A stretch of DNA of 64,000 bases, taken from NCBI RefSeq assembly GCF_000518725.1, contig NZ_KI912486.1, forward strand, positions 126,916-190,915, given 5' to 3'. The first letter of the stretch is position 1, and every line of letters starts with the position of its first letter. Positions 1-64,000 of the stretch are shown one piece after another. Source of the stretch: Mesoplasma seiffertii ATCC 49495. Its GTDB lineage: Bacteria > Bacillota_I > Bacilli_A > Mycoplasmatales > Mycoplasmataceae. A model generated the notes under the pieces. The model was not told the origin of the DNA, made no database searches, and saw only the letters and a list, made by a program, of their open reading frames with translations. A program made the translations under genes and the position numbers.

Positions 1-134
1 GGTTTTCGAACATTAAGTTTTTTGTTTTTTGTCTTATTATATTTAAAATAAATAGTTGCACCAATTCCAATTAATAAAACTCCAAAAACACTTAGTACAA
101 TGATCGCAATCACTTTACTGTCTCTTAATAATTC
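1..134 (-). other. Out-of-frame transmembrane tail (partial, runs off the left edge)
   Basis: On the minus strand a second frame is open from 134 to the window edge and encodes a clean single membrane helix (about 20 hydrophobic residues including VIAIIVLSVFGVLL) followed by a basic tail. The MreB-like frame stops at 115-117, 18-20 bases after this frame opens. Removing one A from the AAG at the T-run near 132-137 would fuse the two frames, making a membrane-anchored actin-like protein. It could instead be a separate gene starting at the GTG at 113-111, which has only a weak ribosome-binding site. Frameshift, sequence error or separate gene cannot be told apart here. Confidence 0.45.
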
Positions 135-870
135 TTAAAAAATCGGCATTTCCATCAACTGCTTTTGTTGTTGTGATTTTTTCTATATCTTTTTGCAGTT
201 TTTCAATTGGCTTCATTAACTCAGAGTTTTTTCAAATTTTGACTTTAAATGGCTCTCCTGTTCCAAATTCTCTTAGTTCAAATTTGGTCATTTCAAAATC
301 TTTTTTGCAAATAGTATCTAATAATAAAATAGTTTTCTTGGTATTTAAAAGACCTTTAAAATTTGTATAAATATATTTATGCAAATCTTTTTGTATTTTT
401 AAAAGACCATAATCAAGTTTAAAAATTTTGCCGTAACTTTTTTCGTAGATTCATGTAGAATGATATTCTAAATCAACATAAAATTCTGCACTTTTATCAA
501 GGACATTTTTATAAAACTTTCGTTGCGTTATAAATTGAGCTTTGGGGAATTCCATTTTACAAAGCTCTTGCAAAAATTTACTCATTTTAACAAATGTGAT
601 TTCTTCATTTTTATTTAAAGTTCCACTGCTTTTTAAATATCTCAGATAAAATATAAAACTTTCAATGTTAATCATCTTATCGTTTTCAAAAAAACGCGTT
701 GATAAAAAATTCCCTTTTTCACGAATTTTATCTTCAGCAAAGTTTCCAGCTCCAACTAGCTTTAAAGTTTTTAAGTCATAAGCAACTAAATTTGACTCAC
801 GAAAAATACATTTATTGTTTTGAAAAATTTCAACAAAGTAATTTCCAAATTTAATGATTTTATTATCCAT
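115..870 (-). CDS. Diverged MreB/actin-like protein, C-terminus apparently frameshifted
   Basis: About 251 residues to the first in-frame TAA at 115-117, with one TGA read as Trp. I see a faint but ordered MreB pattern: LVAYDLKT near residue 28 followed by a G-x-x-A-E-D segment (as in SVVAxxxxTxxxxAVGxxA), FENDKMINIESF near 61, VDLEYHST near 132 where MreB has the DIGGGT loop, and a late FGTGEPFKVKI segment at the position of MreB GRDLxxGLPKxVxV. The same blocks occur in the MreB-like gene at 26870-27838 (compare LENDEVQNLEIF). The usual phosphate-binding glycines are missing. A hydrophobic helix with a KYNKTKNKK tail lies just downstream in another frame, so the C-terminus may be broken. ATG shares its first base with the stop of the upstream phosphatase (TAATG), with GAGGT ahead. 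Function unknown; fold assignment is inference. Confidence 0.5.
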
Positions 871-1364
871 TAGAATTTACCTCATTCTAATTTAGCTTTT
901 TTAGCAATATCTACAAACGGAAAGTGAGTTTTTAAAAAATCGAAAACTCCTTGATTTAATTTCATATATGGGTAAAAGTTATCAATAAATTCAACAATTG
1001 CATCGGAAAAGTTATCAGCCTTAATAAACTTTTGAGTGACTAAGTAAATAAAAACTAACGACGGACTTCTGCTTACCCCCAACTGACAATGAACATAAAT
1101 GTCACTTTCCTCATTTTCAATTAGAAATTTTAGACCTGCAACAAACGGTCTTTCTGATAAATAGTTAACATCATGAATATCTACGATGTTTAATATAATT
1201 TTGTCTGGTAGCAACAGAAAATCTTTATCACGAATAATAATATCTTTATTTTTTGAAAAAATGTTATAGTATATATCACTGATTTTTACTTCTTTTACAG
1301 TACTGTTCGGAGCCGAAAATTGGTCTCCCAGTATTAAATTATTTACAATTAATTTACGTGTCAT
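870..1364 (-). CDS. Dual-specificity/tyrosine protein phosphatase
   Basis: 164 residues, with a terminal TGA-coded Trp before the TAA at 870-872. The signature loop HCQLGVSRS near residue 113 fits HCxxGxxRS of the cysteine-based phosphatases, with Cys as nucleophile and Arg binding phosphate. The upstream VDIHDVNYL segment supplies the general-acid aspartate at the spacing usual for dual-specificity enzymes. Length is that of a lone catalytic domain without export signal or membrane segment, so it should act in the cytoplasm. It overlaps the PTS gene upstream (TAATG, GGAGGA ribosome-binding site) and the actin-like gene downstream (TAATG), so the three are translationally coupled. Substrate unknown; a phosphoprotein or phosphosugar linked to the PTS are both possible. 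Confidence 0.8.
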
Positions 1365-2986
1365 TATTCCTCCATTTTCAAGTATTTTTTTAATTCAGTA
1401 GCAATATTAATTACCTTGGGACCATAAATTACTTGATATTTATTGCCCATTTTTTTAATTCCAAAGTTTCCAGTTGAGTTCAAAATATCTTCATTAACTA
1501 ATGTTTCATCAGCAACCGTTACTCGTAAACGCGAAACACAGTTAGTTAAGATTGCAATATTTTCTTGCCCTCCAAAACCTTCAATAATTGTTTTTGTTAA
1601 ACTTAATTGCTCACTTTCTTTGTCGGTCACATTTATGGGCTCAAGATTAATTTTTTCTCTAAACTCTTTTTTTGAATGTAATTTAATCTCAGTTCCATTA
1701 GCACCAGGTGTTTTTAACTTCAGTTTTTTAATAAGAACAACAAATGTTGTTGTATAAACTGTAAACATAATTGGACCTATTACAAAGATTCCTCATGCAC
1801 GTTCTATATTTTTAAAATTAATTCCATTAACGATTATTCATGTTATTAGACCTGATCCTCTTGTCGAAACTTGGGCAAAATTCCCTAAGTACATAAACAT
1901 ATAAGTAAATCCTGTAAAAATTACATGAAATACATATAAAATTGGTGCTGAAAATAAAAATGTAAATTCAATCGGTTCAGTAATCCCTGATAAAAATGAG
2001 GACAACATTGCTGAAAAAATTACACTTCCTCCAACTTTTCGATTTTGTTTAGGAATGCAAATTCACATTCCAAATGCTGCTCCTGTCAAGGAAAACATGT
2101 TTGTTGGAAAAGTTCCATTAATAATTCAGGCAGACTTCGCTGTAACAAATTCTCCAGCTCCTAACTTAGCAATTGCAATACTGTAGATTCCTTTAACTGT
2201 TTCATTAGTTTGGGGGTTTACTCAAGTATCACCAACTTCGGTATAATACAAAAAGTAATTTAGTACATGATGCAAACCAAATGGGATAAGCATTCTAATA
2301 ATAGAACCGTACATAAACGGTGCAGCGACACCCATACTACTAATACCTTGTCCAAAACTTTTAATAGCTCCTGAAATTGGAATTCATGCCAATGCTAAGG
2401 GCATTCCAAATAATCATGCTACTAAAGTTGTCGCAACTGGTGAAAATCGCGGTCCTCCAAAGAAAGCCAAATAAGTAGGAAATTTTAAGCGATAAGTTCA
2501 ACGATGAACGATATAACCTAATAATCCAGCAGTCATTCCACCAAGAGCTGAATATTGAAAACCAACAACTCCAAATCTTGTAATTAATCCATTTTCTTTT
2601 GGACCATTACCTATAAGCATTTCTGGAGACACAATTGACAAAATCATATTACCTGCAACATAAAGCGCAGCTAATGCCATCAATCCAGATAAAGCTGCAG
2701 CAATCTTCTCTTCTTTGGCTAATCCCGCTGCTAATCCAACAGCTACCAAGAAGTCGATATTTGTAATTGCAATCATTCCAATATTTTTAATTGCATCAGC
2801 GGCAATTTTAGTATTTCCTGAATAAGTTCCTGCAGAAACGGCAATTGCTTGTACAGCATATCCCATAGCTCCAATTAGCGCCAATAACGGTATGATTGAA
2901 ATCGGTATTAAAATTGCACGAGCAAAACTTTCCAATGAAGAACGGGCACTAAGTATTTTGTTTTTAATAATTTGTGCTTTTTTCAT
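1364..2986 (-). CDS. PTS EIICB permease, glucose/maltose/N-acetylglucosamine family
   Basis: 540 residues when TGA is read as Trp. The first ~400 form the EIIC channel: many membrane helices, FGGPRFSPVATTL, GLHHVLNYF and the GITEPIEFTF substrate loop of the glucose superfamily. The last ~80 form an EIIB domain with the phosphorylated cysteine in LTNCVSRLRV (about Cys483). No EIIA domain is attached, so phosphate must come from an EIIA encoded elsewhere. The sugar cannot be read from sequence. The start has AGGAGG ahead and follows an RpiR regulator gene separated by two near-identical AT palindromes, which suggests RpiR control. The stop overlaps the ATG of the phosphatase. Confidence 0.9.
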
Positions 2987-2996
2987 TTTTCCTCCT

Positions 2997-3009
2997 CGAA
3001 AATATTTTA
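2997..3009. promoter_or_regulatory. Candidate RpiR operator, proximal copy
   Basis: AAAATATTTT core palindrome with a G on one side, 12-22 bases upstream of the PTS start codon on the minus strand. A second copy lies 68 bases further upstream. Position next to an RpiR gene and the PTS gene is the reason to propose an operator; AT-rich palindromes also occur by chance in this genome. Confidence 0.35.
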
Positions 3010-3050
3010 TTAACCAAGCGATAAAAAATAAGGTTTTACAACCTTACACT
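3010..3050 (-). terminator. Hairpin between RpiR gene and PTS gene
   Basis: AAGGTT-TTAC-AACCTT at about 3030-3045 is a six-base-pair stem with a four-base loop, flanked by AT-rich DNA. It could end the RpiR transcript or be part of the regulatory region. No long U tract follows on the minus strand, so it is a weak terminator at best. Confidence 0.25.
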
Positions 3051-3065
3051 TTTTCTTTTTTTATG

Positions 3066-3077
3066 GAAAATATTTTC
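3066..3077. promoter_or_regulatory. Candidate RpiR operator, distal copy
   Basis: GAAAATATTTTC is a perfect 12-base palindrome lying between the RpiR stop codon and the PTS start, centred 68 bases from the copy at 2997-3009. RpiR-family regulators bind AT-rich palindromes of this kind, so paired sites would suit a looping or cooperative repressor. Inference only. Confidence 0.4.
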
Positions 3078-3093
3078 TAAAAGGTATTAGAAA

Positions 3094-3849
3094 TTAAATA
3101 TAATTTAACATTTCTAAAATAAACTGATCAATTATTAAAAGTAAAATATACTTAGCCGTCATGGGAAATCTTTTGCTATCTAAGATATATTCATCTTCAT
3201 AACTACCATACAAATGATAATCAAGATATTTTTCAAAATTAATTTTTTGAGAACCAGTAATTCCGATTATTGCATAAGGTTTAAAAACAATAATTTTTTT
3301 TAAGTATTCCTTAATTTGGTTGTTAAACCCTGAAGAACTTAATACAAAAATAATTTTTTCTTCTACATCAAAAATTTGAGGATCATATTTGTCATATCTT
3401 AATTTGACATTTACATGCATATCCAAAAAAGTTGAAAACATGTACTTTGCTAAAATTAGCGTTTTCCCTGAAGCATAAATAATGACTGAGCGTTTGTCTT
3501 TAATAATTTCTTTAGAAACATTTTTAATTAATCTTAAGTTGATTTCAGTTAGCGTTTTAACAATCGGGTCACATAAGTTTTTTTGATAAAGACGAATGCT
3601 CAGTGACTCTTTATCATCATCACTAATTGTAGAATTATAAGTTTTTTTAATCATATCTTTAAAACCATCAAACCCTATTTTATTACAAACTTTTGTAATT
3701 GTACTTGGACTAACATTGCAATCAGCAGCTACTTTCTTAATTGAAATAGTATCAATCACTTTATGATAAATTACAAAATAATCAGCAATCATTTTTTGTT
3801 GTTTTGTTAATTTAAGATAATGATTCTTAATTTCTTTTAATAAGTTCAT
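3094..3849 (-). CDS. RpiR-family transcriptional regulator (HTH plus SIS domain)
   Basis: 251 residues. The N-terminal helix-turn-helix has the RpiR pattern VAADCNVSPSTITKVCNKIGF near residues 40-60 (cited in part: VSPSTITKVCNKIGFDGF). The C-terminal half fits a SIS sugar-phosphate-binding domain: VIIYASGKTLILAKYM and IIFVLSSSGFNNQIKEYL. I start at MNLLKEI (ATG 3849-3847) because GAAGGA precedes it; an upstream in-frame ATG at 3936 would add residues that lie outside the family. Position just upstream of the PTS operon on the same strand makes that operon the likely target, with a sugar phosphate as effector. Confidence 0.85.
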   Translation of the reverse strand: MNLLKEIKNHYLKLTKQQKMIADYFVIYHKVIDTISIKKVAADCNVSPSTITKVCNKIGFDGFKDMIKKTYNSTISDDDKESLSIRLYQKNLCDPIVKTLTEINLRLIKNVSKEIIKDKRSVIIYASGKTLILAKYMFSTFLDMHVNVKLRYDKYDPQIFDVEEKIIFVLSSSGFNNQIKEYLKKIIVFKPYAIIGITGSQKINFEKYLDYHLYGSYEDEYILDSKRFPMTAKYILLLIIDQFILEMLNYI

Positions 3850-3953
3850 AGAAAATCCTTCTTTCAAAATAATCATATAAACAAAACGACAAAATCTATG
3901 AAACAATTTTTGTATTAAAAAACAAAAAACCCACAAATGTGGGTTTATATAGT

Positions 3954-5780
3954 CTAACTCATTAATCCTGCTTGATAAAGATTTTGGAAATGCCCTGGAG
4001 TATTGATTAACTCATCAAAAGATCCTTGTTGAACAATCCCTTTACCATTTGCTCCAAGAACAATGATTTGATCAACATTTTTAATTGTTGATAAACGGTG
4101 GGCAATTGTCACACTAGTACGGTTTTGCATTAACTCGTCTAATTTAGCTTGAATTTCTTTTTCAACAATATTATCTAATGCTGAAGTTGCCTCATCTAAA
4201 ATTAAAATCTGTGGATCTTTTAAAAACATTCTCGCAATTACCAAACGTTGTTTTTGACCTCCAGATAACATAAATCCTCGTTCTCCAAGAACTGTTTTAT
4301 ATCCTTCTGGTCAGCTCATAATTAAACCATGTAGTTCGGCTTTTTTACATGCTTCAATTACATCATCATCTGTAGCTTGAAAACTTCCATACTTAACATT
4401 TTCAAAAACATCACCAAATAAAATTTGAGGGTCCTGTTCGACATATCCTAAATGTTGCAGATAACTTTCCAAATTAAGATCTTTCAAATCGTATTTTTTA
4501 TTAATGACAATTTTCCCTTTGCTTGGATCATAAAGTCTTAATAATAACTTAGCAATTGTTGATTTACCTGAACCAGTTTCTCCAACAAAAGCATATGATT
4601 TACCTTGCTCAAATTTAAAATTAAATTTTGGTAGAATTTGTTTTTCAGGTTTTTCTGGATAGTTAAACTCAACATCTTTAAACACAATGTCACTAGTAAT
4701 TTTTTTAATTTTGATTCCATCATTATAGTGAAAATTCATAATTGAATCGGCTTGTAATGTTGTACTAATTCTAGCTGATGCCACTCCAGCAGAAGCAAAT
4801 CCTCCTGACATATTCAGTAAAGTAAACAACGGACCAATTAGCAACCCTTGTGATAAAGAGTACGCTGCAAAAGTATTTTTGAAAAAGTCTAATGTTTGTT
4901 GTGAGTCTCCTGATGAGCCATAAAAGATAACTGCAAAGATAGGAGCAGTAAAAGAAATAATAAAATCTCCTGCAAAAACAACTGTAAATAACAACGATAA
5001 TCAACTAGCAACTGGTTTTGTTTGTTCAAAATAATCAACGTGTTTAGCTTTGAAATTTTCAGTTTCATAAGCTTCAGTTCCCGAAGCTTTAATTAATCTA
5101 ACCGAAACAATTCGATCAATTACGTTACCATTTGTTTTTTCCAAAGTTTGACGAACTCTTTCATATCGATTAACTAACATTATGTAAACGAACACAAATC
5201 CACTTAAAATAACTATGAATAGACCTGTCCCTACAAGAGCGATTTTTCAATCTAAAATAAATGTCATTGTAACAGCAATCGCAATTTGAAAAACTGAAAT
5301 AATTCCTCCAACAGGAATATTAATTGCTCAATCACTAACAAACTTTGAATCAGATATTACATTAGTTAAAAGTTCTCCAATTTTTTTGTCAGAGTAATAC
5401 GAGATATCTTGACGAACTAATTTTTCTAAAATACGATTTCGTAAGTCTATTTCAATACGTATTGCCATTAAGTATCCTAAGTAGTTAATTGCAAAAGTAT
5501 TAATTGTGTTAATAACAATTGAAATTGCCCCAATTAATACTAAATAAGGTCATGATAGATTTCAATAGCTTGTAATAAAAGACGACCCAACAGTTTCGGT
5601 TGCAAAGTCTTTAGTCAAGTCCATGTTAATTTGTTGAGTTAACAATGGAATCATCATCACAGTGATACCGTAAATTAAAATCAACGGCATCATTAAAACA
5701 CTTAATTTTCATTCTTTGACATAATAGCGAAAGATGATTTTGAAAAACTCACTATTTTTTGATATTTTTCTTTTTCCCAT
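3954..5780 (-). CDS. ABC exporter half-transporter (membrane plus ATPase), copy D
   Basis: 608 residues. N-terminal half has about six membrane segments of the ABC exporter fold, including the conserved [20 protein letters not shown] coupling region; C-terminal half is the ATPase with Walker [11 protein letters not shown]-loop YVEQDPQ, signature LSGGQKQR, Walker [13 protein letters not shown] and H-loop AHRLST. TGA codons split the frame if read as stops. It follows copy E by 16 bases with AAGGAG ahead, so E and D form one transcript and probably a heterodimer. Substrate unknown; family members export lipids, drugs or peptides. Confidence 0.9.
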
Positions 5781-5796
5781 AAGTTCAACTCCTTTC

Positions 5797-7638
5797 TTAA
5801 CCTTGTTGGGTCATTAGACCTGCATTATACAAGTTTTTAAAATGCCCTGGTTTGTTAACTAATTCTTCAAAGGTTCCTTGTTGAACAATTCCCTTACCAT
5901 TTGCACCAAGAACAATAATTTGATCAACGTTTCTAATAGTTGATAAACGGTGTGCAATTGTCACGCTAGTACGATTTTTCATTAACTCATTTAACTTAGC
6001 CTGAATTTCTTTTTCAACGATATTATCCAACGCTGAAGTTGCTTCATCTAAAATTAAAATTTCTGGGTTTTTTAAGAACATTCTTGCAATTACTAGACGT
6101 TGCTTTTGACCTCCAGATAACATAAATCCTCGTTCACCTAAAATTGTTTTATACCCTTCTGGTCAACCAGAAATTAAGTCATGAATTTCGGCTTTTTTAC
6201 ATGCAGCAATGACTTCTTCATCACTAGCGTCAAAACGGCCATAGCGAACGTTTTCATAAACATCTCCAAATAAAATTTGTGGTTCTTGTTCAACATAACC
6301 AACGTGTCTTAAGTAAGAAGCCAAATTTACATCTTTAAGATTTTGATTTTTATTAATAATGATTTCTCCACTGCTTGGATCATAAAATCTAAGTAATAGT
6401 CTCGCAATTGTTGACTTTCCTGAACCAGTTTCTCCAACAAAGGCATATGATTTTCCCTCTTCAAATTTAAAACTAAATTTTGGAAGAATTAATTGTTCTG
6501 GTTTTTCGGGATATCTGAATTCAACATCTTTAAAGATAATGTCGCCTTTAATTGATTTGACAATATTTTCTCCAAAGTAGTTTGGATCTAAAATTGATTC
6601 AGTTGCAATTGTTTCAGAAATTTGCGAAGCTGCAACTCCAGACATTGCTAGTCCAAATGAAGAGTTCAATAAATTATATAGTGGTCCAATTAAAATCGCT
6701 TGAGCTAGCATATATGATGCAAATGTTGTTCCAAAAAAGATTTTTGCTTTTTCGGGATCATTACCTAAACCATAAAAGATTCCGGCAAAAATTGGTGTTG
6801 ATAATTGAATAATACATTCCCCTGCGAAAATAATCGTTAACATTCACGACAAACTAATTGCAGTCGGTTTTTGTAAACTATAATACTTCTGATGAGTTTC
6901 TTTAAATTTATTTGTTTCATAAGCTTCAGTTCCTGTTGACTTAATTAATCTAACTGTTGCGACTCTGTCAGTAACATTTCCATTAACTATTTCAATTTCT
7001 TCCCTGATTTTTTCATATTTTTTAACTGTATTTTGGTATGCAAATATAAACGCTATACAAATAATTACAAAAACTGTAAATCCCGCTGCAGCTATTTTTC
7101 AATCAAAAATAAATGTCATAGTTACAGCAACAATAATTTGAGAAACTGAAATTCCGATTGAAGACGGAATTGTAACTGCTCATTCTCCTACCACTTGAGT
7201 ATCAGAAACAACTTTTGTTAAAATTTCTCCAATTTTTTTATCAGAATAATAAGAGATATCTTGACGAACTAACTTTTCTAAAATACGATTACGTAAATCG
7301 ACTTCAATTTTACGTCCTAAAATATAACCATAATAACTAAATACAAACGTTGCTATAACGTCTAACAAAATTATCGCTACTGCGATATAAATACATTCAG
7401 TTCAATGTAGCCCTCAAAAATTTGCTGGGATTGGTTCAATATTTCCTACATTTTCGTTTGCTTCTTGAATGATACTCATAGTCATTTGTTGAGTTAACAT
7501 TGGCACCATTATTCTCGTTAATGCAAATAAAATAATCATTACTAGCATTAATGAAACTAATTTTCATTCTTTTAAATAGTATTTTCAAATTACTTTAAAA
7601 AATTCACTATTTTTTGATATTTTCTTCTTCCCACTCAT
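5797..7638 (-). CDS. ABC exporter half-transporter, copy E
   Basis: 613 residues with the same architecture as its downstream neighbour: exporter membrane domain, then ATPase with [29 protein letters not shown] and AHRLST. AAAGGAG precedes the ATG at 7638. N-terminal [15 protein letters not shown] resembles [14 protein letters not shown] of copy D, evidence of a recent duplication. Both nucleotide-binding sites look intact, so an active heterodimer or two homodimers are possible. Substrate not predictable. Confidence 0.9.
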
Positions 7639-7805
7639 AAATTCTCCTTTGAATGATATGAAACTTTAAACTACTCTTAATATTCAAAAGAACTGTTTAT
7701 TCTGCTTAATTATTTTTTAATTTGCTCATTTTTATACACATCATTACCAATTAAAATTGGCTTTAAGTCAAGTTTAACACAATCATAATTGAATTACTTT
7801 AAGCT
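7639..7805. other. Intergenic region upstream of the E-D exporter operon
   Basis: No gene. Contains the ribosome-binding site of copy E and a CCAATT-AA-AATTGG inverted repeat near 7748-7761, which could be an operator or a remnant hairpin. A clear -35/-10 pair was not found. Confidence 0.3.
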
Positions 7806-7833
7806 ATAAAAAAATTAGCATTTTGCTAATTTT
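7806..7833 (-). terminator. Rho-independent terminator after exporter copy F
   Basis: AAATTAGCA (7812-7820) pairs with TGCTAATTT (7824-7832), followed on the minus strand by a run of U. It starts right after the stop codon of copy F. Confidence 0.8.
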
Positions 7834-9660
7834 TTAATCCATTAGTCCGGCTTCATATAGTTTTTTAAAATGTCCCGGAGTATTTTTCAATTCTTCAAAA
7901 GTTCCTGTTTGAACAATTCCAGCTCCATTTGCTCCTAAAACAATAATTTGATCTGCATTCTTAATTGTTGACAAACGGTGGGCAATCGAAACTGTAGTTC
8001 TCCCAACCATTAAAGTTTCCAACTTTTCTTGAATTTCTTTTTCTACAATGTTATCTAAAGCTGACGTTGCTTCATCTAAAATTAATACTTGCGGATTTTT
8101 TAAGAACATTCTCGCAATTACCAAACGTTGTTTTTGGCCTCCAGACAACATAAACCCTCGTTCACCTAAAATTGTTTTGTAACCCTCTGGTCAAGTTTTT
8201 ACTAAATCATGTAACTCCGCCTTTTTACATGCTTCAATAACCTCTTTATCTGTTGCTTCAAAAGTTCCATAGCGAACATTCTCAAATACATCACCATACA
8301 TAATTTGCGGCTCTTGTTCTACATAACCAATATGTTTTAGGTAACTCGCCAAATTTAAATCTTTTAAATTTTGTGTACCATTAATTAAAATTTCTCCCTC
8401 AGTTGGGTCATAGAATCTCAATAATAATTTAGAAATCGTTGATTTACCCGAACCTGTTTGACCTACAAATGCATAAGATTTTCCCTTTTCAAAAACGAAA
8501 TCAAATTTCGGTAAAACAGTTTTAGTTGGTTTTTCAGGATAAGCAAAACTCACACCTTTAAAAATAATATCTCCGTCAATTCCAGCAATTTCTTTTCCAT
8601 CAAAATAATGTGGATCCATAATTGATTCCGAGTTAATGGTCTCATTAACTCTTGAAGCAGCAACACTTGCTTGAGCTAAACCAAATGCTGCATTCATTAC
8701 ATTAAATAACGGCCCAATCATCATTCCTTGAGCTAAGGCAAACGCTGCAAAAGTCACTGTAAAAAATGTTTTGACTTGTTCAGTGTTTCCCGAATTCCCA
8801 AAAATTAACATTGCTGCAATAATTGTGGAAAATTGTAATAGCGAAACTCCTCCAAATAAAGTTGTCAGCATTAACGCCTGCATTCTCCCAACTAGTTCAG
8901 ACTTTGAGTAATACTCTTGATGCACTTCTTTAAATCTTGCAGTTTCATAATTTTCAGTTCCTGTTGATTTAATTAATCTAACTGTCGCAATTCTATCAAT
9001 AACATTACCGTTAATTTCCGTAATAACTGCACGTACTTTGTGAAAACGTTTTGTAGTTACATTAAATGTCAAATACATAATTAACATAATTGTTGCAAAT
9101 GTCACTAACGCTACTAACGCTAATTGTCATTGCAAAATAAACATCATCATTAAAGCCGCAATAATTTGGAAAACAGAAATACCAATTAGCATTGGAATCA
9201 TGACTGATTGATCTCCAACCATTTGAGTATCTGATACAACTTTTGTTAAAATTTCACCGATTTTTTTATCTGAGTAATATGAAATGTCTTGACGAACAAG
9301 TCTTTCTAAAGACCTATTTCTTAAATCAATTTCAATTTTCTTTCCCATCAAGTATCCGACATAGTTAAATAAATATGAACAGATACAGTTAACAACTACT
9401 GCGGAAATTGCAATATAGACCAGCTTATCTCATCCAATCCCTCAAAAGTTCGGTGAGGGTTCTACACCAGCTTTTTCGCTCATAATAGACATGGTCATCT
9501 GGTTTGTAAGTAGTGGAATCATTAATCCACAAGCAACGATAAAAATCATTAATGTTGCAATTACGATTGTAAACTTTCACTCTTTGATATAAAACTTGTA
9601 AATCATTTTTCAAAAAATCTTGTTTGATTTTTGATTTTTCGCTAATGTTTGATTCTTCAT
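7834..9660 (-). CDS. ABC exporter half-transporter, copy F
   Basis: 608 residues. N-terminus [19 protein letters not shown] then six-helix exporter domain and an ATPase with Walker [10 protein letters not shown] (Gln where the sister copies have Glu), [20 protein letters not shown] and AHRLST. The start at 9660 has AAAGGG upstream. It is separately transcribed from copies E and G, with its own terminator. All catalytic residues are present. Export substrate unknown. Confidence 0.9.
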
Positions 9661-9876
9661 TGTATCCCTTTCTTGTTTAGCAGTTTTACACAATAAAAAT
9701 ATCAACTACATCTTGATTAGTTTTTTATTGCACATTGCCTGTTAAATTTTATTATTATTTCACAAATTTTGACTTACTTAATTTTTTTATACTTCATAAA
9801 TTGATTTTCCTTAGGAGTAAAGACTACCATCTATTTTTTAATTATACCAATTAAACATTATAAACAAAATTACTCA
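9661..9876. other. Intergenic region upstream of exporter copy F
   Basis: About 215 bases, very AT-rich, no open frame with a ribosome-binding site. It presumably carries the promoter of copy F on the minus strand, but I cannot pick a convincing -35/-10 pair. Confidence 0.3.
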
Positions 9877-9909
9877 TAAAAAAATACTTTAATTGCTTAA
9901 AGTATTTTT
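9877..9909 (-). terminator. Rho-independent terminator after exporter copy G
   Basis: AAAATACTTT (9881-9890) pairs with AAAGTATTTT (9899-9908), with U-rich sequence beyond it on the minus strand. The loop is eight bases. Confidence 0.75.
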
Positions 9910-9912
9910 TGA

Positions 9913-11922
9913 TTAGTCCATTAATCCTGCATTGTAAAGTTTTTGGAAATGTCCTGGTTTATTTTTCAATTCATCAAATGTTCCTGTTTGAACGATTCCG
10001 GCTCCATCAGCTCCTAGAACAATAATTTCATCGGCATTACGGATTGTTGATAAACGGTGGGCAATAGAAATAGTTGTACGATCAACCATTAATAATTCAA
10101 GTTTCTCTTGAATTTCTTTTTCCACAATATTGTCTAAAGCAGATGTCGCTTCATCTAAGATTAGCACCTGAGGATCTTTTAAAAACATTCTCGCAATAAT
10201 CATACGTTGTTTTTGACCTCCAGATAACATAAATCCTCGTTCACCTAAAACAGTGTCATAACCGTCTGGTCAAGTCATAATTAAATCATGCAATTCAGCT
10301 TTTTTACATGCTTCAATTACTTGTTCATTTGTAGCATCAAAACGTCCATAACGTACATTTTCATAAACATCACCAAATAAAATTTGAGGATCTTGTTCAA
10401 CATAACCTACATTATATAAATAACTTGATAAATTAATATCTTTTAAATTACTTTTACCATTAACAATAATTTCACCCTCAGTTGGGTCATAAAATCTTAA
10501 CAGTAATCGTGAAATAGTTGATTTACCAGATCCAGTTTCTCCAACAAAGGCATATGAACGCCCCTTTTTAAAAGTGAAGTCAAACTTAGGTAAAATAGTT
10601 TTTGAAGGTTTTTCAGGATAAGCAAAACTCACACCCTTAAACTCAATATCTCCTTCAATTGAGTCAACAATTTCTCCATCGAAATAATGAGGATTTAAAA
10701 TTGAAGTTGAACTAATTGTTGAATCAATTCTTTGTGAAGCAACTGATGCTTGAGCAATTCCAACAGCTGACATTACAACTTGAAATAATGGTCCTACCAT
10801 GATTCCTTGTGCTAGTGTAAATGAAGCAAATGTTCCCATAAAAAAGCTCATAGCTGCTCCAGAATGAATAGCATCAGCATTTCCATATCTCAACATTGCA
10901 ACTCCAATAGAAACAAATTGAATGAAGCTAATTCCTGAAAACAAAATTGTTACCATTAACGCTTGAACTTTTGCTAATTTTGTTGCTTCTGCATAATAAT
11001 CTTTATGTAAATTTTTAAAACGTTGTGTTTCATAGTTTTCTGTTCCTGTTGCTTTAACTAAACGAACAGTTGAAATTCTATCTGTCACATTTCCATTAAT
11101 ATCTGTAACGATTTCACGAACATTACTAATTCGTTTTTTAGTAAATCGAAATGAAATTGTCATCGCTACTAAAATGATAAAGAACATTCCTAAAACACAT
11201 GCTGCTAACACTGCTTCAAAAACAAACATCATTACTGATGCTCCAATAATTGTTAAAACAGCGCTTAACAAAGTCACTGGGACTTGAGCTGATTGATCTC
11301 CAACTATTTGAGTATCTGATATTACTTTAGTGATAATCTCTCCAATTTTTTTATCAGAATAATATGAAATATCTTGTCTAACTAACGCTTCTAATGCTTT
11401 ATTACGCAAATCAATTTCAATTCTTTTTGAAAGCAATACAGAAACAAATTGTGATAAAAATGAAACTACCGCATTTCCAATAACGATTCCTAAAGCTATT
11501 GAAAGTGTCGCTTGTCAACTTAGTCCCCAAAAAGCAGGGTCGCGAGTGTATTCTTTGGCACCTGGTAATTTTGCCACTTCCTGCGCAATTTTATCAGAAA
11601 TGTCCATTGTCATTTGACGAGTTAATAATGGAATTGCCACTGAGGCAATTACTGAAATAATAGTTAAGACAACAATAATTGTTGCTAATCTTCATTCAGA
11701 TTTGAAATATCTCCCAATCATAATGAAAAAAGTTCCTTGAGCCTTTGATCATTGAATATCTTTTTCAACCAGTACAGCTACTGCTGCATCATGTTCTTCT
11801 TGGGTAATTTGCTCATTATGCAAACGTGCATCTAAAATTTTTACTTCCTTTTGAAACTCTTCATTACGAATTTGACGCTTCTCAGAATTTACTGTATGTT
11901 TTTTCTTCATATTCTTACTCAT
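9913..11922 (-). CDS. ABC exporter half-transporter with N-terminal extension, copy G
   Basis: 669 residues, about 60 longer than its three sisters. The extra N-terminal part (roughly residues 1-60) is charged and helical and precedes the first membrane segment. The ATPase shows [34 protein letters not shown] and AHRLST. Start chosen at the first in-frame ATG (11922); the ribosome-binding site is weak (AAAAGAA), and ATG at 11910 is an alternative. Reads as a single gene only with TGA as Trp. Separate promoter and terminator from copy F. Substrate unknown. Confidence 0.88.
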
Positions 11923-12086
11923 TTCTTTTAAAATAAACTCCCATATAGTTTATAAGTTTAATTTTACAACATTTAAGACCAAGGAATATCATATTTTGAA
12001 TATTTTAAAAAATGTAGAGTTTTTTATTGGTTTTAAAACACAATGCTATTTTTCATAAACTTTGTAAAATTTAAAAAGAGGTATCT

Positions 12087-12923
12087 ATGAAGCCAAAATT
12101 AAAAGAAGAAGTCACTCAAATTTTGAGAAAAAAGGTTAAAACTAAAATCTTATTGATTGTTTTATGTTTTTTAGTTGTTTTACTATTTTTTATTAGCAGT
12201 TTGGTTTACTTAATATTTGCTAGTGCATCTTTCTTTGATACTAAAGGGAATAATTTAGTGATTTTATTTTTTATAATTATTTCTTTTGTTGGAATCACTA
12301 TTTGAGCATATTGATTCTTAGTAAATAAAAAGAAGTTTCTTTGTTCATTGAGCAAAAACGATACATTTGAACTTTACGAAAAGTTTTTTGCAGATAATAA
12401 TTTTAAATTTAAGTACCGCGGTGTGTTTCATGATCTGGATGGTGGGGGAAGTTATTTAAAAATTCAAGCTAACAATTTTCATATGACTTTTGCTGCTTAT
12501 GAAAATCAACGAACTTCTTTAGTTTCTTTAGATAAATTTTATGTTACCAAATATATAGCTAGAGCTTATAGCCCAAGAATTCAACCACCAAAAAAAATTT
12601 TTCTTAATCCTGTTACATGAAAGTTACTAGAAGATTCTGATTATAAAAATAAGTTGAGCTCTGATGAGTTAGTTTTTACTAATAAACTAAGTAGTTTACC
12701 AATAGAAGCTTATAAAAATAAGGCTATTAAAATTAAATTTGGCGAAATTCGCTTATCTTGAGAAAAAATTAATCGTGAACAATCATTTTCTGACCTTCGT
12801 ACTTTGAAATTTAGTTATCACACAATTTCCAAAGCAGCAGAGTTAATTTTAGAAAAACTTGAATTTGAGGTAAGTGAAATCCAACAAGCTATTGATATTT
12901 TTAATCATCTTATAAATGAATAA
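12087..12923 (+). CDS. Hypothetical membrane protein with cytoplasmic C-terminal domain
   Basis: 278 residues. Two hydrophobic stretches near residues 19-46 and 57-80, then a soluble domain of about 190 residues with no motif I recognise (FHDLDGGGSYLKIQANNF is its most glycine-rich part). AAAGAGGT precedes the ATG. It is divergently oriented from exporter copy G, opposite to most genes on this arm. Its own terminator follows. Function unknown. Confidence 0.75.
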
Positions 12924-12958
12924 CTAATCAAAATTATATTAGTTAAATGAAATTACAT

Positions 12959-12984
12959 AAAAACCGCTTTTTTTGCGGTTTTTT
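12959..12984 (+). terminator. Rho-independent terminator
   Basis: AAACCGC (12961-12967) pairs with GCGGTTT (12975-12981) and is followed by T residues. Ends the membrane protein gene. Confidence 0.85.
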
Positions 12985-13166
12985 AGGCATTTTTAATAAT
13001 ATTCTCATAATTAATTAGAATTCATTAAACCAAGTTATAATAACCAAGTGATGAGAAATATAGAGTTAACCTATTGAGTGTCTTAAAAAGAAACTATAAA
13101 GTTACAGCTTTTGAAACAATTCTTTGTTAAAGCAAATACTTTTGATCACTAAGAAAAGAGATTTAT
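12985..13166. promoter_or_regulatory. Promoter region of the NTF2-like gene
   Basis: AT-rich spacer with TATAAT at 13037-13042 as a possible -10 element; the matching -35 is unclear. No gene seen. Confidence 0.3.
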
Positions 13167-13616
13167 ATGGGAAAACAAGAAATATTAGACAGTTTTTATA
13201 CAGCTTTTAAAAACGGAGATTCTGAAAAAATGAATAGTTTGTATTCAAAAAAAGTAACTTTCAATGATGCCATTTTTGAAAACTTAAATTATAAACAAGT
13301 CACAAACATGTGAACATCACTACTAGCAACTAAAGAACAATCACAATTTGTAGTAGATTTTGAAATTAAAAATCTTAATGAAGAAATCTTTGTAGTATGA
13401 ACTGCAACATATTTATTTGGACCTAAAAGGCGCAAAGTTGTTAATGTAGTTGAATCACGAATGACCATTCAGGATGAAAAAATTATTGTTCATACTGACA
13501 GCTTTGACTTTTATAATTGAGCAAAGCAAGCCATTGGTGGACCAGCAATAATTTTTGGTAAACAAAAATGATTTCAAAAAAAAGTTGCAGCCAAAGCAAT
13601 GAATAAATTAAAGTAA
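13167..13616 (+). CDS. NTF2-like / SnoaL-fold small protein
   Basis: 149 residues. The start (ILDSFYTAFKNGDSEKMNSLYS) and the alternating strand pattern that follows (VVDFEIKNL, VVWTATYLF, ESRMTIQDEKIIVHTDSFDFY) match the cone-shaped NTF2-like fold, quoted here only in part. Three TGA codons encode Trp. These proteins bind small ligands or act as isomerase-like enzymes; no catalytic residues can be assigned. AAAAGAG precedes the ATG. Convergent with gyrA and sharing a two-way terminator. Confidence 0.6.
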
Positions 13617-13617
13617 T

Positions 13618-13646
13618 AAAAAAGTCACTTTACTTGTGACTTTTTT
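13618..13646. terminator. Bidirectional terminator between NTF2-like gene and gyrA
   Basis: AAAAAAGTCAC pairs with GTGACTTTTTT around a seven-base loop, giving a U run in both directions. Confidence 0.85.
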
Positions 13647-13670
13647 ATTACTTATTATGCTTTTAAAATT

Positions 13671-16151
13671 TTAATCTTCTTCAAATTCTTGATTCTCTTC
13701 TCCGTTTTTACGGTATTGTAAAGTCACGGCCTTAATCTCGTTTGTTCCTGATAGTCTAATTCCTCGAACTCCGGCTGCAGAACGTCCTAATGTTGGAATA
13801 TCTGCAACTTTTGATTTAATCAAGTTACCATCGCTTGAAATAATTAAAATTAAGTCTGTTTCTCGAGCAGCAATAATCGCTTTAAAATCTCCGGTTTTTT
13901 CATTCAGATTCATAACTTTAATCCCTTTACCATTTCGTCCAGAAATACGGTACTCTGATAAGGCAGTTTTCTTAAAGTTTCCTTTTGAAGAAATTGTTGT
14001 AATGTTCTCAATTCCAAATGAAGAAACTGCTCCAACAACAATGTCATCTGTATCAAGTTTGATTCCTTTAACTCCTGATGCCGTTCTTGATAATGGACGA
14101 ACGATATCTTCATTAATGCGAATTACTTTTCCTGATTTATTGGCAATAAAGACTGTATCTTCACCAGTTGTTGGCATTACTGTTACTAGTTGATCATCTT
14201 CTTTTAAAGTAATGGCAATTTTTCCATTTTGATTAATACTATCAAATAATGAAATATCGGTACGTTTAATCATTCCGTTTTGAGTAATAAATGTTAGATA
14301 TTTAAACTTCTCTTTAGTATTTCTTAATGGCAGAATTGCTGTAATTTTATCCTCATTTGTTAATCCATTTAAGAAGTTAACAATTGGTAATCCTCTAGCT
14401 GTTCTTGAATATTGACGAATGTTATAAGCTTTTGTTCTAAATACTTTTCCTGAATTCGTAAAGAATAAAATTCAATCACGCATTTTTCCCATTGTTGCAA
14501 TTGCAATTGGGTCATCATTAGCTGAATTGACACTTACTCCACGACCACCACGTTTTTGAATTCTGAATTCTTCAGCATCAACACGACGAATATAACCCTC
14601 TTCAGATAGTAAAATCATTGTTTTTTCATCAGGAATCAATTCTTCATCTTGAATATTCATAACAGATTCACTAATGGTTTCTGTTCGACGGTTATCCCCA
14701 AATTTAAGGGCAATATCTGATAATTGTTCTTTAAGAACACGATTTTGTTCTTCAGTATCAGCAATTAAGAAGTTTAAGTATGTAATTCTTTCTTGAATGG
14801 CTGCCATCTCTTCAGCAATTTTTTCACGCTCTAAACCAACTAAACGTTGTAAACGCATATCCAAAATTGCTTTATTTTGTTCATCATCAAAACCAAAAGT
14901 TGCAGTCAACTGTTCTTTTGCCTGATCTGAAGTTTTGGCGCTTCGAATAATTGCAACAACTTGATCGATATTACTTAAAGCTTTATGTAATGCTTCTAAA
15001 ATATGATGGCGTTTATCCAATTTATTTTTTTCAAAAATACTACGTTTAATAATAATTGCAATTTGAAATTCAACATAGTTTTTAATAATTGTTTTTAAGT
15101 CTAACAATAGGGGAATATTGTTATGCAACGATAACAAGTTAATAGAATAACTTGACTGTAGGTTTGTATATTTATATAGTTTTGAAAGTACAACGTCTGG
15201 ATTAGCATCGCGTTTTAAGTCAACGACAATACGAATTCCTTCGTAGTTAGATTCATCTCTTAAATCTGCAATTCCGTCAATTGCCTTATCTTTAACTAGT
15301 TCAGCAATACGTTCAATAACCTTTGCCTTATTAGTTTGATATGGAATTTCTGTAATGATTAAGCGAGAATGACGATCGTTTTCCTCAATATCAATTTTTG
15401 CACGAATAATAACTCCACCACGACCAGTTTTGTATCCTTCACGCATTCTTGCTCCGTTTGTCATTAAAGCCCCAGTTGGAAAATCTGGACCTTTAATATG
15501 TTTATCTAAGATTTCATCAATAGTAATCTCATTATTATCAATGTATGCTGAAATTGCACTAACTACTTCTCTTAAATTATGTGGTGGAATTGATGTTGCC
15601 ATCCCCACGGCAATCCCCATTGCTCCATTAGCTAATAAATTGGGGAAATAACCTGTTAAATAAGCAGGTTCTCTTTCTGATGCATCATAGTTATCGACAA
15701 AAGGCACAGTATCCATATCAATATCTTTAATAATAAAATTAGAGATTTTTGATAATCTTGCTTCTGTATAACGCATGGCCGCAGCTCCATCACCATCGAT
15801 TGATCCAAAGTTTCCGTGACCATCAACTAAAGGATAACGATAAGAAAAGTCTTGCGCCATTCTTACCATTGATTCATAAACAGCACTATCACCATGAGGG
15901 TGATACTTACCAATTACTTCCCCAACAATACGGGCAGATTTCTTATGCGGTTTTTCAGCAGTAATCCCTAAATCGTTCATTGCATAAATAATACGACGGT
16001 GAACTGGTTTTAAACCATCTTTTAAATCTGGTAAAGCACGTGAAACAATAACACTCATTGCATATTCCAAAAAGTCTTTTCTAACTTCTGCTGAAATATC
16101 CATGGGTTTAATCGTACCGTGATTATGTTCTATTTTATTTTCGTTACTCAT
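13671..16151 (-). CDS. gyrA: DNA gyrase subunit A
   Basis: 826 residues, normal for the family. Catalytic tyrosine sits in [14 protein letters not shown]. The GyrA-box QKRGGRG marks it as gyrase A, not topoisomerase IV ParC, and enables DNA wrapping by the C-terminal beta-pinwheel (about residues 500-810). Breaks and rejoins DNA in the A2B2 gyrase that adds negative supercoils. Stop is TAA at 13671. The ribosome-binding site is weak (TAGGTG). It follows a nucleoside deoxyribosyltransferase gene and gyrB on the same strand, an operon interrupted by a metabolic gene. Confidence 0.97.
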
Positions 16152-16190
16152 TTTTACACCTACATTCTATTGATAAGCAACAACTAAAAA

Positions 16191-16766
16191 CTATTTTTTA
16201 AAACCGTGGTAAATTGAATCCTCAGCATATAAGTCTTTAATGTCAAAACGTTCTCTATAATTTTTTGTATCACCAGTTTCGATAGCTTTAATAGCTTCTC
16301 TAGCAGTTTTATGTGAGTCACAAACGATTAATTGAGGAACTTCTCCTTGATTTAAAGCATCATAATAAAATGCTCCAGTAATCATTTCATTGATTCCTAA
16401 ACCTGGAATTTCACCACGTAAAATCCCTTGTTTAAATCTAAAATCAGAAATAATTGGGAATAAGTATTTTTGCTTATTTGCAATTGCTTGTTGAACAACT
16501 AATCCAAATTCCATATGCGTTCCTGAATCTCAACCATCAATTTCCAAAATTACATAGTCAGCATCAGTTAACCCTTCAAAATCCATTTCAAAAATTGCTT
16601 TATTTGTTGGTCTTTCAGTTTGGTTAGTGTCAAAATCCACTGGATTTCCAATTCAGAAATCAGGGAACATTTCTTTTAGAGCAGCTCCCTCAGCTTTTCG
16701 AGCATCTCATTGAGCTTCAGTAAACATACTTCCGGCATTATAAATTACTTTTTGATTATTTCTCAT
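16191..16766 (-). CDS. Nucleoside 2-deoxyribosyltransferase
   Basis: 191 residues. IYNAGSMFTEAQ near the N-terminus and ADYVILEIDGWDSGTHMEFG near residue 75-95 match the nucleoside deoxyribosyltransferase family; Glu in HMEFG is the expected nucleophile that forms the deoxyribosyl-enzyme intermediate. It would exchange bases between deoxynucleosides in purine/pyrimidine salvage, useful in an organism that cannot make nucleotides from scratch. AAAAGGA precedes the ATG. It starts 25 bases after gyrB and lies 39 bases before gyrA, so it is co-transcribed with gyrase. Confidence 0.85.
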
Positions 16767-16791
16767 AATTTTATTCCTTTTCTTTTTGACT

Positions 16792-18696
<1,905 letters not shown>

Positions 18697-18860
18697 ATTA
18701 TTCACCTTTTTTTCCTAAATAACTATTATAATTATATCTTATTTTCAATTTAAAAGGGCATTTTAAATGTTTTTGGTCTGCCCTAATAAAGTATGTGCTT
18801 TGGAGATGAAAAGGTCATAAAAAGCAAATTTTATGCCAAATATGTGATTTTAATGTTTTT
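18697..18860 (-). promoter_or_regulatory. gyrB upstream region
   Basis: On the minus strand a TATAATTATAAT doublet lies about 30 bases upstream of the gyrB ATG and gives a plausible -10; a TTTTAA or TTGAAA may serve as -35. No gene here. Confidence 0.45.
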
Positions 18861-18886
18861 AGAAAAAAATAAGAGCGAACTCTTAC
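18861..18886 (-). terminator. Rho-independent terminator after RpiR gene
   Basis: On the minus strand TAAGAG-TTCG-CTCTTA with a stable UUCG tetraloop is followed by a run of seven T. It starts directly at the RpiR stop codon. Confidence 0.9.
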
Positions 18887-19639
18887 TTAAGATTTAAAAA
18901 ATATCTCCATTGCTGCAAAAATATAGTCCAAAATAATTTTTCAGTATAGTAAGTTACTTGAAAGCAATGAAGATGATGCTGTAATAATAAAATTGGCCTC
19001 TTGAAAATTTCGGATTTGTTTAGACGAAGCAAATACTGCTGTTTGCGCATTCTTGGTTTTTTTGGCAACTTCAAAAAACTTTTCTAGATGTTTATTGTCA
19101 GCTCCAGAAATAAAGAATACAACTAAATCATTATTATTAATTTTATATGCACTGCTATCATCAGTTAAAAAGCTTGGATTATAAATGCGTGTATTTTCTT
19201 GGTATTTAACAATTAAACTATGAAAAAACTGGGCTTCATTTCAGCAATTATAAGCAGAGACAATATGAACAGTTTGAGCAGTCTTAATATTTTTTGCTAT
19301 TGTTTCAATATCGCCCATAACTTTATCTAAATCTGCAATTGTATTTTTTAGTAATTCATTAAGTGATGATAAATCATGAACTTCAGAAACATATGAAGGT
19401 TTAACATTTTCACATTCCACTTGTAAACGTAAAATTACTTCATTATAACCTTTGCAATCGACTTTTTTAGCAAATTTTGTCAGAGTTGCCTGACTTATAA
19501 ATAGCTTTGATGCCATTTCTTTAGAAGATAAGAACTTTTTTTGTAAGAAGTTTTCAAAAAGTTGAACTGCAATATTTTTATTTAATGATTCTTTAGTTTC
19601 ATCTTTAATAACAACTATTTTATTAATTATTGAGTTCAT
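18887..19639 (-). CDS. RpiR-like regulator (HTH plus weak SIS domain)
   Basis: 250 residues with a TGA-coded Trp. The N-terminal part carries an RpiR-type helix-turn-helix: SSKEMASKLFISQATLTKFA, then KKVDCKGYNEVILRL. The C-terminal half has SIS-like strands (TVHIVSAYNCWNEAQFF, DLVVFFISGADNKHLEKFF) but few conserved sugar-phosphate residues. It is divergent from the alanyl-tRNA editing gene, sharing a 108-base intergenic region, so either gene could be its target. Effector unknown. Confidence 0.75.
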
Positions 19640-19747
19640 ACAAAACTTCTCCTTTATATAAAAATTATACTTAATGTTTTTAGAAAAAAAGTGTTTTAAG
19701 TAAATAAATGTTATTATTAAAAAAATAGAAATGAGAGTTATATTTAT
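19640..19747. promoter_or_regulatory. Divergent promoter region
   Basis: 108 AT-rich bases between the RpiR-like gene and the editing-protein gene. A TTTAGAAAAAAAG block repeats partly the sequence around the terminator at 18861, probably by composition. No secure promoter elements. Confidence 0.3.
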
Positions 19748-21115
19748 ATGGAAAATTTTAAAAATTATGCAAAATCTTTAAATATTGAAAAAACCAAGTT
19801 TGTTGGTCATGAAGTGTCAGAAGCAGACGCTCAGATCTTAAAGATATTTACCGAAAATCATGAAGAAACTAATTCTTTAAAAGGTCTTGGATTTGTTATT
19901 TTTAATCAAACCCCATTTTATGCAATGGGTGGTGGTCAAGATAGCGATAAAGGAACTTTATCATTTAATGGAGTTGAATTTGAATTAGAAGATGTTCGTA
20001 AAGATTTAATTTATGGATACTACATTCACCAAATTAATACCGGAGATCAAGAACTAAAAGTCGGTGACCGTTTATTTTTAAAAATTGATCAAACATATCG
20101 TGATCGCTCATCAATTAACCATTCAGCTATGCATACAACATGACAAACAACTTTAAATGAAGCCGGTCATTACATTGAAGAGTTGGGAAGCAAATTAAAC
20201 GATGAAAAGTATCAAGTTCAATTTGTTGTTGATGAAGCAATTACGGAAGAACTAATTTTAAAAGTTGTTAATAAAATTAATAATGAAATAATCCCTCAAG
20301 ATATTAAAGTAAATATTTTTGAAGTTACCCAACAAGAAGCAATTGAAAAAGATTATTTATTTGAATTTACTAAACTTGTTGGTGACGAAATGGTGCGTAT
20401 GGTTGAATTCCCGGGAATTGTTATTGAACCATGTAGTGGAACTCATGCTAAAAGCACTAAAGAATTATCACAAGTTTGGTTTTTAGTTTATGATAAAAAC
20501 TCTAAGCGTATTTTATTAGAACTAACTACTAATGCTGAATATGCAACTAAATTCTTTAATGAAAAGTTAATTGACCGTTTTGAAGAAATTAAAGCTTTTA
20601 TTAAAAAGGGTTATGACAATGGATTAACTTATGATTTTTCTGAAATAACAAATCGTTGTGAAGAATTAGTTAAAATTTGAAATCCTTTATCAGTCAAAGA
20701 AATAAATTTATTACATAACAACGTTACACTAATTGTTAATAAATATTTAAAAGAACGTGAAACAGAAATGATTAAAAATTTTGCTTCTCAAGTATTGCCT
20801 TTTGAAATTATCAATAATAAATTTAAGCTAATTACTTTGACTGACGAAATGTATACTAACAAAGTTTTAATGGCTAAAGCATCACAAGAAGCTAATGAAG
20901 ATGCTGAACACATTATCATTTTAGCGAATAAACATCAAACAGGTGCTAACGTAGTTATTATTCGTAATAAGAACTTAGATATCGATCTTAAAGAATTTAA
21001 TGCAAATGTAATCATTCCTCAAACTACTTTTAAAGGTGGCGGGACTAACTCAATGATTCAGCTTGTTTCTCAAAACTCTGAAGATATTGAAATTCTTAAA
21101 AATCTTTTAAAATAA
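19748..21115 (+). CDS. Stand-alone alanyl-tRNA editing protein (AlaX-L type with DHHA1 domain)
   Basis: 455 residues. It resembles the editing and C-terminal halves of alanyl-tRNA synthetase without the catalytic core. Zinc ligands of the editing site are visible as HSAMH (HxxxH) near residue 121 and CSGTH near 236. The C-terminal FKGGGTNSMIQL fits the DHHA1 glycine-rich motif. It should hydrolyse Ser- or Gly-mischarged tRNA-Ala. The start is the ATG at 19748; the ribosome-binding site (GAGAG) is weak. It lies on the plus strand against the general orientation of this arm and ends in a two-way terminator. Confidence 0.8.
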
Positions 21116-21143
21116 AAATGTGCCTAATTGGGCACATTTTTTA
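21115..21143. terminator. Bidirectional terminator
   Basis: AAAATGTGCC (21115-21124) pairs with GGCACATTTT (21131-21140), ending the editing-protein gene and the convergent MATE gene. Confidence 0.88.
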
Positions 21144-22589
21144 AATAGTTTTAGCATATTTAAATCATTTACGCTTAAATCATCTAATCGCATAAATAAT
21201 CGATCTTGAAATTGGATCCAACGAAATCACTAAATAAATTAAAATCAAACCAACTCCCGGTGTTCCAATAAAAGTTAAGGTAATAATTCATGGTAATGCA
21301 ACCATTCCAATAATCATTGTGAAAATTGAAATCATTAACGGAACTCAAAGATCTCCAACTGACCATAATGCTCGTAACAGGGTCATGTTTACTGTATCGA
21401 ATAAGCATTTAATGAAAATAATTGCATATAAGTAAAATCCATAATTTACAATTAAGTTCTTTGGAGTGTTATATGCCAATAGCAGCGGATATATTAAACT
21501 AAAAATGAATAACGATAAAATCAATTGAGCATAAATCGCGACTTTTCAGCAATCTACTCCTGCTCTAAAAGCTCCATTCAAATCACCCTCTCCAATTTTT
21601 TTGGCAACTAAAATTGAAGTAACCGTCGCCACTGCTTGTAAAAATGTTGTTGAATACTGAATTATTGCATTAATACTTCGATGCAAATTTAAGAGATTAT
21701 CAATTGTTTGTTGATCTTCACTTAAGTGCCCAATGGCACCATTCATTGCAAAGTTGCAGACATTTCATAAGCCTATTTCTAAAGTTATTGGTAATCCGAT
21801 TTTGATTGTTTCAAAAGCAAACTTGCTGTTTATCAGTGTTTTAAAAGTAGCCCCACGATAATCAATATACTTAAAGTTAATCACAATCATGTAAACCATT
21901 TGGACAAGCCCTGCAATTGGCATTGCAAATGCGGCTAAGACGGGATCTATCTTTAAAATATACAGAACCATACAAACAACAAAGACATCAACTATATTTG
22001 AAATAATTGCTCCAATTGCAACATGTCGTTGCTTTTTGAGAATTTGTAATCCCGCAATATATACTTGTGCAATTGACAAAATAAATAAATTTAAAACAAT
22101 AATTCTAAAGTACAAACTCGTAAATTGAAGGTTTGTATCATATTGATGAGTTGAGCCCAAAATACTTTCGTTTCCAGCACCTAAAAAAACTAATAAGCTA
22201 TTGGCAAAAATTTGCATTAACAAAATAACAAACAAAGAAATAATTACATTAACTACTACTCCAGTTGTAATTACTTTTGATAATTCTTTTTGTCTTCCTT
22301 GCCCGTATAAATTTCCTCCAACAACAAGAGTACCTGAAGCAATTAACGATGGAATAAACTGTATCGTTGTAAATAATAATGTAGCTCTATTAATCGACGC
22401 TAGATACAGTCTTTCATCGTATCAACTAAACAGCAGGACATTAATTTGAGCTATAATTGCGGCAAAAAATAATTGCAAAAAAATATGTCCGGTTAGGGCT
22501 AAAATTTCTTTTCAATTATTTGGATAAAAGCGATTTTTTCGAATAAAGTTAAGATTATTTTGTGTATTGGTTTCAATGTTAGTAGTCAT
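21141..22589 (-). CDS. MATE-family efflux transporter
   Basis: 482 residues with about twelve hydrophobic segments in two repeats, several TGA-coded Trp. LVVGGNLYGQGRQKELSKVI in the first half and SILVAKKIGEGDLNGAFRAG in the second are the matching MATE repeat motifs. Likely Na+ or H+ driven export of cationic compounds. Start at MTTNIETN, with AAAGGA upstream. Stop overlaps the terminator stem. The P-type ATPase homologue upstream has its own terminator, so this is probably transcribed alone. Confidence 0.85.
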
Positions 22590-22624
22590 AAAAATTCCTT
22601 TAAAAATATAATACCTTTTTTGCA

Positions 22625-22648
22625 ATAAAAAAGGGACACAAGGCCCCG
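22625..22648 (-). terminator. Rho-independent terminator after P-type ATPase homologue
   Basis: On the minus strand GGGGC pairs with GTCCC around a five-base loop, followed by TTTTTT. Confidence 0.7.
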
Positions 22649-22650
22649 TT

Positions 22651-25398
22651 TTATAACCATTTTTTAAATAACTTAAGATATAGTATTTTTCAACCGTCAA
22701 ACATAAATAGCGCAACAAACCATGTTGACAAAATCATTAAAATTCATTGTCAATTTGATCTTGCCAAATCAAAGATGATTTCTGTTCCAGGAATCAATGG
22801 TAAGCAAAAAGCAATTACCGCAACTGTTGTTAAACAAATTGTTGTTGGTTTAGCCGGAAATTCTTTAAATCATGGTTTAAAGTGATTACACATAACTAAA
22901 CAGAATACTACATTTGTTATGGTATCTTCTAGTCAATACATCGCTTGAAACTCTAATAGTTTAGATTCATAACCAGGAACTTGTTGACGAATATCACCAA
23001 TAATTCCTGGATGAGTAACTAAACCAATCATCAAAATATTAAAAATTGCAATTATTTGAAATAGTACACCATTCCAAATAGCAAAAGGAATAATTGACTT
23101 AGTATCTCATCTAACTGGCTGTTCTACATAACGAGCATCTAAATTATCAGAAATAATTGAAAACTGCACGGCATTTAAAAGTAAGTTTTGAATTAACAGT
23201 TGAATTGCGCTCATTGGTTCATGATTAATAATAAACATTCCCAATAACAATTTAAATGTTAACGAAATTGCACTAGTGATTTTAAACTTTACAAATTTCA
23301 TCACATTCATTAGGGCTTTACGGCTTTCATGAATAGCAATTGAAATTGATTCAAGATCTCGTTCTTTTACCAGTAAATTAGCACAATTTTTCCCAAAGCT
23401 ATCTGAAGAGGTTGTTGTAATACCAATATCTGCTGCTAATAATTGATTGGCATCTTCAATATCTTTTCCTAAAAATCCAACTGTGGATTTATTCTTTTGC
23501 AAAACTTCAATTACTTTAACTTGAGCTCGCGAATCCATATTATAAAAAAGATTAACTTTGCTCAAGCATTTTGTTAATTGTGAATCACTTAGTTGATAAA
23601 TTTCTTCAGCACTAAGACTCTCTTTAATGGTGTAATTTAAGGCCTTAGCAATTACATTGGCATCATCTAAAGAACCACGAGTAAAATACTTAATATGGAC
23701 TTTTTCCTTGCGAATATTTTTTATAAAATTTTGTGAATTAGTTTTGGTTTTAATTTTATAATTGATTAGTCCAACAAAGGTATAGTTACTTGAAGTTATT
23801 CGGCGTTTTTGAAGATCATCAAGTGGTTGAATTGCGACTGCTAATGATTCAATATGATTTTCTAATAAATCAATAAAAGAAGCTTGAATTTGATTTCGCT
23901 TACTTGTAGTTAAATTATAGTTAAGATCATTGTATTTAAAATAGCGACAACGATTAAGAATATCAGAACGTGGTCCAATTAAAATTGCTAACTTATTGCC
24001 TTTTAAGTCTTCTACAATAGTGGTTTTAATATTATTTATATCTGCTTCATAACTTTCAATAAACTTATAATCTCGCTTCACTTGCAACTTAATTTGCTCA
24101 TATTCGTCAGCTTGTTTCAGAATTTTTAGTTGACGTTCATCAATGACTATTTCATTTTTTAAACCTAAAATAGCCATTGCTAAGGCATCAAGGTTTTTTT
24201 CAAAATAAACATCTGTAATTGATTTCAATTTTAATTCATTTTTTAGAAAAACTGATTCAAAGTCAATTGTTAAAACGTCCATTGAACCAATATTTTGAGC
24301 AACGGAAGTATCACGAGAAGTGATTTCTTTGGCACTTAAATTTTTACGAACCCTTGCAAAAGCGGAGGCTAAAATTAAGGGTAATGCGTCAGGGGCAAGC
24401 GCTACAGCAATTGCCATCGCAAAAATCATCGCTTCAATTCACACAAATGGATTGCTAAATCCCTTTTGCAGTCCCGTTAATCCGGATGCTAATAAAAAGA
24501 TAATCGGTACAAAAATAACTATTGTCAATATTAATATTTTAGTTACCTTACCAATTTGCTGATTAAATGTTGTATCTGGTTTATTATCCACTTGAGTTTG
24601 TTTTTTATGACCAAAATATGTTTTGCTACCTGTAAATAAAACAATCGCTCAACATTCACCACTTTTGACTTGTGATCCTCGATATAAAATATTATCAAGT
24701 TTGAAAATATCTTTACCTTTGTAAAAATTTTCTGAATCTTTGGTAATTAATGTACTTTCTCCAGTTAATACTTGTTGATTAACAATTAAGTCATTTACAT
24801 AAATAATTTGACAATCAACTGGGATAATATCTCCTTGAGCAAAATAAACAATATCGCCTTTATATATTTTTTCATTTGGAATTAGCGATAAACTGCTTTT
24901 AAAATTTTCAGCGTCATTAACAATTTCTTCAAGCAGTTTAATTTGAGGTAGATTTCTTAAAACCTTAACTCGATCACGCTGCTTGGAAATAATTTTTTGA
25001 TTATTTCTATAAATTGAATATGAATTTCAAAGTTGAAACCCTGTTGAAGAACTTATTAAAAAGATCACTAAAATTCCTCCCGCAAGAGAAGCATAGTCTT
25101 TAGGGTTAAGTGCAAACATTAAAAAGTTATAAAAAATAATTAGCAGCAAGATAATTGCAAAAACATCGCGCAAAGATTTAAATAGGTTTTGAAAAAACTT
25201 TCAATTGTCATTTTTAGAACTAAACTTTTTCTTATTTTGAAAATTAACAAATTTTGTATTTAATACAGTTGAGGGACTATTAAGTTTTTTAAGAGTTTTT
25301 TCTGGTTGTTGATTTGCGTAAGAAATAATTTTTCTTTCGTTTGATCATTTCGGTATTCGAAAACTTTTAGGTACTTTTTTAGTGGCGCTTTTTTTCAT
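22651..25398 (-). CDS. P-type ATPase homologue with degenerate catalytic motifs (MgtA-like)
   Basis: 915 residues, uninterrupted with TGA as Trp. Membrane and actuator parts look normal: TGES at about 212-215, and PDALPL in place of PEMLP in the M4 helix. The P domain does not: MDVLTIDFESV near 379 replaces MDVLCTDKTGT, so the aspartate stays but Lys-Thr-Gly-Thr are gone; DPP-K becomes INYK (about 545), TGD becomes TRG (about 573) and GDGxND becomes GKDIED (about 644). The linker between 379 and 545 leaves room for only a small nucleotide-binding domain. Family: magnesium-type P3B by overall pattern. ATP-driven transport seems impossible; a sensor or regulatory partner is a guess. AAGGAT precedes the ATG. 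Confidence 0.8.
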
Positions 25399-25447
25399 CT
25401 TTTATCAATCCTTATTTCTATTTAAACACATTATAGAAATAATGAAA

Positions 25448-26254
25448 CTATTTTTCATAGGCATTATAAAGTTTAATAAAATCTTCAATTCCGATAACTT
25501 CAGGTCTTAAAGTTTTATTAATTGAAACTTCATCTAATAGTTGATGAGCTTGTTCTTTATTTGTAGTTAATGTTGAAAGATTATTTAAAATCGTTTTTCG
25601 CTTATTATTGAATAATTTTCTAACAAAAGCGATAAATTTATCGCTATTTTTAACTAATTTTAAATTATCAGTTTTAAAGGTTAACGAAATAATTGCTGAA
25701 TCTACTTTTGGAATTGGTCTAAACATTCCCTTATTAACAGTGAATTCATATTTTTTATTAGCAAAAAACTCAGCTGCTATTGATAAGTTATTATAATTGT
25801 TTTCCCCTTTATTGGCGCAAACTCTCAACGCAACTTCTTTTTGCATCATAAACACGGCTTTTTCTAAATATGAATGTATTTTAAATGTTCTAAATAAAAT
25901 TTCACTTGTAATGTAATAAGGCATGTTAGAAATTAGAGAAACTTTTTGTTCAGGATAAGCGCGATGTTGATTAATTAGTTTTTCAAAATCTACTTCTAAA
26001 ACATCAGATAAGAAAAATACAAAATTATCATCTTTAATTTTGCTTTTTAAAATTGGCTCCATATCTTGATCAATTTCGATTGCTATAACTTTAGAAAAAG
26101 TTTTAACTAGTTTCTTAGTTAAAGCTCCAGTTCCTGGTCCAATTTCAATAATTAATTGATCGTGATTTTCTCCTAAAGTAGCAATAATTTTATTAATTAA
26201 ATTTTCATCACTAATGAAATTTTGTCCAAACTTTTTCTTTGCCTGTATTTCCAT
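25448..26254 (-). CDS. rsmA: 16S rRNA dimethyladenosine methyltransferase
   Basis: 268 residues. FGQNFISDENLINKI start, SAM-binding EIGPGTGALT, acidic AIEIDQDM and the catalytic SNMPYYIT (NLPY-type) motif are all in place. It dimethylates two adjacent adenosines near the 3' end of 16S rRNA during 30S maturation. AGGAG lies inside the end of rnmV, whose stop is one base from this ATG, so the two are translated together, as in Bacillus. Confidence 0.95.
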   Translation of the reverse strand: MEIQAKKKFGQNFISDENLINKIIATLGENHDQLIIEIGPGTGALTKKLVKTFSKVIAIEIDQDMEPILKSKIKDDNFVFFLSDVLEVDFEKLINQHRAYPEQKVSLISNMPYYITSEILFRTFKIHSYLEKAVFMMQKEVALRVCANKGENNYNNLSIAAEFFANKKYEFTVNKGMFRPIPKVDSAIISLTFKTDNLKLVKNSDKFIAFVRKLFNNKRKTILNNLSTLTTNKEQAHQLLDEVSINKTLRPEVIGIEDFIKLYNAYEK

Positions 26255-26255
26255 T

Positions 26256-26795
26256 TTATTCTCCTAATATCGCTTTGATATCTTCTACATTTAAACTAAT
26301 TCAATTTAATCACTTAAATAAAGTTTTTGAACTAATTTGTTCATTTCAACCATACTTTTTACAAATTACCATGCGGTTATTTTTTAAGTAAAAATCATTA
26401 TTTAAGTATTCACTTCAACTAAGAGATTCTTTTGATTGGTCAAATATAATCAAATCATTTAAAGCTTGTTTAATTGCTGCTTCACTAGCTTCAGCAATAC
26501 CAATCTTTTTACTACTAGAATCAATAGCAGTTTTTTCAATAAACGCATTGGCCACCTTAGTGCCTAAAAACCCAATAATTTGCTCACGAATTTTTTTACC
26601 TGGTCCATCTGGATCTGTAAAAATAATTACGCCAGTTTGTTGATTAGCTTTTTTAATAAATTCTAAAGTTTGTTGATTTAAACTTAATCCTTGTGTTTCG
26701 ATTGTTTTTAAATCTTCACCATAAATATTTTTAAGTTTTTGCGTATCAGTTTTACCCTCGACAATGATTATTTGTTTGATTTTTGCACCATTCAT
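26256..26795 (-). CDS. rnmV: Ribonuclease M5
   Basis: 179 residues. Toprim motifs: IIVEGKTDTQKLKNIYG near the N-terminus and IIFTDPDGPGKKIRE near residue 55 hold the Glu and DxD metal ligands. It trims 5S rRNA precursor. AAAGGGA precedes the ATG at 26795. The last ~50 residues follow a TGA-coded Trp. Followed directly by rsmA. Confidence 0.93.
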
Positions 26796-26869
26796 ATCGT
26801 ATTCCCTTTTTAAGTACTTATAAAAATGTTAAATTATTATTATATTATAACAATCAAAAGGGGTAAATT
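26796..26869. promoter_or_regulatory. Divergent promoter region between rnmV and the MreB-like gene
   Basis: 74 bases. TATTATATTATAAC at about 26838-26851 on the plus strand provides a -10 for the MreB-like gene; -35 uncertain. Confidence 0.4.
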
Positions 26870-27838
26870 ATGAGTATTAAAAGAATTGGAATTGTTTTTG
26901 GTGGTGAATACACAAGAATTATTTCTAGCGAAAACGGAACAATTTATGATGATTTATCGTTAGTCTGTTGAAATGACTTAACAACTGAAGTTGTTGTTAT
27001 GGGTAAAGACGCTAAGAAAATGATTGATCGTGTTGATAAACCTTTACGTGTTGTAGCACCTTTAGAAAATGATGAAGTTCAAAATTTGGAAATCTTTAAA
27101 GATATGGTTAAAGTAATTTTAGATAATTTTAAAGATCATATGGAAGGTGCTGAGTTAATTATTTCTGGACCGACAATTGAGAATGAACAAGTTCAAAAAA
27201 TTATATTAGATGTTATTAAAAACTTTAAATATGAATCAGTTGAATTTGTTCCTCGAATTTTCTTAGCAGCCGTTGGAGCTAACACTGATATCGATGATGA
27301 ATATGGAACAGTTATTTTAGATATTGATTATTATAAAGCAACTGTTGCAGTAATTGCTGAGCGTGAAGTTTTGGCTTATAGACAAACAACATTTGCTGAA
27401 AAACATTTAGACGATTTACTAATTCAAATTTTAAAAGAAAACTTTGGACTAGTAGTAGAACAAGAAATTATTGAAAAAATTAAATGATCACTTGGTTCTG
27501 TAATTAAGTTGCGCGATGATTTAGAATTAATTATTAATGGGCGCGATATGATTACAAACGAACGTCGTACTGTTACAGTAAGTGATTCTGAATTTAAAAA
27601 AATTTTCACACAAATTTTCACAAGTTATAAAGCGCTTGTGACTTCTGTACTTGAAAGTTGTCCAATGTTTATTCGAACAAGTGTTATTAAAAACGGAATT
27701 AAAATTACTGGTGAATTAGCCGGAATTATTGGTGTTAAAGACTTCTTTGCAGATTTCTTTGATGTTCCTGTAAAAACTGCCAAAAATCGAGGATATGCAA
27801 TCATCGATGGAGCATTGAAATATAAGAAAATTCAATAA
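26870..27838 (+). CDS. Diverged MreB-like actin homologue
   Basis: 322 residues, the usual MreB length, and colinear with MreB: IGIVFGGEYTRII in place of phosphate loop 1, MGKDAKKMI (AxGxxAkxM) near 44, VAPLENDEVQNLEIF, VPRIFLAAVGANTD (for EPxAAAIGAG), LDIDYYKATVAVI at 150-163 for DIGGGTTEVAVI, INGRDMITNERRTVTV, and ITGELAGIIGVKDFF at 280 for LTGGGALLRGL. The glycines and Asp/Thr that grip ATP are replaced in all three loops. AAAAGGGG precedes the ATG. Located head-on to replication between dnaN and rnmV. Filament formation without ATP cycling is possible; role unknown. Confidence 0.78.
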
Positions 27839-27856
27839 GCCGAAAACTAAAGTATT

Positions 27857-27926
27857 AAAAAATCTTTTAAGTATTGAAAAAGTGGCTGCAATGTTTGCAT
27901 GAGCTTTTGTACTTAAAAGATTTTTT
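27857..27926. terminator. Long 17-bp-stem hairpin after the MreB-like gene
   Basis: Bases 27857-27873 are the exact reverse complement of 27910-27926 (AAAAAATCTTTTAAGTA arm). The 36-base apex can partly pair again (AAAAG..TGCAA). Ends in T6, so it may terminate on the plus strand, and in A6 for the minus strand. Confidence 0.7.
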
Positions 27927-27968
27927 ATTATGAAATGTAGAATATTAATAGCCAATGATATTTATAAT

Positions 27969-28035
27969 AAAAAGCTTCCTAAGTAATTTATTACACAAAC
28001 TAATTTCAAGTTTGTGCTTATTTAAGAAGCTTTTT
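27969..28035. terminator. Two-tier hairpin between MreB-like gene and dnaN
   Basis: Outer arms AAAAAGCTTC (27969-27978) and GAAGCTTTTT (28026-28035), with an inner stem CACAAAC/GTTTGTG (27994-28000, 28010-28016). It ends dnaN on the minus strand and could back up the plus-strand hairpin 30 bases upstream. Confidence 0.7.
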
Positions 28036-28047
28036 ATTAACTTTTTA

Positions 28048-29175
28048 TTAATTTCCTAAATAAGTTGGTAAAACAACTTGTTTTAATTCGTCACTTGTTT
28101 GTTTACAAATAATAACTGGTCTTGTTGGATTAACAAATTGTAACTTAATTGGTTCATTATCAAATGTCTTTAAAGCATCTAATAAAAATTTTGAGTTAAA
28201 ACTAATAACTAAGTTTCCTGTTCCTTCAAGTTTGAAGTCTGTAAACTCTTCTTCATAATTTCCCACTTCAGAAACCGTTGATTTTACGTAAATACGGTCA
28301 TTTTCAATGCGAAGGTTAATAATCTGTGGCAGACCATCATCATTTGGCAAATCGGCTCTATTTAAGGTCTTTAAAAGCTTTTTAGACTCTACAAAAACTA
28401 CAGTTGCAAATTCTGTTGGAAAAGCAGCACTTACATTAGGAAATTGTCCATCAATCAAATTTGATTGAAATAGTACATTGTCAATAACAAAGGTTACATA
28501 ACCATCTGAAATAACAACTTTTAATGTTTTAGCATTCTCAACTAGTTTTGGTAATTCCAATAATGTTTTGTATGGAATTGTAATATTAATTTCTTCTGGC
28601 TGTTTTTCTGGTAAACTAATTGTCTTTTGACTAATTCGGAATAAATCTGTTGCTGAAAAAACGACTTTATCTTCAACAACATGAACATTTAGTCCTGAAA
28701 GAGATAATTTTTTACTTCATTCATCAATAGAAATTAATGTTTGAGCCAAAGTACGTTTGAAGTCATGACCGTCCAATTCTAAAATAGTTCCCTTTTCTCT
28801 AAAACCTAAACTTGGATAATCTTCAGCATCTAAAATATTGATATTAAATTCTGAAGAGTTTGTTGAAATACGCAATTCGGAATTTTCAACTGCTGTAAAA
28901 TTCACAAATTGATCATCAAGTCGTCTTAGCATCTCAATTACATAACGTCCCTTAATTAAAATTTTTCCTGGCTCATTAATATCTAAATCGGCATTGCTAT
29001 TTGTCAAAACACTCTTAAATGACAAAATAGTGTTTGTTGAAATGATTGTTAGTTTATCCATTGTTAGTTCTAAAAAAATTCCGCCAATTGTAGGATTTGG
29101 ATTTTTTGTATCTAATATCTTATTTGCTTTAAAAATTTCTTCTAGTAAAATTGCTCTATTAATTGAAAATTTCAT
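28048..29175 (-). CDS. dnaN: DNA polymerase III beta subunit (sliding clamp)
   Basis: 375 residues in three domains of about 125. MKFSINRAILLEEIFKANKI start and the C-terminal half FNSKFLLDALKTFDNEPIKL, VLPTYLGN are clamp signatures; the C-terminal cleft residues bind polymerase and other partners. Two frames in appearance are joined by a Trp TGA at about 28714. Forms the ring that tethers polymerase to DNA. Placed after dnaA with DnaA boxes between, the standard origin arrangement. Confidence 0.95.
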
Positions 29176-29370
29176 TTTGTATACTCCGTTTTAATTAAAA
29201 ATATTATCTCATATTTAGTTAGCAGATTTAATAAAATCTTAAGATTTATATTTGTCTTTTCCCGCGTATTTCTTATTACATTACTATACTTTATTAGTAT
29301 TATAGTGTGGAAAAGTGGATAACCTTAAAAACCTTAGAATGCATATAGAAATTGATCAAAAGTTTTCCCA
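29176..29370. promoter_or_regulatory. dnaA-dnaN intergenic DnaA boxes
   Basis: TGTGGAAAA (29306-29314) and AGTGGATAA (29314-29322) are two adjoining DnaA boxes on the opposite strand (TTTTCCACA and TTATCCACT, against consensus TTATCCACA). A TTTTCCCAT at 29363-29371 is a weaker match. Flanking DNA is AT-rich. May act in origin function or dnaN control. Confidence 0.65.
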
Positions 29371-29411
29371 TAAAAAAAACTAAAATCCTATTTCGATAAG
29401 ATTTTAGTTTT
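29371..29411 (-). terminator. dnaA terminator overlapping the end of the coding region
   Basis: AAAACTAAAATC (29376-29387) pairs with GATTTTAGTTTT (29400-29411). One arm lies inside the last codons of dnaA (stop TAG at 29388-29390), the U run follows on the minus strand. Confidence 0.8.
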
Positions 29412-30734
29412 TAAAACTTCAACGACTAATTTGAAATTTTTATCAGTATTAATTAGATTTTCAATTTTATTAACTGCGTTGATAACAGTTGTATGATCTT
29501 TACCACCAAATTCATTACCTATTTGAGACAAAGAATGATTTAAAATGTTTTTAACTAAGTACATTGATAAGTGGCGAGCATTAGCAATATTAGCCGTACG
29601 AGCTTTTCCATCAATTGACTTTACAGAAACACCGTACTTTTCACCAACAATTTCTTTAACTTTCTTGACATTTAAAATCCCTAAATTTGCAGTAGAAACA
29701 TCTTTAAATAAACTTGAAATAACATCCATGTTTATTTCTGCAGATGGTTCGTTTTGAATTCCTCAAAAACTAATTTTTGAAATTGATCCCTTGATCTTAC
29801 GGACATCATCAGCATAGTAAGTTGCGATATAGTTTAAAGCTTCATAAGAAATTTGTTGTTTAACACCTTGCATTTTAATTTCGGCTTTAGTGATTAAAAC
29901 AGCAGTTTCAAAATCTAAAGTTTTAATTGAGGTTGTTAATCCCATATCAAAACGGGTAATAATCCGCTTATCAAACCCATTTAAATTATCCGGAGATTTG
30001 TCACTAGAAAACACTAGTTGTTTATTATTTTCAATAAAGTGATTAAAAATTGTAAAGAAAATTTCATTAGTCTTTTCTTTTTTTGCCAAAAACTGGATGT
30101 CATCGATTAAAAGAACATCGTATGACATAAGTTCTTCTTTAAAAGCTTCAATAGCATCGTGGTCTTTGTATAAAACATCAACAACCCGTTTGATTAAAGA
30201 CTCACTTGATAAAAATAAAGTCTTTAATTCAGGCTTTTTCTCTGATATTTCGTTATAAATTGCCTGCAATAAATGTGTTTTTCCCAAACCAGAATCACCA
30301 TAAATAAATAAAGGAATATATTGTTTTCCGGGATTATGTGCAATCATTTTTGAAGCAAGAAAAGCTTGCTTATTGCTTTCACCTTCAATGAAATTGTCAA
30401 ATACAGCAGAATATTTTTTGGTAGGTATTTTTGTTACTGTTTTTGCAGCAGCAATTTCTTTAAGTTGCTTTTGATTTTCTTTGTATTGAGCAGCAGTCAT
30501 AAAATTAAAAATTACTAAATGACCTAAATGTTTTTTAATTTCTTTAACAATAACGTCTTTTAAAGGAGTAATAACTCTAATAGCGAATTGTGATTTAACA
30601 ACTAAGTTATATTCGTTTTGATCATTTCTAACTAACTTTGCAGTTGTGATGTAGTCATTGTAAACTTCTTCATCAACAATTTCGCTGGTTGAAAGTGACT
30701 CTTTAATTTTTAATCATAATTCAGTTTCATTCAT
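29388..30734 (-). CDS. dnaA: Chromosomal replication initiator protein
   Basis: 448 residues. Domain I at the N-terminus (MNETELWLKIKESL), AAA+ domain with Walker A GDSGLGKT and Walker B VLLIDDIQFL, sensor II region, and the C-terminal DNA-binding signature GGKDHTTVINAVNKIE. Binds the DnaA boxes on either side of its gene and melts the origin. AGGAGAA precedes the ATG at 30734. Two TGA codons encode Trp, the first at residue 7. Terminator overlaps its 3' end. Confidence 0.97.
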
Positions 30735-31038
30735 AAAGTTATTCTCCTAACGTGTTTAGATTATAAAATAATTAACAGGTAAAAACTTTTAAAATGTTAA
30801 TAAAATTGTTTTTGCTAACAGATTAATAAGACTAAGTTTTTAGATAAAATAGATTTTTCCAAGTCCGATTCTTATTTTCCACTTTTCCACATTAGACGTT
30901 TTTTATTGGGGAAAACTTTTGTAAAAAAAACTTTCTGGGGAAAAGACATCATTTATTTAAAATTCCTAATTCAAAACAAAGAGTTTTCATATATAATATT
31001 TATTGAAATTGTCTAAAAAAGGAGGATTGACGAAACTT
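30735..31038. other. oriC: Replication origin region (oriC), dnaA-rpmH intergenic
   Basis: 304 bases without a gene. TTTTCCACT (30875-30883) and TTTTCCACA (30883-30891) are adjoining DnaA boxes; TGGGGAAAA at 30907-30915 and 30936-30944 are degenerate boxes on the other strand. AT-rich stretches on both sides could serve as the unwinding element. Gene orientation switches here from minus to plus, and dnaA and rpmH flank it as in other Firmicutes and Mollicutes. Confidence 0.8.
30970..30997 (+). promoter_or_regulatory. rpmH promoter
   Basis: TATAAT at 30992-30997 with TTCAAA at 30970-30975, spacing 16. Transcription would start about 35 bases before the rpmH start codon. Confidence 0.6.
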
Positions 31039-31173
31039 ATGAAAAGAACTTGACAACCATCAAAAATTAAAACTGCTCGTACTCACGGTTTCAGAGCGAG
31101 AATGGCTACTAAAAACGGAAGAAGAGTAATTAAAGCTCGTAGAGCTAAAGGTAGAGCTAAATTATCTGCTTAA
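31039..31173 (+). CDS. rpmH: 50S ribosomal protein L34
   Basis: 44 residues: [18 protein letters not shown] start and [19 protein letters not shown] core are nearly invariant in L34. The Trp is encoded by TGA. GGAGG at 31021-31025 is 13 bases from the ATG, longer than usual; the in-frame TTG at 31027 is too close to it to be the start. First gene of the rpmH-rnpA-yidC group at the origin. Confidence 0.97.
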
Positions 31174-31193
31174 TGCTTTAGATAGAAATCTTG

Positions 31194-31526
31194 ATGAAGA
31201 ACAAAAGAATTATCAAAGGAAACTTTGATTTTCAAAATATAATCTCTAAACAAAGAACCTTAAAAAATGTTTCTTTTGTTGTATATTTTGAAAAAACAGA
31301 AAACAATTTCTTAGAATATGGAATTAGTGTTGGTAAAAAAATTGGTAACGCTGTTATAAGAAATAAAATTAAGAGACAAATTAGAATGATGATCAATGAC
31401 ATTATTCAAACAAATAACGGTGACAAAAATTTCCGAATCGTTATTATCGCTCGAAAAGCAATGTTGGAAAAAGATTTTGAATTTAACAAAAAAGCTTTAA
31501 CCAAACTAATTGAGCAACTTAAATAG
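31194..31526 (+). CDS. rnpA: Ribonuclease P protein component
   Basis: 110 residues. The RNR-type motif appears as VIRNKIKRQIRMMI near residue 60, with basic residues for RNase P RNA and pre-tRNA leader binding. Assists the catalytic RNA in 5' tRNA maturation. Start ATG at 31194; the TTG just before it is also in frame. No good ribosome-binding site lies upstream, which suggests coupling to rpmH 20 bases away. Confidence 0.92.
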   Translation: MKNKRIIKGNFDFQNIISKQRTLKNVSFVVYFEKTENNFLEYGISVGKKIGNAVIRNKIKRQIRMMINDIIQTNNGDKNFRIVIIARKAMLEKDFEFNKKALTKLIEQLK

Positions 31527-31542
31527 AAAGGGGTATAACCTT

Positions 31543-32730
31543 TTGTATAAAGCAAATAACAATGTTATGAGTTATCTTAATCCACAAAAAATGGGTAAAG
31601 GTAAAGCTACAAAAAAAGAAATCTTATTAAAAGTTTGAAAATGAACTAAAATTTTAGGGTTTTTATTCATTATTATCTCTATGCTATGAGGATGTGTACA
31701 AATGTACCAATCTGAATACATGGTGCAAGAAATTTTAGATATGACAGGTAATAAAGTTATTACCCCCGGAGTTTCATTTGAAATTGCGATTCGATCATTA
31801 GGAGACTTACCTGGAAAAGACCATATTATTATTGGTAATGGGGTTGATGCTTCTGAATACGGTTACAATGTTATTACTAGTTGGGGAGAAGCCTTCAGTA
31901 AAACTGGATCTCCATTTTATGGATTCTTCGTATATCCAACAGCGTTTGTATTAACAGGAATCATTAAAGGATTTGCTGGAACACTGCAACCAGGATTTAG
32001 TAATAGTGAACAAAGTAAATACGGAGTTTCTGTATTCTTTGGAATCTTATTTACTGTGGTTATTATTAAGTCAATAACTTTAGCATTTACATGAAAATCA
32101 CAGAAAAATCAGATTAAGATGCAACAAATGCAGCTAAAACAAGCGGAAATTCAAGCAAAATATAAAGATAAAAAAGATCAACTTTCAAAAAGTAAACAAC
32201 AGCAAGAAACAATGGCGTTGTATAAAAAAGAAGGAATTTCTCCAATGTCATCAGTTGCTGGAGGATTTGCTTCAATGCCGTTCTTATTTGCGATTTACGC
32301 AATCGTTAGATCAACAAGAGCATTGAAAGTTGCCAATATTGGTCAAATTTCATTGGTTGCTAAACCTTGAGAACAAGTAACAAATGGAAATTGAATTTAC
32401 TTTACTTTATTAGCAGTTTACTTACCATTGCAAATTATTTCGATGTTGTTACCAACATTGTTGCAATACCATAAACAAAGAAATATTACTTTGACTGAAG
32501 CTCAAAGAAAAGCACGTAAAAAACAATTAATCTTACAATTAGTAATGATGGTTGTATTCATCTTCATTGTCGCATCTGTTGCGTCAGGGGTTGCAATTTA
32601 CTGAATTATTTCTTCAACATACCAAATTTTCCAAACACTTGGATTCCATGTTTATAACCAAAAACATATTAAAACTGGAAACCGAGAAAGAGAAAGAAGA
32701 CTTCGTCAACAAGCGAAACAAACAAAATAA
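31543..32730 (+). CDS. yidC: YidC/OxaA membrane protein insertase
   Basis: 395 residues from a TTG start at 31543, nine bases after GAAAGGGG; ATG at 31567 is a later alternative without a good site. A first hydrophobic segment ends in LWGC, a possible lipobox as in Bacillus SpoIIIJ. Then a large outside loop and the conserved core of five helices with SPMSSVAGGFASMPFLFAIY and the basic cytoplasmic tail (NRERERRLRQQAKQTK). It inserts membrane proteins with or without SecYEG. Follows rnpA by 16 bases. Confidence 0.93.
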
Positions 32731-32731
32731 T

Positions 32732-32759
32732 AAAGAATAGCGCAAGCTGTTCTTTTTTT
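32732..32759 (+). terminator. Rho-independent terminator after yidC
   Basis: AAAGAATAGC pairs with GCTGTTCTTT around a GCAA tetraloop and runs into T7. Confidence 0.88.
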
Positions 32760-32794
32760 GTATAAAATATTTGTAATAAACTAGAGGTGCCAAA

Positions 32795-33601
32795 ATGAAA
32801 TGATTTTTTACAGATTTTGATGGAACATTAAGAAATTCCCGATCAGCTAAAGTGGAAATAACTGACCAAGATTTGGAATTTGTGAAAACTTTACAGAAAG
32901 ATGGTCACAAATTGATTGTAGCTACAGGAAGACCGTACTCATCAATTAGTAAGCATGTACAGACTGTCTATGACTTATATCCAGACTTTTATATTTGTAA
33001 TGCAGGAGCAACAATTAATAGTCAAAATGGTGAAGTTTTATATACTCATGAATTTGAGAAACAACAGCAAGATTTGATAACAAAACAACTAATAGAGTTA
33101 GAAAACGAAATTACATCAGTTATTTATGCCACTGCTAATAACGAGAATATGTTATTTCATAAACAATGAGATAGTGAAAAAGCAAAACTATTTATTGATA
33201 TGCAACCTCAAGATCAAGAAATTGATACATTGTTTGACAAAACATTGATTTGTTTCAAAATTCTATGTGACAAAAAAACTTGAAGTAAAATTACTCAATG
33301 ACTAAGTAAACAATCTTTTGAAGTTAATTTAACTTCAAATAATGTTGAGGGGTTAACATTTAATGAAATTCATCCCCAAGGGATTAATAAAGGGAATGCC
33401 ATTCGTGTGTTACAAAAGCAATTTGATTTTAAAGATGAGGATGTAATTGTAGCTGGTGATGATAATAATGATATTTCAATGTTCAACGAGTTTTACGACA
33501 ATTCATATATTGTTGAACAAGAATATAACGCTGAAATTCGACAACTAGCAAAAACTGTTATTCAGCAAATAACTGAAATTGAGATTAATAGGAATGAGTA
33601 A
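32795..33601 (+). CDS. HAD-superfamily Cof-type phosphatase, first copy
   Basis: 268 residues. DxD nucleophile motif FTDFDGTLR at the very N-terminus, ATGRPY (motif II region), and GDDNNDISMF (motif IV metal ligands) identify a Cof-like phosphatase with a C2-type cap. Substrates in this family are sugar phosphates or nucleotides such as FMN. AGAGGT precedes the ATG. A second copy follows four bases after the stop. Confidence 0.87.
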
Positions 33602-33605
33602 TAAA

Positions 33606-34406
33606 ATGGCAAAATGATTTTTTACAGATTTTGATGGAACATTAAGAAATTCAAGAAATAAAGATTTGAGTTTAAATCCGAAAGACCATCAGTTTGTTTT
33701 AGATTTTATGGAACAAGGTAATGTACTTACAGTTGCGACAGCAAGACCATATATGCAAATCAAAAACTTTTTGAAAAAGCATTATAATTTAGTTCCTGAT
33801 TATTTAATTTGTAGTAATGGAAGTTGTGTTTATGATAAGACTGGAAAACTATTGTATGACAATCCAATCCCTCAACGAGAACAAAATGAACTATTTAAAT
33901 TATTAAAAAGTTTTCATGAACATCTTATTGGAGTAATTTATACAACAATTGATAAGGAAGAAGTTCTTTTTCACAAAACTTGAAATGAAGAACTGCGAGA
34001 TGCTTATTTTGGAATGATGCCAGAAAATGATTCATTGGAATCGTTAGAAAAGCAGGCAATTTTATCAATGCGAATCATTGTTGATGAAGTCCTTAAAGAA
34101 AGGATTGAAAAACTGGTTGAAAAGTTTAAATCAACAATTGGATGTTTTATTTTTAATTTTGCTGATGGTATTTATATTGACATTACTTGTATCAAGACGA
34201 CTAAGGGACAAGCAATTCGTGAATTACAACGATTTGTAAATTTTGCTGATGCTGATGTAATTGTGGCTGGTGATGATGTTAACGATCTTTCAATGTTTGA
34301 AGAATTTTATGAAAGTTCTTATCTTGTTAAGCAAGAACGAAATGAAAGTTTTCGAGATCGAGCAAAAAAAATAGTTGACCAAATACATGAAATTGAAGTC
34401 GAGTAA
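33606..34406 (+). CDS. HAD-superfamily Cof-type phosphatase, second copy
   Basis: 266 residues; its first 16 residues (AKWFFTDFDGTLRNSR) nearly repeat the first copy, and GDDVNDLSMF matches motif IV. The cap region has drifted more, suggesting different substrates after duplication. Ribosome-binding site AGGAA lies within the end of the first copy. The promoter of the SRP RNA gene is embedded in its last codons. Confidence 0.87.
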
Positions 34407-34421
34407 TTAAAATGATATAAT
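34393..34421 (+). promoter_or_regulatory. SRP RNA promoter
   Basis: TTGAAG (34393-34398), 17-base spacer, TATAAT (34416-34421), with the RNA starting six to seven bases later. The -35 lies inside the preceding coding region. Confidence 0.85.
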
Positions 34422-34427
34422 ATTTAT

Positions 34428-34510
34428 GCCGTAATAAAGATAACGTCTGAATTGGTCAGGACCGGAAGGTAGCAGCTATAAGGATCTGTGTCTTGTATTG
34501 CGGTTTTTTT
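34428..34510 (+). ncRNA. ffs: Signal recognition particle RNA (small, 4.5S type)
   Basis: The diagnostic domain IV hairpin reads GGTCAGGACCGGAAGGTAGC with the symmetric loop bases and GGAA tetraloop that bind Ffh. The 5' GCCGTAATA pairs with TATTGCGG(T) at the 3' end. About 75-80 nt, the short mycoplasma form without an Alu domain. A T run at 34504-34510 ends it. Directs Ffh-dependent membrane targeting. Confidence 0.95.
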
Positions 34511-34521
34511 GTGAGGTAATT

Positions 34522-34959
34522 ATGAAAGAAAGTATGTTTGAACAATTAATGTCAACAGCAAAATTAGCATTGGAATCTGAAGATATTCCAGTTGCTGCTA
34601 TTGTAATTGATGACGCTGGTAAAGTTGCTGGCGTTGGTTTTAATACTCGCAACAAGGAGCAAAATATTGCTTGTCATGCAGAAATTAATGCAATTAATCA
34701 GGCCATCAAAACTACTGGTAATATTAATTTGTCAGGTTACAAAATTATCTCAACATTAGAACCGTGTGAAATGTGCTATGGAGCAATTAAGCAAGCAAAA
34801 ATTAAAAAAATTAATTTTATCTTGAGTAACGCAAAATTTGGAATTAATAATATTTATAGCATCAATGATATTGATATAAAACTGATCAAAGTTGGAACTA
34901 ATCAACAGGAAAATGAATATCAAGAATTGTTAGAATCATTTTTTAAAAATAAACGTTAA
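34522..34959 (+). CDS. tadA: tRNA-specific adenosine deaminase
   Basis: 145 residues. Zinc and proton-shuttle motif CHAEINAI and PCEMCYGAI (PCxxC) are intact, in a cytidine-deaminase fold. It converts A34 to inosine in tRNA-Arg(ACG). An upstream in-frame start at 34498 would lie in the SRP RNA, so I use the ATG after GAGGT at 34513-34517. Adjacent to ffs and dnaX, the usual Firmicute gene order. Confidence 0.92.
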   Translation: MKESMFEQLMSTAKLALESEDIPVAAIVIDDAGKVAGVGFNTRNKEQNIACHAEINAINQAIKTTGNINLSGYKIISTLEPCEMCYGAIKQAKIKKINFILSNAKFGINNIYSINDIDIKLIKVGTNQQENEYQELLESFFKNKR

Positions 34960-34960
34960 A

Positions 34961-34986
34961 GAACTGAGAATATTCTCAGTTTTTAT
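34961..34986 (+). terminator. Rho-independent terminator after tadA
   Basis: AACTGAGAATATTCTCAGTT perfect inverted repeat followed by T residues. Confidence 0.8.
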
Positions 34987-35050
34987 CTTTATATCTCAAA
35001 ATATCAAACATTATAAATGATAAAATAATATGGAATAATGAGGAGGACTT

Positions 35051-37042
35051 ATGATAGAAAATAAAAAATCACTGTATCGAACATATCGTCCCTCAACTTT
35101 TAAAGCTTTAGCAGGACATAAAAATGTTGTGGATATTTTAGTCAAACAGCTAAAAGAAAATAAGATTTCACATGCATTGTTATTTGCAGGTCAACGTGGA
35201 ACTGGAAAAACATCAGTGGCAAGAATTTTTGCAAAAAGTGTCAATTGTAGTAATTTAATTGATGGTTTTTGTTGTGAAACATGTGAAAACTGTTTGTCAG
35301 CAAATAATAATTCAGCACCAGATATTTTTGAAATTGATGCAGCTTCAAATAACGGAGTAGATGAAATTCGTGGAATCAAAAATAATGTTGCAACATTGCC
35401 AGTTTTAGGAAAATATAAAGTTTATATTATTGATGAAGTACATATGCTAACTAAAGGAGCTTTTAATGCGTTATTAAAAACTTTGGAAGAACCACCAGCA
35501 CATGCTTTGTTTATTCTAGCAACAACTGAGTATGCCAAAATTCCAGCAACAATTGTTTCTAGATGTCAAACTTTTAATTTTCAAAAAATTGATAAAAAAT
35601 CTTTAAAAGATCGTTTGAAGTTAATTTGTAAAGAAGAAAATTATCTTATTAGTGAAGAAGTGTTAGATGAAATTTTCTACTTGTCGGAAGGATCTCTAAG
35701 AGATGCTTTGAATATATTAGAACAATTAATGATTGTAAATAATACAGAAATTAATATTGAGAGTTTAAAGGCAATATTTTATATTGCAACTAAGCATGAA
35801 AAAATTGCAATTATTGAAAGTATCATCAAAGGTGAAACAGAAGCAATTATTAGCTATTTTGAAAAAGCTGATGGTCAGGGGATGGACTTTGATGTATTTG
35901 CTTTGAGTCTAATAGAAATTATTAAAGAAGTTATTGAATACAAGTTAACCAATAATTTAGAATTTTTAAGAATTTTGGAAATAGATGATTTAAAAGTAAT
36001 TAAAGAAGCATCGTTAGAATCAATGTTTAAATTAGCAGATAATTTAAGTGAGGCATATGCTAAAACTAAAGGAACAACTGTTAATTTTAATTATTTATTA
36101 ATAAGTCTGTTGAAATCGGTTGGAACTGTTGAACAAAAGAATCAAGCAAATCAATCTGATCAACTTGTAGAAAAAACAGCAGAAATTAATATTGAAGTTG
36201 AGAAAAAACAAGTAGCAGAAGTTAAAACAACTGTTAACGACGAAATCCAAAACTCAAATTCAAATGTAACTGTCAGTCAAAAACAAACTTCAGTCACTGA
36301 AGAAAAACTTCATGCGGAAACAAAGATAATCGAAAAAACTGAAACTAAGGAAACAGAAAAAGTATCAAAAGTTGATGTAGAAGTTCCTGAACGAAAAGTA
36401 CAGAAAATTGAGAAATCTACTGACGAGAAAGAAAGAATTTTTGAGGATGTCAAAAGTCCAGTAGTCACGCTTCTTTCAGAATTAGCAAATTTACAAAGTT
36501 TGGAAATTCTGAAAAATAGTAACCAAGAGGCACATTCGGTTGAAATGTCTAACATAATCAATTTATTAGTAGGTGCTAAAAAAGATTTACGAGATTTAAT
36601 AGAAAACAAAATTAGCAGTTGATTTAAAACTGAAGATGGCACAAAATTAGTGCACCCAGAAAAAGCTGCGCTATTTTCCCCATTCTATAAAGTCAAAGTT
36701 GTAGCTGTATCAAATAAGGAAGTTTTGATAAGATGCGATGATATTGCTCAAGCAAAATTGCTATGTTTAAAATTGGAAAACAAGCAGTTTCGTCAATTAA
36801 TTTTTAAAGAGTTTAATAAGGAATTTGTCATTTATCCAATTGATGAAAATAAATGAGAAGATGTCAAGATTGAATTTAAGAATTTAAAAGTAAAAAATAG
36901 TTTGCCAAGTTATCAAGAAATTAATGTAACTGATTATTATGAAAGTTTAGCTAAAGATAAATTAGAAAAAACTTTAAATGATGATCTGATTGAGGGTGCA
37001 GCAAAAATCTTTGATTTAGAAGAAATAGAAATAGGAGAATAA
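35051..37042 (+). CDS. dnaX: DNA polymerase III gamma/tau subunit
   Basis: 663 residues. Clamp-loader AAA+ domain with Walker A GQRGTGKTSVARIFAK, zinc-binding CCETCENC, and Walker B YIIDEVHML; lid and collar helices follow to about residue 360. Residues ~370-475 are a Lys/Glu/Thr-rich, low-complexity linker, and a C-terminal domain of about 190 residues follows, consistent with a tau-like subunit. GAGGAGGA precedes the ATG. First gene of an operon in which recR follows by one base. Confidence 0.95.
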
Positions 37043-37043
37043 G

Positions 37044-37634
37044 ATGAAAGAGTTTTTATTTGATGAATTAGTTGAAAAACTTCGAAAAACTGAAGGATTA
37101 ACTAAAAAAACTACAGAACGTATGTTGACAAAATTAATTCAAAATGAAAACGCTTTTGAAAATTTTTTAACTAATCTTCAAGAAGTAAAACAAAAGATTA
37201 CAATATGTGAAATTTGTTTTTATTATAAAGTCGAAAATGTTTGCCCAATATGTAGCGATAGTTCTAGAAATCAAAAAGTAATTTGTGTTGTTAGCACACC
37301 TTTGGATGCTAAAAATATTGAAAGTGTCGGTAAATACAAAGGAGTTTATGCAATCTTAAATGGAGAAATTAATTTAGCTAAAAACGTAACACCCGATAAA
37401 TTAGAAATTGAAAAACTTTTTGTCAGATTGGATTCTGAAAGTGAATTAATTTTGGCACTAAATGCAACTTTTGAAGGTGAAGTAACAGCTAATTTTATAG
37501 CTCAACAAGCAAAAAAACAAAAAATTAAAACTACAAGAATTGCAAAAGGAATTCCAATGGGGGGAAGTCTAGATTATATGGACGAAAGTACTTTGGAAAA
37601 TGCTATTTTAAATAGAAAGAACTATGAGGGCTAA
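37044..37634 (+). CDS. recR: Recombination mediator RecR
   Basis: 196 residues. Helix-hairpin-helix start, zinc finger CEICFYYKVENVCPIC near residues 53-68, then a Toprim domain (ICVVSTPLDAKNIESVG) and C-terminal Walker-like end (AKGIPMGGSLDYMDESTL). Works with RecO to load RecA on gaps. Its ribosome-binding site AGGAG lies in the end of dnaX. Three bases separate it from tmk. Confidence 0.95.
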   Translation: MKEFLFDELVEKLRKTEGLTKKTTERMLTKLIQNENAFENFLTNLQEVKQKITICEICFYYKVENVCPICSDSSRNQKVICVVSTPLDAKNIESVGKYKGVYAILNGEINLAKNVTPDKLEIEKLFVRLDSESELILALNATFEGEVTANFIAQQAKKQKIKTTRIAKGIPMGGSLDYMDESTLENAILNRKNYEG

Positions 37635-37637
37635 AAT

Positions 37638-38270
37638 ATGTTTATTACAATTGAAGGAATGGATGGATCTGGTAAAACTACCGCGATTGCACCGATTAAA
37701 GAATGTTTAGAATCATTAGGTTATAAGGTTTTATTAACTAGAGAACCTGGTGGTCATAAAGTATCTGAAGAAATTCGCAAAGTTATTTTAGCTGATTACA
37801 GTGAAGGTATGCATCCTTGAACTGAAGCATTATTGTATATTGCTTCAAGAAAAGAGCATATTGATAAAGTGGTAGTTCCAGCATTGCAACAAGGTTATGT
37901 AGTTATTTCTGATCGTTTTATGGATTCAACTAGTGCATATCAAGGAAATGCTCGTGGATTAGGAATTGCAAAAGTTAATGAAATTCAAGAAATTGTTTTG
38001 GATGGATGTATTCCCGATTTAACAATTTATTTTGACCTAAATATGGAAGAAGCTGAAAGAAGAATTAATAAACGCCCGGAATTAAAAAATCGTCTTGATC
38101 GTGAAAATTTAGATTTTAAGCTAAAAGTTAAAGACGGATATGATCAACTAGTTAAAAGTTTCCCAAATAGAATTAAAGTTATTGATGCCAATTTAGGAAT
38201 TGAGGAAGTTCAACAACAAACTAAAAAAATAATTGTTGAAGCGATTGAAAAATGAAAAGTACAGACTTAA
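37638..38270 (+). CDS. tmk: Thymidylate kinase
   Basis: 210 residues. P-loop [15 protein letters not shown], and [13 protein letters not shown] (DRx-DS, substrate binding) are present; the lid has basic residues in [14 protein letters not shown]-type sequence. Phosphorylates dTMP to dTDP. Its last codons include a TGA Trp and run 19 bases into holB, ending in TAA at 38268-38270, an overlap hidden if TGA is read as stop. Confidence 0.94.
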
Positions 38271-38995
38271 TCGGACATTTACGAAATCTCTATAAAGAGA
38301 ATAATTTGTATAGTTCAATAATTCTCAATTCTAAAAAAAACGAGACTAATTTAGAAGTTGCAGATGAAATTATTCGTAATATATTTTGCATAGAGCACTT
38401 AGAAGCTCAAAAAAGTTGTAATAATTGCCAAAGAGTCATCATGCATAAAAATTTAGATATTATATATATAGGTGACGGGGCAACCGCGATTACTAAAAAT
38501 GAAGTCCAGACTGTTATTCAAAAAATGTCAATGACGGCATCAGAAAATAATGGTAATAAGGTTTATGTAATTGCTAATATTGAAAACTTAAAAGTTGAAG
38601 CAGCAAACTCGCTTTTAAAATTTTTAGAAGAACCACCGGCCAGAACTTATGCATTCTTATTATCCAATGATCGTAGTAAAATTTTGCAGACGATTAAGTC
38701 AAGATGTAAATTATTTGTTATTCAAGATAATCAGGAAAATTTTGAGAATAATATTTTTGAAAATATTTTGTTTTCAAAAAACCAAAATAGTTATTTATTA
38801 GCTGCCCAAGAACTTAAAAAAATCTCTAAAAAAGATTTAATTATGATGGTTGAAGAAAGTTACTCACGCACAGTTATTAAAAACTTTCCAAAATTTGCGG
38901 AAGCAACTTTACTACTAATTGAAGATTTGAAATATGTGGTCAATCCAAATTTATCGATTGATAATTATTTTATTACTATAGCAAAGGCGATCTAA
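38252..38995 (+). CDS. holB: DNA polymerase III delta-prime subunit
   Basis: 247 residues. Clamp-loader fold without an intact Walker A, as expected for delta-prime; zinc-module cysteines in CIEHLEAQKSCNNC; LLKFLEEPPARTYAFLLS and the sensor TIKSRCK are diagnostic. Overlaps tmk by 19 bases at its start and the methyltransferase gene by TAATG at its end. Confidence 0.9.
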   Translation: MKSTDLIGHLRNLYKENNLYSSIILNSKKNETNLEVADEIIRNIFCIEHLEAQKSCNNCQRVIMHKNLDIIYIGDGATAITKNEVQTVIQKMSMTASENNGNKVYVIANIENLKVEAANSLLKFLEEPPARTYAFLLSNDRSKILQTIKSRCKLFVIQDNQENFENNIFENILFSKNQNSYLLAAQELKKISKKDLIMMVEESYSRTVIKNFPKFAEATLLLIEDLKYVVNPNLSIDNYFITIAKAI

Positions 38996-39717
38996 TGAAA
39001 GTACTAAACGAAATTTTAGGATATAAAAACCTGCAGCTTTATCAAGATAGTGAAATGTTTAATTTCACATTAGATAGTATTTTAGTTGCGCGTTTTGCAA
39101 ATCTTAGCAATAAACGCACAAAAATTGCTGATTTTGGAACTAATAATGGAGTCATACCATTAGTTATTAGTAAGTATACTAAGGCCTCAATTATCGGAGT
39201 TGAAATTCAAAAGAAAGCAGCAGACCTTGCCCAAGAAAATGTAGTTTTAAATAATTTACAAAAACAAATTACAATTGTTTGTGATGATATAAAAAACTTT
39301 GCAAAAATTAATCATGATTCACTGGACTTAATTATTTGTAATCCACCGTTTTTCAAAATGGATGGTAAGCCCAAATTACGGGAAGTGAGTGAAGCAGTTG
39401 CAAATGCTCGACATGAGACGTTAATAACTTTGGACGAAATCGTTCAATCAGCAGCGTTGGCTTTAAAAAATGGTGGTGTTTTTACACTAGTTCATAGAGC
39501 TGATCGAGCAGGAGAAATAATTGCTACGTTTACAAAGCATCGAATTGTTCCGAAGCGGATTCAATTCGTGCATTCAAAGATTGATCAAGCGGCTAAGACT
39601 ATTTTAATTGATGGTGTTCTTAACGGAAATTTAGGAACAGAAATCTTGCCACCGTTAATTGCGCACAATGACGATGAAACTTACACTAATGAATTGCTAA
39701 CTCTTTTTAGAGATTAG
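38995..39717 (+). CDS. trmN6: tRNA1(Val) adenine-37 N6-methyltransferase-like protein
   Basis: 240 residues. SAM-binding ADFGTNNGVIPL, acidic IGVEIQ, and catalytic ICNPPFF (NPPY/F, N6-adenine type) place it in the YfiC/TrmN6 family. Coupled to holB by TAATG, the same neighbour as in Bacillus (yabB). Target position is inferred from the family. Confidence 0.88.
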   Translation: MKVLNEILGYKNLQLYQDSEMFNFTLDSILVARFANLSNKRTKIADFGTNNGVIPLVISKYTKASIIGVEIQKKAADLAQENVVLNNLQKQITIVCDDIKNFAKINHDSLDLIICNPPFFKMDGKPKLREVSEAVANARHETLITLDEIVQSAALALKNGGVFTLVHRADRAGEIIATFTKHRIVPKRIQFVHSKIDQAAKTILIDGVLNGNLGTEILPPLIAHNDDETYTNELLTLFRD

Positions 39718-39864
39718 GTCTATACTTTTTGCTAAAAGTAAGTCTATAACCGAAAAATAAATTGAAAACCATAAATTGTAGATTTGAATTAGAATAAAAC
39801 CTTTTTGTTATATAAATATTGTTGTTAATTATTAATACTAAAGAGTAAAGGCGGCCAGTTTTAT
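39718..39864. promoter_or_regulatory. Intergenic region before RpiR regulator
   Basis: TACTTTT-TGCT-AAAAGTA hairpin at 39723-39741 without a clear T run, then AT-rich DNA with TTGTTA and TTAATACT-like boxes. Probably a weak terminator and a promoter. Confidence 0.35.
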
Positions 39865-40842
39865 ATGGAAATTCAAAAAATCATATCAAAAATCAAATTA
39901 TTTTCACAAGATACTAACAGTAACTATGCATTGACTAGTAAAGTTATTTTAGAAAATATGGAAACAGTAGTATCATCAAGTATTTCAAAAGTTGCTCAAA
40001 TGGCATATACTTCATCAACTTCGATTACAAGATTTTGTCAGCAAGGATTAGAACTTGATGGATTTGGTGAGCTACAAACAATTATTAAATTATACTTAAA
40101 AAACCAAGAATCACGTATCATTCATGAAGAAACAACTAGGAATGAAAACACTAGTTATAAGAGTGATGAATGGATATTTAATGAGACCATTTGGGCATTA
40201 GAAGAAACTCGAGAATTAATAAATGATGTTGAGTTAGAAAAATCAGCAAATGAAGTTAAAAAAGCTAAAGTAATTGCAATTATTTCATTTAATAACGGAC
40301 TTGATATTTTGTCCGAAATTGTTAATAAGTTATCGATGGTAGGATTACCTCCAGTTGTGATTCAACAGCGAGAAGTGTTAGAGCATGTTAGTGATATATG
40401 CGATGAAAATTGATTATTTATTGCAGTTACATACTTTGGAGAACGTAAATTTGTTGCAGAGTCACTTGCAAAAATAAAACAAAATGGTTCAACAGTAGCT
40501 TTAATATCAATCAATCATCAAAATGATTATGTTAAATATTCTGATGTCTGAATTCAATTTTCAGGAATTAATGATAGTGATCCTTTACAAATGACCAGAT
40601 ATTCAACTATTTCAGCGTTACTATACACATTTCAAATGTGCTTTATTAAAATTCTGCGTCATGACCCAGAACGATTTAAAAAAATTTATCGAAAATGCAA
40701 GATTGATGTACCAGAATTGGAAGTTGAACATGAATGTGACGATGAATGTGAAATTGAATGTGACAAAGCGATTCAAAAAGAGGAGCAAACTTCAGTTGAA
40801 AATGAATTGACAAATCAAACAGTCAAAAAAGAATCTGAGTAA
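39865..40842 (+). CDS. RpiR-family regulator with acidic Cys-rich tail
   Basis: 325 residues. Helix-turn-helix at residues 30-70 (VSSSISKVAQMAYTSSTSIT, RFCQQGLELDGF), then a SIS domain (VIAIISFNNGLDILSEI, LFIAVTYFGERKFVAES). The last ~55 residues are unusual: HECDDECEIECDK has three Cys and many acidic residues, followed by a Gln/Glu-rich end. This could bind metal. AAAGGCGG precedes the ATG. No sugar genes adjoin it, so the target is unknown; it may act on distant operons. Confidence 0.82.
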
Positions 40843-40848
40843 TATTTT

Positions 40849-40879
40849 AAGGAGCATGAGCATTTCATGTTCTTTTTTG
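40849..40879 (+). terminator. Rho-independent terminator after RpiR gene
   Basis: Nine-base-pair stem with two G-U pairs (GGAGCATGA with TCATGTTCT) and a five-base loop, then T6. Confidence 0.75.
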
Positions 40880-40923
40880 TTTTAAAAATCCTATATTATT
40901 AAAATATAAAAGGAGAGGGCTAA

Positions 40924-42108
40924 ATGATAAATTTAAATAAAAGTGAGCAATATTTGGTTGCTGTATCAGGTGGTCCTGACTCAATGTTTTTATTAAACAA
41001 TATTAAAAATTATAAGATTGTTGTGTGTCATGTTAATTACCATTTTCGAGAAGACTCGGACAGAGATCAAAAAATTGTTGAAGCTTTTTGCCAAAAACAT
41101 GGCATTAAGTATGAAATTTTAAATATAACGACTGATTATACAAAACTCAAGCAAAATTTCGAAGAATTTGCACGAGAAGTTCGCTACAACTTTTTTACTG
41201 AAATTGGAGTAAAGTATAAAATTAGTAATTTGTTAGTAGGCCATAATTTCAACGATTTGGTAGAAACTTATATTATGCAAAAACAACGCCAAAATAACGT
41301 CGATTTTTTCGGACTTCGCCCAGTTACAACTTATAAAAATTTGACAGTAATTCGCCCAATATTAAATTTAGTAAAAAGTGAAATTATTAAAAATCTTGAA
41401 GAAAATGGCATTTCATATGCAAATGACATAACAAATTCAGACACTAAATATTTAAGAAACTCAATTCGTAAGGAATTAACCGAAGATAAATTTGCAGCCT
41501 ATCGTCAACTAATTGATCAAGAAAATAAAGAGTTAGAGTTATTAAAGAACGAAGTCGATTTTTATACCTTAAATAATCTCAGTGCTGATGAACTAATTTT
41601 GCAGCAAAAGCTTTTTAACTTTAGTCAAGAAAAGATTCAAAGAATTATTTTCAAGTATTTTGCAATTTTAAAAAAAGGCTTTTTATTACAAAAACGAAAA
41701 CACAAAACAGTCAATGAAATTGCCCAACGAATAAAATCATCAACAAAGCCATTTTGAAAAATTCAGTTGAATGAATTTTTTTTAGTGAAAGATTTTGATC
41801 GTTTGTACTTAGTTCCAGTTGAAGCCTTTAACTTTAAAACAGTAGTAATTAATTCGAAAGCGGATTTACATTTAGTAGAAGAATTTATTAACTGATTAGA
41901 AATTTTTAATGCAATAAAAAGTGATGGAGAGTCATACCCATATGTTGTTTCAAATGATTATGAAACTTATAAACAAATAACAACGGTTGGTTTTGCTAAA
42001 ACTAATCGCTATTTGATTGAAAATAAAATTCCTTATCGAAAGCGAATTTTTAAAGCTGTTGTTTATCAGCAAAATGAACGACGAATATTAAACAAAATGA
42101 CGAGATAA
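40924..42108 (+). CDS. tilS: tRNA(Ile)-lysidine synthetase
   Basis: 394 residues with several TGA-coded Trp. PP-loop SGGPDSMF near residue 17 binds ATP; HVNYHFREDSDRDQ, GHNFNDLVETYIMQ and RPILNLVKSEI are TilS-specific. It makes lysidine at C34 of tRNA-Ile(CAU). AAAGGAGAGG precedes the ATG. ftsH follows by 63 bases; the hpt gene often found between them is absent. Confidence 0.93.
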
Positions 42109-42171
42109 CAAGTTAAAAAAGCGGCTATAATATGTTATTATTATTTATATTTAGCCAAAAGGAGAATACTG

Positions 42172-44244
42172 ATGAAAAAGAAAAAAAGTTCTTTATGGTT
42201 CTGGATAATTTCATTACTAATAGTTGCAGTTATTATTGCAATTATTGTTTTTACAATTAAAGGAACAACCCAAGTTATCGGATGAGAAGAATTTATCGGA
42301 TATATGGGTAGATCTGAAGAGAAGATCAAGAATTTAGTTGTTTATAATTCAATAAATGGAACAACACAGATTCATGGGATTATTAATGGAGACAAGGGAT
42401 GAACCAAATTTGTTGTTTATCCTACTCAATATCAAGTTAATATTGTAGACGACATATTGGCAGGTAAAGTTCCATCTGATATTCCAGGTTGAGGTGCACT
42501 AGTTCAAAAATGAAAAGAAAATAGTTGAGCTATAAAATTATGGGGAAATAAATCAACAGTTCCTTATCAACCTTCATCTGCAGCAGCAATAATTTCATCA
42601 ATATTACCAATGATTATCTTAATTGCTTTATATATTGGAATTTACTACTTCATGACTAAAAATAGTGGTGGAGCAGGTGGACCTGGTGGAATGTTTGGAA
42701 TGGGTAAAAATAGAGCTCGTCAAACTAGATCAGATGTTAAATTTGCAAACGTAGCTGGTATTGAAGAAGAAAAATCTGAATTAGTAGAATTAGTTGATTA
42801 TTTAAAAAATCCACAGAAATATGCTGCAGCCGGAGCTAGAGCACCAAAAGGTGTGTTAATGGAAGGTCCTCCAGGGACTGGAAAAACCTTATTAGCTAAA
42901 GCAGTTGCTGGAGAAGCAGGCGTAGCCTTTTTCTCAATTGCTGGTTCAGAATTTGAAGAAATGTTTGTAGGGGTTGGAGCAAGTCGTGTTCGTGAAATGT
43001 TCAACGACGCTAAAAAAGCAGCGCCAGCAATTATCTTTATTGATGAAATTGATGCTGTTGGACGTAAACGTAACTCAGGAATGGGAACAGGAACTAATGA
43101 ACAAACACTTAACCAATTGTTAGTTGAAATGGATGGTTTTGGAACAAACGCTGGAATCATCGTAATGGCAGCAACAAACCGTGCTGATGTTCTTGACCCT
43201 GCGTTATTAAGACCAGGACGTTTTGATAGAGTAATTCAAGTGTCATTACCAGATATTAAAGAACGTAAAGCAATTTTGGCATTACATGCAAAAGGTAAAA
43301 AAATAGCAGCTGATGTTGATTGACATCGAGTAGCTGAAAGAACTCCAGGATTTTCTGGAGCGCAATTGGAAAACGTGTTAAACGAAGCCGCAATTTTAAT
43401 GGTTCGTGAAGGTCGTGACATTATTTCAATTAAAGAAATTGATGAAGCAATTGATCGTGTTGTTGGGGGACCAGCTAAAAAATCACGTGCAATGACTTTA
43501 TTAGACAAACAAATTGTTTCTTACCACGAATCTGGTCATGCCTTAATTGGATTAAGACTTGACAGCGCATCTAAAGTTCAAAAAGTAACAATTATTCCAC
43601 GTGGAAATGCTGGTGGTTATACTATTATGACTCCACGAGATGAAACAATATTCTCTTCTAAAAAAGATTTATATGCAACAATTGCTGGATATTTAGGTGG
43701 TCGTGCAGCTGAAGAAATTATGTTTGGAAAAGATAACGTAACTACTGGAGCACATGATGATTTAGATAAAGCGACAAACATTGCAAGAAGAATGGTTGTT
43801 CAATTCGGGATGTCAGATTTAGGAATGACTAAATACTTAACTATGGCAGAAGAATCTTATGGAAAAATGGAAGGGACATATTCTGATGCAACAGCATTAA
43901 GGATTGACTCAGAAATTGAGAAAATTTTAAATGAGGCATATGTGCTGGCAGTTAAAATTATTAAAGAAAATAAAGATACTTTGGAATTGTTAGCTGAATC
44001 TTTACATGTTTTGGAAACAATTACTGCAGAACAAATTGATTACATTGATAAATATAATCAACTGCCACCTGAAGTTATTGAAGAAAAAAATAAATATCAA
44101 AAAGAAAAAGAAAAAATTGAAGCAGGAGAAATTATTGACATTGATTTAGATGATCTTGTTGAAGAAGTTGACACGCCTGTAGAAATTATTGAACCAGTGA
44201 TTGAAGATACACCAGTTACTGATGAACCAGAAGAACAAAAATAA
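42172..44244 (+). CDS. ftsH: ATP-dependent zinc metalloprotease FtsH
   Basis: 690 residues. Two N-terminal membrane segments (about 8-29 and 138-160), AAA+ domain with Walker [10 protein letters not shown] near 230, Walker [12 protein letters not shown], second region of homology [19 protein letters not shown], and zinc HESGH at about 453. The C-terminal tail (last ~50) is acidic. Degrades membrane and unstable cytosolic proteins as a hexamer. AAAGGAG precedes the ATG; own terminator follows. Confidence 0.96.
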
Positions 44245-44253
44245 TAAATAATT

Positions 44254-44289
44254 AAATAACGAAATGATTAGTCATTTCGTTATTTTTAT
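44254..44289 (+). terminator. Rho-independent terminator after ftsH
   Basis: AAATAACGAAATGA pairs over 14 bases with TCATTTCGTTATTT around a TTAG loop, followed by T residues. Confidence 0.9.
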
Positions 44290-44308
44290 AGAAAACGAGA
44301 TACAAAAT

Positions 44309-45169
44309 ATGGATATGCGAATTCGTGGAATAAGTTCCAAACACAATGCAAAAATTTCAATTGTTGATTTAACAGAATCAATGCAAAAAATTGTTAATCT
44401 ACAAGAATCAAACCCTTTAGTGATGATTGCCCTTTCAAAATTTACTACAGCAAACGCTTTACTAGCAATGGAATTGAAAAATGGGGAAAGAATGACAGCA
44501 AATATTACTACTAAGGATGGGGCAATTGGTAAAATGATTACCGAGTTTCAAAATGACAAAGTTCGTAGTTACGCTCAACGTAATAACTTTAACTGTGAAG
44601 AAATTTTAAAAATGAGTAATCCAGTTATCGGAGCCGTTGGATCTGAGGGTAATTTATTAATCAGTCAGGATTTAAATATGCGTGATCCCTATGTGTCAAA
44701 TACTGATCTTGTAGATGGAAGTATCGATTTAGATTTCATGAATTATTTGAGAACTTCTAATCAAGTTCAATCGTTCATTACAACTAAAGTAGCATTAAAT
44801 GAAGATTTAACAATCAAAAAAGTTGTAGGAATTTTAGTGCAATTGTTGCCAACTCATACAGAAGCTGATATTGACTATTTGGAGCAAAAAATTGGTAATA
44901 GTAATTATGTTGGAGAAATTTTATTAAAGTCTACTAATTATGAAGCATTAATTAAAGAAATCATTGAAGATGCAATAATATTGGAACAACGTGAATTAAT
45001 TTTTGAATGTACATGTTCTAAAGAAAAAGTAATGCGTTCAATTAAGATGCTTGGACAAGCTGAAATTAAAAGTATTATTGAAGAAAAAAAACAAGTAGAG
45101 ACTATATGTGAATTTTGTAATAAAAAATACTTAATTAGCTCAACAGAAATTTCTGAACTTCTAGATTAA
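44309..45169 (+). CDS. hslO: Redox-regulated chaperone Hsp33
   Basis: 286 residues. Zinc/redox cysteines CTCSKEK and CEFC (CxC...CxxC) lie in the last 50 residues, as in Hsp33, which becomes an active holdase when they are oxidised. GEIL and GIL-V-QLLP segments fit the substrate-binding core. I start at MDMRIRG: an upstream in-frame ATG at 44264 sits inside the ftsH terminator. Neighbour of ftsH as in Bacillus. Confidence 0.92.
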   Translation: MDMRIRGISSKHNAKISIVDLTESMQKIVNLQESNPLVMIALSKFTTANALLAMELKNGERMTANITTKDGAIGKMITEFQNDKVRSYAQRNNFNCEEILKMSNPVIGAVGSEGNLLISQDLNMRDPYVSNTDLVDGSIDLDFMNYLRTSNQVQSFITTKVALNEDLTIKKVVGILVQLLPTHTEADIDYLEQKIGNSNYVGEILLKSTNYEALIKEIIEDAIILEQRELIFECTCSKEKVMRSIKMLGQAEIKSIIEEKKQVETICEFCNKKYLISSTEISELLD

Positions 45170-45251
45170 ATAAAACGGTTAATCTATAAAAAAGTAAACT
45201 TATTGTGTGATAAAATAATTTTGACATTGTTTTGAAATTAGAGGAGGATAG

Positions 45252-46472
45252 ATGACAAATTCTACAAAACTGGAAAAACTAAAAGAAGCTTTAGCAAGTA
45301 CAGAAAAAAATTTAGAGTGACAAAAGCAATCTTTAATTGAGGAAAATCCTGACCGTGACAAGTTAATTGAAAAATTAGAGAAAGTTGCTGTAGATTTAAA
45401 AACAAAAATTAATAAACTTGAACCTATTAACAGTGAAGTTAATGAACAACAAGAAAACTTAGGCACTCACGAAAATCAATCAACTGAAACTGAAGTTGTT
45501 ATTGAAGAAACAGTTGTAAATGAAGTTACTGGAAAAACTTCAAAAGCAAAGGTTTCTAAAAAAACTGTAAAACCTGAACCAGTAATTGATGATGCTGAAA
45601 GAAAATTTGTAGTCGTTGGAGAAAAACCGGAATTTGAAGAAGGAGTTAAAGGTTTAAAACAAAAACTTAAACTTCAAAAACAGTTAACTGCTAAATACTC
45701 AAAAAGTATTTTAGATGGTGATGTTGTTACAACTGAAAATTACCAACCAAATTTAGAAAAACACATTATAGAATTAAAGAACGTGCGTAAATCTTATATT
45801 ACAGGAGATTTAGAAACACCAGTTTTAAAAGGAATCGATATTATTTTAGACAAGGGAGATTTCATTGTAATTTTAGGACCTTCAGGTTCTGGAAAAACTA
45901 CTTTCTTGAACATTATTTCAGGACTAGACAAGGCCAGCGAAGGAGATGTATTTATATTAGGATCAAATTTAACACTGTTAAAAGATTCTCATTTAACTAA
46001 ATTCCGTCGCCGTAATGTTGGGTTTATTTTCCAACAATATAACTTGTTAACTAACCTAACAGCTAAAGAAAATGCTGAAGTTGGAGAAAACCTTTCATCT
46101 AACAAAGAAAATGCAATGTCAATTGAAGATATCTTTACAACTATTGGAATGGCTGAGCAAATGAATAAGTACCCTCACCAAATGTCAGGGGGGCAACAAC
46201 AACGTGTGTCAATTGCTCGTGCTCTTGCAAAAAACCCAAACATTCTGTTTGCCGATGAACCAACTGGGGCTTTGGATGAAGAAATGGGACGTAAAGTTCT
46301 TGAAATTTTAGTTAAAGTAAATCGTGAATACAAAACAACAATTGTTGTTGTTACTCACAACCCAAATATTGCTAAAATTGCTAATACTGTAATCAACATT
46401 AAAAATGGATTAATCGATAGTTTGGAACATAATGAAAATCCTGCTGATCCTCAAACAATTGATTGATCATAA
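45252..46472 (+). CDS. ABC transporter ATPase (LolD/MacB/FtsE type) with long N-terminal extension
   Basis: 406 residues. Residues ~1-175 are a charged, coiled-coil-like, Val/Lys/Glu-rich region not found in ordinary ATPases of this family. The ATPase follows: LKNVRKSYITGDLETPVLKG, Walker A GPSGSGKTT, Q-loop FIFQQYNLL, signature MSGGQQQR, Walker B ILFADEPTGALD, H-loop VTHNP. Ends in a TGA Trp then Ser. GAGGAGG precedes the ATG. No permease lies beside it, so its partner is elsewhere; the extension may tether it. Confidence 0.88.
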
Positions 46473-46493
46473 TTATCAACAAATATTTATTTA

Positions 46494-46540
46494 AAAGCTT
46501 ATTTAATTTGAGAAAATATTCTCAAAAGCAATAAGTTTTT
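46494..46540 (+). terminator. Rho-independent terminator after ABC ATPase gene
   Basis: Inner stem TTGAGAA/TTCTCAA with outer AGCTTATT/AATAAG-TT pairing, followed by T5. Confidence 0.75.
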
Positions 46541-46633
46541 ATTTACTTTTAAAACAAAAAGTAAAGAACTTTTTAAGTATTTCAAATATTTTTATTGTAA
46601 ATTTAATTCATGAAAAGAAAAGGGAGAAAAATT

Positions 46634-47296
46634 ATGTCTGAAAACAAAAAACCATACGTATATGAATTAATTCGCAACCGTCGTGCTACTAAAAAAATGG
46701 TAGCAGATTATACAATTGATGATGATAGCCTAAAATCAATCACTGAAGCAATTCGTTGAACTTCTGCTAGTTATGGAGTTTTCAGCTATCGAATTATTGT
46801 TTTACCAAAAAATAGTTTACGAACAGAGCTGGCACCATACTTTTTTAACCAAAGCCAATTTGTAAATGCTAGTCATGTCATTCTATTTGTAAGTGCCAAA
46901 GAAAAGTACTTACGTGAGTCACTTATTGAGAAAAGTATTGAAGCTACTGTACCAGTTGCTGCCATGCGTTATTCACGAGTAGAAGCAGTTTACAGTAATT
47001 GAAAACAAAATCATGTCCTACCTGACTGATGAGCGCAGAAACAAGCTTATATAGGTTTAAGTAGCGCAATGATCGCAGCAGCAGATCTTGGAGTTGCGAC
47101 AGGACCAATGGAAGGCTTTGACAAAGATGGAGTTAATGATATTTTAACTAAGCATAACTTAATTAATCCTGAAAATGAACAATTTGTTGTTGCCCTAGGT
47201 ATGGGGAAACCTGATTTACAAGATCCATATGTTCACTTTTTTGAAAAAGTTCGTATGGAAGAAAGTGAATTTACAACAATTTTAAAAGAAGACTAG
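46634..47296 (+). CDS. Nitroreductase-family NAD(P)H:flavin oxidoreductase
   Basis: 220 residues with TGA-coded Trp. RNRRATKK at the N-terminus (FMN phosphate contacts), ASYGVFSYR and the late GLSSAMIAAADLGVATGPMEGFD match NfsB-like nitroreductases. It would be an FMN-dependent reductase of quinones or nitro compounds, two electrons at a time. AAAGGGAG precedes the ATG. Stand-alone transcription unit. Confidence 0.85.
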
Positions 47297-47333
47297 AAAG
47301 CTTTTATAGACTAATTTTTGTTAAGTAACCTAT

Positions 47334-47380
47334 CCTTATAAATTTTTGAAGCAAGTACTCAAAAATTTATAAGGTTTTTT
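47334..47380 (+). terminator. Strong terminator after nitroreductase gene
   Basis: A perfect 16-base-pair stem (47334-47349 with 47359-47374), nine-base loop, then T7. Confidence 0.92.
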
Positions 47381-47498
47381 TATGTTGACAAAAGAAACAA
47401 TTCCTTTTTAAACTAATGTTTCTTTTCACTTTGAGTTCTTAGTTTTGTTGTGTTTTGGAACTTAAAAAGTTAAAATTAATTTATTATGGAGGTAATTT
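47381..47498 (+). promoter_or_regulatory. Promoter region of the DUF1904-dusB genes
   Basis: TTGACA at 47385-47390 is an ideal -35 but its partner at 17 bases is a poor TTAAAC. A TTGTGT with TAAAAT at 17-base spacing about 20 bases ahead of the start is the better pair. AAAGAAAC and GTTTCTTT form an inverted repeat nearby. Confidence 0.4.
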
Positions 47499-47813
47499 AT
47501 GCCAATTTTAAAATTTAGTGGAGTTAGTACAGAATTAGTAGAAAAATATTCACAGTTAATTGATGAAATTGGAGAGTTGGTGAATGCTGCTCCAGAAAAC
47601 ATTATGTTCATTAGTGAGCAAAGTGAAATTTTTCCTAAAACAGGAAATCAAGCGCCAATTTTTGTTACAGTTGAATGAATGGCTCGTTTAGATAAGCAAG
47701 AGCTTTTAGCAAAGCATTTGACAAATTTTTTTAAAGATTATGGAACCAAGGTTGGAGTCTTTTTTACAGATATTAATAGTAAATGATATATGAATGGAAA
47801 TAAAGTAGGTTAA
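47499..47813 (+). CDS. DUF1904-family protein
   Basis: 104 residues. MPILKFSGVSTELVEKYSQ start, VTVEWMARLDKQ (for VEVxWFxRxxE) and a C-terminal YMNGNKVG (for YYENG) match this small uncharacterised family of tautomerase-like fold seen in Mollicutes and Firmicutes. Pro1 after Met is retained, which in tautomerases is the catalytic base, but no activity is known. GGAGGT precedes the ATG. Stop is one base from the dusB start. Confidence 0.75.
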
Positions 47814-47814
47814 A

Positions 47815-48792
47815 ATGAAAATCGGGAATATTGAAATAAAGGGAAAAGTGATTCAGGGACCAATGGCCGGAATCTCGAATGCACCGTTTAGAGTTATTGC
47901 AAAAGAAAAGGGAGCAGCTCTAGTCGTTGCCGAAATGGTCTCAATTGAAGGAATGGTTCACGAAAATGCTAAAACTTTTAGCATGCTAGCAGTTGATCCA
48001 ACTGAGCATCCAATGAGTATGCAAATTTTTGGAAATGATGTTGAATCATTTACTAAGGCAGTCAAATGAATTGATGCAAATGTAGACTGCGATATTATTG
48101 ATTTAAATATTGGTTGTCCTGCTCCTAAAGTCGCTGTTCGTTCTGCATCTGGATCAAGTTTATTAAAAACACCAGAATTAATTTATGATATTGTTAGAGC
48201 GGTTGTTGCTAATACTAAAAAGCCGGTAACTGCAAAAATTCGTTTAGGATGAGATAAAGATAGTGTTAACGCGGTTGAAGTTGCTCAATTAATTGAAAAA
48301 GCTGGAGCAAGTGCAATTGCGGTTCACGGACGCACACGTGCGGATTTTTATACAGGTCATGCAGACTGAGAAAAAATTAAACAAGTTAAGGATGCAGTTA
48401 AAATTCCTGTTATCGGTAATGGCGATGTCGTTGATGCTAAATCAGCTAAGAAAATGTTAGATGAAACTGGATGTGATGCTGTAATGATTTCTCGTGCTTG
48501 TCAGGGAAACCCCTGAATCTTTGGACAAATTAATCATTTTTTAAAGACAGGAGAAGAAATTCCTGGACCCAGTTTAGAAGAATGAAAAGCAACTGTTGAA
48601 AAGCATGCTAAGATGTTAGTTGAATTAAGAACCGAAGAATGAGGAATGCGAGAATTTAGAAAACATTTAGCATGATACTTGGATGTTTTACCATATAAAC
48701 CAAATGTTAAGGCGCTTAAAGATAAGGCCAATCAAATTTTGACATTAGATGATATTCAAGTAATTATTCAAGAATATATTGATGCAAAGTAA
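47815..48792 (+). CDS. dusB: tRNA-dihydrouridine synthase
   Basis: 325 residues. TIM-barrel flavoprotein: QGPMAGISNAPFR, the catalytic-cysteine loop LNIGCPAPKV, KIRLGWD, HGRTRADFYTG and VIGNGDV are characteristic. Reduces uridine to dihydrouridine in the D-loop of tRNA. Coupled to the DUF1904 gene; lysS follows, matching the Firmicute dus-lysS order. Confidence 0.94.
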
Positions 48793-48818
48793 ATAAACAA
48801 AAGAAAGGATAACCAACA

Positions 48819-50324
<1,506 letters not shown>

Positions 50325-50328
50325 TTGC

Positions 50329-50357
50329 AGAACTGCGAATTTTCGCAGTTTTTTTAT
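50329..50357 (+). terminator. Rho-independent terminator after lysS
   Basis: AACTGCGA pairs with TCGCAGTT and runs into T7. Confidence 0.88.
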
Positions 50358-50415
50358 TAGTTGATAATAAAATAGTTTATCATTGGTAACGGTTTTAAAA
50401 TGATTAAGATTAAGT

Positions 50416-50494
50416 TATAATTTATTATGCGAGTTAATTACACGGATTAACTCCTTGGCTTAACGGCCCACAAGACCATAAGGAGAATTTAATT
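50416..50494 (+). promoter_or_regulatory. rpsF leader with likely S6:S18 regulatory structure
   Basis: TATAAT at 50416-50421 is the -10. The transcript begins with a GAGTTAAT/ATTAACTC hairpin carrying an ACACGG loop, then CCTTGG-CTTAACGGCCCACAAGACCAT-AAGG, a second paired element next to the ribosome-binding site. In other Firmicutes the rpsF leader binds the S6:S18 complex through a CCG-type bulge, and this layout fits that role. Structure inferred by eye. Confidence 0.5.
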
Positions 50495-50935
50495 ATGATT
50501 AGAAAATATGAAATTATGTATATTCTTGATCAAGACGTTAAAGACGCTAAAGAATTATCAGACAAATTGAATGGTATTTTAGCTGAAGGTGGAAAAATTG
50601 TTGAAAGTAAAGATTTAGGTTTAATGAACTTTGCTTACGAAATTAACCACAAGAAAAAAGGATTCTATACAGTAGTTATTGTTGAAGCAACAACAGCTGC
50701 AGTTGCTGAATTTGAACGTGTTGCGGGAATTGACAAAAACGTTGTAAGAACATTAGTATTAAATACTGAAAACTTACAAAACTATGAACAAACAACAGAA
50801 TTATCAAAAACAGATATGACAAAATTTGAAGAAGAACGTCGTGAAAGAAGAAACTTCAAAAAACCATTTAACAAAAACTTTAATAGAGATGAAGCACCAA
50901 AAGCTGAAGCTCCAAAAGCTGAAGAAGTTAAATAG
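50495..50935 (+). CDS. rpsF: 30S ribosomal protein S6
   Basis: 146 residues. MIRKYEIMYILDQDV start and KKGFYTVVIVEA core are typical. The C-terminal ~45 residues extend beyond the usual length, with RRERRNFKKPFNKNFNR and an Ala/Pro/Lys/Glu repeat. Binds S18 on the 30S platform. First gene of rpsF-ssb-rpsR. Confidence 0.95.
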   Translation: MIRKYEIMYILDQDVKDAKELSDKLNGILAEGGKIVESKDLGLMNFAYEINHKKKGFYTVVIVEATTAAVAEFERVAGIDKNVVRTLVLNTENLQNYEQTTELSKTDMTKFEEERRERRNFKKPFNKNFNRDEAPKAEAPKAEEVK

Positions 50936-50968
50936 TATTAATTGTAAGAAAGAGAAGGGGACAACCAT

Positions 50969-51439
50969 ATGAACCAAGTTAGTTTAATTGGTAGATTAGC
51001 CAGAGATCCTGAACTAAGAGAAGCTGGAAATGGATCTAAATTTGTAGGTTTCACATTAGCAGTTTCTGAATTTAGTCGTGATAAAGAGTTTACAAACTTT
51101 ATCCCATGTGTAGCATGAGATAAAGCTGCTGAAAATATGGCTAAATTTTTAAAAAAAGGTAGCTTAATTGCAGTTACAGGAAGAATTTCAGTGAGATCAA
51201 ACAATACAAACGGTAAATACGAAACTATCGTTAATGTAAACGCTGACCGTGTACAATTCCTTGAATCTAAAGGTAGCAGCAATTCATCAACTACTTCAAG
51301 CCAATCACCTCAACCTGATTCAAACTTTGATTTAGATCAAAATAATGGTTATGGTCAACAAGATCAACAACCAGTTGGGAACCTTTCTAATGAAGATGAA
51401 ATCATTTTAAGTGATGATGATTCTATATTATGAGATTAA
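50969..51439 (+). CDS. ssb: Single-stranded DNA-binding protein
   Basis: 156 residues. OB-fold to about residue 108 (MNQVSLIGRLARDPELRE, NFIPCVAWDKAAENM), Ser/Gln/Asp-rich flexible linker, and an acidic tip ending DDDSILWD that corresponds to the protein-interaction tail. The last Trp and one in the fold are TGA. AGAAGGGG precedes the ATG. Confidence 0.95.
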
Positions 51440-51460
51440 TAACAGAAGGAGTAAAATTTT

Positions 51461-51688
51461 ATGCAAAAAAAATTCGTTAAAAAAAGAAAAAAAGTTAATT
51501 TCTTTGCTAAGAATAATATTAAATACATCGATTATAAAGATGTTGAAATGTTAAAAAAATTTATCTCAGGAAATGGCCAAATCTTACCAAGAAGAGTTAC
51601 TGGTACATCTCCAAGAGACCAAAGAGTTTTAGCTTTAGCTATTAAAAGAGCACGTCAAATGGCTTTATTACCATACGTTGTTGAATAA
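51461..51688 (+). CDS. rpsR: 30S ribosomal protein S18
   Basis: 75 residues. [20 protein letters not shown] and [20 protein letters not shown] are the conserved core. Partner of S6 on the 30S subunit. AGAAGGAG precedes the ATG. Last gene of the operon. Confidence 0.96.
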
Positions 51689-51702
51689 TAGTAAATGTAT
51701 TT

Positions 51703-51727
51703 AAAACCACTTTTAGTGGTTTTTTTA
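51703..51727 (+). terminator. Rho-independent terminator after rpsR
   Basis: AAAACCACT pairs with AGTGGTTTT around TTT, then T residues. Confidence 0.88.
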
Positions 51728-51799
51728 TTTTCCCCAGCAATCGCCTTAATAAGTCAATGTTTTTATAATAAAATAAGAATAAGAAATGGAGCTGATTAT

Positions 51800-52243
51800 A
51801 TGAAAGTTATATTTTTAAAAGATGTTAAAGGTCAAGGAAAAAAAGATGAGGTTAAAGAAGTTTCTGATGGATATGCAAGAAACTACTTACTACCAAATGG
51901 GCTTGTTAAATTAGCTACTGAAAATAGTATTAAAACATTAAAAACAAAACTTCAAACTGCTAATGAAGAACAAGAACTAGCAAAAGCGCAAACAATGCTA
52001 ATCAAAAAAGCAATTGAAGAAGTAACACTTAAATTTAAGTTACAAGTTATTGATGATAAAGCATTTGGTTCAATTTCAAATCAAGATATTGCTGAGCAAT
52101 TGGCAAAAGTTTATCACATTACTGTAGATAAAAGAAAGTTTATTAACTTTAAAAATTTAAACCAAATTGGGTTACATTATGTTCGTATTAAATTAGAATT
52201 TGGAATTGAAGCCAAATTGAAAGTAGAAATTAAGGAAGCGTAA
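51800..52243 (+). CDS. rplI: 50S ribosomal protein L9
   Basis: 147 residues. [20 protein letters not shown] and [16 protein letters not shown] form the N-terminal rRNA-binding domain; a long helix and small C-terminal domain follow. I start at MKVIF; an in-frame upstream ATG at 51695 would add an unrelated stretch overlapping the rpsR terminator. dnaB follows one base later, as in Bacillus. Confidence 0.95.
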
Positions 52244-52244
52244 A

Positions 52245-53588
52245 ATGGAAAGTCAAACACAGCAACAATTTGAGGTATTGGATCAAGCAGAAAAAATTGT
52301 GCTTGCAATTGCAATTCATTCTCCTAATGCATTACCTGATATTTTGGTGCGTTTAGTAAGCGATGATTTTTACAGAAGTGCTCATAAGTTAATTTTTAAT
52401 GCAATTATTGAGTTAAACCAAAACTCAAAGGAACTATCAACGACAACTGTCGCAATGCACTTGGAAAGTAAAAAACAATTAGAAAAAGCTGGTGGAGCTG
52501 AGCAAATTTCTGAAATTGGAAATTATTTTTATACTGATGAAGGTGTAGAAGATTATATTGATATTGTTTTTAAAGCAAGTATGTCAAGAAAATTCGATTC
52601 GACACTTATGAAAATTCAGGAGCTACGTAAAAGCAACTCTAGTCTAGAAGAAGTTTTAAATCAAGCTCAAAGAGAATTATTAGAAATAGATTTGGAAGCT
52701 AAAAAAACTGAAATTGCTTCAATTGGACTTGCTGCCAAAGAAGTTATTAAAAAGATTAAAGATTTAGAACAACGTGAAGAAACTTTAACTGGGGTTACAA
52801 CTGGATTTGCTAAATTGGATAAAATGACATCAGGATTGCAAGCCTCAGATTTAATTATTTTAGCGGCTCGTCCTTCAGTTGGGAAAACAGCTTTTTCATT
52901 AAATTTAGCTTACAATGCTGCCAATCAAGGGCGCAAGGGAGTGGCAATTTTTTCAATCGAAATGCCAAAAGAACAATTAACTCAAAGAATTTTAGCAACG
53001 ATGACGCAAATTGATTCTACAAAATTGCGTACAGGAAAAAACTTGCAAAAAGATGACTGATTAAAAATAACAAGAGCAGATGATCGTTTGCAATCAACAA
53101 ATATTTTTATTGATGACACACCAGGAATTACAATTCAACAAATTCAATCAAAATTACATAAATTAAAGCGTGATCATGAAGTTGAATTATGTATTATCGA
53201 TTACTTGCAATTGATTACAACACCAGGAGCTAGTGGTAATGATCGCCAAAACGAGATTTCTAATATTTCACGACAATTGAAACGCATTGCTCGTGATACA
53301 GGAATTCCAATTGTTTGTTTATCACAGTTATCACGTGGAGTTGAAAAACGTGAGGATAAACGACCATTAATGTCAGACTTACGTGATTCAGGAGCAATCG
53401 AACAAGATGCCGATATTATTATGTTTTTATTCCGTGATGATTATCAAAATCACAATCGTACTCCAGAGCAAATTGAAGATCCAATTTCAGAAGTGGAGCT
53501 AATTATTGCTAAACATAGAAATGGTTCAACTGGAACAGTAGAATTATATTTTGATAAAGCGCATGGTAAATTTACCGATAGAAACTAA
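52245..53588 (+). CDS. dnaB: Replicative DNA helicase
   Basis: 447 residues. N-terminal DnaG-interacting domain (~1-150), linker, RecA-like motor with Walker A ARPSVGKTAFSLN, Walker B LCIIDYLQLI and AKHRNGSTGTV near the end. One TGA Trp in the middle. Hexamer that unwinds the fork. Ribosome-binding site GGAAG lies within the end of rplI. Confidence 0.96.
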
Positions 53589-53669
53589 GGGTCTTTTAAA
53601 ACTCTTTTTTATTGTTATAATATATATAATTGTGCTTTAAAGGCAAAATATCTAGAAAGAGGATACTAT
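53589..53669 (+). promoter_or_regulatory. Promoter region of the lipoprotein gene
   Basis: Two TATAAT boxes (53616-53621 and 53625-53630) lie about 45 bases ahead of the start, after a T-rich stretch that may end the dnaB transcript. A good -35 was not found. Confidence 0.5.
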
Positions 53670-55061
53670 ATGAAAAAAATATTGGGACTTTTAATGTCAG
53701 CAACAATTGTTTCAGCAGGTACAGCGTCTGTTATTGCGTGTTCAACACCCGTTAAAAATATTCCTACATATTTTGCGAACTCTGAAAACATGTTGAATGA
53801 AGCTGACTTTGTTAAATGAGATAAAGAAAATAATAAGTATATAAACGATGCAGAGGCGTTTAAGGAATGAAAAGAAAAGAAAGCCGTTGATCAAAAAGAA
53901 GCGATTAATATCGGGTTAAATGGAAGAACTGGAGTTTTTAACCGTTTACGTTCAGACATTTCGAATGTTTTGACTTATAGTGGTCGTGAAACAACCCAAG
54001 ACCAATTCTTATCACACAAAAAGATTTTTGAAGGAAGCGATGAAGGAACTAGCGTTGACGGAATTTATAATGAAATTTTAGGAACACCCGAAGAATATTA
54101 TGGTAAATTTCAAAATACTGAAATCTCATCTTTATTAGGTCTATATCAATTACAAAAATTTGTAGATGATGGAAAAGTTGATGAAGAAATTGCAAAAAAA
54201 GCATCTGGTGGTAAACTGGAAGTTGTTGAAGATAATTTGGAATTCTTCAAATCAGTTGCAAGTGAGGGTGAATATAGTTCAAAAAATGGGTCTTTTACAA
54301 AAATTGAGTATAGTTTTGAAACAGCTAATGCTGATAACAAAATTGCTTATTTGGAAAATGCTGAAACAATTGAAAGCGATAAGTTGGCAGTTGGTGAATA
54401 TTTATCTCCCGAAACAAATGTTTATGAACTAACAGAGGAATCAGCAAATAAGGCTAAAGGGCAAACTGGAAATGCAGCTTATGATCCTTTTGGTCAAAAA
54501 ACGATTTCACAAGATACAGTTGTAGCAGCTGACATTTTCAAGGATGCAGAGTTTACTAAAAAAGAAAAAACTGATGAGTTTAGAAAAGAATACTTAACAG
54601 TTACTCCCGATAAACTTGATGATTTGAAGTTTGAGTATGTGGCTACTAAAGATAAAGATAAAGAGGATAAATTTTCTTTAACAGTTAATAATAAATTATC
54701 TTATGTTACTGCACCAACAACAATTGATGTTAAATATGTTTATAATACTGACGTTGAATTAAAAACAGGTGAAGAAAAAGGTCAAACTTACACACTTGAA
54801 GCAAAAGTTGAGGGAATTAGAGCAGTCTACCGCCCATCAGTTGCTGGAGTTAAAGTTGAAAAAGATGGAAAAGCAAAAACTCAATTTGGTTGAGTATTGG
54901 TAGGATATCAATTTAATGGTGATAAAGATTCACAAGTAACAGAGAACGGTCAAGGGCTTGAAACTGCTAATAAAAAAACAGGGACAATCAATTTCCATAA
55001 CAAGTTTAAAGACTTTAAATTAACTAATTTACAAGTTTCTAAAGAGGATAAACTTAAATAA
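53670..55061 (+). CDS. Surface lipoprotein, function unknown
   Basis: 463 residues. Signal peptide with lipobox SVIAC and lipidated Cys24, typical of mollicute surface lipoproteins. The mature protein is acidic and Lys/Glu/Thr-rich, has no other Cys, and shows no domain I recognise; the C-terminal ~200 residues look beta-rich (FSLTVNNKLSYVTAPTTIDV). GAAAGAGGA precedes the ATG. Single transcription unit with its own terminator. Confidence 0.85.
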
Positions 55062-55076
55062 ATTTTAGGATTTGAC

Positions 55077-55102
55077 AATATAGCTTAATGCTATATTTTT
55101 TA
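55077..55102 (+). terminator. Rho-independent terminator after lipoprotein gene
   Basis: AATATAGC pairs with GCTATATT around TTAAT, followed by T residues. Confidence 0.82.
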
Positions 55103-55206
55103 TATCTTAAAGTTTAGTATATAAATTGGGTTAAAAAACCAATATAATTAATATTAACTAAGATTTTTAAACAATATGTTATTCTTATGATAAAAGGAGT
55201 GAATTT

Positions 55207-56118
55207 ATGAGAGCAGTTAGTGACTACTTATTACAGGGCCATAATTTAGCAATTCTTGCGACATGATTCACATTTACCATTGCAGCAGTTTATGCTGGGG
55301 GACAAGGATTTATTTATAAGTATAAAAAACGTCGTAATATTCCTTATACTGGGATGAAATTTAATACTAGAAATATAACTTATATTTCAATGATGGTCGC
55401 TGTTTCAGTAGCAATTACTGTTGTTATTTCTTTAACTTTACCAATTACTGTATTTCCACCAATAAGGGTCGCTTTCGAAGGAATCATGATTAAGATTACT
55501 GGAATGATTTTTGGACCAATAGTAGGTATTATTGTTGGACTTGCAACCGAAACTTTGACGATGATGTTTGTGCCGTCATATATTCACGTGGCTTATTTTT
55601 TAGTGGCAATTGGATTTGGGTTTTGATCAGGTTTATGTTCTTATGCATTTAAATGAGTAGGGAAACGTCGTATTTTTTCAATTTCATTAATTACAGGAGT
55701 GATTGTATTATTCACAGGAATTATGTGATTTATTTTTAAAAATGTTACTTTAGAAAACATTAGTTTTTTAGGTATTGAAGTTAACCCGTCATTTTACCCA
55801 TACTTATTTTTAATTATGATGAGTTTGACGTTAATCGTTGTTTATATTTTATGCGCGGTACTTTATTTAACTAAAAAAACTTATTGGTTAGATACAGTTT
55901 TACCAGTTGTTTTAATTTGTGTTGTAACAGAATTAATTTGTACAATTATTATTTCAGCTTGAGGAGATTCAGGATTTTTTGCTGCAGGTGGTTCTAATGC
56001 TTATATTTCCATGGTAGTTTTACGTGTTCTTCAAGTGCCATTCAAGATAATCTTTAATACTGCTGTCTTGACTACTGTATATACAGTTTTAAGACCATTA
56101 ATTAAAAATACTAAATAG
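55207..56118 (+). CDS. ECF transporter S component, folate-family-like
   Basis: 303 residues with about seven hydrophobic segments. After an extra N-terminal helix comes the S-component pattern: ITYISMMVAVSVAITVV, RVAFEGIMIKITGMIFGPIV, and GIIVGLATETLTMMF. ECF S components bind a vitamin and dock on a shared EcfAAT module encoded elsewhere. Ligand uncertain; the RVAFE/GPIVG pattern is closest in my reading to the folate/queuosine group. Placed nine bases before cysS with AGGAGG between them. Confidence 0.65.
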
Positions 56119-56127
56119 GAGGGCTCA

Positions 56128-57453
56128 ATGAAAATTTATGATTCTCTAACTAGTGAAAAAAACCTTTTACCAACATCAAAAATTAATATTTATTCTTGTG
56201 GACCAACTGTTTATAACTACATTCATATTGGAAACGCACGCCCAGCAATTTTAGTTGATGTTCTAACTCGATATTTGAAAAGCCGAAACGTTGAAGTTAA
56301 TTACTTGCAAAATATAACTGACGTTGATGACAAAATTATTAAAAAAGCTATTGAAGAAAATTTGACTGAAAAAGAAGTTTCAGAATTCTTTACTAAAGCC
56401 TATATTGACGATTTAAAGTCTATGAATGTTGCAATGCCAACTAAGTTAATCCCAATTAGTGAGAAATTGTCAAATATGTTAGCCTTCATTGAAAAACTTG
56501 TTGAAAATGATGATGCTTATGTAGTTGATGGTGATGTTTATTTTAATATTAAAAAATGAACTCAAACTTATGGAAAATTGTCAGGACGTAAAATTGAAGA
56601 GTTAATTTCTGGAGAGCGAGTTGAGATTGATTCTAAAAAACGCGATCCATTAGATTTTGTACTTTGAAAAAAAACTAATGTCGGAATTAAATGAGAATCA
56701 AAATTTGGTGAGGGGCGTCCTGGATGACATACTGAATGTGCAGTCTTGATTGACGAGTATTTTAATCATCAAACAGTTGATATTCATGCGGGGGGTGTTG
56801 ATCTAAAATTTCCTCATCATGAAAATGAACGAATTCAATATATTGCTCACAATGGTCGAGAAATTGCTAATAGTTGAATGCACAATGGTCATTTAACACT
56901 AGAAGATGAAAAAATGTCAAAATCATTGGGAAACACAATCTTGGTTAAAGATTTTGTTTTGAATAATGGTCCAGATTTATTACGCTGAATTTTTCTGACT
57001 TCTCAATATCGTCAACCGTTAAATATTGGTCAGGACATTATTGAACAAGGTAAAAAGTTTTTTGAAAAAGTTGAGAATTTGCGTAAAAAAGTTTTGAGTA
57101 TTTTGCTATTAAGTCAGCAAGACTTTGCTAGTGAAATTGATAAATCAATTATTGAGGAGTTTAATGACCAAATGGACAATGATTTAAACACAGCTTTGGT
57201 TTTAACAATTATTGACCGAGTTATTAAAGAAATTAATAAGGAACTTAATAACCCTGATCAAACTGAATGAATTAGTAAGTTTAACAGTCTTAAGAAAATT
57301 TTTAGTATTTTGGGGTTTACTGATTTATTAAATATTGAGTATACTGGCGAAGAACAAGAAATTTTTAAAGCTTGAAAATTAGCTCTTGCAGATAAAGATT
57401 TTGAGGTAGCTGACAAATTGCGTGAAGAACTAGTAAGAAAGAAATTGGTGTAA
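56128..57453 (+). CDS. cysS: Cysteinyl-tRNA synthetase
   Basis: 441 residues. [17 protein letters not shown] carries the zinc Cys and HIGN motif; RPGWHTECAV and FPHHENE supply further zinc ligands; [11 protein letters not shown] is the KMSKS loop. Several TGA Trp codons. AGGAGG precedes the ATG. Coupled to rlmB by TAATG. Confidence 0.96.
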
Positions 57454-58196
57454 TGATGGAACAATTGAATTTAATATATGGTAGACATGCAATTGAAGAG
57501 TTTGTTCAAAAACACCCTAAAATGATTCGTAAAATTTGAGTAAAAGATTTTAAATATTTAGAAAAATTTACAAGTCTTGATCAATTTGGAATTAAGGTGA
57601 TTAAAACTACTGATGAACAGTTAGATAAAATGTTCTATGAATCAGTTAATCATCAAGGAATTGTTGCAGAAGTTAAAGAATACAATTATGTACCATTTGC
57701 TGAAGCACTAGACTCATTAAAAGAAAAAGCAACGGCAATAGTTTTGATGTTAGATCAAATTCATGATTCACACAATTTTGGAGCGATTTTAAGGTCAGCA
57801 AGTTTATTGGGAGTAGATCAAGTTGTTATGCTTGACCGTAAGCAAGTATCAGTTAATTCAACAGTTGTAAAAACATCAGCAGGAACAGTTTATGATTTAA
57901 ACATTTCTAAGGTAAGTAATTTAAGTAATGCAATTAAAGAATTACAACAACAAGGGTTTTGAGTTTATTCAACAAATCTTAATAAAGATTCAGTTGATGT
58001 TCGCAAAGTCGATTTCGCTCAAAAGTCTGTATTGATTATTGGAAATGAGCAAAAAGGCGTTTCGGAGCTAGTTACTAAAAATAGCGATATGAATATTTTC
58101 ATTCCGTCAACAAAGACAATTGATTCATTTAATGCTTCAGTGGCTGCTGCAATTGTTTTGTTCGAAGTTGCCAATAAAATTGGAAAATTAGATTAA
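57453..58196 (+). CDS. rlmB: 23S rRNA 2'-O-ribose methyltransferase, TrmH/RlmB family
   Basis: 247 residues. [10 protein letters not shown] start, then SpoU motifs: [28 protein letters not shown], and [18 protein letters not shown], forming the knotted SAM site. Modifies 23S rRNA, probably G2251. Two adjacent in-frame ATG codons; the first overlaps the cysS stop. Same neighbour order as Bacillus cysS-yacO. Confidence 0.92.
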
Positions 58197-58209
58197 GTAG
58201 GGTTATAAG

Positions 58210-58237
58210 TTGCTTAAAAAACTGCTTTCTATATAAT
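58210..58237 (+). promoter_or_regulatory. rpmG-secE-nusG promoter
   Basis: TTGCTT (58210-58215), 16-base spacer, TATAAT (58232-58237), about 25 bases before the rpmG start. Confidence 0.75.
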
Positions 58238-58261
58238 ATAAATGATGAGGGGGATAACAAT

Positions 58262-58420
58262 ATGGGTTCAAATAGTCGAAAAATTATATTGGTATGTGAA
58301 GATTGTTTGAGTAGAAATTATTCTCTTACAAAAAGTACTCTAACTCAAAAAGAAAGATTACAAATTAAAAAATTCTGTACAACATGTAATGCACACACAC
58401 TGCACAAGGAAACAAGATAG
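58262..58420 (+). CDS. rpmG: 50S ribosomal protein L33
   Basis: 52 residues. [15 protein letters not shown] and [17 protein letters not shown] hold the two CxxC zinc pairs of the zinc-type L33. GAGGGGG precedes the ATG. One base separates it from secE. Confidence 0.94.
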
Positions 58421-58421
58421 T

Positions 58422-58808
58422 ATGGCAAAACACGATAAACAATTAAAAAAAGAGTTAAAAGCTCAAGCAAAGTTAGCTAAAATGGCGAATAAGCAATCAT
58501 TAACAGGCAATGAAGACCAACTAAATAGTGGTAAACAGTCAACCAAAAAAGTGGCTACAAAAATATCTAAAGAAACAAAAGCAAAAATAAAAGTTAAACC
58601 GGAAAAAGAAAAAGTTGATATTAAATTGGCATTTAAAGAGTTTCCAATTAAAATGGCAAAAGAAGTCAATAAAATTAAATGATCAGGTCGAGAAAATTTA
58701 ACAAGAAAGTTTATTATCGTTATTTTATTTATGTTATTTTTCGCAGTCTTATTTTTCTTTGTTGATTGAGGACTACAACAATTATTTGTATTAATTAAAG
58801 TTATATAA
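58422..58808 (+). CDS. secE: Preprotein translocase subunit SecE
   Basis: 128 residues. One membrane helix near residues 102-124 (KFIIVILFMLFFAVLFFFV) preceded by the conserved amphipathic FPIKMAKEVNKIKWSGRENL. The N-terminal ~70 residues are an extra Lys-rich, low-complexity tract, longer than the ~60-residue total of most bacterial SecE. Start at MAKHDK, one base after the L33 stop. Confidence 0.92.
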
Positions 58809-58819
58809 GGAGAACAAAA

Positions 58820-59476
58820 ATGTCAAACATTGATTTAAAACAGTTAGAAGATGAAATCTTAAGCGCAAAGGGACAATGATTCGTTGTCAATTCACAAACT
58901 GGTCATGAAGATAAAGTTTTAGCTGATTTACAACAAAAAATTAAATCATCAAACTTAGAAAATGAAGTTTTTGATGTAAGAATTTCAAAAGGATCAACAA
59001 CAACTAAAACTGGGAGAAAAGCAGTTAAAAACCGTTTTCCAGGATATATTTTTATTAATATGATTATGTCTGAAAAAGCTTGATTCATCGTTAGAAATAC
59101 TCCTGGGGTGACTGGATTTATTGGTTCTTCTGGAAGAGGAGCGAAACCATTTCCATTGGCAACTGAAGAAGTATTAAGAATGTTAATGCCTGAAGAAGAA
59201 GTTGTAGAGTTAGATATTGACACTACTGATACAAAAGTTGAAGCAAAAACTGAAAAAGTAAAAGGCGAAGCAGTAGCTAAAAAAGAATTAAAAACTGCTA
59301 ACTTTGAAGTTGGAGAATTAGTAGCTATCAAAGAAGGTATTCATGCTGGTGAAGAAGGACTTGTCAAAGAAATGGATTATTCAAAAGGGGTAGCGTTAGT
59401 TTCAATTGAAATGTTTGGACGTTACACAACTTTAGAAATGATGTTTGAAAACCTAGAACCAGTTAAGGAATATTAA
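58820..59476 (+). CDS. nusG: Transcription antitermination factor NusG
   Basis: 218 residues. NGN domain with QWFVVNSQTGHEDKV and FPGYIFINMIM, and C-terminal KOW domain with GELVAIKEGIHAGEEGLVKE. Between them lies an acidic/Lys-rich insertion (roughly residues 128-168). Binds RNA polymerase and links transcription with translation. AAGGAGAA precedes the ATG. Confidence 0.95.
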
Positions 59477-59485
59477 TAAATAATC

Positions 59486-59517
59486 AAAAAGTGCAATGTG
59501 CACTTTTTCTTTTTTTG
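59486..59517 (+). terminator. Rho-independent terminator after nusG
   Basis: AAAAAGTGCA pairs with TGCACTTTTT around ATG, then a second T run. Confidence 0.9.
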
Positions 59518-59520
59518 TAT

Positions 59521-59634
59521 TATAATTATTAAAGGCCGATTTTTATTGTGGGAGAAGAACTATGAAGTTAGTATTCACATGAACCACAGCGAGTAAAAAC
59601 CAGTCAACTAAATAAATATTAGGAGGACAAACCC
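59521..59634 (+). promoter_or_regulatory. rplK-rplA promoter and L1-binding leader
   Basis: TATAAT at 59521-59526 is the -10. The leader holds TGTGGGAGAAGAACTATGAAG then, 15 bases on, CATGAACCACA (quoted in parts): the TGTGG/CCACA stem with an asymmetric loop carrying GGGAG and ATGAAG resembles the L1 binding site of 23S rRNA, used by L1 to repress its own operon. AGGAGG precedes the GTG start. Confidence 0.55.
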
Positions 59635-60063
59635 GTGGCTAAAAAAATCACACGTATCGCAAAATTAGAATTCATGGCTATGCAAGCTAAACCAGGAGCT
59701 GAATTAGCATCTCTAGGAATTAACATGCCTGAATTCACAAAACAATTCAACGACGCAACTAAAGAACGCGCTGGAGATATTGTTCCTGTTGTTATTACAG
59801 CTTATGATGATAAATCATTTGACTTTGTTTTAAAAACAACACCTGCTGCAGCGATGTTAAAAAAAGCAGCAAAAATTGAAAAAGGTGCTCATAACACTGG
59901 AAAAGAAGTTGTAGCAACAATCTCAGCAGACGAAATTAGAAAAATTGCTGAATACAAAATGGTTGACTTAAATGCAAATACTATTGAAGCAGCTATGAAA
60001 ATTATTGCTGGAACAGCAAAAAATATGGGAATCAAAATTGAAGGTATGGAGGAAACTAAATAA
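59635..60063 (+). CDS. rplK: 50S ribosomal protein L11
   Basis: 142 residues from a GTG start after [26 protein letters not shown] and the C-terminal rRNA-binding [20 protein letters not shown] fit L11. The proline-rich N-terminal [15 protein letters not shown] region contacts the GTPase centre. Overlaps rplA by TAATG. Confidence 0.95.
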
Positions 60064-60746
60064 TGGCTAAAGTTACAAAAAGATTTAAAGAAGCTGCAGC
60101 TAAAGTTGAAAAACAAACAGTTTACTCAGTAAAAGATGCTTTACAATTAGCAAAAGATACAGCAACAACTAAATTTGATTCAACTGTTGAAATCGCTTTC
60201 AACTTAAACATTGATCCAAGAAAAGCTGATCAACAAATTCGTAGTGCAGTAGTATTACCATCAGGAACAGGGAAAACTCAAAAAGTTTTAGTATTAACAA
60301 ATACTAAAGTTAAAGAAGCTCAAGATGCTGGTGCTGACTTTGTTGGTGGAGAAGATTTAATTGCAAAAATTCAAAAAGAAAACTGATTTGACTTTGACGT
60401 AATTATTGCTACACCAGAAATGATGGCTAAATTAGGAGCAATCGGGAAAGTTTTAGGACCAAAAGGATTAATGCCTAACCCTAAAACTGGAACTGTTACA
60501 ATGGACGTTGCTAAAGCAATTGATGATGTTAAAAAAGGGAAAATTGAATTCCGTGCTGATAAAGAAGGAAATGTTCATGCTATTCTTGGAAAAGCATCAT
60601 TCTCAGTTGAAGCATTAGAAGAAAACTTTAAAACAATCGTTTCAGAAATTAAAAAAGCAAAACCTCAAACAGTTAAAGGAGAATACGTACTTAACGTAAC
60701 AATCTCAACAACAATGGGGCCTGGAATTAAAGTTAACATTAACTAA
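60063..60746 (+). CDS. rplA: 50S ribosomal protein L1
   Basis: 227 residues. [35 protein letters not shown] and the end [13 protein letters not shown] are L1 signatures. One TGA Trp splits the frame if read as stop. L1 stalk protein and probable repressor of its own operon through the leader upstream. Confidence 0.96.
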
Positions 60747-60768
60747 TTAACAATTTAATTACTAATTT

Positions 60769-60791
60769 AAAAGACCTTTGGGTCTTTTTTT
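60769..60791 (+). terminator. Rho-independent terminator after rplA
   Basis: AAAAGACC pairs with GGTCTTTT around TTTG, followed by T residues. Confidence 0.9.
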
Positions 60792-60919
60792 GTTTGCCAA
60801 TTTTGAATACAAAAAGTTTCTTTGGTTTCTAATTTATAAATCTTTGTTTGCTACCAATAAGCAATCTAATAAGTAAAAATTATAAATGGTTAAAACATAG
60901 TTATATTTAGGAGGCTTAT

Positions 60920-61603
60920 ATGAAAGTAGCAAAAGTTTGTTTATATAGCTTAATATCATCAATTTATATGTTTGGAACGATATTCTGTCTAGGATTTTTA
61001 GGAGTGAATTATATTTTTGATAGTTTTTCTTGAGGTTCATTTATAATGTTATTTATTTTAGGAGGTTGTGTTATTGGTTTAATTGGTAGTTTTGCCTTTA
61101 CGACAAAATATCTTAAATATCTTCAATTTTTATTTTATATACTGCTACCGTTAACAATTCCATACTTAATCATTTCTCTTAATGATAAAACCAAGCATTT
61201 TGAAGTTACAGAACAGCAAGCTCAAAAAATTACTTTTGTAATATGACTTTTAAACTTAATAACAAATTGAACGTTGATTTCAATAATGGCATTTTTTATG
61301 TTCTTTTTGAGTATTGCTAGTCATTACTATGAAATTAGAGTTTACTTTTGATTTTGAATAGTCAACCAAGAGGCGGCAAAGGCTTTAATATGAATTTTAC
61401 ATTGTTGCTATATTGTTGGAACAGCTATGTCATGTATTGCTTTAGTTAAGGCAGTTAAAAAAAGCAAAATTTCACGCTGTTTAAACATTATTAATGCGTT
61501 TATCCCTCAACCATTAAGTGCATTTTTATTGTTTTATAATTTAGTATTAAAAACTAACAAGATTCAAAAAAGCACTAACAATTCGACCGAAACTGTTAAA
61601 TAA
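60920..61603 (+). CDS. Hypothetical four-helix membrane protein, paralogue 1
   Basis: 227 residues with four to five hydrophobic segments (about 7-33, 40-62, 65-85, 105-135, 150-175) and a short basic C-terminus. Several TGA Trp codons. AGGAGG precedes the ATG. Clearly related to the next gene: MKVAKVCLYSLISSIYM against MKIAKLCLFAVISSLYM, and FYILLPLTIPY against FYILFPLTIPY. Family not recognised. Interrupts the usual rplKA-rplJL cluster. Confidence 0.7.
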
Positions 61604-61890
61604 CAATTAAGGAAATTTCATTGATAAGTATAGATGCGTGATCGTAAATTAAACAAGTTAATAAAATGCTAGTTATATAAAATAAATAACTTTTTTAGTT
61701 TTTAAGTTCTCTTTATTTTTAAAATATTTAATTGCAAATAAGGGTGAGAGAAAATTATAGTATAAATGTAAGTTAATCTGCTAGCTACTACCAATCAGCC
61801 ATAAAAGATTATTAGAACTACTTAAGCACATTAAAAAAATAGCTCACTAATTGCGATGTCAGTTGACTTTATTTTTAGAAAGGAACAAAA
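61604..61890. other. Intergenic region between the two membrane protein paralogues
   Basis: 287 AT-rich bases. No open frame with a ribosome-binding site and no tRNA. A possible promoter (TATAAA-type boxes near 61675 and TATAAAT near 61760) and GAAAGGAAC just before the next ATG are the only signals. Confidence 0.4.
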
Positions 61891-62538
61891 ATGAAAATAG
61901 CAAAACTATGTTTATTTGCAGTTATATCTTCTTTATATATGTTATCAAGCGTGTTTTACATAGGTGCGTTTCTTATTGACTTAAGGTACAACTCATGAAA
62001 CGCGAATTCATATGGAGCACTTGCCATGGAAGTCATATCAATTCTTGGTTTATTAGGAAGTTTCGCATTTGCCAATCAAAAGTATCAGTTCTTTAAAATA
62101 TTCTTTTATATATTGTTTCCACTGACAATTCCTTATTATATTCTTGAAACTATGGAAAAAAAGAAAAATTACCCAGTTACTCGTGAACAAATTAATTTAA
62201 CAATTTGAGTAATGGGGATTATAAATTTGGCTATTCACATACTTTGGTTTTTTGGTTTCATTGTTACAATATTCATTTTTAAATTGCTAAGAGAAAATGC
62301 AAAAACAAATGTAGATCTAACATTTTTAATATTAATTCAAATCACATATTCTATCGTCTTTTGTTTAAGCTTTACACTATCAGTTATCTTATTTACAAAG
62401 ATCATGTATAAGAACAGAATACCAAAAGGTGTATTGATTGCTTATTCATTAATACCAGTTCCGCTGAACTCATTTTTACTATTCTTTGATATAGCAGTTA
62501 AAAATGAAAATGCACGTGAACTAAAAAAGAAGCATTAA
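61891..62538 (+). CDS. Hypothetical four-helix membrane protein, paralogue 2
   Basis: 215 residues with the same helix layout and N-terminus as paralogue 1 (SSLYM, LLGSFAFANQKYQFFKI, FYILFPLTIPYYILETM). The C-terminus ends in a charged ENARELKKKH. AAAGGAAC precedes the ATG. No function can be assigned. Its promoter-distal end is close to the rplJ leader. Confidence 0.7.
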
Positions 62539-62544
62539 TAGTCA

Positions 62545-62573
62545 TTGAAGCATTAAACTAATTGTGGTATTAT
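62545..62573 (+). promoter_or_regulatory. rplJ-rplL promoter
   Basis: TTGAAG (62545-62550), 17-base spacer, TATTAT (62568-62573); RNA start about 62580. Confidence 0.82.
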
Positions 62574-62579
62574 TTTATT

Positions 62580-62712
62580 GCTATTAGTACCGAAGAAAGT
62601 AACTGGGTTCGCCCTTAATTTGTTACCGAGGAAAAATGTTTTTACTTTAAAAAAACTTTTTTGTTTTCCTCGGTTGAAAAATCGAGGTTTTTTATTAGGT
62701 TAACAAAATAGA
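62580..62712 (+). promoter_or_regulatory. L10 leader with attenuator
   Basis: The leader has the L10(L12)4 binding features: GTACCGAAGAAAGTAACTGG, GGGTTCGCCC and GTTACCGAGG-type pairing, followed by CCTCGGTTGAAAAATCGAGG and T6 at 62668-62694, a terminator that would form when L10:L12 is bound. Controls rplJ-rplL by attenuation as in Bacillus. Confidence 0.82.
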
Positions 62713-62728
62713 ACAAGGAGGAATGTCA

Positions 62729-63229
62729 ATGTCAAATACAAGACCCGCACATGCTAAAAAAGCAGAAATAGTTGAAGAAATTATTTCAAAAATGCAAAAT
62801 GCGCAAGGAGTTGCTGTTGCTGAATACAAACACTTAACTGTTGCTCAAATGACTGAATTTAGACGTGAAGCTTTAAAACAAAATATTGAAGTTAAAGTTT
62901 ACAAAGATTCATTAGTTACAAGAGCAGCTGAAAAAGCTGGATTTGAAGACTTAAGTGAATTCTTAACTCAACAAAACGTATTCATCTTTTCAAATGATGA
63001 CGCAATTGCTGCAGCAAAATTAGTTTCAAACTTTGCTAAAACAAACAAAGATATGAAATTAAAAGCTGGTATCTATGAAGGAAAAGTTATGGATACAGCT
63101 GCAATTAACGAAATTGCATCTTTACCTTCAAAAGAAGAACTATACTCAATGTTTGCTTCTGGATTGATCTATCCATTACGTCAATTCATGTTATTAACAA
63201 AAGCAATCGCTGAAACAAAAACAAACTAA
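62729..63229 (+). CDS. rplJ: 50S ribosomal protein L10
   Basis: 166 residues. KKAEIVEEIISKMQNAQGVA and FRREALKQNIEVKVYKDSLV are the conserved N-terminal rRNA-binding part; the C-terminal helix holds L7/L12 dimers. I start at the second ATG (62729), eight bases from AAGGAGG; the in-frame ATG at 62723 is too close to that site. Confidence 0.95.
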   Translation: MSNTRPAHAKKAEIVEEIISKMQNAQGVAVAEYKHLTVAQMTEFRREALKQNIEVKVYKDSLVTRAAEKAGFEDLSEFLTQQNVFIFSNDDAIAAAKLVSNFAKTNKDMKLKAGIYEGKVMDTAAINEIASLPSKEELYSMFASGLIYPLRQFMLLTKAIAETKTN

Positions 63230-63305
63230 TCAATCAAAAAACACAAAGTGTATTAGTGGCGCAAACACAAACATAAAAAAAGAAAGATAAAAGGAGACAT
63301 ATATT

Positions 63306-63671
63306 ATGGCTATTACAAAAGAACAAATTATTGAAGCATTAGAAGAAATGAAGTTAGCTGAATTAAACGATTTAGTTAGAGCAATCGAAGAACACTTCGG
63401 AGTAGTTGCAGCAGCAGCAGTTGCAGCACCTGCAGCAGGAGCAGCAGACGCTACACCTTCAGAAGTTTCAGTATTATTAACATCAGCAGGATCACAAAAA
63501 GTTCAAGTTATTAAAGTTGTTAAAGAATTAACAGGTTTAGGATTAATGGATGCTAAAAAATTAGTTGATGGAGAAATGCCAGTAACTGTTAAAGCAAACG
63601 TTAAAATTGAAGACGCTGAAGCAATGAAAGCTCAATTAATTGAAGCTGGAGCATCAGTAGATTTGAAATAA
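63306..63671 (+). CDS. rplL: 50S ribosomal protein L7/L12
   Basis: 121 residues. N-terminal dimerisation part, Ala-rich hinge near 38-52, and C-terminal domain with [20 protein letters not shown] and [15 protein letters not shown]. Recruits translation factors. AAAAGGAG precedes the ATG. Ends in a strong terminator. Confidence 0.97.
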
Positions 63672-63694
63672 TTTTAAAATACTTAAAAATAATT

Positions 63695-63717
63695 AACAGA
63701 CATAAGTCTGTTTTTTG
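63695..63717 (+). terminator. Rho-independent terminator after rplL
   Basis: AACAGAC pairs with GTCTGTT around ATAA, followed by T6. Confidence 0.9.
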
Positions 63718-63750
63718 TTTTTTATATCATTTAAATAGTTGCCCAAAAAA

Positions 63751-63768
63751 GTAAATTTTAAAATTTAC
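63751..63768. promoter_or_regulatory. Perfect 18-base palindrome upstream of the edge gene
   Basis: GTAAATTTTAAAATTTAC reads the same on both strands and is directly followed by TGTGGAAAA (63769-63777), a DnaA-box-like sequence. Possible operator of the next gene; chance is not excluded in AT-rich DNA. Confidence 0.3.
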
Positions 63769-63884
63769 TGTGGAAAACTTATTTTAATAGTGTTAAAATC
63801 TAATAAATTGAGTGTAGTTTAGTTAGTTAAGAGCTTCTACTATTCTCTTAGTCTTATTTTAATAAAGATGAAGGGGAAGGTTTT

Positions 63885-64000
63885 GTGATAGGTTTAGATT
63901 ATTTTTTAGACGACAAATCACTAAACAAGATACTAAAAGATTTAGATAACGGGATATATTACTCATCCATACCAAAGACATATAAAGAAAAGATTCGATT
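63885..64000 (+). CDS. Unrecognised protein, 5' part only
   Basis: GTG start at 63885 directly after AGGGGAAGG; the ATG at 63868 is out of frame and stops at once. The first 38 residues (MIGLDYFLDDKSLNKILKDL, then NGIYYSSIPKTYKEKIR) are charged and match no family I know. rpoB or a methyltransferase is the usual gene after rplL; this is neither by its N-terminus. Runs off the right edge. Confidence 0.6.
   Translation, partial: MIGLDYFLDDKSLNKILKDLDNGIYYSSIPKTYKEKIR

Follow-up and report, generated by a model that had tools for sequence, protein, structure and literature searches.

The Locus

By the window we mean the whole stretch of 64,000 nucleotides from Mesoplasma seiffertii ATCC 49495 that was analysed. 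On its minus strand, between rsmA and a gene for a MATE-family transporter, lies a gene for a relative of the P-type ATPases, which are textbook pumps defined by a phosphorylated aspartate. The protein, called here a pseudo-pump, has had its catalytic motifs replaced. Its frame is open from the ATG at 25398 to the stop codon at 22653-22651; the intact frame of 915 codons reported by the first-pass annotation was thus borne out when genetic code 4 was used, and only the strand had to be added. The features around it are as follows.

21141..22589, minus strand: MATE-family transporter gene downstream of the pseudo-pump gene, with a likely start at 22589 (own AAGGA) and not at 22718
22633..22647, minus strand: terminator-like hairpin GGGGCC..GTCCC with TTTTTT, directly 3′ of the pseudo-pump stop codon, a consensus match
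22651..25398, minus strand: pseudo-P3B-ATPase gene, open reading frame containing 11 TGA codons read as Trp
25409..25413, minus strand: Shine-Dalgarno sequence AAGGA, 10 nt 5′ of the pseudo-pump ATG, a consensus match
25430..25458, minus strand: promoter-like site ATGAAA-17-TATAAT between rsmA and the pseudo-pump gene, a consensus match only
25448..26254, minus strand: rsmA (ksgA), upstream of the pseudo-pump gene with a gap of about 50 bp

Promoter-like sites near the pseudo-pump gene are not more numerous than in shuffled sequences. In a close relative of the window species (G003, gyrB 96%), rsmA has neither the pseudo-pump gene nor the MATE gene beside it. Elsewhere in the window, four tandem paralogous ABC exporter-like genes for proteins of 608-669 aa occupy positions 3957-11922 of the minus strand, and the plus strand at 19748-21115 would encode a stand-alone 455-aa protein that, judged by its sequence, resembles alanyl-tRNA editing proteins of the AlaX type, has no aminoacylation domain, and is kept in G003 (74%). 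dnaA and dnaN are found at about 30734-32000, and the GC skew changes its sign near 32 kb, as expected of a replication origin.

A P3B-Type Pump without Its Catalytic Motifs

To which family does the window protein belong? The P3B/MgtA profile TIGR01524 matches it at E=5e-104 with 348.8 bits, which is under the curated cut-off of 610.75, and its paralogue L003 in the same genome reaches 949 bits. Solved MgtA structures are matched at E = 8e-68, and at 7e-105 if a profile of the orthologues described below is used; the alignments to both profiles and structures run nearly end to end, while Pfam detects only the A-domain and the C-terminal membrane domains. From this whole-length homology and the order of its A-P-N and membrane domains, the protein is to be regarded as a member of the P-type ATPase superfamily by descent, and it falls outside the equivalog definition of TIGR01524, that is, a Mg2+ pump.

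When the genomes of the family and of the order were searched, five orthologues of the pseudo-pump were found (in G001, G002, G059, G004, and G005), so that the clade has six members including that of the window genome (G000). In the window protein, the letters at all the motif sites are as the first-pass annotation had read them, and the retention of D379 is to be added. The sites are listed below, all on the minus strand.

24754..24765: A-domain TGES, residues 212-215, kept in the window species and lost in the five orthologues
24376..24393: M4 PDALPL, residues 336-341, in which the ion-site Glu has become Asp337, invariant in the clade
24250..24264: DKTGT changed to DFESV, residues 379-383, of which D379 alone is retained and invariant in the clade
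23755..23766: DPPK region changed to INYK, residues 545-548
23671..23682: TGD changed to TRGS, residues 573-576, of which the Thr/Ser alone is retained across the clade
23452..23469: hinge GDGxND changed to GKDIED, residues 644-649, with G644 and D646 invariant in the clade
23251..23253: K716 in M5, invariant in the clade, and Ser/Thr in all the catalytic relatives examined

The first reading had proposed a search for orthologues with the same substitutions; the motifs are lost in all six members, each genome having its own replacement letters. DKTGT is lost in six of six except for its phosphorylated Asp (D379), which none of them has given up, and an intact copy of TGD or of GDGxND is found in none. 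TGES, noted as kept, is kept only in the window species, its position being SGDA, TGDN, NGAK, TGSN, or TGLT in the five orthologues. Where pumps have the first hinge Asp, which binds the catalytic Mg2+, the clade has K, R, S, or A; the Lys of motif III is Gln or Glu in every member, and the residue at D+2 is E, N, E, E, A, and D across the six. Residues for ATP contact have gone as well: the adenine-stacking F445 (MgtA numbering), the Lys of KGA (Ile in two members and Arg in four), R616, and the P-domain Lys are lost throughout. Catalytic relatives aligned with the clade keep DKTGT, TGD, and GDGxND and have PE[MAS]LP as their M4 motif, and when 40 further relatives were checked, motifs were flagged only in two truncated frames and one LSGD variant. 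In E. coli MgtA, the single replacement D373N abolishes hydrolysis (PMC10925321). Given the known biochemistry of the superfamily, these losses of motifs and ATP-contact residues make it not credible, as far as residues can tell, that the pseudo-pump would bind ATP and transfer its phosphoryl group by the normal route.

Conservation under Selection

The five orthologues span three genera of one family; G001, which corresponds to Acholeplasma (now Tullyiplasma) multilocale, and G002, which corresponds to Mesoplasma photuris, belong to the same genus as the window species, and G004 corresponds to Mesoplasma lactucae. All frames are about 910-934 codons long without stops. Identity to the window protein ranges from 33 to 50%, the closest orthologue standing at 50%, and among the orthologues it is 30-58%. 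Among the 320 genomes of the order, the clade profile gives these six more than 1330 bits and no other listed match more than 508; no additional orthologue was found with the same profile in a class sample of 395 genomes, and a search of genome contigs with the window protein as a single sequence gave no match.

Nei-Gojobori dN/dS is 0.24 for G000-G001, 0.33 for G000-G002, 0.34 for G001-G002, and 0.18 for G004-G005, four closer pairs whose dS of 1.3-2.0 approaches saturation; G000-G059, the most distant of the pairs computed, has 0.53 at dS 1.2, the least reliable value. Catalytic paralogues from the same genome pairs give 0.10-0.34. Between G004 and G005 the pseudo-pumps are 57.7% identical and the MgtA-type paralogues 75.7%; changes have accumulated somewhat faster in the pseudo-pump than in its catalytic paralogues, but the constraint is of the same kind. 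In a neutral simulation, 0.1 substitutions per site were enough to bring about 10 in-frame stops, and none of the 200 runs was stop-free. Neither the match to MgtA nor the open frame can be put down to chance. The pseudo-pump clade is under purifying selection.

In addition, residues have become invariant in the clade that differ from those near-invariant in the catalytic relatives: the M4 Glu is replaced by D337, the hinge Gly by D646, another Gly by S692, a Lys by R362, a Leu by F347, and the M5 Ser/Thr by K716. We take these new clade-specific residues as a sign that the protein has acquired a new function. The earlier proposal that this gene is selected for a non-catalytic role and not simply decaying thus stands, since DKTGT is intact in none of the orthologues and dN/dS lies well under 1.

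It might still be supposed that a copy which has recently lost its function is on its way to decay; the gene is missing from the close relative G003, and it evolves faster than the catalytic paralogues, as the G004-G005 comparison indicates. However, six intact orthologues with identities down to 33%, stop-free frames, the low dN/dS of the closer pairs (0.18-0.34), the new invariant residues, and the presence of promoter-like, ribosome-binding, and terminator-like sites leave next to no probability for this explanation. What a decaying gene looks like in these genomes can be seen at G015:C1:5100-6581, where the frame of a MATE homologue is interrupted by 22 TAA/TAG codons; it is clearly a pseudogene, while the pseudo-pumps are intact.

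The Membrane Ion Site

MgtA holds membrane Mg2+ with E331, N706, N709, D738, S776, and D780 (PMC10925321). In the clade, N706, N709, and D780 are lost in six of six members and D738 in five of the six; E331 has become D, N709 is L/I, D738 is N/S (D in one member), S776 has given way to Q/L/V, and D780 is A/M/S/H/N. M3-M6 rank with the most conserved regions of the pseudo-pump, and its membrane segments keep their hydropathy. A structure prediction from a four-sequence alignment had low confidence (pLDDT 39.7, pTM 0.26). In other P-type ATPases, a Lys of M5 takes the role of a built-in counter-ion (PMC10654040). By analogy, K716 in M5 may play the part of a cation near D337 of M4 and hold the old ion site in one state; because the site would be fixed in this way, the protein would be neither a pump nor an open channel.

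A Second Pseudo-Pump Clade

Among low-scoring relatives, a second degenerate P3B clade was found in three genomes, and no further member was found in the order.

G009:C62:2664-5351: second-clade member L103
G008:C1:785759-788434: second-clade member L105
G055:C1:222173-224836: second-clade member L107

Like the main clade, these have the P3B fold, long open frames, and no TGES or DKTGT; in G009, G008, and G055, respectively, TGES is RGKM, RGKD, and RGSK, and DKTGT is NKTGS, DVKGV, and NKSGP. Unlike the main clade, they keep the Lys of motif III, the M4 Glu, the M6 Asp, and GDGxND in part. In a quick tree with long branches, built with the motif columns removed, the main dead clade has an SH-aLRT of 100% and the second clade is grouped away from it, near catalytic L002-like sequences, also at 100%. 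A single origin of both clades was rejected (p-AU 0.012), a test weakened by the long branches and the quick tree. Since the second clade is of separate origin, catalytic loss happened at least twice in mollicutes. Another P3B protein, L106 (G054:C1:256379-259033), has TGES changed to SGKQ and an altered DPPK region, and its DKTGT, TGD, and GDGKND are intact; it is ambiguous and a possible intermediate.

Neighbors and Candidate Partners

In G059, G004, and G005, the pseudo-pump gene is directly 3′ of a YhgE/Pip-like gene and RibF-like and Nfo-like genes follow; in G059 a MarR gene lies 5′ of YhgE, and in G009 of the second clade the order is MarR-YhgE-pseudo-pump. The neighbor matches TIGR03061 and TIGR03062 with E values of 1e-6 to 1e-26, below the curated cut-offs, and in G009 only the C-terminal Pip domain (TIGR03062) was detected. 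In total, four of the nine pseudo-pumps adjoin YhgE. On the other hand, the YhgE-RibF-Nfo region has no pseudo-pump between its genes in G000, G002 (with a few other genes inside), and G056, the pseudo-pumps of G000, G001, and G002 are at three different places, none of them beside YhgE, and YhgE is present in 40 of the 60 family genomes, most of which have no pseudo-pump. The pairing is not obligatory. When coordinates were compared by eye, no catalytic P3B gene was found beside YhgE. The three linkages of the main clade probably come from one ancestral event, so that, counting shared ancestry, the adjacency amounts to two independent cases, which is suggestive but not conclusive. YhgE/Pip (TIGR03061/TIGR03062) is a protein family different from the pump and is a candidate partner only.

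The MATE transporter was also considered as a partner, since its gene is 3′ of the pseudo-pump in the window and near it in G004. It was rejected: the MATE gene stands beside rsmA in G002 without the pseudo-pump, and many genomes have MATE and no pseudo-pump; it is probably not part of the system. In G001, three relatives of the ABC exporter-like genes of the window are directly upstream of the pseudo-pump gene (L076).

Another candidate had been put forward from the start, that is, an active paralogue. Each of the six clade genomes does carry a catalytic P3B paralogue (L002 and L003 in the window genome), but P3B-type matches occur in all 60 family genomes, the sole one of G009 being its pseudo-pump, and therefore their mere presence says little on partnership. 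In MgtA, the N and P domains hold two protomers together as a dimer (PMC10925321). Of the interface residues K382, E582, Q380, P546, P547, and K548, only K548 is kept throughout the clade; the K382 position is E, N, or D and P547 is lost, while E582 and P546 are absent also from mollicute MgtA orthologues. A conserved MgtA-type dimer was rejected for the dead clade on these residues. As this interface is lost and catalytic P3B is nearly family-wide, the case for the paralogue as a partner is no stronger than that for YhgE.

What Is Left for a Pump That Does Not Pump?

Since the catalytic residues are replaced and yet a full-length protein is preserved in six species, the pseudo-pump has a non-pumping job. 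What could it be? Binding is the most economical job that remains. The P3B fold would be whole, while normal ATP binding, the making and breaking of the aspartyl phosphate, and cycling would be lost, and such a protein could be a static subunit that regulates or scaffolds another membrane protein, for which a YhgE/Pip-type exporter, or a catalytic P3B paralogue in a heterodimer, might be the partner. By analogy with the MgtA dimer and the PH1/PH5 pair described below, a binding role is plausible, and we give about an even chance that the pseudo-pump is non-catalytic and acts by binding another membrane protein. A more specific version, in which pseudo-pumps that arose at least twice control or build a YhgE/Pip-type exporter and the Asp-Lys pair takes the place of the ion in the main clade, is doubtful as it stands.

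Could the HAD domain instead, with D379, the Thr/Ser of TGD, and D646, bind Mg2+ or phosphate and signal through the helices without transport, as an ion sensor or transceptor? The invariance of D379, G644, and D646 and the retention of Thr/Ser in all six speak for it, and cytoplasmic Mg2+ sites of MgtA have been proposed as sensors (PMC10925321). Yet the membrane ligands have mostly gone, the hinge position that should hold the catalytic Mg2+ is K, R, S, or A, and there is neither an output domain nor a conserved regulator partner; we find this explanation unlikely. The magnesium sensor of the first-pass annotation in particular found no specific support, as most of the Mg2+ ligands are replaced and nothing ties the protein directly to Mg2+. 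The same retained residues, the Asp of motif I and the Thr/Ser of motif II, together with a motif IV Asp displaced by one place, would also suit an enzyme of another kind, a HAD phosphatase or phosphotransferase working with D379 and D646. Against it, the motif III Lys is Gln/Glu throughout, the ATP contacts are missing, and D+2 offers no common acid/base, which makes such an enzyme very improbable. The good conservation of M3-M6 and the preserved membrane hydropathy might rather indicate that the ten-helix membrane part moves a solute without ATP, as a passive channel or a secondary transporter. This is quite improbable: the ion-site residues have turned into A/S/T, L/I, and N/S, the M5 Lys should repel cations, and the large A, P, and N domains, which a channel does not need, are under constraint.

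That a full pump without its ATP chemistry is kept under selection shows that the fold has another use, and a profile score alone may class a protein as a P-type transporter although it is non-catalytic. Because small genomes of this kind encode catalytic paralogues as well as pseudo-pumps, they offer a natural separation-of-function set for asking which roles the cytoplasmic domains have apart from hydrolysis. Moreover, the question is testable, since hosts such as Mesoplasma lactucae and M. photuris are type strains in culture and have small genomes. If the exporter-control reading of the pseudo-pump were true, a new kind of membrane regulator would have been made from the pump fold.

Comparison with Known Systems

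Pseudoenzymes such as pseudokinases and iRhoms, in which the fold is kept, the catalytic residues are lost, and selection retains the protein, are the general class that the pseudo-pump resembles, as it too has a fold without catalytic residues under selection. Among P-type ATPases no pseudoenzyme was found in the open-access literature, a scope that excludes most subscription journals. The best match by profile and structure is MgtA/MgtB (TIGR01524; PDB 8uy7, 9ejn), with which the window protein shares length and domain order; it differs from them in that all the catalytic and ATP-contact residues and most of the Mg2+ ligands are replaced, and in having the M4 Asp for Glu and the new M5 Lys. 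For the binding role, the closest precedent is the plant P3B ATPase PH1, which is reported not to transport H+ by itself but to bind the proton pump PH5 and enhance its activity (PMC10654040). What is shared with the proposed reading of the pseudo-pump is a P3B ATPase without its own H+ transport which works by binding a P-type pump. PH1 is, however, a eukaryotic vacuolar protein for which the review cited does not describe degenerate catalytic motifs (PMC10654040), and the partner of the pseudo-pump is only putative.
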